Assembly (NCBI GenBank): GCA_011390345.1
Contig: JAABSP010000005.1
Span: forward strand, 1-36,003
DNA length: 36,003 nt
Direction: 5' to 3'
Source of the DNA: Desulfobacteraceae bacterium
GTDB taxonomy: Bacteria; Desulfobacterota; Desulfobacteria; Desulfobacterales; JAABSP01
Positions 1 through 36,003 of the stretch are shown in pieces. Positions within the stretch are counted from its first letter, which is position 1. Each line of letters opens with the position of its first letter. The position numbers and the translations under genes were made by a program. The notes under the pieces are model-generated. The model ran no database searches, was not told where the DNA came from, and saw nothing but the letters and a program-made list of their open reading frames with translations.

Positions 1-2349
1 CACCGATACTTCTTCTCCCTGGTATTTCTCGGGGCGATCTACCTGATCTTCCTGGCCGTGTTCGTGCGTCTGGACAACCTTTTCCCCCTCTCCCTGCCCC
101 AAACAGAAGCCGGGTTTGCCGTCACGGTGACAGCTTGGGACGGAAGTCCCCTGCGGAGTTTTCCCGATGAAAACGGGGTCTGGCGGTATCCGGTGGCCGC
201 GGAAGCGGTCTCCCCGCGCTATCTGGAGGCGCTGATCCATTACGAGGACCGATATTTCCGGTATCATCCCGGGGTCAATCCCTGGTCTCTTTTCCGGGCG
301 CTGCTCCATTACGCGGCTGACGGAGCCCCCCGCACCGGCGGCTCCACCCTCACCATGCAGACCGCGCGCCTCTTTCATCCCCACGACAAGACCATTCCGG
401 GTAAAATTTACCAGATCTTCCGAGCCCTGCAGCTCGAATACCACCTCACCAAGGAGGAGATCCTGACGCTCTACCTCAATTATGCCCCCTTTGGCGGAAC
501 CGTGGAGGGGGTGCAGGCCGCGAGCTTCTCCTATCTGGGGAAACCGGCAGCCGAATTGAGCCATGCCGAGGCCGCGCTGCTGGCGGTGCTGCCCCAGGCC
601 CCGACCCGGCTTCGACCCGATCTGCATCCGAACCGGGCAGAAAAGGCAAGGGACAAGGTGATCGACCGAATGGTCAAGTTCCGCGTGTGGGACCCGGAGA
701 CCGGGGCCGATGCAAAGATGGAGCGGGTCTATCGCCGGTTCGATTCCCGGCCCATGAAGGCCCCGCTGCTGGCCCGGAGGCTGAAGGATCTGGGAAGACC
801 CGATGCCCCCCTCCGCACCACCATCGACCCTTTTCTGCAGGAGACGGTCTCGGAGATGGTCCGGGGATATATCGCCGGCACCCCGGCCCATACCTCGGCC
901 GCGGCCATCCTGGTGGAAAATCAAAATCTTGCGGTGCGGGCCTATGTGGGATCGGCCGATTTCACCGATAACGACCGGTACGGCCATGTGGACATGATCC
1001 GCGCGGTCCGCTCCCCCGGCTCCGCGCTGAAGCCCTTTCTCTACGGATTTGCCTTGGAAGAGGGGCTGATCCACTCCGAAAGCCTGCTGGTGGATGCGCC
1101 TCTCTCCTTTGACGGATACCGGCCCGGCAACTTTACCGAGAGTTTTTCGGGCCCGGTGAGCGCAAGCGAAGCCCTGCGTAGATCCCTCAACATTCCCGCG
1201 GTCGATCTCTGCGACCGGATCGGGCCCCGTTTTTTCGACGCTCGGCTCCGGCAGGGGGGGCTTCATCTACAGTATCCCGCGCATGGAAAGCCGAATCTCT
1301 CCATGATTTTAGGCGGCGCGGGGGTTTCCCTTGAGGATCTCACTGCCGCATACACGGCCTTTGGACGGGACGGCCTTTCCGGAAAGCTCCGGTTTATAGA
1401 AGATGCCCCGCTGGAAGAGCGGCGGATGCTCTCCCCGGGAGGGGCTTATATCATCCGAACAATCCTTGCGGATCACCGCAGGCCCGATCTCCCCTCGGGG
1501 CGCCTCCGTCTGGAATCGGCACGGGAGGTGGCCTGGAAGACCGGGACCAGTTACGGGTTCCGGGATGCCTGGACTTTCGGTGTGACGGACCGGTACACCA
1601 TCGGGGTCTGGGTGGGCAGGCCAGACGGAACCCCGTCTCCGGGGCAGTACGGTCGGGCCACCGCAGCGCCGCTTCTCTTTTCCATTGCAGACAGCCTTCC
1701 CCGAAGCTACGAACCCAAAACCGAGATCCCGAAAAGTGTGGAAAGGACTCAGATCTGCTGGCCCCTGGGAATTCCGGCCCAGAGCCAAAGTGATCCCCAC
1801 TGCCATGAATCGCGCGGGGCCTGGATACTTAACCGCGTCATCCCCCCGACCCTCCCGGACCGGGCCGATCAGCACTGGCAGGCCAATCCCCTCACCGTGA
1901 TGATCCGTCCCGAGACCGGGCTCCGGGTGGAGGCCGACTGCCCGGTTTCGGCTGCGGTTCCCGTAACCATCGCGCGATGGCCCAAGGGCGCAGGCCCCTG
2001 GCTCAGCCCCCATATTCGCCGGCGCTCCCGCATCCCGAAGTTGGACCCGATCTGCAACCGCCCCGCGCCGGCAGCACCCGATTCGGTTGCGATCATGGGC
2101 TTTGCCGAGGAGACGGTACTGAGGCCCCCGGGCGCGTTTGCAGGGCTGCCGACCGTCACCCTACAGGCCCAAGGGGGCCAAGGGGGACTCTTCTGGATGC
2201 TCAACGGAGAATTGATCGCAAGAACCGCTATCGACGAGCCCCGGATCTACCGGTTCCAGGCCCCGGGCCGATACGGGCTGACCGTGATGGATCTGGCCGG
2301 AAATTACGATTCCGTGGAGATCCTGGTTCTGGGCGGCAGAGGCGGTTGA
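1..2349 (+). CDS. pbpC: Penicillin-binding protein 1C (bifunctional glycosyltransferase/transpeptidase), 5' end outside window
   Basis: Class A penicillin-binding protein that polymerises and cross-links peptidoglycan on the outer face of the inner membrane. The frame is open from base 1: the first 20 codons encode a hydrophobic anchor, so the true start lies upstream and the GTG at 58 is not it. Counting from base 1 (782 residues visible): GT51 motifs EDRYF at 82-86, GGSTLTMQ at 113-120, then the Lys/Glu-rich YHLTKEEILTLYLN segment. The transpeptidase domain has SxxK (S341, K344), SLN at 395-397 and KTGTS at 513-517. The last ~90 residues form the beta-rich C-terminal domain typical of PBP1C rather than PBP1A/1B. 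In many bacteria pbpC follows an alpha-2-macroglobulin gene; that position is outside the window. All catalytic motifs are intact, so it should be active. Confidence 0.95.
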   Translation, partial: HRYFFSLVFLGAIYLIFLAVFVRLDNLFPLSLPQTEAGFAVTVTAWDGSPLRSFPDENGVWRYPVAAEAVSPRYLEALIHYEDRYFRYHPGVNPWSLFRALLHYAADGAPRTGGSTLTMQTARLFHPHDKTIPGKIYQIFRALQLEYHLTKEEILTLYLNYAPFGGTVEGVQAASFSYLGKPAAELSHAEAALLAVLPQAPTRLRPDLHPNRAEKARDKVIDRMVKFRVWDPETGADAKMERVYRRFDSRPMKAPLLARRLKDLGRPDAPLRTTIDPFLQETVSEMVRGYIAGTPAHTSAAAILVENQNLAVRAYVGSADFTDNDRYGHVDMIRAVRSPGSALKPFLYGFALEEGLIHSESLLVDAPLSFDGYRPGNFTESFSGPVSASEALRRSLNIPAVDLCDRIGPRFFDARLRQGGLHLQYPAHGKPNLSMILGGAGVSLEDLTAAYTAFGRDGLSGKLRFIEDAPLEERRMLSPGGAYIIRTILADHRRPDLPSGRLRLESAREVAWKTGTSYGFRDAWTFGVTDRYTIGVWVGRPDGTPSPGQYGRATAAPLLFSIADSLPRSYEPKTEIPKSVERTQICWPLGIPAQSQSDPHCHESRGAWILNRVIPPTLPDRADQHWQANPLTVMIRPETGLRVEADCPVSAAVPVTIARWPKGAGPWLSPHIRRRSRIPKLDPICNRPAPAAPDSVAIMGFAEETVLRPPGAFAGLPTVTLQAQGGQGGLFWMLNGELIARTAIDEPRIYRFQAPGRYGLTVMDLAGNYDSVEILVLGGRGG

Positions 2350-2362
2350 ATCACGATTCCGG

Positions 2363-2390
2363 TTGAATTTTAAGGGCTATCTGTTATAGT
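2363..2390 (+). promoter_or_regulatory. Putative sigma70-type promoter for the aldo/keto reductase operon
   Basis: TTGAAT (2363-2368), 16-base spacer, TATAGT (2385-2390), ending 32 bases before the ATG at 2423. It sits in the only real gap between pbpC and the following tightly coupled genes. Assigned by eye from consensus similarity only. Confidence 0.4.
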
Positions 2391-2422
2391 AAAAGCGCTT
2401 ATAACAAATGGAAGGAGAAAAT

Positions 2423-3664
2423 ATGTCCTCGAAAAGCAAGACCTCCAAACATCAAAACGATTCACAGGCAGCACTTTCCCGACGCGGCTTTCTGAAAACC
2501 GCCGGGGCCCTCGGCGTCGGATCGATGCTCTCCCCCCTTGCCGGCGCATCCATGACCGAGGCGCAGGAGACGACGAAGACCGTTCCGACCCGGCCATTCG
2601 GCAAAACAGGTGTCAATGTCTCCACCCTTTCTTTGGGCGGGATGTTCGACATTCCCAACAACCAGCTTCTCCTGCGCCAGGCGCTTCAAAAGGGCGTCAC
2701 CTACTGGGATACGGCCAATTCCTATGGCGGCGGCAGAAGCGAAAAGGGGATCGGCAAGTATCTGGAGCGGTATCCCGATGATCGGAAGAAGATCTTTCTG
2801 GTGACCAAATCCGGGGCATGGTCCATGAAGGGGATGGAGGATGACCTTGCCACCTCTCTGGATCGGATGAAGACCGATTATATCGACCTCTATTTTGTTC
2901 ACGGGGTCCGAAGCACCCGGGGGATCGATTCGGACATGCGGAAATGGGCCGAAAAGGCCAAATCTTCCGGCAAGATCCGCTTTTTCGGCTTCAGCACCCA
3001 CAGCAACATGGAGGAGTGCCTTCTGGGTGCAGCGAAACTGGGATGGATCGACGGCATCATGATGACCTACAACTTCCGGCTGATGCACGAGGATCGGATG
3101 AAGGCCGCGGTGGATGCCTGCCACCAGGCCGGTATCGGTCTGACCGCGATGAAGACCCAGGGGGGCGGTCCCATCGGCATGGAAACGGACAATGAGACCG
3201 CATTGGGCGCGAAGCTTCTCAAGGAAGGATATTCCGAATATCAGGCCAAACTGAAGGCGATCTGGGAGAACCAAAAGATCGCCTCTATCTGCTCCCAGAT
3301 GCCCAACATGTCGATTCTGATGGCCAATATCGCGGCGGCCCTGGACAGGACCTCTCTTTCCGATGCGGGCCGGCGCCATCTGATGGAATATGCGGCAAAT
3401 ACTGCATCGGGCTACTGTGCGGGATGTGCCGGGAACTGCGAATCGACGATGCTGGAAAATGTTCCCATCGCGGATGTGATGCGCTGCCTCATGTACAGCA
3501 GATCCTACCGCGACGGCGAACTGGCCCGAATGGTCTTCCGTGAGATTCCAAAGGATGTCAGAACCGAAATGGCATCGGTCGATTATGCGCCGGCAGAGAG
3601 GGTATGCCCCCGGAAGCTGCCCATTGCTCGGCTCATGGGGGAGGCCGTCCAGATCCTGTCATGA
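2423..3664 (+). CDS. Tat-exported aldo/keto reductase with C-terminal cysteine cluster
   Basis: Aldo/keto reductase family, an NAD(P)H-dependent carbonyl reductase fold. The N-terminus has a twin-arginine signal, SRRGFLK at residues 19-25, followed by a hydrophobic stretch and an AxA-like site near 40-45, so the protein is probably exported folded to the periplasm. The catalytic tetrad is visible: D96, Y101, K129, H160. Near the C-terminus C332-x2-C335-x3-C339 could bind an Fe-S cluster or other metal; many AKRs of anaerobes carry such tails, although usually with four cysteines. The ATG at 2423 is chosen over the in-frame ATG at 2408 because AAGGAG (2412-2417) lies 5 bases before it. It is the first gene of an operon continuing into the Nudix gene through an ATGA overlap. 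The substrate is unknown. Confidence 0.85.
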   Translation: MSSKSKTSKHQNDSQAALSRRGFLKTAGALGVGSMLSPLAGASMTEAQETTKTVPTRPFGKTGVNVSTLSLGGMFDIPNNQLLLRQALQKGVTYWDTANSYGGGRSEKGIGKYLERYPDDRKKIFLVTKSGAWSMKGMEDDLATSLDRMKTDYIDLYFVHGVRSTRGIDSDMRKWAEKAKSSGKIRFFGFSTHSNMEECLLGAAKLGWIDGIMMTYNFRLMHEDRMKAAVDACHQAGIGLTAMKTQGGGPIGMETDNETALGAKLLKEGYSEYQAKLKAIWENQKIASICSQMPNMSILMANIAAALDRTSLSDAGRRHLMEYAANTASGYCAGCAGNCESTMLENVPIADVMRCLMYSRSYRDGELARMVFREIPKDVRTEMASVDYAPAERVCPRKLPIARLMGEAVQILS

Positions 3665-4131
3665 AGGAGGCCGGCAAAGGGGTCCCGACAACCTATCCGG
3701 ACGCGCCCCGGATCGCGGTAGGGGCCGTGGTCATTCACCGTGATCGGGTGCTGCTGGTCCGGCGGGGAAATCCCCCGGCCAAAGATATCTGGGCAATCCC
3801 CGGCGGCGGGGTTCATCTCGGCGAGACCCTGCAGGATGCGGCAGAGCGGGAGATCCTGGAAGAGACAGGGATCACCATTCGCGCGGGAGAGCCGATCTAC
3901 GCGTTTGATCTCGTGGAGCGGGATGATCAGGGCTGGGTTCGGTTCCACTATGTGATCGTGGATCTGACAGCGGAGTATCTCTTTGGAGAACCGGTCCCCG
4001 GCGATGACGCGGCCGAGGTCCGGTGGGTATCGGCCCAAGAGCTTGCAGAGCTTCATGTCAACGCCAATACCCGCAAACTATTGAAAGAGCGTTACGATTT
4101 CGGCGAATGGGAGGAGAAGAAGAGGGGGTGA
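3661..4131 (+). CDS. Nudix (NUDIX) hydrolase
   Basis: A small (156-residue) Nudix hydrolase that cleaves nucleoside diphosphates linked to another moiety, using divalent metal. The full Nudix box GX5EX7REUXEEXGU is present from G49 to I71 (E55, R63-E64, E67-E68, G70). The start at 3661 overlaps the preceding stop (ATGA), giving translational coupling; an upstream in-frame ATG at 3604 would overlap the reductase gene by 61 bases and is less likely. The N-terminal part resembles ADP-ribose or mutator-type housekeeping hydrolases, but the substrate cannot be told from sequence alone. Confidence 0.9.
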   Translation: MKEAGKGVPTTYPDAPRIAVGAVVIHRDRVLLVRRGNPPAKDIWAIPGGGVHLGETLQDAAEREILEETGITIRAGEPIYAFDLVERDDQGWVRFHYVIVDLTAEYLFGEPVPGDDAAEVRWVSAQELAELHVNANTRKLLKERYDFGEWEEKKRG

Positions 4132-4688
4132 TCGAGGATCGGGAAAAATGGAATCAGCGGTATCTTGCAGAGGAATACCCGCAGCATCCCTCCAGGATTG
4201 TTCAGGAGTATGCTCTTCTTGCCCCCGGTGGAAAGGCCCTGGATCTGGCCTGCGGCAATGGCCGAAACTCGGTCTTTCTTGCACACCATGGCTTTCGGGT
4301 CGATGCGGTCGATATCTCCGATGTGGGGCTCTCCCGGTTTTCAGATCAGAGTCCTGAAATCTTTCCAATCTGCATGGACCTCGATCGGTTCGACATCCCG
4401 GAAAAGAAATACGCGATCATCCTCAATATCCGGTATCTGAGCCGCCGCCTCTTCCCCTATATCCGTGACGGCCTTATGCCGGGGGGCATTCTGATCTTTG
4501 AAACCTACATGGAGGGGGAGCCGGATGAAGACGACCCCACCCCCTCCTGCCGGGATTATCTGCTGCGGGAGAATGAACTGCTCCATGCCTTTCTCCGGCT
4601 CAGGATCATATACTATCGGGAATACAAAGGGGAAAGCCGGAAGGGCCGCTCCCACATCGCATCTCTCGTGGCGCAGAGAATCCCATGA
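4128..4688 (+). CDS. Class I SAM-dependent methyltransferase (TehB-like)
   Basis: A 187-residue Rossmann-fold methyltransferase. SAM-binding motif I is LDLACGNGRN at about residues 38-47, followed by the acidic end of strand 2, VDAVDIS. I place the start at GTG 4128: it forms a GTGA overlap with the Nudix stop, lies after a purine-rich GGAGGAGAAG run and gives the family-typical opening EKWNQRY. Upstream in-frame starts would lie deep inside the Nudix gene. Small proteins of this TehB/UbiE-like group often detoxify or modify small molecules; the substrate is unknown. It overlaps the next gene by 4 bases (ATGA). Confidence 0.85.
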   Translation: MIEDREKWNQRYLAEEYPQHPSRIVQEYALLAPGGKALDLACGNGRNSVFLAHHGFRVDAVDISDVGLSRFSDQSPEIFPICMDLDRFDIPEKKYAIILNIRYLSRRLFPYIRDGLMPGGILIFETYMEGEPDEDDPTPSCRDYLLRENELLHAFLRLRIIYYREYKGESRKGRSHIASLVAQRIP

Positions 4689-5635
4689 GCCGGCCCGAAT
4701 ATCAAAAAGCCCCTTTCAACCCCTTTATCGCGCTGGCCGTCGGGATCTGTGCGGTCTCCACCGGAGCCATCTTTGCCCGGCTTGCAGATGCACCGGCCAT
4801 CGTGATCGCGGCCTACCGTGTGGGGCTGGCGGCCCTTCTGATCCTGCCCCTTTCCCTCTGGCTTGTCCGATCCGAGCTTCGGGCCCTGCTGCCCCGGGAC
4901 CTGAAACTGGCGATTCTCTCCGGCTTCTTTCTGGCCATGCACTTTGCCACATGGATCTCTTCGCTCAACTACACCTCCATCACCAACAGCGTGGTGCTGG
5001 TCAACACCAACCCCCTCTGGGTCGCGCTCTTCACCCCGCTCATCACCCGGGAGCGGTTGGGAAAAAGGGCAATGTTGAGCATCTTCATCAGCGTCTTCGG
5101 GGGCATCATCATCGGCGCAGGGGATTTTGCACTGGGCGGCCGCGCCCTCTTCGGCGATTTCCTGGCCCTGATGGGCAGCATCTGTGCCGCGATCTATCTG
5201 CTGCTGGGGAGAAACCTGCGCCGAAAGCTGTCGCTGCTGGCCTATATCCAGGTCTGCTACGGCGCGGCCGCCGTCATTCTGTGGCTCATGGTGCTGGGGG
5301 CCGGCTTTCCCGTTACGGGATTTACAGGGGGGACATGGGCCGCATTCTGGGGAATGGCGCTCATTCCGCAGTTGATCGGTCATACCAGCTATAACTGGTC
5401 TCTCAGATGGTTCAGCACCAGCCTTGTGGCCATCAGCCTGCTGGGGGAGCCCATCGGCGCCACGATCCTCGGGTATCTAGTCTTCGGTGAGGGGCTGACA
5501 GCGACAAAAGTGATCGGCGGCGCGTTGATACTGACCGCCATCTATATCGCATCTGTTGGCGAAGAAAAAAGAACCGGATCAAAAGGGGAGAAAAGAGATG
5601 GAAGGGAACGAGCAGAAGCGGATTCTACTGGTTGA
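4685..5635 (+). CDS. EamA-family (drug/metabolite transporter superfamily) permease
   Basis: A 316-residue inner-membrane protein with about ten hydrophobic segments arranged as two EamA repeats, the layout of DMT-superfamily exporters such as RhaT/YdcZ relatives. Typical features are the Ala/Gly-rich first helix with the GAIFARLAD segment, and in repeat 2 the GHTSYNWSLRWFST and LLGEPIGATILGYLVFGE segments. The C-terminus is a short charged cytoplasmic tail. It starts on an ATGA overlap with the methyltransferase and its last 38 bases overlap the start of the response-regulator gene. The substrate is not predictable from sequence. Confidence 0.9.
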   Translation: MSRPEYQKAPFNPFIALAVGICAVSTGAIFARLADAPAIVIAAYRVGLAALLILPLSLWLVRSELRALLPRDLKLAILSGFFLAMHFATWISSLNYTSITNSVVLVNTNPLWVALFTPLITRERLGKRAMLSIFISVFGGIIIGAGDFALGGRALFGDFLALMGSICAAIYLLLGRNLRRKLSLLAYIQVCYGAAAVILWLMVLGAGFPVTGFTGGTWAAFWGMALIPQLIGHTSYNWSLRWFSTSLVAISLLGEPIGATILGYLVFGEGLTATKVIGGALILTAIYIASVGEEKRTGSKGEKRDGRERAEADSTG

Positions 5636-6206
5636 CGACGATCCGACAGTCCGGATCGGAATCACACTGAATCTGAAAAAAGAGGGGTATCACATCCGCA
5701 CGGCATCCAGTGCAGAGGAGGCGCTCGTCCTTTTGGAGAAAGAGATCTTCGATCTGATCGTCACGGATCTGATAATGGGAGGAAAAAACGGCATCAGCCT
5801 TCTCCGGTCTGTAAAGGAGATCCGGCCCGAGACCTCGGTGATCATTCTCACCGGCTACGGAAACCTCTCCACAGCCATCGATGCGGTCCGGTATGATGCA
5901 GATGATTATGTGATCAAGCCCTGCGATCCTTTCGAGCTTCAGGTGCGGATCGCGCAGAGTCTTCAGAAGCGGGCTCTGAAGCAGAAGATTGCGATCTATG
6001 AAGATCTCATTCCGGTCTGCTGCGTCTGCAAGAAAATCCGCGACGACAGCGGGGCCAATGAGGAGATATCCCCGTGGCTCTCGGTGGAGCAGTATATGTG
6101 GAAAAGGGCCAATGTCCCCTCCACCTCCACATATTGTCCTGAATGCGAAGCCAAAGCCTACAGCCAGATGAAAAAATACAAAAGGCCGCAATCCTCGGAA
6201 ATCTGA
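5598..6206 (+). CDS. Single-receiver response regulator with C-terminal CxxC...CxxC tail
   Basis: A receiver (REC) domain at residues 7-122: acidic pocket DDD at 13-15, phospho-acceptor D57, T85 and K107. There is no DNA-binding or enzymatic output domain. Instead residues 140-185 carry C141-x2-C144 and C180-x2-C183 around the stretch CKKIRDD...EEISPWLSVEQYM, a probable small zinc-ribbon-like module that I recall as common in deltaproteobacterial receivers and kinases. Start ATG 5598 follows GGGGAG with 7 bases between; an in-frame start at 5556 would overlap the transporter much further. The stop overlaps the ATG of the amino-acid permease by one base (TGATG). The partner kinase is not adjacent. 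Confidence 0.85.
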   Translation: MEGNEQKRILLVDDDPTVRIGITLNLKKEGYHIRTASSAEEALVLLEKEIFDLIVTDLIMGGKNGISLLRSVKEIRPETSVIILTGYGNLSTAIDAVRYDADDYVIKPCDPFELQVRIAQSLQKRALKQKIAIYEDLIPVCCVCKKIRDDSGANEEISPWLSVEQYMWKRANVPSTSTYCPECEAKAYSQMKKYKRPQSSEI

Positions 6207-7024
6207 TGCCCGACCCCCTGGTGCCGAAAAAGGAAAGACAGAGGCGAGCCATTCGCTTCTGGTTGGATATCTTCAAGTTTTTATGCGTTATTCTTCTGCT
6301 GATCTGGTTCGTGGCAAGGGGAACCCAGGAGCTGGGGTACAACTGGCAATGGTATCGGATGACCCGGTATCTTTACACCATCGAGGATGGCCGCATCCTT
6401 CTGGGCCCCTTGTTCGACGGCCTCCTGGTCACGCTCCGGATCACAGGGATCAGCCTATTTCTGGCAACCCTCTTCGGACTGACCGGTACATTTCTCCGCC
6501 TCTCCCCCTCTTTTCTGGGCAGAGCAGTGGCACGGGTCTATCTCGAAGTGATCCGCAACACTCCGCTGCTGGTGCAGCTCTTCTTCATCTATTTCGTCCT
6601 TGCCCCCATCTTCGAGATGGAGCGATTTACGGCTGCTGTGCTTAGCCTGAGCCTCTTTGAAGGGGCTTATGCATCTGAGATCTTCCGCGCGGGAATCCTC
6701 TCCATCCATGCGGGTCAGAAAGAGGCGGCCCAAAGCCTGGGAATGGGAACCTTCGCAGTCTATCGCCATGTGATCCTTCCCCAGGCCATCCGCCGGATTC
6801 TTCCCCCTCTGACCAGCCAGGCCGTCTCCCTGATCAAAGATTCCGCACTGGTCAGCACCATTGCGATCTACGATCTCACCATGCAGGGACAGGCCATCAT
6901 CGCACAGACCTACCTCACCTTCGAGATCTGGCTGACGGTCGCGGCCATCTATCTGGTCGTTACATCGAGCCTTTCGCTCACGATCTATGCCATGGAAAAA
7001 CGGCTGAAAACGGCACAGCGGTAG
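6206..7024 (+). CDS. Polar amino-acid-type ABC transporter permease (orphan)
   Basis: A 272-residue inner-membrane permease of the HisM/GlnP (PAAT) family. After one N-terminal hydrophobic segment the conserved start of the permease domain appears (LLVTLRITGISLFLATLFG), then EVIRNTPLLVQLFFIYF and the cytoplasmic EAA loop, EAAQSLGMGTFAVYRHVILPQA, which contacts the ATPase. Start ATG 6206 overlaps the previous stop (TGATG); an in-frame ATG at 6143 is inside the response regulator. No ATPase, second permease or substrate-binding protein gene is adjacent; the next gene is on the other strand. It is either served by subunits elsewhere or is a remnant of a larger operon. Confidence 0.9.
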   Translation: MPDPLVPKKERQRRAIRFWLDIFKFLCVILLLIWFVARGTQELGYNWQWYRMTRYLYTIEDGRILLGPLFDGLLVTLRITGISLFLATLFGLTGTFLRLSPSFLGRAVARVYLEVIRNTPLLVQLFFIYFVLAPIFEMERFTAAVLSLSLFEGAYASEIFRAGILSIHAGQKEAAQSLGMGTFAVYRHVILPQAIRRILPPLTSQAVSLIKDSALVSTIAIYDLTMQGQAIIAQTYLTFEIWLTVAAIYLVVTSSLSLTIYAMEKRLKTAQR

Positions 7025-7046
7025 AAGGATTCTTTACCAAACCCCT

Positions 7047-7078
7047 GAAAAATTCAAAACCGGAAAAATTCAATACCG
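7047..7078. repeat. Tandem 16-base duplication at the convergent gene end
   Basis: Two adjacent 16-base units, 7047-7062 and 7063-7078, match at 15 of 16 positions (GAAAAATTCAAAACCG and GAAAAATTCAATACCG). They lie between the ABC permease stop and the end of the membrane-protein gene, whose stop codon falls inside the second unit. It looks like a local slippage duplication; I see no good terminator hairpin. Confidence 0.6.
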
Positions 7079-7594
7079 GCGTTGCCTTCCAAAAAGCTTC
7101 TGGCTGCTGATCTTCAGCACGATAAAGCAGATAATGGCGATCCAGATCAGGGTCCAGAAGGAGCCGCCAAAGAAGAGCCATATTCTGGTCTTCTGAATGG
7201 CCAGGACTGCCGAAAAAGTAATCACGAGAATGATCATCAGCGAATAGAGCCGATCCACCCCGGGCAGCCGGGAGAGATCCACTTTCCGCGCGATGATGAC
7301 CAGGGTGATGATCATGGAGATGATCGGCAGAAAATAGACAAAGACATTGACCGTCAAAAGGTTTTCCCGGATAAAGAAGATCGAATATGCCGTAAGCACA
7401 CCCGCAAGAATGCCCGGGATGCAGACAAGATAGACAAAGGCCGAATAGAGGTATTTCCAGGGGCTGCGGAGTCCATTGAACTGATTGATGCCAAATCCCA
7501 TCAGCCAGACCAAGAGCGGCGGTAAGAGATACCCCGCGAGCAGATACAGGGGATGGATCTGCTTGAGTCTTAGAATCAGCTCTTGAATGGTCAT
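7070..7594 (-). CDS. Small multi-pass membrane protein of unknown function
   Basis: I do not recognise a family. The 174-residue product has about five hydrophobic segments (roughly residues 18-35, 48-70, 82-100, 117-133 and 140-160) and a basic C-terminus (SSQKLFGRQRRY), suggesting an integral inner-membrane protein with a cytoplasmic tail. Its start overlaps the stop of the nucleotidyltransferase/HD gene by 4 bases (ATGA), so it is the last gene of the - strand operon that begins far upstream. Position suggests a link with the molybdenum-hydroxylase maturation genes, but nothing in the sequence shows it. Confidence 0.75.
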   Translation of the reverse strand: MTIQELILRLKQIHPLYLLAGYLLPPLLVWLMGFGINQFNGLRSPWKYLYSAFVYLVCIPGILAGVLTAYSIFFIRENLLTVNVFVYFLPIISMIITLVIIARKVDLSRLPGVDRLYSLMIILVITFSAVLAIQKTRIWLFFGGSFWTLIWIAIICFIVLKISSQKLFGRQRRY

Positions 7595-8622
7595 CTGGTC
7601 AGAAGCGCGGGGTGGAACCGATTTTTTTGCATTTCAAATTCCTCTTCCAGAAAGATACGCTGATCGTTGAGAGCCATCTGGCGGGCCATATAAAGAACTT
7701 CTGCCTCGCCGATCCTTGCATCTGCCTTGAAACAGAGATCCGTTTGGCATGACACGATCTTTGCAACCCGGGGAAAGCCCATGTCCCGGAGCATGGCCCC
7801 GCCGGCCCCGGCATGATCTTTCCGGCCTTTGGCGATGTCGTGGAGGAGCGCAGCCGCACGGATAAGATCCGGGTCAAAAGAGTTACCGCTCTTCTGCAGT
7901 TTCCGGCACAATCCCTCAGCGATCTCGGCCACCTTCCGGCAGTGGCGGATGATCTCTTCCCCTGCAGCGCAGATATGGGTCAATATGGAGGCACACTCCG
8001 CGGCATCGGGGATGTCGAGATTTTGACACCGGATCTGTGCCGCGTCATAATCCTTTGGATGGTTCATGTTCATCAGAATCTGCCGATCCGGAACCGGAAC
8101 ATCGAGGGACAGATATTCCGATTGGGAAAGGATTGTCTTCAGGCCGCCATCCGGTTCGCCTTTTAGAATTGGCGGTACCAGCGCCATCGGGATTAAGGGC
8201 GGATGGCCCCGCCTCCCCTCAAAGCAGGGATGGATGATCTTCCCCGGGTTTTTCTCATATGCGGCCGCCAGCATCCGAACCGTCAGGGGACGGACCAGAC
8301 AGATGTCGGCCGGGATGATGAAAAAGGCGTCGGTTCTTTGGGCATCCAGATCTTTTACACCGGCTTTGACCGAGGAGAACATACCCCGGTCATATTCGAG
8401 ATTCTCCACGATTCGCACGTTGGATGCCTCCAGCGCCCCGCGCATTTCCGGAGCCCGATGGCCGATAACCACCCGGATTTCAGGGATATGGCTTTCCTGA
8501 AACAGATGGATGATCCGATGGATCACCAAGGTATGGCCCATAGGCAGCAGCGGCTTGAATCTACCCATCCGGGAAGAGTATCCGGCCGCAAGGATGATTG
8601 CGGAAACGCAATTTGCGCTCAT
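7591..8622 (-). CDS. MocA/MobA-like nucleotidyltransferase fused to an HD hydrolase domain
   Basis: Residues 1-190 form an NTP-transferase domain of the MobA/MocA (YgfJ) type: the nucleotide-binding loop LAAGYSSRMGRFK at 11-23, PAD at 104-106 with the likely metal-binding D106, and GRRGHPP at 136-142. Such enzymes attach CMP or GMP to molybdopterin; next to XdhC the MocA cytidylyl role is favoured. Residues ~205-343 form an HD domain with HD at 261-262 and a further His at 270, suggesting a metal-dependent phosphohydrolase. Start ATG 8622 overlaps the xdhC stop (ATGA); an upstream in-frame extension lies inside xdhC and is rejected. The HD half is not part of the standard MocA, so the protein may both make and cleave a cofactor or nucleotide. 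Confidence 0.85.
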   Translation of the reverse strand: MSANCVSAIILAAGYSSRMGRFKPLLPMGHTLVIHRIIHLFQESHIPEIRVVIGHRAPEMRGALEASNVRIVENLEYDRGMFSSVKAGVKDLDAQRTDAFFIIPADICLVRPLTVRMLAAAYEKNPGKIIHPCFEGRRGHPPLIPMALVPPILKGEPDGGLKTILSQSEYLSLDVPVPDRQILMNMNHPKDYDAAQIRCQNLDIPDAAECASILTHICAAGEEIIRHCRKVAEIAEGLCRKLQKSGNSFDPDLIRAAALLHDIAKGRKDHAGAGGAMLRDMGFPRVAKIVSCQTDLCFKADARIGEAEVLYMARQMALNDQRIFLEEEFEMQKNRFHPALLTR

Positions 8623-9674
8623 TCCGACATCCGGCTGCGCGCCTGAATCATCTCGGCCGCGATGCTGACCGCGATCTCCTCCGGGGACTGCGCGCGGATG
8701 GGAAGGCCGATGGGGCAATGGACCCGGTCGATATCCTTCTGCTCGAACCCGATGTTGAGAAGCGCCTTGTAGATGCTGTCCCGTTTCTTTCTGCTGCCGA
8801 TCATGCCGATATAGGCGGCCTCGGTCTTCAGGGCCTGGGCCAGTACGATCCGGTCGTGCAGATGGCCCCGGGTGAAGATGACGATAAAGGAATCAGGGTC
8901 TATGGAAAGATCGTCAAACGCGTTTTCAAAGCTTTCCAGGATCCGGATCTCCTGGGCTTCGGGAAAATGTTCTGCATTGGCAAATTCGGCCCGGTCATCC
9001 AGAACCGTAACCCAAAATCCGGTCATGGCACAGAGGTGTGCGGTAGGCTTTGCAACATGGCCTGCGCCGAAGAGAAACGCGGTTTTGGGTTTTTGGGCCG
9101 GTTCGATGATCACCTGCAGGCCATGGAGGTCATCAACTTTCAGCGACGAACTCCCCCCGGCCTTCAAGATGATCCTTCCCACTTCCTCCTGCGACAGGGG
9201 AAGCCCCCCGTACAGCAAGCCATCCCCATCAATGATGCCGTGGCAGACCCGGGGCATCTTCTCCGGGCCTTGGCCAATCGTGGTGATAAAATACCCCTTT
9301 TCCCTTTTTTCCAGGATTCTATTCCATCGGCTGAAGATTTCCGCATTTTCAGAAACCGGGGGAATCGGGTCCAGAAAGATCTCGGCCTGCCCCCCGCAGA
9401 TCATGTCCATGGAGGCTACATCCTCATGGTTCAGGTCAAAGGGCATGAACCGGCAGCCGCACTCGGATTCGAGGATCTCAAGAGCCTTTTCAATGACCCG
9501 GGCCTCCAGAAGACCCCCGCCCACGGTCCCGATGATCCCCCCCTCTGCAGTGATGAGCATCCGGGTTCCAGAAGTCCTCGGGGTCGAGCCTGTATGGCTG
9601 ATGATGGTCGCGATCACGAACCCGGTTTTCTCACTGAGCAGTTCGCAGATTATTTTGGATAAGTGTTTTGCCAT
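8619..9674 (-). CDS. xdhC: XdhC/CoxI-family molybdenum hydroxylase maturation protein
   Basis: The XdhC/CoxI family binds the molybdenum cofactor and helps insert its sulfurated form into xanthine-dehydrogenase-type hydroxylases. The N-terminal XdhC_CoxI domain shows HTGSTPRTSGTRM at 27-39, GGGLLEAR at 52-59 and CGGQAEIF at 93-100. The C-terminal Rossmann half shows GAGHVAKP at 203-210, then the GSRKKR segment and the closing CPIGLPI...SPEEIAVSIAAE. ATG 9674 is chosen (352 residues) over a TTG at 9704 that would overlap the preceding ATPase gene; it lies 10 bases after the ATPase stop. Directly coupled to the MocA-HD gene. No hydroxylase structural genes are in the window, so its client enzyme is elsewhere. 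Confidence 0.92.
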   Translation of the reverse strand: MAKHLSKIICELLSEKTGFVIATIISHTGSTPRTSGTRMLITAEGGIIGTVGGGLLEARVIEKALEILESECGCRFMPFDLNHEDVASMDMICGGQAEIFLDPIPPVSENAEIFSRWNRILEKREKGYFITTIGQGPEKMPRVCHGIIDGDGLLYGGLPLSQEEVGRIILKAGGSSSLKVDDLHGLQVIIEPAQKPKTAFLFGAGHVAKPTAHLCAMTGFWVTVLDDRAEFANAEHFPEAQEIRILESFENAFDDLSIDPDSFIVIFTRGHLHDRIVLAQALKTEAAYIGMIGSRKKRDSIYKALLNIGFEQKDIDRVHCPIGLPIRAQSPEEIAVSIAAEMIQARSRMSE

Positions 9675-9684
9675 TGTTCCTTTT

Positions 9685-12420
9685 TCAGAATGTGCCTCTC
9701 CCAAGGGCCTTTCGCTTCAGAATCAGAACCCGTGGTCGAGCCCCTTTGTCCAGGGAAAAATCGAGCCCTTCTCGAAAGATTTCAGGGATATAATACAGCG
9801 GCGTGCCCTCTTTCCCCCGATCTTCAAAAATGACTCCCATATCTTCCAAATCCTTGATCGTCTGCGGGATCATTTCAAACTGTTCGGCAGTGAAGGGGAT
9901 GCGCCGATCCGCAGCAGGATATTTTACCAATACATCATCCACCCACTCTCTGAAAATCGGATATTCCTCTTTTGTCTCCTCTACCTTTTTGACGCTGCAG
10001 GGCTTCAGTGCCCGGCGGATGGACTGCGGCGGTAAAAGGCGATCTTGAGACCATTTTTCAAATGCGACCTCTTCAGGGCTGTTGCTGGTGATTTCTGCCG
10101 CATGATAAAGCAATCTTACGATATCTCTTGCCTGAAGTCGCCCCTTGAAATCGGTCAGCGCGGCATAGATCCACCGAACCGCATAGGCTTCTCTGGAATG
10201 GTTTGTACCAAGCTTCATTCCCCACAACTCATAAAGGCGGGCAATCAGTTCTTCCCGGCCCAGGGTGGCAAGTTCATCGGCTTTTGCCCCCAGAATATCT
10301 GCCTGAGTGCATATCCAGAAAACCAGCTTCAAGAAAGCCTCTTCATTCCAGTGCAGATCATAGGGCTGGTAGAGATTTTCAAACTGCTTCAGATTTTCCG
10401 TAATCGCATATCTCAAAAAGTCCCTGCGCAGAAATATGATGATTCCAAGTTTGGTCTGCCGGATTTCTGAAATCCTTTTGGGAAGGTCAATCAGACTTTC
10501 CAAAGCGGATTTGCGGGATGGCCGGGATGAAATATCGGCAAAAAGATCTTCCAGGCCGTCAAAGATAAAGATGATCCGGGTCTCTTTTTCCTTTAACCAT
10601 TGATTCATTTCGTTGAGCATGGCCTGGGGGCCATCTGAATCAAGAGTGATGCCGATCGCTTCAGCCATTCCCCGGACCCAGAATTGGGCCCATACGGATC
10701 GATTGATCTCATCCCCTATTTTTTCCATTTGATCCCTGAAGCCGGAGGGCGAAAATCCTCCTTCCGGATGCACCGCATAAAAGAGGCTTCTGGCATCTTC
10801 TAAAAGATCTTCTGCTTTTCTGTGCAGATTTTTGGATTGCAGAAGGGGAAAGATGTGTGTTTTTCCTTGAGCTGACAGATCTTCGTCCAGGACCCGGCGC
10901 ACAAAATTCTCCCAGAAGCCGAAACGGGCAAGCTGGAGATAGTTGAAGGTTTTTCCGGCCCCTTTGGCACCGATGGAGACGACCTTGGGCAATTCTTCCC
11001 GGAAAACGGTCGCCAGATTCCTAAGAGGCTCGGTGATCAGCAGATCCTCTCCCTCACCGCTTTCTGCAAATTCATATTTCCGGCAGATCTCCTCCAGTTT
11101 TTTGACTTCCGAGGGCGGATCAGCAGGTTTAGGACGGAAAATGTTTGCCCGAACCTGTTCATCGGCCCAAGCTCTTGCCATTTTCATAATGGATGTGGGC
11201 CCCAGTTTTTCCCGGGCCTCCTCCCATGACTGGATATAGAGCAGCTCCGGATTAAAATCAGATTCCGTGATTTCAAGACGTTCGGATAAGATATTCTCCT
11301 TTTCCGATTGGAGGTATGAGGAGCGGAGTCCTTCAAGCGCATTTTCAAAGGCCGGGGTTTTTCGGATATCCGGATCAAGCATGGTGAGAAGGACCACAGG
11401 ATCGAAATATTCGGGTTGGGCATCCGGATTCCAGTGTTGAAGTACCCGGCCAATATGCTCCAGAACGAGACGGGTTCCCCGCACCGATTGTTCTACAACT
11501 GTGGTGACAACAAGGCGCCGGACTCTTGGATCGAACAGAAGCGGACCCGAGATTTCACTGGTCCCGGATCGCATATCGATGAAGAGATATTCCACATCCA
11601 AGGCTCTTCCCAGTCTGTAAAGCGCATCGCCATAAATCCAGGCACTCTGGCGGCTTCTCACCAGATGTTCGGGAAGCACCGGCGTATCCAGCAGTTCTTT
11701 GTCATCAACACAGGCCGGAAGAAAATAGACTTTTGATTTCCCCTCTGTTTTTACATACCGTTTGAGTTCTCTTGCAAAAAAGGCAAGGGTTTCTTCTCTG
11801 TTGGTCGGGGGATAATGGTAAGCCTCCAGAAAATCGATGAAAGATATACCGGGTGGCTGCTGTTTTTCCAGCCGGTTCCAGTAGGTCAGCCCCGGGGCTT
11901 CGAGATCTGCGTCAATGACCAGGATCTTTTTGTCCTCCTCCCGGAATCGCTCCAGCAGGGCGAAGAGATACGCGGAAAGGTGCAGGGTCCGTCCGACGCC
12001 GCCCTTGAAGGAATAGAAGGCGTATATCTTTGGTTTTTCAGAGGGGAAAGGCTTCGGCAGAGAAATGCCGGCCGTGGTTTTTTCTCCATTCTCATCGTTT
12101 TTTTGAAGATAGGTGATCTCCTCCCAGAAAGGTCGGACAGGAATTTCAGCACCCTCGACTTTCTCCTCGATCTGAAATTCAACCGGCAGTTCCGCGCCGT
12201 CAATATCCAGTTGAATCACGGATTCTTCCGACAGAAACCAGTCACCGAACCAGTCTTCAAAAGCCCTTTTCGCTTTTTCCGCAGCAGCCTGATCCGTCAC
12301 TCCGATCTCAACCGCATCAGAAAAAGAGCTGATTCGGGTAACTCCTTGCGGAAGACGAAGGCCGAAATTCGTCTTATCGAGGATCTTCCGCCTCACATCG
12401 AGCCAGGTCAGCAGTTTCAT
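9685..12420 (-). CDS. Dual P-loop protein: ParA/MinD-like domain with KGGVGRT loop plus STAND/KAP-like ATPase
   Basis: 911 residues with two nucleotide-binding domains. The N-terminal ~125 residues are unassigned. Residues ~130-430 are a SIMIBI (ParA/MinD/ArsA-like) domain: FKGGVGRT at 138-145, with the signature Lys K139 kept but the second, Walker-A lysine replaced by R144; DADLEAPG at 170-177 and FIDMRSG at 280-286 are the two following acidic motifs. Residues ~465-800 hold a second P-loop, GAKGAGKT at 484-491 with Walker B FIFDGLEDLF at 618-627 and a LRRDF arginine segment near 664, resembling STAND or KAP-type regulatory ATPases. The C-terminal ~120 residues look like a winged-helix tail. 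It overlaps the HEPN-like gene by 4 bases (ATGA). I recall a RefSeq family called KGGVGR-motif variant AAA ATPase; its function is, to my knowledge, uncharacterised. A switch or effector-control role is inference. Confidence 0.8.
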   Translation of the reverse strand: MKLLTWLDVRRKILDKTNFGLRLPQGVTRISSFSDAVEIGVTDQAAAEKAKRAFEDWFGDWFLSEESVIQLDIDGAELPVEFQIEEKVEGAEIPVRPFWEEITYLQKNDENGEKTTAGISLPKPFPSEKPKIYAFYSFKGGVGRTLHLSAYLFALLERFREEDKKILVIDADLEAPGLTYWNRLEKQQPPGISFIDFLEAYHYPPTNREETLAFFARELKRYVKTEGKSKVYFLPACVDDKELLDTPVLPEHLVRSRQSAWIYGDALYRLGRALDVEYLFIDMRSGTSEISGPLLFDPRVRRLVVTTVVEQSVRGTRLVLEHIGRVLQHWNPDAQPEYFDPVVLLTMLDPDIRKTPAFENALEGLRSSYLQSEKENILSERLEITESDFNPELLYIQSWEEAREKLGPTSIMKMARAWADEQVRANIFRPKPADPPSEVKKLEEICRKYEFAESGEGEDLLITEPLRNLATVFREELPKVVSIGAKGAGKTFNYLQLARFGFWENFVRRVLDEDLSAQGKTHIFPLLQSKNLHRKAEDLLEDARSLFYAVHPEGGFSPSGFRDQMEKIGDEINRSVWAQFWVRGMAEAIGITLDSDGPQAMLNEMNQWLKEKETRIIFIFDGLEDLFADISSRPSRKSALESLIDLPKRISEIRQTKLGIIIFLRRDFLRYAITENLKQFENLYQPYDLHWNEEAFLKLVFWICTQADILGAKADELATLGREELIARLYELWGMKLGTNHSREAYAVRWIYAALTDFKGRLQARDIVRLLYHAAEITSNSPEEVAFEKWSQDRLLPPQSIRRALKPCSVKKVEETKEEYPIFREWVDDVLVKYPAADRRIPFTAEQFEMIPQTIKDLEDMGVIFEDRGKEGTPLYYIPEIFREGLDFSLDKGARPRVLILKRKALGRGTF

Positions 12421-12854
12421 AACCGGATTTCATCCTTTATCCATTCCGCGATGGCATACAAATCGTTCTCTATTTGGTCATCCTTCGGTTCAATGAGTTC
12501 ACCACCGTAACGCCACACCTGGTTGAGACCCCCGCAGGAGAGTTTCCGTTTTGAAGGTTCTGCCCCGGCACATCTGATCTCCTTCATGCGAAGCTGATCC
12601 GGCAGTTTGAGTTCTTTCCCTGCAGAGAGCAGATCCAGAAGCTTATTGAGATTATGGCTTGCTCCATGAACTTCAGGAGTTGCATCGGAACGGTTCACGG
12701 CCCGCCGTTTGATCAGCACCGCTTTCAAACCGCATTCAACCGCATAAAAAAGAAGCAGCCGCTGAGCATTGGTCTTCGGCTCTTTTTGGGATGCTGAAAG
12801 ATTTTGTCGATAGGCCCGCTGCATTTCCCGATCCGTAAAAGGGATGAGCTTCAT
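12417..12854 (-). CDS. Small HEPN-like helical protein
   Basis: 145 residues, predominantly helical. Residues 29-48 (AQRLLLFYAVECGLKAVLI core) look like the first long helix of HEPN-type domains; H67 in SHNLNKLLDLL and the WRYGG segment at 114-118 fit the later part of such a fold. I do not see the canonical Rx4-6H ribonuclease motif clearly, so it may be a non-catalytic HEPN or simply an unrelated helical protein. It starts 2 bases after the TMEM43-like gene stop and overlaps the dual ATPase start by 4 bases, so the three are almost certainly translated together. HEPN proteins are often RNases or substrate-binding partners of NTPases in conflict systems; that role is inferred from context only. 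Confidence 0.6.
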   Translation of the reverse strand: MKLIPFTDREMQRAYRQNLSASQKEPKTNAQRLLLFYAVECGLKAVLIKRRAVNRSDATPEVHGASHNLNKLLDLLSAGKELKLPDQLRMKEIRCAGAEPSKRKLSCGGLNQVWRYGGELIEPKDDQIENDLYAIAEWIKDEIRL

Positions 12855-12856
12855 TT

Positions 12857-15001
12857 TTAAGCGGCCCCGGCTCTTGCCGGCTCTCTCATCAAGAGCCCAA
12901 CCCCTGCCAGAATGAACCCAACTGAAATCAGCATCCCCCCGATCAGGGGCCGAAAAAAGATCCAGGCGGCCCCGGCGGTCAGCAGGACAAAGGCCGCGGC
13001 CAGAAAAAGAGTGACCTTTTTGGCCTCGGTCTTTTCTATCCTTCCGACAAGGGGCAGCGTATCCCGCGCGGAGATCAGAGGGGCCAGGATCATATAGAGG
13101 CCCATAAACATCAGCAGAAATCCGCCGGCCCGGAAGAGCCAGGTGTGGAGTCCATTTGCGCTCCGGGCCGAGGCGAACATCTCCCCTGCTGTCCGGGTTC
13201 CGGCCGCGAAGACCTCCACCTCCCCGTTTTCGGTCTTGTAGGGCGCAAAGGTATTTCCCTGCTGCTGTGCCACAATGCTCACCCGGTCCGGCCGCACCAC
13301 GCTGTAGGTGATCTTGAGATCGTTGACGTTCGGGTTGCGGGGATCAGCGCCGATGTAATAGCCGCCATTGTGGATCTTTGCAGCACCTTGAAGCTCCCTT
13401 GGCAGGTTTGCCGAGATCACATCCACGGGCAGGGGCTCGAATTGGTTCATCTGATCCACCATTCGGCGCGGAAGCTCGAAGGCTCCCAATGTCACTTTTG
13501 GGGCCAAAAAGGTCTCATCTTTCACCGGCATCGTCTCCTGATTGGGGGGATTGACTTTCTGTCTGAATCGGTCGGCCTCGATGATCCGATCGGACCAGAC
13601 CTTTTCATAGGCCGCACCACCCTCTGCTTCCCCGCTGTCGCCGGCTCCGTTATCGGTTTTATGAGCATTGACTTCGTTCCACTGGTAGATCTGGACCTGC
13701 CGGCGCAGCTTGATCACGTTTTCGGCCGAAACCGCGCTGATGGCCCGAAGCGGTTCCGAAAAATCCCCCTGCCCTACTGCCACCCGCAGGATCTCCTCTC
13801 CTGTTTGAGTCCGATGGGGGGCAAAGGAATGCCCCTGCTGCTGGGCCGTCACCGTCACCCCCGCGTTGCGCACGATCCGGTATTCGATTCGCAGATCCCC
13901 GATCTCGGGCTGGTGGGGATCTCTTCCCATGTAGAATCCGCCGTTGTAGAAGGTCAGCCGGTCCCGGATGTTGTGGGGAGGATCGGCCATCGGGCCGAGG
14001 ATGCGGAAGGACTCATACGAATCGATCTCCTTTACGATCGCGTTTGGAAGGGTGAACGCGCCCAGGGAGACCCGGGGGGAGACCCAGCGGAAGCTTCGGT
14101 AGTCGATAACGCCGGGATTGGCATGTCCTTGGGGCTGGCGGAACCGGCTCGACTGGATGGGCCGGATGGACCAGATCTTTTCATAGGCCGGCGGAGCCCC
14201 CGGAAGATTCTCCTCATTCCACTGGTACATCAAGACCCGGCGCTCCAGTTTTATGGCCTTTACAGAGATCCCGAACTCCCGGTCCGGAATGTAGGCCCCG
14301 CTCTCGGCCCTGCCCGAGACCTGAACCAGTCTCCCCTCGTTTGCCGGGTCCACCCGGTTCGGGGAGACCAGGATCGGCCGCTGACCAATGGCTTGGGCCG
14401 GCCCATCGTTTAGTGCCCCGGCCGCGGCCGCAACACCGGTCACATAAATCAGCTTTCCGTTGTTGGCCGGATCGACCCGATTGGCAGAGATGGTGAGTAC
14501 CTCTCCGGTTCCCGCCTTCAATGCCTTATGGCGGAGGACTGCCTCTCCCTCGTTCAGGAAAAGAAGAGGAAATGCAGCAAGGAAGAGGAGAATGCCGATG
14601 ATCAGAACAATGAGGGCGCTCCCCCTCAACCGGCTTTGGCCATCTTCCCTCTCTTCGGTATCCGGAGGCGGTGTTTGGGCTTCATCAGAATCGAAATCCC
14701 CGGAGAAGCGGGCCGGGGCCGCATCGTCAGAAGTTTCCGGAGGTTCCAAGAGTTCCTCCTCCATCGCCTCCTCCGGTGTTTCCTGGTAAGGGGTCTCTTC
14801 AAATGGCGGCTCCGCTTGATCCCGCGGCTCATCCATCCCTTTTCCGGAATCCTGAAACGGCTCCTCTGCGGTCTCTTCTCCGAAAATGGTCTCTTTTTCT
14901 GTCCTCTCTTGGACAGGTTCTTCGGTCACCTCTTCCGGGTCAGGCGATTCGGGAAATCCCCCGTCAACAATCTCCTCTTCCCAACGATCCTCCCCAGCCA
15001 T
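12857..15001 (-). CDS. TMEM43/LUMA-family membrane protein with duplicated ectodomain
   Basis: 714 residues. Residues 1-125 are strongly acidic and low complexity (many Glu-Glu and Pro), probably a disordered cytoplasmic tail. A membrane helix spans ~128-150. The following region is TMEM43-like: NRVDPANNGKLIYVTG at 174-189, repeated as NRVDPANEGRLVQVSG at 215-230. Two long homologous units follow, ~252-415 and ~431-610, each with RRxxxYQWNE, AYEKxWS, the SRFRQ/DRFRQ site, a VSLGAF/VTLGAF strand, NGGFYMG or NGGYYIG with ADP/RDP, and VTAQQQG/IVAQQQG. Three C-terminal helices follow (~618-642, 663-683, 685-705). In eukaryotes TMEM43 is an ER/inner nuclear membrane protein. Start ATG 15001 follows AAGGAG by 4 bases. 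First gene of the three-gene block with the HEPN-like and dual-ATPase genes. Confidence 0.82.
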   Translation of the reverse strand: MAGEDRWEEEIVDGGFPESPDPEEVTEEPVQERTEKETIFGEETAEEPFQDSGKGMDEPRDQAEPPFEETPYQETPEEAMEEELLEPPETSDDAAPARFSGDFDSDEAQTPPPDTEEREDGQSRLRGSALIVLIIGILLFLAAFPLLFLNEGEAVLRHKALKAGTGEVLTISANRVDPANNGKLIYVTGVAAAAGALNDGPAQAIGQRPILVSPNRVDPANEGRLVQVSGRAESGAYIPDREFGISVKAIKLERRVLMYQWNEENLPGAPPAYEKIWSIRPIQSSRFRQPQGHANPGVIDYRSFRWVSPRVSLGAFTLPNAIVKEIDSYESFRILGPMADPPHNIRDRLTFYNGGFYMGRDPHQPEIGDLRIEYRIVRNAGVTVTAQQQGHSFAPHRTQTGEEILRVAVGQGDFSEPLRAISAVSAENVIKLRRQVQIYQWNEVNAHKTDNGAGDSGEAEGGAAYEKVWSDRIIEADRFRQKVNPPNQETMPVKDETFLAPKVTLGAFELPRRMVDQMNQFEPLPVDVISANLPRELQGAAKIHNGGYYIGADPRNPNVNDLKITYSVVRPDRVSIVAQQQGNTFAPYKTENGEVEVFAAGTRTAGEMFASARSANGLHTWLFRAGGFLLMFMGLYMILAPLISARDTLPLVGRIEKTEAKKVTLFLAAAFVLLTAGAAWIFFRPLIGGMLISVGFILAGVGLLMREPARAGAA

Positions 15002-15036
15002 TGCGCTCCTTTTTCTCTCTGATTCGGTCCTTTGGC

Positions 15037-15891
15037 TCAGATGACGCCGCGATAGAAGGCCAGCCGTCGAGCAAATGGCCGAAAAGCCTCTTCCAGTCGT
15101 TCCCGCTCATCCGCATCCAGCCCGGGGCCCCGGCCCATTTCTGCAAGCGTCTTCACCTCTTCCGGTGTGGAGCATCCCACAATAGCCACACTGATGTCAA
15201 ACGAAAGCGCATAACGGATCAGCAGCTCCGGGATGATCTTCTGTTTCAGGTCCAGATAATTGCCGCCCCCCAGAATCTTCATGGCGATGACCCCAATCCC
15301 TTTTTTCCGGGCCTGGGGCAGGGTCTGGGTGAGAAAGCCGCCGAGGATTCCCTCGACCGGATTGACCGGCATCATCACCGAATCCACAGGCCACTCCTTT
15401 ACGGCCAGAGACAGGATTGCCGGATCATGATGGCCCGTAACCCCGATATTCCGGATCTTTCCATCGGCCTTTGCCTTGACAAATGCCTCCAGTGCGCCGC
15501 CGGGGCCTCCGATCTGCTTGAAATCATCAGAGGTCCGCACGTCATGGATCTGCCAGAGATCGAGATGATCGGTCTTGAGCCGGCGGAGAGTGCTGACAAG
15601 ATCGGCCTCTGCCCCATGCTTCTGGCGGTTGGCCGACTTGCTCGCCTGAAAGATCCCAGTCCTTTGCACAGGGCTCTTCTCCCAGATGGAGCCGTAGTAG
15701 ACCTCGCTGTCAGAGTAGACTCTTGCAGAATCAAAATAGGTGATTCCCTGATCCAGTGCTTCCCGGATCACGGCCTGGGCCTGGGGCAACTGGTTGAAAG
15801 TCCGCAGAATCCCCTCGCCGCCAAGCCCCACTTGGGTGACCGCGGGGCTATTTTCACCAAACTTCCGGGTCCGGATGGCCTTCTCCTCCAT
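15037..15891 (-). CDS. Aldo/keto reductase, cytoplasmic
   Basis: A 284-residue aldo/keto reductase with a TIM-barrel pattern and the complete catalytic tetrad D54, Y59, K85, H116. The C-terminal cofactor-binding region includes VAIVGCSTPEEV. It lacks the Tat signal and the cysteine tail of the other AKR at 2423-3664, so it is a different subfamily, closer to YajO/Tas-like cytoplasmic members. The start ATG at 15891 has AAAGGAG six bases upstream on this strand. It lies 35 bases before the TMEM43-like gene and 54 bases after the AcuI-like gene in one directon. Substrate unknown. Confidence 0.88.
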   Translation of the reverse strand: MEEKAIRTRKFGENSPAVTQVGLGGEGILRTFNQLPQAQAVIREALDQGITYFDSARVYSDSEVYYGSIWEKSPVQRTGIFQASKSANRQKHGAEADLVSTLRRLKTDHLDLWQIHDVRTSDDFKQIGGPGGALEAFVKAKADGKIRNIGVTGHHDPAILSLAVKEWPVDSVMMPVNPVEGILGGFLTQTLPQARKKGIGVIAMKILGGGNYLDLKQKIIPELLIRYALSFDISVAIVGCSTPEEVKTLAEMGRGPGLDADERERLEEAFRPFARRLAFYRGVI

Positions 15892-15945
15892 AAGGGCTCC
15901 TTTCTCTGGATGATGTCGATTTACGCTTTCCGGTTTCCCCCAGTT

Positions 15946-16944
15946 TTACCCCACTTTAACGATGGTGCGTCCCATTTTCTGCGCCTTCAGGATCTCGTCG
16001 ATATGGGGGCTGAGATCGGCAAGGGGAACCTCTTTTGTGATGTCGTCGATATGGGGCAGGTTCCATTCACTGGCCAGCCGGTCCCAGATCCGCAGCCGCA
16101 TATCTCTGGTGCAGTTCTGGGAATCGACGCCCAGAAGGTTCACCCCCCGCAGGATAAAGGGATAGACCGTCAGGGGCAGATCCCCGGATGCTGCATTGCC
16201 GCAGCAGGTGATCGAACCGTGGAGCTTTGTTGAACGGATGGCAGTAGAAAGAATATCACCGCCCACTGTATCCACCACCCCGGCCCACTGGCTCTTGAGC
16301 AGGGGCCGCTGGCTGGTATCCGTGACCTCCTCCCGGCCCACAATGGTCTTTGCGCCGATATTTGTCAGAAAATCCCTGGCCTCGGCCTTTCCCGTGACCG
16401 CGGCCACATCATATCCGGCCGCCGCCAGAAAGGAGACCGCAAGGCTGCCCACCCCGCCGCTCGCGCCCGTTACCAGCACAGGTCCCCCTTGGGGCGCTAT
16501 TCCCCGGTCCTCCAGATGGATCACCGAAAGCGCGGCCGTCAGGCCCGCGGTGCCAAAGGCCATGCTCTTTGAATAGGAGAGCTTCTCCGGAATCGGGATC
16601 ACCCACTCGGCCGGAACCCGGATATACTGGCCAAAGCCGCCGGAGGTATTCATCCCGAGATCATATCCTGTCACCAGCACCCGATCCCCGGCTTTGAAAT
16701 CGGGATGATCGCTTTTCTCAACGGTTCCGGCCGCATCGATGCCGGGGGTGTGGGGATAATTGCGGGTGACCCCCTTGTTTCCGATGGCTGAAAGTGCATC
16801 CTTGTAATTGAGGGAGGAGTAGAGCACCCGGATGAGCACCTCCCCCTCGGGAAGATCGGCAATGGACCGCTCTTCGATCTTTCGCTCATACTTCTTCTCT
16901 CCGGCCTCCCGGACCACCATCGCGGAAAAGGTCTTTTCGGACAT
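15946..16944 (-). CDS. acuI: AcuI/YhdH-type acrylyl-CoA reductase (zinc-independent MDR)
   Basis: Medium-chain dehydrogenase/reductase of the YhdH/AcuI group, which reduces acrylyl-CoA to propionyl-CoA with NADPH. Landmarks: SSLNYKD at 43-49, PHTPGIDAAGTV at 64-75, the GFGQY loop at 103-107, GTAGLTAAL at 131-139, and the dinucleotide-binding VTGASGGVGS at 158-167. No structural-zinc cysteines are present, as expected. Length (332) matches the family. In marine bacteria AcuI detoxifies acrylate from DMSP; here no DMSP lyase is seen, so a role in 3-carbon or general acrylyl-CoA detoxification is inference. Located between the His-rich protein gene and the AKR gene. Confidence 0.88.
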   Translation of the reverse strand: MSEKTFSAMVVREAGEKKYERKIEERSIADLPEGEVLIRVLYSSLNYKDALSAIGNKGVTRNYPHTPGIDAAGTVEKSDHPDFKAGDRVLVTGYDLGMNTSGGFGQYIRVPAEWVIPIPEKLSYSKSMAFGTAGLTAALSVIHLEDRGIAPQGGPVLVTGASGGVGSLAVSFLAAAGYDVAAVTGKAEARDFLTNIGAKTIVGREEVTDTSQRPLLKSQWAGVVDTVGGDILSTAIRSTKLHGSITCCGNAASGDLPLTVYPFILRGVNLLGVDSQNCTRDMRLRIWDRLASEWNLPHIDDITKEVPLADLSPHIDEILKAQKMGRTIVKVG

Positions 16945-16969
16945 GGATGCCCCCTTTTGAATAGAATAT

Positions 16970-17335
16970 TTAAGGTTTACGGATCAGTGCTGCGGCCTCT
17001 TCGAACTTTTTGTTGATGGAAAGAGTCATGTCAGATACCTCTTTGAGCAGTTGGGCCACTCCCGGCATTCCCTGCTCCTGTGCCTTTTGGGCCCAGTCGG
17101 TGTAGGATTCGGCATGGTCGGTGTTGTGCTTGAGCCAGTGATCCAGAAGCTTTTCCATCTTCTCCTGAAAGGTCATCTGAGCCGGTGCTTGATGGGAGTG
17201 GGAGTGGTCATGCCCATGACCGTGGGAATGTTCTTGGGAATGGCCGTGGTCGTGATCATCTCCATGAGAATGATGGTGATCATGGCCCTGGGAATGTTCG
17301 TGTTTATGAGAATGATCGTGATCATGATGGGTCAT
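16970..17335 (-). CDS. Histidine-rich metal-binding protein
   Basis: 121 residues. The first ~48 residues are nearly all His, Asp, Gly, Ser and Glu (repeats such as HDHDH, HSHGDDHDHGH, HGHGHDHSHSH), a classic Ni/Zn/Co-chelating tail. Residues 52-121 form a compact helical domain (TFQEKMEKLLDHWLKHNTDH ... NKKFEEAAALIRKP) that I recall from small His-tailed proteins of Desulfobacterota, often near metal transport or hydrogenase genes. AAAGGAG lies 9 bases before the ATG. It is the promoter-proximal gene of the long - strand directon. Metal storage or chaperoning is likely; the metal is not specified by sequence. Confidence 0.8.
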   Translation of the reverse strand: MTHHDHDHSHKHEHSQGHDHHHSHGDDHDHGHSQEHSHGHGHDHSHSHQAPAQMTFQEKMEKLLDHWLKHNTDHAESYTDWAQKAQEQGMPGVAQLLKEVSDMTLSINKKFEEAAALIRKP

Positions 17336-17392
17336 CTTTGCTTTCTCCTTTCAACGGAATTGAGAGTCGGATATCATGCTGCAATTCTTTTC

Positions 17393-17422
17393 ATCATGCA
17401 CAAAAACCGCATCCTTTGTCAA
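17393..17422 (-). promoter_or_regulatory. Putative sigma70-type promoter for the nine-gene - strand directon
   Basis: On the - strand TTGACA (17422-17417, perfect -35), 18-base spacer, CATGAT (17398-17393) as -10. It ends about 58 bases before the ATG of the His-rich protein gene. No other gap of comparable size occurs in the directon down to 7070. Confidence 0.45.
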
Positions 17423-17558
17423 TCGCATTCCCTTTTGGAAGGACAATGATGATTACAGATCCAACAATAAAATATGTTCCCGATTGATTTCAAGCGATTT
17501 CATAAATTGCGGGCTGACAATCTGTTTTTTGAATGGAGAGTGGGTTGAAAAAACCCGA

Positions 17559-17587
17559 TTGCCAAAACCCCGAAGCTTCGATATATT
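17559..17587 (+). promoter_or_regulatory. Putative sigma70-type promoter for the three-kinase operon
   Basis: TTGCCA (17559-17564), 17-base spacer, TATATT (17582-17587). It lies 140 bases before the kinase start chosen at 17728. Confidence 0.45.
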
Positions 17588-17727
17588 GAACCCTTGTAAA
17601 CAGATATTGAATCGATCGCGGCATCCTATCGCGGCGATACCGGGGGCCGCGGCATGGGATCATCTTCCTGTTCTATTCCATAAGATGCAAGGACATGAAA
17701 AACGGTTTTCAAAGGGAAGCATCCATT

Positions 17728-19437
17728 ATGAGAGCAAAACCAACCTATGCGGAACTGGAAAAAAGAGTCGAGGAGCTGGAGAAGATCATCGCGGAGGCTT
17801 CAAAAGATCCCGGATCATTTATTTCGAGAGCAGCTCAGAGTTCTACGGACCGGATCGAGGCAGAACAGCGGCTTCGGGAGTCCAAGGAGCGGTTTCAGAA
17901 GGTCTTCAACAGCCAGCTCGATGCCATCTTTCTGCTCGATGCGGATCATCCGCCAAGAATCCTGGAAAGCAACAGGGCCGCATCCGAGATCTTTGGATAC
18001 CCATCCGGAGAGTTGATCGGTGAGACCACGGAAAAGCTGCACGTCGATGCGGCCCGATTGAAGATCTTTCAGCAGAAATTTATCGCTTCCTTTGAAAAGA
18101 CGGGCTATCTGCAGAATTGCGAATTCTCGATGAAGCGGAAGGACGGATCGGTATTTCCATCGGAGCATACGGTACTGGCTCTTAAAAACGATGGGGGCGA
18201 TCGGATCGGCTGGGTCTCCATTGTCCGGGACCTCACCGAGCGCAAAGAGATGCGCCGCCGCCTGGAACAGGCCCAGAAGATGGAAGCTATGGGAACCCTT
18301 TCCGGAGGGATCACGCACGATTTCAACAATATCCTCTTCCCGCTGCTGGGCCATGCGGAGATGCTGAAGGATGCGATGCCATCGGAGAGCCCCTTACATC
18401 AGCATGTAGATGTCATCATCGACTCGATTCTGCGGGCCCGGGATCTGGTCAGGCAGATTTTGACCTTCAGCCGCCAGGGCGAGCAGGTGATGAGGCCGAT
18501 CCGTCTGCAGCCGATCCTCAAGGAGGCCCTGAAGCTGATGCGGGTCACCATTCCGACCATAATCGACTTCAAGACCGATATCGACCCGGAGTGCGGGATC
18601 GTCATGGCCGATCCCACCCAGATACACCAGATCATCATGAACCTGACCACCAACGCGTTTCACGCGATGGAAGAGGCCGGAGGAAAGCTTTGTGTCTCCT
18701 ACAGACAGACCCATCTGGAAGATGATCCCAGTCCGCTCCGGAACCTGCCCAGAGGCGAATATGCCCTGCTGACAGTGGCAGACACCGGCATCGGCATTCA
18801 ACAGGAGTTTATGGATAAGGTTTTCGATCCCTATTTTACGACCAAGGAGAAGCAGAAAGGGACCGGACTCGGCCTCTCGGTGGTTCGGGGGATCGTTGAA
18901 AACTGCGGCGGTGAGATCCATATCGACAGCAAAAGGGGCAGAGGTACTGCGGTGCAGGTCTGGCTGCCCATTGCCGAGGACCTTCACCCGGAACCCGGGG
19001 ATGACGAGAACCGCCCCGTATCAGGGGGAAACGAGCGGATCATGCTGGTCGATGATGATGAAAACGTGGTCCTGATGATCCAAATTGTCCTGGAGGGGTT
19101 GGGCTATAAAATTACCGCACACACCAAAAGCATCGATGCCCTGGAAGCCTTCAAAGAGGACCCTGAAGGATTCGATCTGATCTATTCGGATGTGACCATG
19201 CCCCGGATGACCGGGGATCAGCTCGCGCGGAAGATCCGGGAAATCCGCCCCGGAATCCCGATCATTCTCTCCACGGGCTTCAGCGGAAGAATCGACAGTG
19301 AAAAGTGCCGGGAGATGGGGATTCAAGGATTTGTGATGAAGCCCGTAAGCAGACAGAAGATCGCCGGGATGGTGCGAAAGATTCTGGATGAGGCACAGCC
19401 GATTCCTGAAGCCGGACCGAAAAAGATGGAGGAGTAA
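17728..19437 (+). CDS. Soluble hybrid histidine kinase (coiled coil-PAS-HisKA-HATPase-REC)
   Basis: 569 residues, no membrane segment, so a cytoplasmic sensor. An N-terminal coiled coil (MRAKPTYAELEKRVEELEK) leads to a PAS domain at ~55-170, then HisKA with the phospho-acceptor in GGITHDFNN (H197), a HATPase domain with DTGIGI and GTGLGLS, and a C-terminal receiver with acidic pocket VDDDE and phospho-acceptor D488. Start ATG 17728 is preferred to the in-frame ATG at 17695: it has AGGGAAG 8 bases upstream and the family-typical opening, while 17695 has AAGGA only one base away. The stop abuts the next kinase gene's ATG with no gap. The signal is unknown. Confidence 0.9.
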   Translation: MRAKPTYAELEKRVEELEKIIAEASKDPGSFISRAAQSSTDRIEAEQRLRESKERFQKVFNSQLDAIFLLDADHPPRILESNRAASEIFGYPSGELIGETTEKLHVDAARLKIFQQKFIASFEKTGYLQNCEFSMKRKDGSVFPSEHTVLALKNDGGDRIGWVSIVRDLTERKEMRRRLEQAQKMEAMGTLSGGITHDFNNILFPLLGHAEMLKDAMPSESPLHQHVDVIIDSILRARDLVRQILTFSRQGEQVMRPIRLQPILKEALKLMRVTIPTIIDFKTDIDPECGIVMADPTQIHQIIMNLTTNAFHAMEEAGGKLCVSYRQTHLEDDPSPLRNLPRGEYALLTVADTGIGIQQEFMDKVFDPYFTTKEKQKGTGLGLSVVRGIVENCGGEIHIDSKRGRGTAVQVWLPIAEDLHPEPGDDENRPVSGGNERIMLVDDDENVVLMIQIVLEGLGYKITAHTKSIDALEAFKEDPEGFDLIYSDVTMPRMTGDQLARKIREIRPGIPIILSTGFSGRIDSEKCREMGIQGFVMKPVSRQKIAGMVRKILDEAQPIPEAGPKKMEE

Positions 19438-21294
19438 ATGAAAAAAAGGGGAAGCCGAAAACCAGTCCGGCAGTTCCGAGCGGAGAAAAATGCAAAACGA
19501 AAATTGAAAAAGCTCGAATGGCTTCTGGCCAAAAGCGTGTCGCCGCAGGATTCGGAAAAGGAGGCGTATGTTCCGCCATATGGTGATGCCACTGAATTGA
19601 ACAACTGCCGGCTCATCATGGATTCGATGTGTAAGGATACCTTGAAGCGGATTTGTGAGGATACCATAGATCTGCTGGATACATCGGTTGCAGTTTATGA
19701 GGTCAACGGCGATTATGCCTTCGGTATGTTCTCATCGAGCTGGTGCCGCCTTTTGGATACAGCTTCCTGGCGGCTCTGCGGAGCCCGGGATCTGGAGGCC
19801 GCGCTCGTCTGCGGCAGATGGCTCTGCCACGAAAACTGCTGGAACGATTCCGCAAAGGCCGCGATCCTTTCCAGAAATCCGACCGATATCGAGTGCGTCG
19901 GGGGCATCAGACTCTATGGCGTTCCGATCTGTGCCGGAGACGAGGTGATCGGCGCGATCAATATGGGCTACAAAGATCCCCCGAGCGATATGGCCACCCT
20001 TTCAAAACTTGCAGAACGCTTCGACATTCCCATTGAAAAATTGAGAGAAAGCCAGAAAAAATATGCTTCCCGACCCCCTTACATCATCGCGCTGGCCAAA
20101 AAACGATTGCAGACCGCAGCCAAGCTGATCGGTGAAATTGTTGAACGAAAGCGGGGCGAGCGGGCCCTTCGGGAGGGCGAAGCCCAAAAGCAGGCGATTT
20201 TTGACGGTATCACCACCAATATTGCCTTTGTCAATGAAAAACTGGAAATCATATGGGTCAATAAAACCGCAGCAGCATCAGTGGGCAGATCTCCGGATAA
20301 AATGATCGGCCATCCCTGTCATGAATTCTGGGCCGATCCGGAAAAGCCCTGTGACAATTGCCCGACATTGAAAGCCTTTCAGACAAGACAGTCGGAACAT
20401 GTCACCATTGTCACGCCGGACGGTCGGATCTGGGACGAAAAAGGAGAGCCGGTCTTTGATTCGGCCGGGAATCTGATCGGCGTTGTTGAAATCGCTCAGG
20501 ATATCACGGCCCGGAAAAGGGCAGAAGATCAATTGAAACTCTATTCAGAACGGCTGGAGGAGATGGTTGCGGAACGAACCCTGGAACTGGAAAGAGCCCA
20601 ACAAGACCTGCTTCTGAAAGAACGGCTCGCGGTGCTGGGGAACCTGTCGGGCAGCATCTCCCATGAGCTGCGAAATCCTCTGGGGGTCATCGACACTTCA
20701 GTCTATTTTCTCAAAATGAAGATCGGAGATACCGATGAAAAGGTCTATGGCCACCTGGAGCGAATCTCGGTAAATATAAACAAGGCCAACGGCATCATCG
20801 AAAGCCTGCTCAACCTGACCCGGATGGAAAAGCCCAAGACCCGACCCTACGGCCTGGTTATCCTTGCGGATAATATGCTGCAGAGCAAAAGTATTCCGAG
20901 AACCATTCGCATCGAAACCATCTACCCGGAAAAGGAGATCTTCGCGGAAATCGATGACCAGCAGATCCGAATCGCCTTGAAAAACATCATCCGAAATGCG
21001 ATACAGGCAATGGATGGAGTGGGTACGCTATCGGTCGAGATCCGACTTGCAGAAGCCTGCGGGGCTGCCATCGTGATCTCGGACACGGGCTCCGGCATCG
21101 GGCACGAAGATGAGGAGAAGATCTTCCTGCCGCTCTTCAGCACCAAGACCCACGGTATCGGCTTCGGCCTTTCCATTGCAAAGATGGTCATCGAAAAACA
21201 TGACGGAGAGTTGACCGTCGCGTCGGCTCCGGGCGGGGGGGCCGCATTCACCGTTCTTTTGCCCCTGGCCTGGAAGGAGGAAAGGAAAAAATGA
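19438..21294 (+). CDS. Soluble histidine kinase with Cys-rich GAF/PocR-like sensor and PAS domain
   Basis: 618 residues. The basic N-terminus is followed by a sensor domain at ~70-200 containing C103, C114, C125, C130 and C134 (segment GRWLCHENCW) and the landmark ECVGGIRLYGVPI...GAINMGY, a GAF-like/PocR-like module I recall from many deltaproteobacterial kinases. The cysteines may hold metal or a redox ligand. A PAS domain at ~250-358 also has CDNC at 305-308. A coiled coil precedes HisKA (HELRNP, H409) and the HATPase ends with GFGLSIAK. There is no receiver of its own; the next gene starts with one, so phosphotransfer to it is plausible. Starts immediately after the previous stop; ends in an ATGA overlap. 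Confidence 0.88.
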   Translation: MKKRGSRKPVRQFRAEKNAKRKLKKLEWLLAKSVSPQDSEKEAYVPPYGDATELNNCRLIMDSMCKDTLKRICEDTIDLLDTSVAVYEVNGDYAFGMFSSSWCRLLDTASWRLCGARDLEAALVCGRWLCHENCWNDSAKAAILSRNPTDIECVGGIRLYGVPICAGDEVIGAINMGYKDPPSDMATLSKLAERFDIPIEKLRESQKKYASRPPYIIALAKKRLQTAAKLIGEIVERKRGERALREGEAQKQAIFDGITTNIAFVNEKLEIIWVNKTAAASVGRSPDKMIGHPCHEFWADPEKPCDNCPTLKAFQTRQSEHVTIVTPDGRIWDEKGEPVFDSAGNLIGVVEIAQDITARKRAEDQLKLYSERLEEMVAERTLELERAQQDLLLKERLAVLGNLSGSISHELRNPLGVIDTSVYFLKMKIGDTDEKVYGHLERISVNINKANGIIESLLNLTRMEKPKTRPYGLVILADNMLQSKSIPRTIRIETIYPEKEIFAEIDDQQIRIALKNIIRNAIQAMDGVGTLSVEIRLAEACGAAIVISDTGSGIGHEDEEKIFLPLFSTKTHGIGFGLSIAKMVIEKHDGELTVASAPGGGAAFTVLLPLAWKEERKK

Positions 21295-23249
21295 GCAAAG
21301 AGACAAACATCCTGATAGTGGATGACAATGAGGATCTTGCGGCCAATATCCAGGATATCCTTGTGGAAAAAGGATACCGGTGCGCGACGGCCTTCAGCGG
21401 TGCCGGGGCAATCGACCGGTGCAGGGAGGAGTCCTTTGACATTGTTCTGCTCGATTTCAAACTTCCGGACATGGATGGTCTGCAGCTCCAGGAACGGCTG
21501 TCAGAGCTGATCCGGGCCGATTATGTGATCATCACCGGAGATGCATCGGTGGAGAGCGCGGCCGCGGCCGTCTCCCGCAGACAGATCATCGCATATGAGA
21601 CCAAGCCCCTGGACATGGACCGCCTGCTGGCCTTTATCCGGCAGATCCATGAGCGGCGCCGGATGGAGAGGGAACTCAAAAAAAGCCGGGACCGGTATCG
21701 AAACCTCTATGATGCGCTGATGGACGCGCTCTTAGTTCATTCCCTGGAGGAAGACGGCTCCATGGGAAACTTCCGGGAGGTCAATGACATTGCATGCCAA
21801 AGATACGGGTATTCCCGTGAGGAACTGCTGGGGATGTCGCCCTTTGATCTCCTCGCGACCGAATCTTCGACCGAAGTCGGGCCTATCATCGAGGAATTGC
21901 ACCGGGGAAAGAGCATAACCTTCGAGCAGATTCATCTGACCCGGGAGGGCCGCGGGATTCCCGTGGAAATCCATGCCAAGGCATTTCAACTGGACGGAAA
22001 ACCGGCCGTCATCTCCCTGGTAAGAGACATAACGGACCGGAAAAGGGCCGAAACAGAGCGGCGCCTGATGGAACGGCAGATTCTGGAGCTGCAGCGCCAG
22101 GAGAGCCTTGGAGTGATGGCCGGAGGCATCGCGCATGATTTCAACAACATTTTGATGGTGGTGATTGGCTACATCGAGATGGCCCTGGATGATCAGCAGC
22201 AATCGCACACCACCCGCCACTTTCTGGAGGAATCGAGAAACGCGGTGCTGCGGGCAATCCATCTCGTCAACCAGATGCTCGCCTATTCCGGCAAGGGCCA
22301 TTTCCAGGTGGAGCCGGTGGAACTCAACCCCATGGTCCGGAGGGCGGTCCAAACTCTCAGAGATACCTTTGCGCGGGAGTTGATTCCTGAAACCCGGCTG
22401 ACTCCGGAAAATCCGGTAATCGCTGCCGACACTGCGCAAGTGCAGAAGATACTGGAGAATCTGGTGGTCAACGCGTATGAAGCTCTTCAGGAAAAACAGG
22501 ACCGCAGAATCGTCATCTCCACCGGGATCGAGGAATATACGGCCGAGGGCCTGAAGGAGACCGAGCCCGAGGTCTGGCTCGGCTACGAGCCGCCCTTGAA
22601 AGGGGGGCTTTTTGGGTTTCTGGAGGTGGAGGAGAACGGGTGCGGCATGGACTCCGGCACGCGGAAACGGCTCTTCGAGCCCTTTTTCACCTCCAAATTC
22701 CAGGGCCGGGGATTGGGACTCTGTGCGGTAATCGGCATGGTCCGGGGCCACAGAGGCTTTATCCGGATCGATTCCGCGCCCGGAAAGGGAACCAAGTTTC
22801 GGGTGCTCTTTCCGCTGCAGGCCGGAGAAGCGGAAATCCCGGCTCCGGAAGAGGTGGCGGACAAGAACGAAAAAAACGCCATCGGAGTCCGGCAGGTTCT
22901 GGTGGTAGATGATGAGGAAACGGTTCGGAATCTCATCCAGCTTATGCTTGAAAGTTTGGGATGTGAAGTCAGAACTGCGGCCAACGGTATCGAGGCCATC
23001 AGTTGCTTCCACCGCCACACTGGCGAGATTGACCTGATCCTGATGGATCTGAGCATGCCGCTGATGGGAGGATTGGAAGTCTTTGCCGAACTCCGGCGGA
23101 TCGGGTGTACGATTCCGGTGATCCTGATCAGCGGCTACAGCGAAACCGAAATCCAACAGGAGTTTTCCGATAAGGGGTTTGCAGGGTTCCTCCAGAAGCC
23201 CTTTCGGAAAGGGGCGCTGGAAGATCTGTTGGAAAGTGTTGTTCATTAG
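21291..23249 (+). CDS. Hybrid histidine kinase REC-PAS-HisKA-HATPase-REC
   Basis: 652 residues, soluble. N-terminal receiver with VDDNED pocket and D55; PAS at ~138-255 (FREVNDIACQRYGYSREELLG); HisKA GGIAHDFNN with H282; HATPase with NGCGMD and GRGLGL; C-terminal receiver with VDDEE pocket and D586. Having receivers at both ends suits a phosphorelay: the first may take phosphate from the kinase encoded just upstream, to which it is coupled by an ATGA overlap. No DNA-binding output domain is encoded in this three-gene set, so the final output is elsewhere. Confidence 0.9.
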   Translation: MSKETNILIVDDNEDLAANIQDILVEKGYRCATAFSGAGAIDRCREESFDIVLLDFKLPDMDGLQLQERLSELIRADYVIITGDASVESAAAAVSRRQIIAYETKPLDMDRLLAFIRQIHERRRMERELKKSRDRYRNLYDALMDALLVHSLEEDGSMGNFREVNDIACQRYGYSREELLGMSPFDLLATESSTEVGPIIEELHRGKSITFEQIHLTREGRGIPVEIHAKAFQLDGKPAVISLVRDITDRKRAETERRLMERQILELQRQESLGVMAGGIAHDFNNILMVVIGYIEMALDDQQQSHTTRHFLEESRNAVLRAIHLVNQMLAYSGKGHFQVEPVELNPMVRRAVQTLRDTFARELIPETRLTPENPVIAADTAQVQKILENLVVNAYEALQEKQDRRIVISTGIEEYTAEGLKETEPEVWLGYEPPLKGGLFGFLEVEENGCGMDSGTRKRLFEPFFTSKFQGRGLGLCAVIGMVRGHRGFIRIDSAPGKGTKFRVLFPLQAGEAEIPAPEEVADKNEKNAIGVRQVLVVDDEETVRNLIQLMLESLGCEVRTAANGIEAISCFHRHTGEIDLILMDLSMPLMGGLEVFAELRRIGCTIPVILISGYSETEIQQEFSDKGFAGFLQKPFRKGALEDLLESVVH

Positions 23250-23289
23250 AATAGTGGACATGGGCAACCTTTTTCTTCTTGAATTGATG

Positions 23290-23305
23290 GTAACATATGT
23301 GTTAC
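23290..23305. promoter_or_regulatory. Palindrome ahead of the toxin-antitoxin genes, possible antitoxin operator
   Basis: A perfect inverted repeat GTAACA-TATG-TGTTAC, 14 bases before the toxin ATG; another GTTAC half-site follows at 23311-23315. HigA-type antitoxins usually repress their own operon through such a site. Function inferred from position. Confidence 0.45.
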
Positions 23306-23318
23306 TAACAGTTACACC

Positions 23319-23648
23319 ATGATTGTGATCAAGGAATATGTTGATTCAGATGGCAAAAGCCCATATGGAAGATGGTTCAATCGATTGAATGCATCTGCTG
23401 CAGCCAAAGTTATCACCGCCTTGACTCGTATGGAACTGGGCAATTTGTCGAATATAAAATCTGTCGGAGAAGGTGTGCTGGAATGTCGAATCGATTTCGG
23501 CCCCGGCTATCGCGTCTATTTCGGCAGAGATGGAGATACACTCGTCATTCTCCTTGGCGGCGGTACAAAAAAGCGCCAGTCAAAGGATATCGAAAAGGCA
23601 AAGCTGCTCTGGAAGGAGTACGGACGGCGAAAAAAAAGCGGAGGTTGA
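23319..23648 (+). CDS. RelE/HigB-family toxin (HI1419/Gp49-like)
   Basis: 109 residues, the size of the HI1419-type addiction-module killer proteins in the RelE/ParE superfamily, which are ribosome-dependent mRNA interferases. Landmarks: WFNRLNASAAAKVITALTRME, then EGVLECRIDFGPGYRVYFGRDG and LLGGGTKKRQSKDIEKAK, with the conserved Arg/Lys/Tyr residues of this group. The toxin is encoded first and the antitoxin second, as in higBA rather than relBE. No strong Shine-Dalgarno precedes ATG 23319. Two bases separate it from the antitoxin gene. It lies between kinase genes, in a more AT-rich patch, which suits a mobile cassette. Confidence 0.85.
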   Translation: MIVIKEYVDSDGKSPYGRWFNRLNASAAAKVITALTRMELGNLSNIKSVGEGVLECRIDFGPGYRVYFGRDGDTLVILLGGGTKKRQSKDIEKAKLLWKEYGRRKKSGG

Positions 23649-23650
23649 GA

Positions 23651-23974
23651 ATGGCCATCACAAGAGATTTTAAGAAGACGGTCAAAGAGCGGGTTGCAAA
23701 AGACCCCGCCTTTCGAGACGCCCTGTTCAGGGAGGGAATCGAATCTCTTTTGGCCGGAGACGTAGATACGGGTAAAATGATATTACGGGACTATATTAAG
23801 GCAACAATTGGCTTCGAAGCGCTGGGAACATCCATTGAGAAATCGCCGAAAAGCCTGATGCGGATGTTCGGCCCAAAGGGAAATCCCCAAGCGAGCAATC
23901 TCTTTGAAATCATCGCACATCTGCAAAAGCTCGAAGGTGTCGAAATCAAGGTGCGGATGCGTCGTCCCGCATGA
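23651..23974 (+). CDS. HigA/HI1420-family antitoxin with helix-turn-helix
   Basis: 107 residues. The core GFEALGTSIEKSPKSLMRMFGPKGNPQASNLF... has the helix-turn-helix pattern of the HI1420-type addiction-module antidotes. The antitoxin would bind the upstream-encoded toxin and repress the operon at the palindrome at 23290-23305. Start ATG 23651 has GGAGG (23640-23644) 6 bases upstream; a longer in-frame extension upstream is only a shadow of the toxin gene. The gene is convergent with the large hybrid kinase, 62 bases away. Confidence 0.85.
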   Translation: MAITRDFKKTVKERVAKDPAFRDALFREGIESLLAGDVDTGKMILRDYIKATIGFEALGTSIEKSPKSLMRMFGPKGNPQASNLFEIIAHLQKLEGVEIKVRMRRPA

Positions 23975-24036
23975 GAAGAGATCCTCCGGCAATACATCAG
24001 CCTTTACCCATTTTTTCCTCTATTTCATCCGGTCTT

Positions 24037-26757
24037 TCATCCGGCTTCTCGATACCGTTGAATCAAATCCTTGATCTTCGGCAGGTTGAAGACCATGCTC
24101 AACCCCTCTATGGTTTCCCAGAAGAGAAGATCCTCTCCCTGTCGGGATTTTCCCTGTTTTGCCATTTTTCGGATATCACCGATGGCCCCGATGCTGGCCA
24201 TGCTGTAAAGTTTTTCCAGCTCCCAGCGGTCCGGCGGAATGAGTTCCTTTTCATTTTCAATGCCGGTCTCCCATGATGAGTGCGCGGGGAAGGCCATTTT
24301 TTCCGCTGTTATCCACTGCAGGCCCAGCCCTTTTTCGATCCCTTTGAAGAGCGCGTCCGTATCCACGGGCTTCCTCAGAAAAAGATCATAGCCGCTGCCC
24401 GGGTTCGATGAACCGGAACCGGCTCCATCGGCCGAGATCGCGATGATGAAAAAATCCCTCCCCTCCTCTCTTTTACGGATGCGGCCGATGGCCTCCTCTC
24501 CGTCCATCCGGGGCATCACCAGGTCCATCAGGATCATATGGGGCCTTTTTTCTCCCCCGTGATCCGGATGATCCAGTAATTCCAAAGCCTCCAGGCCGTC
24601 TGAGGCTTCGATGATCTCAAATCCGACCGGCTTGAGCAGATCCCGGAGAAAGGCGCGATTGTCGGCAACATCATCTACGCACATGACCTTTTTTCGCGGC
24701 CCGTCATATCCGGTGATCCTGCCCTCTGCCTTTTCTTCAGAGGCTTCTGCGAGGCTGGTACGGGGAAATCGGACATCCAAGATGAAGCGGCTGCCCTGGC
24801 CCGGCTCGCTCTCCAGTTGCAGCTCTCCGCCCATAAGATCAACCAGTTGCCGGCAGATGCTGAGGCCGAGACCGGTTCCTTCTGCCCGATAGCTCGAATC
24901 ATGCACCTGCCCAAAAGGCTGGAATAGATCAGAGATCTTATCGGCAGCAATACCGATGCCGGTATCGGCAACCTCGAAGCGGAGCCACTTTCCGGCCTGC
25001 CGGATCTTCAGCAGCACCCTTCCCTGCCGGGTATATTTGACAGCATTGCTCAGCAGGTTTAGCAGGATCTGCCGCAGCCGGACCTCATCGGCCAGAACCC
25101 CCTGGGGGATATCCCCCTCGGACTCGAACCGGAACTCGAGCCCCTTTTCCCGGGCATTGACGCGGATGATGCTGCAGATGCCCTCCATAAAGCTTTTGAG
25201 GTGGATCGGGCTCGGGGCCAGCTCGATCTTTCCGGCCTCGATTTTGGAAAGATCTAAAATGTCTGAGATCAATGTAAGAAGATGCTCTCCGCTTTTCCGG
25301 ATCGTTTCCACGGCCCGGAGCTGTTTCTCATCGAGAGCCGGGTCATTCTGCAGGATCTGGGAATAGCCGAGGATGCCGTTGAGCGGCGTCCTCAGTTCAT
25401 GGCTCATGTTGGCCAGAAAAATGCTTTTGACCTTGGCTGCGGCCTCTGCGGACTCTTTGGCACTTTCCAAAGATTCCATAATCGTGGAATTGAGCAAGGC
25501 AATGGAGGCGAATTCGGCAAACCCGGCTGCCAGTCGGGCATCAGCTTGGGTAAAGGGCTCCGGCTTGTTTGCAAAGCCCATGATGCCCACAACCGCATCC
25601 CTGTTTTTCAGCGGGGCGAACAGAACATTATCCAGAGGAACATGCCCGCCAGGCATGAACTTCTTCCAGCGGCTGTTCCAGAAATCATTATCATAGACGG
25701 CTTCTCCGGATGAATAGGCGATTTCCCGCAGCCCCCGAATCGGCATGGGCAGATCCGGGTTCACCGAACAGGGCCGACCCCCGCTCTCTAAAAAGAGCAC
25801 TTTGTTTTCCATCCCGTCTTTGGAAAGAAGCGCCACATATCCGGCAGTGGCACCGATGATCGACGAGCAGATATCGAAAATTCTGCGGGCCGTAACCTGG
25901 AAGTCATGGTTTTCCAGCACAGAGCGGGTGGCCTCCAGCAGCGCCTCCGTCTCCCGGGCCTGCCGTCCGGTAACCTGTAGCGCTTGGACAAGTTTTTTTC
26001 GGGTCTGATTCCCCTGGGTGATATCATGGATGATGGAGAGGAGCAGGGTCTTTCCCCGCCACTTCACAGGGCCGGAATGGACCTCCACATCCCGAATCTC
26101 TCCTGAAGAGATCCGGTGGCGGAACTCATGACACTTCTTCTTTCCGGTGCGGGTCAGTTCCATGAGTTCCACGGTCTTTTCCGGGCAGAGCAGATTGATG
26201 TCGGTGATCTTCATCCGCTTCAGGACTTCAGGAGCGTATCCGTAGAAGCGGCACGCGGCCGGATTGGCATCGACGATGGCCCCACTCTCCGGGTCGAGGA
26301 GCAGTTTCACGGCCTCATTGTTTTCAAACATGGCCCGATACAGCTTTTCATTCTCCTGCACCTGCCGGTCCAGTTCGAGCCTGGAGAGGGCCATCTCGAT
26401 GGTCGCGCGAAGCTCAAGCCTCTGCACCGGCTTGACCAGATAGCCGTAGGGCCGGGTCTGCCGGGCCCGGTCCAGAAGCATATCATCGGCATATGCGGTC
26501 ATATAGATGGCCGGAATATCGAAGCGCCGGCGCAGTATCTCGGCCACCGCAATTCCGTCCAGTTGATCGTTGAGATCCACATCCATCAGGACCAGATCAA
26601 AGGGGGATGCGGACGCGATCGAGATGGCCGCGAATGGGGATTCGGCCTTTTCGATTTCATAGCCCCACCTCTCCAGCATGCTTTCCACCAGGATGATCAT
26701 GGAGGGGTCATCGTCGACGAGCAGTATCCGCGGTCGCTTTTTACACTCTTCCGTCAT
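24037..26757 (-). CDS. Large soluble hybrid kinase REC-PAS-GAF-HisKA-HATPase-REC
   Basis: 906 residues. N-terminal receiver (VDDDPS, D59), PAS at ~130-250, GAF at ~285-430 (ends GFANKPEPFTQADARLAAGFAEFASIAL), HisKA MSHELRTPLNG with H453, HATPase with DTGIGI and GTGLGLS, and a C-terminal receiver with D745. The last ~100 residues (WELEKLYSMASIGAIGDIRK...) form a helical tail of the kind seen after receivers in BarA-like kinases; I see no clear phospho-accepting HPt His. ATG 26757 is preferred over a TTG at 26778. No membrane helix, so it senses a cytoplasmic signal or another protein. Monocistronic, transcribed away from the PiT gene. Confidence 0.9.
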   Translation of the reverse strand: MTEECKKRPRILLVDDDPSMIILVESMLERWGYEIEKAESPFAAISIASASPFDLVLMDVDLNDQLDGIAVAEILRRRFDIPAIYMTAYADDMLLDRARQTRPYGYLVKPVQRLELRATIEMALSRLELDRQVQENEKLYRAMFENNEAVKLLLDPESGAIVDANPAACRFYGYAPEVLKRMKITDINLLCPEKTVELMELTRTGKKKCHEFRHRISSGEIRDVEVHSGPVKWRGKTLLLSIIHDITQGNQTRKKLVQALQVTGRQARETEALLEATRSVLENHDFQVTARRIFDICSSIIGATAGYVALLSKDGMENKVLFLESGGRPCSVNPDLPMPIRGLREIAYSSGEAVYDNDFWNSRWKKFMPGGHVPLDNVLFAPLKNRDAVVGIMGFANKPEPFTQADARLAAGFAEFASIALLNSTIMESLESAKESAEAAAKVKSIFLANMSHELRTPLNGILGYSQILQNDPALDEKQLRAVETIRKSGEHLLTLISDILDLSKIEAGKIELAPSPIHLKSFMEGICSIIRVNAREKGLEFRFESEGDIPQGVLADEVRLRQILLNLLSNAVKYTRQGRVLLKIRQAGKWLRFEVADTGIGIAADKISDLFQPFGQVHDSSYRAEGTGLGLSICRQLVDLMGGELQLESEPGQGSRFILDVRFPRTSLAEASEEKAEGRITGYDGPRKKVMCVDDVADNRAFLRDLLKPVGFEIIEASDGLEALELLDHPDHGGEKRPHMILMDLVMPRMDGEEAIGRIRKREEGRDFFIIAISADGAGSGSSNPGSGYDLFLRKPVDTDALFKGIEKGLGLQWITAEKMAFPAHSSWETGIENEKELIPPDRWELEKLYSMASIGAIGDIRKMAKQGKSRQGEDLLFWETIEGLSMVFNLPKIKDLIQRYREAG

Positions 26758-27149
26758 TCTATCTTCATCTCTGTCCAAAAAGTGATGTAAGAATATGGTC
26801 TCTTTTCATTTTTACCTTGGATTTTCAGGGGATTTTCAAAGGAATCTCAGGAACAGATTTCAGCAGTATCTTCATTATAATTCATACCAGATAGCAGATG
26901 GAGCGGAAATTGTAAAGCTCTAAATTTCAAAATCTTTGGCCTTTTCTTTTTTTTGCATTGATCATTGCCGACACTCATGCTATCTCTACCCGTTTGGAAC
27001 GGCCCGGTATACGGCCCGGTTTACTGATTCAGCATACGAAAGCTCAGTATGCTGAATCAGTTTACTAAAATCGATGGAAAGGATCGAGAGGGCCGGATCT
27101 TTTAACAGGATATTCTCAAACAGGAATTGGACAACCGACAAGGAAGCGC
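26758..27149. other. Divergent intergenic region (~390 bases) between hybrid kinase and PiT gene
   Basis: No gene seen. AT-rich compared with the flanks. On the - strand a perfect TATAAT box (26879-26874) lies 117 bases before the kinase ATG but lacks a convincing -35. On the + strand TAAAAT (27066-27071) may be a -10 for the PiT gene, with the right arm of a long inverted repeat (27023-27061) directly before it. A direct repeat AACAGGA recurs at 27104-27110 and 27119-27125 (15-base period). GC-rich CGGCCCGGT occurs twice at about 27000-27020. Confidence 0.5.
27023..27061. promoter_or_regulatory. Long perfect inverted repeat upstream of the PiT gene
   Basis: Two perfectly complementary 15-base arms, ACTGATTCAGCATAC (27023-27037) and GTATGCTGAATCAGT (27047-27061), with a 9-base centre. 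There is no T-tract after it, so it is not a normal rho-independent terminator. The right arm ends 5 bases before TAAAAT (27066-27071), so it may be an operator overlapping the promoter, or a 5' leader hairpin. Confidence 0.6.
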
Positions 27150-28379
27150 ATGAGTCTGCAATATTCAATCCTGATCATAGGCTATATCTTCGGTTTCTAC
27201 ATGGCCTGGAACATCGGCGCAAACGATGTGGCCAATTCAATGGCTTCAGCCGTTGGGGCCAAGGCCATCACCATCAAGCAGGCCGTCTTCATCGCCGGAA
27301 TACTGAACATCGTCGGGGCCGTCTTTCTCGGCTCCCACGTCACCAACACCATCCGGAAGGGGATCGTCTCCACACAGGTGCTCAACGACCCGCACCTCGC
27401 GCTCATCGGCGCGTTTTCCGCGCTCATCGCGGCCGCGCTCTGGGTCTCCTTTGCCACATGGAAGTCCCTGCCGGTCTCCACCACACACTCCATTGTCGGG
27501 GCAATGATCGGCTTCGGGATCATGGCCGGCGGATTCTCCGTCATCAACTGGGGCACATTGGGAGGAGTGGTCCTGAGCTGGATCATCTCCCCGGTCTTCA
27601 GCATGATCATCGCCTTTTTGATGTTGAAGATCATCCTGCGCCTGATTCTGAGCCATCCTGATCCCTTTACCCGCGCCCTCAGGTTTTCCCCGTATTTCAT
27701 CGGTCTGGCACTCTTTGTGGTGGTACTCTCGTTTCTCTTCAAAACACCTCTGGGCAAACAGCTCTCCCTTCCCCCGGCCATTACTCTTATCCTGGCCGTT
27801 CTTCTGGCCGGTACATTTGGATATCTTGCCATGCTCCTGCTCCGCCGTTTTCTGATGCGGGATGAGAACGCGGAGGGCGCGGAGGAGGTCTTTCGGAAGA
27901 TCCAGATCGGCACCTCCTGCTATGTGGCCCTGGCACAGGGGGCAAACGACGTGGCCAACGCGATCGGCCCCTTGGCGGTGATCTACTTCATCGTCAAGAC
28001 CGGCTCCATCGGGGCACAGGTTCCGGTTCCCATCTTCCTGCTGCTCTTCGGCGGCGTGGGGATCGCCTGCGGCATTTCAATGGCCGGATACCGGGTGATG
28101 GACACCCTGGGCCACAAGATCACCACATTGAGCAACACCCGGGGCTTTTCGGTCGATTTTGCAGCGGCCACAACCGTACTCATCGCGTCGAAGCTGGGCC
28201 TGCCGGTCTCGACCACCCACGCGGCCGTGGGGGGCGTCATGGGCGTAGGTCTGGCACGAGGGCTGGAGGCCGTCAATTTCACCATCATCTTTCGGATTAT
28301 GCTATACTGGGTGCTGACGGTGCCGGCCGCGGCCATCACCAGTATGATCGCATTTACAATCCTGCAATTCATTCTGTAA
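27150..28379 (+). CDS. pit: PiT-family inorganic phosphate transporter
   Basis: 409-residue inner-membrane phosphate:cation symporter. The duplicated PiT signature is clear: WNIGANDVANSMASAVGAKA near the N-terminus and ALAQGANDVANAIGPLAV in the second half, each followed by the PVSTTH motif (SLPVSTTHSIVGAM and LGLPVSTTHAAVGGVMG). About ten to twelve hydrophobic segments with a charged central loop. Start ATG 27150 has AAGGA 5 bases upstream. It is followed by the DUF47 gene, the usual partner, and then phoB/phoR, so the locus is a phosphate-uptake and sensing cluster without a PstSCAB system in view. Confidence 0.95.
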   Translation: MSLQYSILIIGYIFGFYMAWNIGANDVANSMASAVGAKAITIKQAVFIAGILNIVGAVFLGSHVTNTIRKGIVSTQVLNDPHLALIGAFSALIAAALWVSFATWKSLPVSTTHSIVGAMIGFGIMAGGFSVINWGTLGGVVLSWIISPVFSMIIAFLMLKIILRLILSHPDPFTRALRFSPYFIGLALFVVVLSFLFKTPLGKQLSLPPAITLILAVLLAGTFGYLAMLLLRRFLMRDENAEGAEEVFRKIQIGTSCYVALAQGANDVANAIGPLAVIYFIVKTGSIGAQVPVPIFLLLFGGVGIACGISMAGYRVMDTLGHKITTLSNTRGFSVDFAAATTVLIASKLGLPVSTTHAAVGGVMGVGLARGLEAVNFTIIFRIMLYWVLTVPAAAITSMIAFTILQFIL

Positions 28380-28422
28380 TCCGTAAGATATTGAAGATAT
28401 GTTTAAACCTACGATCAAAATG

Positions 28423-28437
28423 GCGGCAGCAGGCCGC
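28423..28437 (+). other. Small GC-rich hairpin between pit and the DUF47 gene
   Basis: GCGGC-AGCAG-GCCGC forms a 5-bp stem with a 5-base loop, extended by two G-U pairs. No T-tract follows. It may tune transcript stability between the two genes; evidence is the palindrome alone. Confidence 0.3.
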
Positions 28438-28476
28438 TGTTCTGTAAATCAGAAGTAAATCAAGGAGAGATCAAAG

Positions 28477-29145
28477 ATGCGTATCCCGTTTCTTTCCCTC
28501 TTCATGACCTCCCCCTTTGAAGGGGTTCAGGAACATGCGGAGAAGGTCAAAGAGTGCGCATGGACATTTCAACAGGCCATCGAATGCCATGTGTCGCACA
28601 AATGCAGCAGCTTTGAGGAGCTTCGGGAGGAGATCATCCGGATCGAGAGGGAGGCCGACGCGATCAAGCGGAGGATTCGCGGCCATACCCCGAAGAATTC
28701 CCTGCTGGCGGTGGACAAATTTCAGCTCTTCCGGTATCTCAGAGAACAGGACAGCGTACTCGATTCGGTGGAGGATACCCTGGACTGGATCTCCTACCGG
28801 CCCGAGCCGGGGTTTCCCGCGGAACTGGAAAAGGATTTTCTGATACTGGTCGATTCGGTGATCTCCCCCATCGAGGAGTTGGCCAATATGGTGACCGAAG
28901 CCCGCAAGTATTTCGAAAGCTTCTCTGAAAAGCAGCGGAAAACGGTGAAGGAGATCATCCGGAACCTGCGGCAGCAGGAGCATGACGCGGACCGGGCCGA
29001 AGATATCATGAAGCAGAAGGTCTTCAGCATGGATCTGGACCCGGTTACGGTCTTCCATACCATCCGGCTCTGCGAGTTCATCGGCTCTATCGCGGATCAT
29101 GCGGAAAACGCCGGCGACATGATGCGGGCCATGATGGCCAGGTAA
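28477..29145 (+). CDS. DUF47 family PhoU-like protein, PiT accessory
   Basis: 222-residue all-helical protein of the DUF47/PhoU-like family (also known from TIGR00153), almost always adjacent to PiT transporters, whose activity it is believed to modulate. Conserved acidic helices are visible: EELREEIIRIEREADAIKRRI, then LREQDSVLDSVEDTLDW, and the C-terminal QQEHDADRAEDIM...EFIGSIADHAENAGDMM, where repeated E/DxxxD patterns bind metal in PhoU-type proteins. Cytoplasmic. GGAG lies about 10 bases before the ATG. A 33-base gap separates it from the phoB-like gene. Confidence 0.93.
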   Translation: MRIPFLSLFMTSPFEGVQEHAEKVKECAWTFQQAIECHVSHKCSSFEELREEIIRIEREADAIKRRIRGHTPKNSLLAVDKFQLFRYLREQDSVLDSVEDTLDWISYRPEPGFPAELEKDFLILVDSVISPIEELANMVTEARKYFESFSEKQRKTVKEIIRNLRQQEHDADRAEDIMKQKVFSMDLDPVTVFHTIRLCEFIGSIADHAENAGDMMRAMMAR

Positions 29146-29178
29146 AGCCTCTTTTCGCTTCTGAAACCGGAGGAGAAA

Positions 29179-29877
29179 ATGGAAAGACCTCGTATTCTCG
29201 TGGTGGATGACGAGGAGGACATTCTGGAGCTGGTCAGGTACAATCTCGCGGCCGCCGGCTTTGAAATCCTCTGTGCCGAAACCGGGGAGCGGGCACTGGA
29301 GATGGTCCGAACCCAAAACGTGGATCTGGTGGTTCTCGATCTGATGCTGCCGGGTATGGACGGGTTCGATGTGGCCCGGGCTCTGAAGGAGAAGGAGAAG
29401 ACCCGGGAGATTCCCATCGTGATGCTGACGGCCAAAGGTGAGGAGCCGGATGTGGTGATCGGGCTGGAACTGGGCGCGGACGACTATATCATCAAGCCCT
29501 TCAGCATTAGAATCCTGGTGGCCCGGGTCAAGGCCGTGATCCGCAGGAAAGCGGAAGCACCCCTGTCGGAAAATAAAGCCGAAATCATCCGGTACGGAAA
29601 AATGGCCATCGACAGCAAACAATGCACCCTCACCATCGACGGGAAACTCGTGGAGCTGACCTATACCGAGTTCAAGATCCTCCACTCGATGGCCCTGCGG
29701 CCCGGCTGGGTCTTCACCCGCCCCCAGATCGTGGATGCGGTCCGGGGGGAGAACTATCCGGTCACGGACCGGAGCGTCGATGTCCAGATCGTGGGGCTGC
29801 GCCGGAAGATGGGCGAGTACGGCACGGCCATCGAAACAGTCCGGGGCGTCGGCTACCGGTTCAGGGCCCCATCATGA
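29179..29877 (+). CDS. phoB: PhoB-like OmpR-family response regulator
   Basis: 232 residues: receiver (VDDEED, D54, T84, K106) and a C-terminal winged-helix DNA-binding domain (LTYTEFKILHSMALRPGWVFTRPQI...DRSVDVQIVGLRRKMG...TVRGVGYRF). This is the OmpR/PhoB layout, and its place between the PiT accessory gene and a PhoR-like kinase supports control of phosphate-responsive genes. GGAGGAG precedes ATG 29179. Its stop overlaps the kinase start (ATGA). Assignment as PhoB rather than another OmpR member rests on context. Confidence 0.9.
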   Translation: MERPRILVVDDEEDILELVRYNLAAAGFEILCAETGERALEMVRTQNVDLVVLDLMLPGMDGFDVARALKEKEKTREIPIVMLTAKGEEPDVVIGLELGADDYIIKPFSIRILVARVKAVIRRKAEAPLSENKAEIIRYGKMAIDSKQCTLTIDGKLVELTYTEFKILHSMALRPGWVFTRPQIVDAVRGENYPVTDRSVDVQIVGLRRKMGEYGTAIETVRGVGYRFRAPS

Positions 29878-31676
29878 AGTACCGGCCCCTTCTCTGGCAT
29901 CTCTATCCCTCCTACCTGCTGGTCATCATGCTGGCGCTGACCGCCATGAGCGGATATGCGGTCCGGGCCATGCACAACTTTATGCTGCTGCAGATCGAAA
30001 AGGATCTGGAGGAGCGGGCTCTGCTCATCGCGCCGCAGATCATCGATCACCTGGACCCGCTGGACCAGTCCGAGATCGACCGGATCTGCAAATCTGTGAC
30101 ACCCTATGCCAAGACCCGGTTCACCGCGATCCTAGCCTCGGGAAAGGTGGTGGGGGATTCCTATGAATCGCCGCAGAATATGGACAACCATGCCCGGAGG
30201 CCCGAGATCCAGAAGGCCCTGCGGCAGAACCGGGGCGCTTCCATCCGGTACAGCCGAACCTTGGAAAAGGAGATGATGTATCTGGCCATTCCCCTGTGGA
30301 GCGGAGAAGAGCCGGAGAACCGCGTCCGGATACTGCTCCGGTCTGCTGTGAGCATCGTCCCCATCAACGAACGGCTCACCGAGATCCGGTGGCAGATCCT
30401 CATCTGGGGGATCATGGTGGCCATTGCCGCGGCCGGGATCAGTTTTCTCATCTCCCGGCGGATCGCTCGCCCCATCCGGGAGATGAAGCAGGGGGCCAAG
30501 CACTTTGCCGAGGGGGATCTCTCGTACCGCCTCCCCACCCCGAACATCCTGGAGATGCAGGGGCTGGCGCGGGCCATGAACGAGATGGCGGCCCGTCTCG
30601 ACGACCGGGTCAGGGCCGTGGAGCGCCGGAAGAACGAGCTGGATTCGGTGCTTTCCAGCATGTCCGAAGGGGTGATCGCGGTCGATAGAGAGGATAGGAT
30701 TCTCAGCATCAACCGGGCCGCGGCCGCGATTCTGGACCGGGTCCCGGAGAAGATTACGGGCAGAAGCCTTCAGGAGGCGGTGCGGAACCCGAGCCTCCAG
30801 CGCCTGGCCCGGCAGGCCCTGGAAGGGGAGCCGGTGCAGGAGAGCGATATCGTATTCTTCCAGAGCAGCGAGCAGATTTTACTGACTCACACCTCTCCGT
30901 TGAAGGAGGCCGACGGCAGAACAATCGGCATCCTCATCGTATTGAACGACGTGACCCGTCTCCGCCGGCTGGAGAGCATGCGCCGCGATTTTGCAGCCAA
31001 TGTATCCCACGAGATCAAGACCCCGCTGACGGCCATCAAAGGGTTTGTGGAGACCCTGAGGGCCGGCGCGCTGAACAATCCCGAGGAGGCAGAGCGGTTT
31101 CTTACGATTATAGAGCGCCATGTGGACCGGCTCTGTGCGATCATCGAGGATATCCTGAGCCTCTCCAGGATCGAGGAAGGGCGGGAGGGCGGACAGATCC
31201 ACCGGCGGATGAGCCCTGTTGAGCCGATGCTGCAGAACGCGGTTTCCATCTGCAGGGAGAAGGCCGAAGAGAAGGAGATTCTCATGGAGATCGACTGCGG
31301 CCCCGGGGTCCGGGCACGGATGAACGCGCCTCTGATGGAGCAGGCCCTGGTCAATCTTCTGGACAATGCGATCAAGTACAGCGAACAGAAGGGCACGGTG
31401 CGGATATCCGCGCAGGAGAAACCGGACGCGGTGACGATTTCCGTGGCAGACAGCGGCATCGGGATTCCCAATGCCCACATCCCCCGGCTCTTCGAGCGAT
31501 TTTACCGGGTGGACAAGGCCAGAAGCCGCAGCCAGGGGGGAACGGGTTTGGGGCTGGCCATCGTCAAACATATCGTACAATCCCACAACAGCGGAATCGA
31601 AGTGGAGAGCACCCCGGGAAAGGGGAGCATCTTCACCATCCATATTCCAAAGGAAGAACCCTATGACAGAGAATGA
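29874..31676 (+). CDS. phoR: PhoR-like membrane histidine kinase
   Basis: 600 residues: TM helix ~7-30, extracytoplasmic domain to ~165, second TM helix (WGIMVAIAAAGISFLIS), HAMP, a PAS domain (LDSVLSSMSEGVIAVDREDRILSIN), HisKA with VSHEIKTPLTAIKGF (H379) and HATPase with DSGIGIP and GTGLGLAIVKH. This order is that of PhoR/VicK-type kinases. Start ATG 29874 lies in an ATGA overlap with phoB; the longer in-frame reading upstream is an out-of-frame shadow of phoB. Unlike E. coli PhoR it has a sizeable periplasmic domain, as in Gram-positive PhoR, so it may sense something directly. It overlaps the DUF166 gene by 14 bases. Confidence 0.9.
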   Translation: MKYRPLLWHLYPSYLLVIMLALTAMSGYAVRAMHNFMLLQIEKDLEERALLIAPQIIDHLDPLDQSEIDRICKSVTPYAKTRFTAILASGKVVGDSYESPQNMDNHARRPEIQKALRQNRGASIRYSRTLEKEMMYLAIPLWSGEEPENRVRILLRSAVSIVPINERLTEIRWQILIWGIMVAIAAAGISFLISRRIARPIREMKQGAKHFAEGDLSYRLPTPNILEMQGLARAMNEMAARLDDRVRAVERRKNELDSVLSSMSEGVIAVDREDRILSINRAAAAILDRVPEKITGRSLQEAVRNPSLQRLARQALEGEPVQESDIVFFQSSEQILLTHTSPLKEADGRTIGILIVLNDVTRLRRLESMRRDFAANVSHEIKTPLTAIKGFVETLRAGALNNPEEAERFLTIIERHVDRLCAIIEDILSLSRIEEGREGGQIHRRMSPVEPMLQNAVSICREKAEEKEILMEIDCGPGVRARMNAPLMEQALVNLLDNAIKYSEQKGTVRISAQEKPDAVTISVADSGIGIPNAHIPRLFERFYRVDKARSRSQGGTGLGLAIVKHIVQSHNSGIEVESTPGKGSIFTIHIPKEEPYDRE

Positions 31677-32406
31677 AAAACAGAAGATCGTCGTATTTCA
31701 ACAGAACGGAAGCGGCGAAAAGAAGATCCGCGCGATCCGGGAGCGAGAGCAGGAGAAAATCTCCCTTTCGGTCGTCTCCATTGACGGGGCCCTGCCCCCG
31801 GTGATCGACAATGCGGCCCAGTATCTGCCCGAGACCATCGACGCGGATATGGTGCTCGATTTTTTGAAGCATCCGGACCTCTCCCATGATCTCGCGCTCC
31901 GGTGCGTAGAAGAGAAGATCCCGGTCGTGGCATCGGGAAAGAAGATGGAGGTGAAGGGTGTCCATACCCCCCCCACCTGATGCGGCCTTCCCCGGCACGG
32001 GCGGCTGGGAAGCTATGGTGAGGAGTTTGGCGCTCCGAGGTTCGAAGTCGATGTGAAGGACGGGATTGTCGAGGATATCCGGGTGTTGCGGGGCGCGCCC
32101 TGCGGGGCCACATGGACCGCAGCCGAAAAGGTGAAGGGGATGCCGATCGAGGATGCCCTAATCCGGATCGGCCTGGAGACCCAGTTCGAATGTGTCGCGG
32201 ACCCGGCCGGATGGGACCCGATCTACGGAAAGAGCCCGGTCCACTTTGCCGGCTACATCCACCAGGCCGCGCTCAGGAGGGCTGCGGGTCTTCCTCCGAA
32301 TCCCGATGCGGAGAAGGGGATTCCCCGTGAATCTCTCGAGGATTACGGGAACTCTGCGGATTCTCCGGAAGGGGCGCCGGAAGATCCTTCTCATTCAGGG
32401 GAATGA
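31663..32406 (+). CDS. DUF166-family protein, probable selenoprotein (in-frame TGA at 31978)
   Basis: Read through one TGA this gives 247 residues with Sec at position 106 (THR-THR... context TPPT-U-CG). The upstream part (IVVFQQNGSGEKKIRAIRE...) and the downstream part (RFEVDV...VLRGAPCGATWTAAEKV...GLETQFECVADPAGWDPIYGKSPVHFAGYIHQAALR) both look like DUF166, a family of unknown function. The frame is the same on both sides of the TGA and open for 141 further codons; the downstream part has no plausible start codon with a ribosome site of its own. AAGGAAG lies before ATG 31663, overlapping phoR by 14 bases, so the gene belongs to the phoBR operon. C107, C147 and C177 are further Cys. The last ~50 residues are part of a repeat (see 32258-32322). 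A simple nonsense mutation or sequencing error is the main alternative. Confidence 0.7.
31978..32013 (+). promoter_or_regulatory. Candidate UGA recoding site with downstream SECIS-like stem-loop
   Basis: TGA 31978-31980 is followed by sequence that can fold: GC (31985-31986) plus TTCCC (31988-31992) pair with GGGAAGC (32007-32013), one C bulged, and inner GGC (31994-31996) pairs with GCT (32004-32006), leaving a 7-base loop. An alternative is CCCG-GCA-CGGG (31991-32001). Distance from the UGA fits bacterial SECIS elements, but the loop bases do not clearly match the usual rule, so this is only a candidate. Confidence 0.4.
32258..32322. repeat. Direct repeat copy A, inside the 3' end of the DUF166 gene
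   Basis: 65 bases identical at 64 positions to 34079-34143, same orientation. The only difference is C32272 against T at the matching position. Beyond 32322 similarity falls to a patchwork. This copy encodes the HQAALRRAAGLPPNPDAEKG segment of the DUF166 protein. Together the two copies bracket the ATPase/TOPRIM-like module. Confidence 0.9.
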
Positions 32407-32451
32407 TCTCCCGTTCAAATATCGACAACGAATAGGATGGTTGCCATTCTC

Positions 32452-33564
32452 ATGATTCAGCGGTTATACGTCCATAATTTCAGATGCCTTGAAAACTTCG
32501 AGCTGAAGATGAAGAACATGCCTTCAGCGCTGTTGATCGGAAAAAACGGTTCCGGCAAGTCAACTGTCGCTGCCGCATTTCAAATCCTCCAAAAAATCGG
32601 ACAGGGTGTCAATCGAATCGGTCAACTCGTCAAACCGAAAGATTTTGCAGGCGGAAGATCAAATATACCGATTCAACTGGAAATCGAGGTATTGATCGAT
32701 GAAAGAATCTATCAGTATGCCATTTCCTTTGAATTGCCGGCCGGGTTTCGGGAACTTCGAATTTTCGAAGAGAAACTGATGGTTTGGGATACTCCCATAT
32801 ACCAGAGAAAGGAAGACCAGGTAACGCTTTTCCGTTATCCGCAGTCCAATGAAGCGATTTTCTCAGTGGATTGGCATCTTGTCGCTCTGACCGTCATCCA
32901 GGAACAATCCCGGGAAGATCCACTTCATTTTTTCAAGATGTGGCTTTCTCAGATGATCATCCTGTCGCCGGTTCCCTACCTGATGAAAGGAGAATCTACG
33001 GGAGAAATCATGAAACCCAATCGTGAGGTTTCCAACTTCGGGGAGTGGTTTTCAGGCCTTCTCTCCCGCTATCCGGCCGCGTATACGCTCATTGACCGAT
33101 ACCTTCGGAATGTAATGCCTGATTTTAAAGATTTCCGCAACGAGCCCATCGGAAAAGAGGCCAAGGATCTGAGCGTCCGATTCCAGGAAAGCGGTGCGGA
33201 TCTCATCGTTTCTTTCGAAGACCTGTCGGATGGGGAGAAATGCTTTTTTCTTTGTGCAGGGATTTTGGCCGCAAATGATTATTACGGCCCTCTTTTCTGC
33301 TTCTGGGACGAACCGGACAGCCACCTTTCCTTGTCGGAAGTCGGCCATTTCATCCTATCTTTAAGACGCTCCTTTGAAAAGGGAGGGCAGTTTCTGGCCA
33401 CATCTCATAATTCAGAAGCCATTCAAAAGTTCTCTGATGAGAATACATATATGGTTTACCGAAATCATCACCTGGGCCCCACCCTGCTTACATTGCTCGG
33501 CGATACCCCCTCCTACAGAGGCAATTTGCTCGACAAGCTGATCCAGGACGATATCGAGCCGTGA
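32452..33564 (+). CDS. ABC/SMC-like AAA ATPase (AAA_21 type)
   Basis: 370 residues from this start. Opening MIQRLYVHNFRCLENFEL is typical of RecF/OLD-like ATPases. Walker A GKNGSGKS at 30-37, ABC signature LSDGEKC at 258-264, Walker B LFCFWDEPD with D286 and E287, and H-loop ATSHNSEA with H319 make a complete ABC-type ATP sandwich half. The stretch between holds the insertion usual in AAA_15/AAA_21 defence ATPases. ATG 32452 is chosen from family length; an in-frame ATG at 32437 (adds MVAIL) is possible and neither has a strong ribosome site. Its stop overlaps the partner gene's GTG (GTGA). Sampled stretches are lower in GC (24 of 60 bases at 32641-32700 against 38 of 60 at 32101-32160), suggesting transfer. 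Confidence 0.85.
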   Translation: MIQRLYVHNFRCLENFELKMKNMPSALLIGKNGSGKSTVAAAFQILQKIGQGVNRIGQLVKPKDFAGGRSNIPIQLEIEVLIDERIYQYAISFELPAGFRELRIFEEKLMVWDTPIYQRKEDQVTLFRYPQSNEAIFSVDWHLVALTVIQEQSREDPLHFFKMWLSQMIILSPVPYLMKGESTGEIMKPNREVSNFGEWFSGLLSRYPAAYTLIDRYLRNVMPDFKDFRNEPIGKEAKDLSVRFQESGADLIVSFEDLSDGEKCFFLCAGILAANDYYGPLFCFWDEPDSHLSLSEVGHFILSLRRSFEKGGQFLATSHNSEAIQKFSDENTYMVYRNHHLGPTLLTLLGDTPSYRGNLLDKLIQDDIEP

Positions 33565-34055
33565 GCGTCAATAAATACAGGGATCACCTTTTGGTCCTGC
33601 CGGAAGACGATGCCAATCGCCAGATTGCAAACGGTTTCCTGCTGCATCCGGGACTGAATGAACGCGCCATTCAAATTCTGCCGCCGGCCGGGGGATGGAT
33701 AAAGGTTCGGGAAACCTTTCGGTATGGCCATATTTCCGAAATGATGAAGTATCCCCGGAGAATGATGCTGCTGCTCATTGATTTTGACCTGCATGAAGAT
33801 CGCATCAATGATGTCAAAGAACAGATTCCCGCGGATCTCGCTGACAGGTTATTCGTTCTCGGGGCACATTCCGAACCGGAAGATCTGAAGAAGAATATGC
33901 CGGAACAGAATAATACCTATGAAAAAATCGGGAAATCTCTTGCACAGGATTGTGTTGATCAGACAGACCATGTGTGGGGGCATGAACTTCTCAAACACAA
34001 CAAAAAAGAGATCGATCGAATGAATCGTTTTGTGAGGCCGTTTCTATTCGATTGA
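33561..34055 (+). CDS. TOPRIM-like small protein, partner of the AAA ATPase
   Basis: 164 residues starting at GTG 33561 in a GTGA overlap with the ATPase gene. LLVLPEDDANRQIANGFL (10-27) resembles the first TOPRIM motif (hydrophobic strand, acidic residues E15/D16/D17, then helix to G25), and MMLLLIDFD (68-76) resembles the second, with D74-x-D76. TOPRIM proteins act as nucleases or metal-dependent phosphotransferases; an ABC ATPase plus TOPRIM effector is the design of PARIS and OLD/Gabija-type phage defence. I recall close homologs paired with such ATPases in diverse bacteria without an assigned function. The C-terminal GHELLKHNKKEIDRMNRFVRPFLFD segment is unassigned. Function here is inference. 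Confidence 0.65.
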   Translation: MSVNKYRDHLLVLPEDDANRQIANGFLLHPGLNERAIQILPPAGGWIKVRETFRYGHISEMMKYPRRMMLLLIDFDLHEDRINDVKEQIPADLADRLFVLGAHSEPEDLKKNMPEQNNTYEKIGKSLAQDCVDQTDHVWGHELLKHNKKEIDRMNRFVRPFLFD

Positions 34056-34078
34056 TGGAAGCTGTCCGGCCCGCCTGC

Positions 34079-34143
34079 TCCACCAGGCCGCGTTCAGGAG
34101 GGCTGCGGGTCTTCCTCCGAATCCCGATGCGGAGAAGGGGATT
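34079..34143. repeat. Direct repeat copy B, right edge of the ATPase/TOPRIM module
   Basis: Matches 32258-32322 at 64 of 65 bases in the same orientation. It begins 24 bases after the TOPRIM-like gene stop. The antisense strand contains the stop and C-terminal codons of the large gene on the - strand. Confidence 0.9.
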
Positions 34144-34203
34144 TTGCGGGAATCTCTTGACGATTCTCCGGAGGAGAGGCTGGAAGACTCTTCTGGGGAA
34201 TAG
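34079..34203 (+). pseudogene. Displaced 3' end of a DUF166-type gene
   Basis: On the + strand this stretch reads HQAAFRRAAGLPPNPDAEKG and then ILRESLDDSPEERLEDSSGE and a TAG stop (34201-34203), homologous to the end of the DUF166 protein (IPRESLEDYGNSADSPEGAPEDPSHSGE). No start or upstream coding part is present. It is what remains when an insertion separates a gene from its original 3' end, or a fragment of a second copy. The - strand gene also uses most of this DNA. Confidence 0.6.
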
Positions 34204-36003
34204 CATCCTTTTTTTTCATCAGATCAGGAGGAAAAGCGGGCCTTTGAGCTGATTCAATGGCCCGGAGAATGGGACCGTAGTACCGTTCATACCGAGCCAG
34301 GGGTCGGCCCGGAATCCGCAGCGCAGGCAGGGTGGAACGGGCATTTGCCGGCTCCCAGTGCCAGGTTCCCCCGGTGATCCGGCAGTAGTTTCCCAGAGGC
34401 CGGTTCTCCGGTTCGGTTCGGATCTCCCCAAAGGCCCCCTCCCAGAGAAAGAGGCCCTTTTCATCCCGGCTGCCCGTCTCTTTCCTGCGGATGCCCACCA
34501 GCAGCAGCCGGCGATCGGTTCCAACCAGCCAGCCCTGGAGGTGGGACGGGAGAATGAGATCCGTATTCCCTTCGTTATCTGGTTCGGTATGGAGCAGGAC
34601 ATCTTTATAGCAGAAGCGAAGGGTCTCCCGGGCCCCTAAATTGAAGAGAATTCCCCGGGCAGTTCTGGTTGCGAGACGCTTCTGCGGGGAGTCGGAGACC
34701 ATATCCCGCTCGGCCCTGTCGGTGTAGCGCCGGTCCATCCGCTCCCTGACCTTCTTCTTTCTCCGGAAATGAAAGGCCGCATCCTCCAGAGCCCGATCCA
34801 CGGATCTACCCCAGGGACCCAAACGGACCCCCAGATCCGTAAGATCCTCGAAATAATCCTCCAGCAGAGGATCTTCCAGCTCCAGATCCGGATACCCGAA
34901 GATCATGGGCGGCGAATCCATCAGGGTTTCCATGATCTCCATCCGGTCATCTTCTGCAACTCCGGAGCCGATCCGGGTTCCCGCGAGGTGATCCGGCAGC
35001 TCTTCGGGGGGAGTCCGTTTGTATTCGATCAGAAATCCGGCAAGGGAGGTCATCCCCTGTGCGGTCCGGACCGGGGCCGTGGACGGAACCGGCAGATCGC
35101 CCCGGCCGATCTCCAGCTTCAGATCGAGCCTCCCCTCGATCCCCTCCTTCCATTCCTGGGGGATCTTCAGGTCCGAGCAGTGCTTTGAGCAGAACCGCTC
35201 CAGCCGCTGGGCAATCGCCACCCGCTGCTCCGCGGCCATCGGCTCGGTCCCGTAATACCGCTCCGGCCCCGGGCTTTTGCCGGCCCCCAGCTTCCGATAG
35301 AGATAGAGCCGGTCATATTCGCTTCGCAGGGGCAGTGTCGAGAGTTCCGCCATCGCGGCTTTCAGCAGAACTCCGGAGAGGGGAAGGCCCGCCATGAAAT
35401 GGGTCAGCTCCGCGGCATAGATCCAGTGCGGGTCCCGGAGGCGGTAGTCGCCGCCGAAGATCTCGGCCGAGCCGTTGCCGATGATGAAGACCGTATCCCG
35501 CAGCAGGTTCAAGGCATATTTTGCGGTCAGGTGCTCAGAGATCTTTTGGGTCCCTTTGCGGAATATCTCGCTGAAGGCCCATCCCGCGCCGATGGTCGCG
35601 GGGGTGGCTCCCAAGGTGTAGCGGCCCAGGTAGTAGATAGGCCGCATGTAGTTGAAATACGGCTCTGCCGATTTATAGACGCCGTAGGCTTTGACCCCGG
35701 TCTTGACATGGTCGTAGGCCCGGCCCAGATTGTAATCCTTCAGGTTGAAGGGAATCCCCTCCAGCAGCAGGATCATCTGCAGCGAAATCCGGTTGACGCT
35801 CTTCAGCAGCTTTTCGACGCTCGTCTCCAGCAGGGGCCGTCTGGCATCGGGCTGGTAGATCTTTGCCACCGACTCCACCAGATCGACGATATCTGTCACC
35901 AACTGCTGCTTGTCAAAGTCGCCGTCAACGGTCTGATACCGGTTCTGCCGGATCTTCTCGAAGAGCTGCTCGGTTCGGCTCTCCAGAAGATCGAAGACCT
36001 GCC
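34094..36003 (-). CDS. Large protein of unknown function, 5' end outside window
   Basis: I do not recognise a family. The frame is open to the right edge of the window, so the gene begins beyond 36003; a TTG at 35902 is not the true start. About 635 residues are visible. The N-terminal visible part is helical (QVFDLLESRTEQLFEKIRQ...), followed by a weakly hydrophobic Tyr/Gly-rich stretch (YFNYMRPIYYLGRYTLGATPATIGAGWAF) and a region with NGSAEIFGGDYRLRDPHWIYAAEL. The C-terminal third is basic and rich in Arg. The last ~35 residues are low-complexity, Pro/Ser/Glu-rich and are encoded antisense to repeat copy B and the DUF166 3' end, so the tail may have been created or extended by that rearrangement. 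Confidence 0.75.
   Translation of the reverse strand, partial: QVFDLLESRTEQLFEKIRQNRYQTVDGDFDKQQLVTDIVDLVESVAKIYQPDARRPLLETSVEKLLKSVNRISLQMILLLEGIPFNLKDYNLGRAYDHVKTGVKAYGVYKSAEPYFNYMRPIYYLGRYTLGATPATIGAGWAFSEIFRKGTQKISEHLTAKYALNLLRDTVFIIGNGSAEIFGGDYRLRDPHWIYAAELTHFMAGLPLSGVLLKAAMAELSTLPLRSEYDRLYLYRKLGAGKSPGPERYYGTEPMAAEQRVAIAQRLERFCSKHCSDLKIPQEWKEGIEGRLDLKLEIGRGDLPVPSTAPVRTAQGMTSLAGFLIEYKRTPPEELPDHLAGTRIGSGVAEDDRMEIMETLMDSPPMIFGYPDLELEDPLLEDYFEDLTDLGVRLGPWGRSVDRALEDAAFHFRRKKKVRERMDRRYTDRAERDMVSDSPQKRLATRTARGILFNLGARETLRFCYKDVLLHTEPDNEGNTDLILPSHLQGWLVGTDRRLLLVGIRRKETGSRDEKGLFLWEGAFGEIRTEPENRPLGNYCRITGGTWHWEPANARSTLPALRIPGRPLARYERYYGPILRAIESAQRPAFPPDLMKKKDAIPQKSLPASPPENRQEIPAKSPSPHRDSEEDPQPS

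Follow-up and report, generated by a model that had tools for sequence, protein, structure and literature searches.

A bacterial TMEM43 family protein with two ectodomains, one apparently nested within the other

The TMEM43 gene of the window and its family

The window (the whole 36,003-nt stretch of DNA analysed here) carries on its minus strand, at 12857–15001, an ORF that according to the ORF list and its translation codes for 714 aa, followed in the same direction by a gene for a 145-aa protein (12417–12854) and one for a 911-aa ATPase (9685–12420). The 714-aa protein is a member of the TMEM43 family. In the search with the TMEM43 Pfam model that the original prediction had proposed, PF07787 (whose loop was formerly called DUF1625) matched with E 8.9e-96 and 320.5 bits, against a cut-off of 23.3, and two stretches passed the threshold, placed at 12947–13690 and 13766–14188 by a search of the protein's own genome. 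A TMEM43/LUMA-like protein, as had been predicted, is thus borne out, both units matching the Pfam model well over its cut-off. Its two homologous units were also correctly recognized: besides the double PF07787 match, the two ectodomain units share 38% identity across 165 residues (E 1e-39 in one single comparison), far beyond chance, and the landmarks YQWNE, AYEK.WS, NGG.Y.G and AQQQG, listed earlier, each occur twice in the translation, as does NRVDPAN. NCBIfam and PHROGs yielded no family for the 714-aa protein at E 0.01, and no PADLOC family was matched by it at E 0.1. A second TMEM43 gene, with a single unit, lies elsewhere in the same genome, at C12:14716–15243. The features of the window gene, with residue numbers referring to the protein, are as follows.

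12857..15001, minus: double-ectodomain TMEM43 family gene, 714 aa (ORF; PF07787 E 8.9e-96, two stretches)
14687..15001, minus: acidic N-terminal tail, residues ~1–105, cytoplasmic by the family's reported topology
14507..14641, minus: TM1 and its helix, residues 121–165 (helix 22–66 of the full model, in which model residue 1 is protein residue 100)
14405..14509, minus: N0, first strands of the outer ectodomain, residues ~165–199, profile 60–94, with the first NRVDPAN (end of block 1)
13760..14371, minus: complete ectodomain, apparently inserted, residues 211–414, profile 65–281, with the second NRVDPAN and the first YQWNE (block 2; unit model)
13190..13723, minus: core of the outer ectodomain, residues 427–604, profile from 101, with the second YQWNE (block 3)
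12890..13189, minus: TM2–TM4, residues 605–704 (full-model helices 506–545, 558–582 and 586–605)

Like human TMEM43 and Drosophila CG8111, for which the available part of PMC9307560 describes a four-TM topology, the window protein is predicted to have one TM helix before a large ectodomain region and three TM helices after it. It differs from them in its bacterial host, in its long acidic N-terminal tail and in having two ectodomain units where, by that published description, the human and fly proteins have one loop of about 250 aa, lumenal in the human protein; the earlier statement that human TMEM43 is single-copy agrees with this. Since a single ectodomain is a trait of the known members that lies outside the Pfam match, we call the window protein a variant of the family. 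The single-copy bacterial TMEM43 proteins, including that at C12:14716–15243, share its TM1–ectodomain–TM2–4 plan but lack the insert and any tail that is both long and acidic, several of them bearing C-terminal TPR repeats instead. Bacterial homologues as such are already in print (PMC9307560 and PMC12295021, each in the part available), and the double-ectodomain protein adds an uncommon variant to an established family; among the titles and abstract starts listed for the open literature, subscription papers being outside the scope of the search, we found no description of a duplicated bacterial TMEM43. In its available part PMC9307560 also describes a TM3 serine (human S358) as conserved in metazoan members and, like that of PMC12618784, reports a TMEM43 variant as the cause of a severe inherited human heart disease.

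Arrangement of the two ectodomains

Proteins with two ectodomain units (hereafter doubles) were found in four genomes, that of the window and those labelled G298, G494 and G409, and were compared with a profile of 401 positions derived from 23 single-copy bacterial TMEM43 proteins. All four matched it in three like blocks in the same order: block 1, with TM1 and the first strands (N0), runs from profile 4–10 to 94–95; block 2, a complete ectodomain (N1 and core1), from 60–65 to 281–286; and block 3, with core2 and TM2–4, from 98–101 to 382–393. In the window protein these blocks correspond to residues 115–199, 211–414 and 427–706. All four doubles are TMEM43 family members with two units arranged as TM1–N0, N1–core1, core2–TM2–4. 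In the profile block 3 begins where block 1 ends, with almost nothing missing between them, and a whole ectodomain therefore appears to sit in a hairpin loop of another, that is, a domain nested within one of its own kind, a description that we consider moderately probable. Block 2, for its part, comes close to one entire TM-to-TM ectodomain, and in a separate MAFFT alignment the insert stretch was empty in every single-copy row displayed (1 in 2 rows), bar one stray residue in most.

The tandem ectodomain duplication put forward originally was thus half right: the ectodomain is duplicated, but the copies look nested rather than tandem, the N strands and core of one unit enclosing a complete N and core unit. 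Similarly, NRVDPAN does occur twice, as noted then, yet the 'second small duplication' proposed around it is probably part of the same event as the large one.

Modelled alone (residues 200–424, with 27 aligned sequences), the inserted unit gave a mean pLDDT of 91.8 and a pTM of 0.84, and the insertion site maps to the turn between strands E38–41 and E46–49 of this model. The full double model (residues 100–714; mean pLDDT 83.6, pTM 0.53), whose insert part is backed by only four aligned sequences, has a largely repeated strand pattern with helix 22–66 and then helices 506–545, 558–582 and 586–605 around the beta-rich part. We infer that N0 packs with core2 across the insert, the pTM of the full model being a point against this pairing.

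In structural look-ups with the ectodomain unit, Foldseek returned no PDB match at E 0.001 or better (best E 0.017), and VIA returned MCM chains with a best Z of 6.3, where a Z under 8 can reflect a common arrangement; the MCM N-terminal domain is an OB-fold. At E 0.001 or better the full model had three matches, each to a flavivirus envelope protein (E 1.2e-04 to 3.4e-04), and these were rejected, given TM-scores of 0.06–0.09 and rmsd values of 26–32. A search by sequence for a solved TMEM43 relative found none, the one hit being a cytochrome c oxidase subunit at E 0.61. Lack of a structural match does not show that the fold is new. Among viral predicted proteins, a Myoviridae 'transmembrane protein' (A0A8S5PR85) resembles the insert unit (13730–14404) with E 3.2e-09 and a TM-score of 0.63 by query, and giant-virus ORFans from Satyrvirus and Tupanvirus do so with E 2.3e-04 and 2.5e-03 and TM-scores near 0.3.

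Distribution and copy number

Presence of PF07787, counted at E 0.001 in phylum, class, order and family samples that overlap, was found in 11 of 297 phylum genomes, 16 of 291 class genomes and 21 of 389 order genomes (19 above the family cut-off), as well as in three of the four genomes of the window's family and three of the six of G494's family. Doubles occurred in 4 of the 389 order genomes, the widest count, with G000 and G298 in one family, that of the window, and G494 and G409 in another. Because single-copy TMEM43 is the commoner state among the genomes sampled and doubles are so few, the double looks like a derived variant. As a rare and apparently derived form it tells little of the ancestral role of TMEM43, and by itself does not reveal the ancestral function that, as originally suggested, a duplicated bacterial version could disclose. 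Outside the window's phylum, one scan of genome contigs gave two loci, and one scan of plasmids gave seven records, none covering 80% of the protein.

From these searches 35 TMEM43 ORFs were extracted. Neither the profile nor the trees include the six partial ones (two from L060, and L059, L028, L015 and L030), and L058, a near copy of L020, and L022, the G471 protein, were kept out of the profile and retained in the trees. Nearly all single-copy proteins are covered by the profile in one piece, L017 being split by a deletion inside the core. Within this one order, the number of ectodomain copies is zero (L030), one or two. In L030 (G407:C127, 1420–1920), a 166-aa TMEM43 ORF (Pfam E 2.1e-17), TM1 is followed almost directly by TM2–4, with no ectodomain, and the match covers profile 25–60 and then 290–385. 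At L060 (G646:C1:3046931–3047675), TMEM43 is split over two overlapping frames, by either a frameshift in the gene or a sequencing error.

The doubles have a further trait in common. The stretch before TM1 is 98–174 residues long in the four, with 33–50% D/E, and in the window protein 45 of the first 122 residues are D or E. All four doubles have a tail both long and acidic, a combination that none of the 25 single-copy proteins shows; three of these 25 have 61–118 residues before TM1 with 3–9% D/E, and in the G471 protein this stretch is 28 residues with 11 D/E. Moreover, when cores were scored against the single-copy profile, the outer one had more bits per residue than that of the insert in 4/4 doubles, clearly so in three; in G409 the values were 1.07 for the outer core and 1.06 for the insert, with the insert ahead in total bits (198.8 vs 194.7). 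For the short N segment the outer copy was higher in three of the four, and the window protein showed the reverse (insert 1.17, outer 1.07). Judged by these sequence scores, the inserted copy seems somewhat less constrained than the outer one.

C-terminal TPR repeats scored above the Pfam cut-off in the single-copy relatives L020, L021 and L057 and below it in L029 and L027. By eye, the C-terminal tails of L024 (without a Pfam TPR match) and L027 (with a weak one) are like those of the TPR-bearing relatives. Three other single-copy proteins, L032, L033 and L034, have a C-terminal extension of 69–76 residues without a Pfam match, which by eye could be a small DNA-binding-like fold.

History of the insert

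The genome G471, of the same family as G494 and G409, encodes a TMEM43 with a single ectodomain. At the position of the junction it has DG, as do the four doubles; in the remaining 24 single-copy proteins the residue after D is P, K, S, D, T or R (three of these 24 being read from the alignment). After DG the G471 protein reads QSSMPSGISV, which resembles EKSS upstream of the insert in G409 and also the residues that follow the insert in G494 (MPSGITV) and G409 (PPAGISV); the latter, post-insert likeness is absent from the window protein and G298. Because its linker residues thus resemble both ends of the insert, they suggest that G471 lost it, which is the history that we favour and do not regard as proved.

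Phylogenies lean towards such a loss, short of proof. The outer-parts tree, whose bootstrap had not settled, placed G471 among them, with the five together at 93/98 (not starred) and G471, G494 and G409 together at 99/93 (starred). That same unsettled tree paired G471 with G409 (87/62) and the core tree paired it with G494 (100/84), and this pairing with different doubles counts against loss. A clade uniting the four doubles to the exclusion of G471, a group named by architecture and not taken from the tree, was rejected (p 0.0042; core alone, p 0.033), and a G494–G409 clade without G471 was not (p 0.093 for the outer parts, p 0.111 for the core).

Alternatively, the insert could have entered twice, once in each family, with G471 representing the pre-insertion state of its own; such a history is compatible with nesting, and we judge it unlikely while according it some weight. 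It accords with the G494–G409 clade not being rejected, with the restriction of the downstream linker likeness of G471 to doubles of its own family, and with the inserts themselves: those of the two families share 30–36% core identity, and inserts share 31–41% with two single-copy proteins (from G186 and a spirochaete), so that inserts from different families resemble each other no more than they do these single-copy proteins and give no proof of one insert origin. Against two entries stand the resemblance of the G471 linker to both insert ends in G494 and G409, the DG common to G471 and all four doubles, and the rejection of the four-double clade. An attempt to show an origin of the insert in the protein's own gene was unsuccessful: support was 20/51 for a group of inserts, outer cores and G471 and 49/91 for the four inserts together, and pairing of the window insert with its own outer core was neither supported nor rejected (p 0.27).

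Two separate tandem duplications, one of the NRVDPAN strands (profile 60–94) and one of the core (98–286), would also yield the observed block order as N–N–core–core, and the sequence tests made here do not tell them from one insertion. The protein would then contain two types of repeat, possibly with a strand swap. We nevertheless find this history distinctly doubtful, since two separate events would have to share a border (94/98) by coincidence, profile matches showed one of these duplications without the other in none of the 25 extracted single-copy proteins, and the length inserted corresponds almost exactly to a single TM-to-TM ectodomain.

Possible function of the nested arrangement

Insertion of one ectodomain into another, the reading that we prefer, would make the protein an inner-membrane anchor with an extra periplasmic head. 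With N0 pairing with core2 across the insert, the outer domain would keep the ancestral fold and its membrane-proximal position. The inserted copy would stand on the outer domain, further out in the periplasm, as an additional and somewhat less constrained head. Less surely, the protein may be a membrane-anchored scaffold or sensor, in which the outer domain couples to the helix bundle, the inserted head provides another binding site, or one that reaches further, and the acidic tail acts as a cytoplasmic recruitment arm. The acidic tail and the C-terminal TPR repeats of relatives suggest partner recruitment in the cytoplasm, and these TPR fusions fit a scaffold role.

Combining these points, we tentatively put forward the ectodomain as a plug-in module, present in zero, one or two copies within one order, which in the doubles is nested in a hairpin and in G471 has been lost, with linker residues of the two junctions left behind; the nested copy would then represent a natural separation of a membrane-coupling domain from a binding head. 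If this is true, the nested copy could serve to find what TMEM43 ectodomains bind, and the outer membrane-coupled copy compared with the inserted one, together with relatives that have one ectodomain or none, would make a simple genetic series on the role of the ectodomain.

We consider it improbable that the protein forms an ion channel or part of one, a role claimed for human TMEM43, with the second ectodomain forming or capping a vestibule. Cation-channel activity of purified human TMEM43 is reported in the available part of a review (PMC11059273), and among G471, G494, G409 and G298 identity is higher in TM2–4 than in the core (55–64% vs 44–53%). In the window protein, however, TM2–4 are no more conserved than the core (37–41% vs 40–46%), and moreover no solved relative was found and the structural matches of the full model were not credible.

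The downstream gene pair

The TMEM43 gene is separated by a 2-base gap from the 145-aa gene, which in turn overlaps the ATPase gene by 4 bases, and because this trio looks operon-like a functional tie was considered first. The ATPase matches the NCBIfam KGGVGR AAA domain (E 2.2e-45) and, below that family's cut-off, the Sll1717 ATPase (E 3.1e-18). In PADLOC it is a fused gene matching both PDC-M28B and PDC-M28C (E 2.9e-10 and 1.5e-09) of a candidate defence system, and the 145-aa protein matches PDC-M28A weakly (E 0.0027); TMEM43, not found at the nine other ATPase loci described next, is no part of PDC-M28. Of 241 class genomes, 25 had ATPase matches, 11 (the window's own included) at E 1e-100 or better, and nine of the ten other strong loci were fetched. 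Eight of these nine have a homologue of the small gene beside the ATPase and none has TMEM43, for which there was one chance hit at E 0.78. Conversely, neither downstream partner was found in any of 22 wider TMEM43 loci, the three other doubles included, among which the contig of L015 ends inside TMEM43, leaving the downstream side off the contig. In G298, of the same family as the window, the double TMEM43 is preceded by a homologue of the window's oxidoreductase at 15946–16944 and followed by other genes.

We therefore dropped a functional tie between TMEM43 and the pair (0/22 and 0/9 loci, respectively), which most likely form a cassette of their own, placed behind TMEM43 here by chance. 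That TMEM43 is the membrane arm of a three-gene conflict system with them is highly improbable, the shared direction and tight spacing and the PDC-M28B/C- and KGGVGR-like ATPase notwithstanding, in view of the ATPase loci that keep the small partner but not TMEM43, the TMEM43 loci with neither partner, and the different genes behind TMEM43 in G298.

The 145-aa protein is HEPN-like by eye, with no Pfam family fitting convincingly, and seven of nine members of its family match PDC-M28A weakly. Some of the ATPase loci adjoin what by eye are large helicase-like or condensin-like genes. Just behind the ATPase of the window, at 7591–9704 on the minus strand, lie an XdhC-related aldehyde oxidoreductase maturation factor and a DVU_1551 family NTP transferase.
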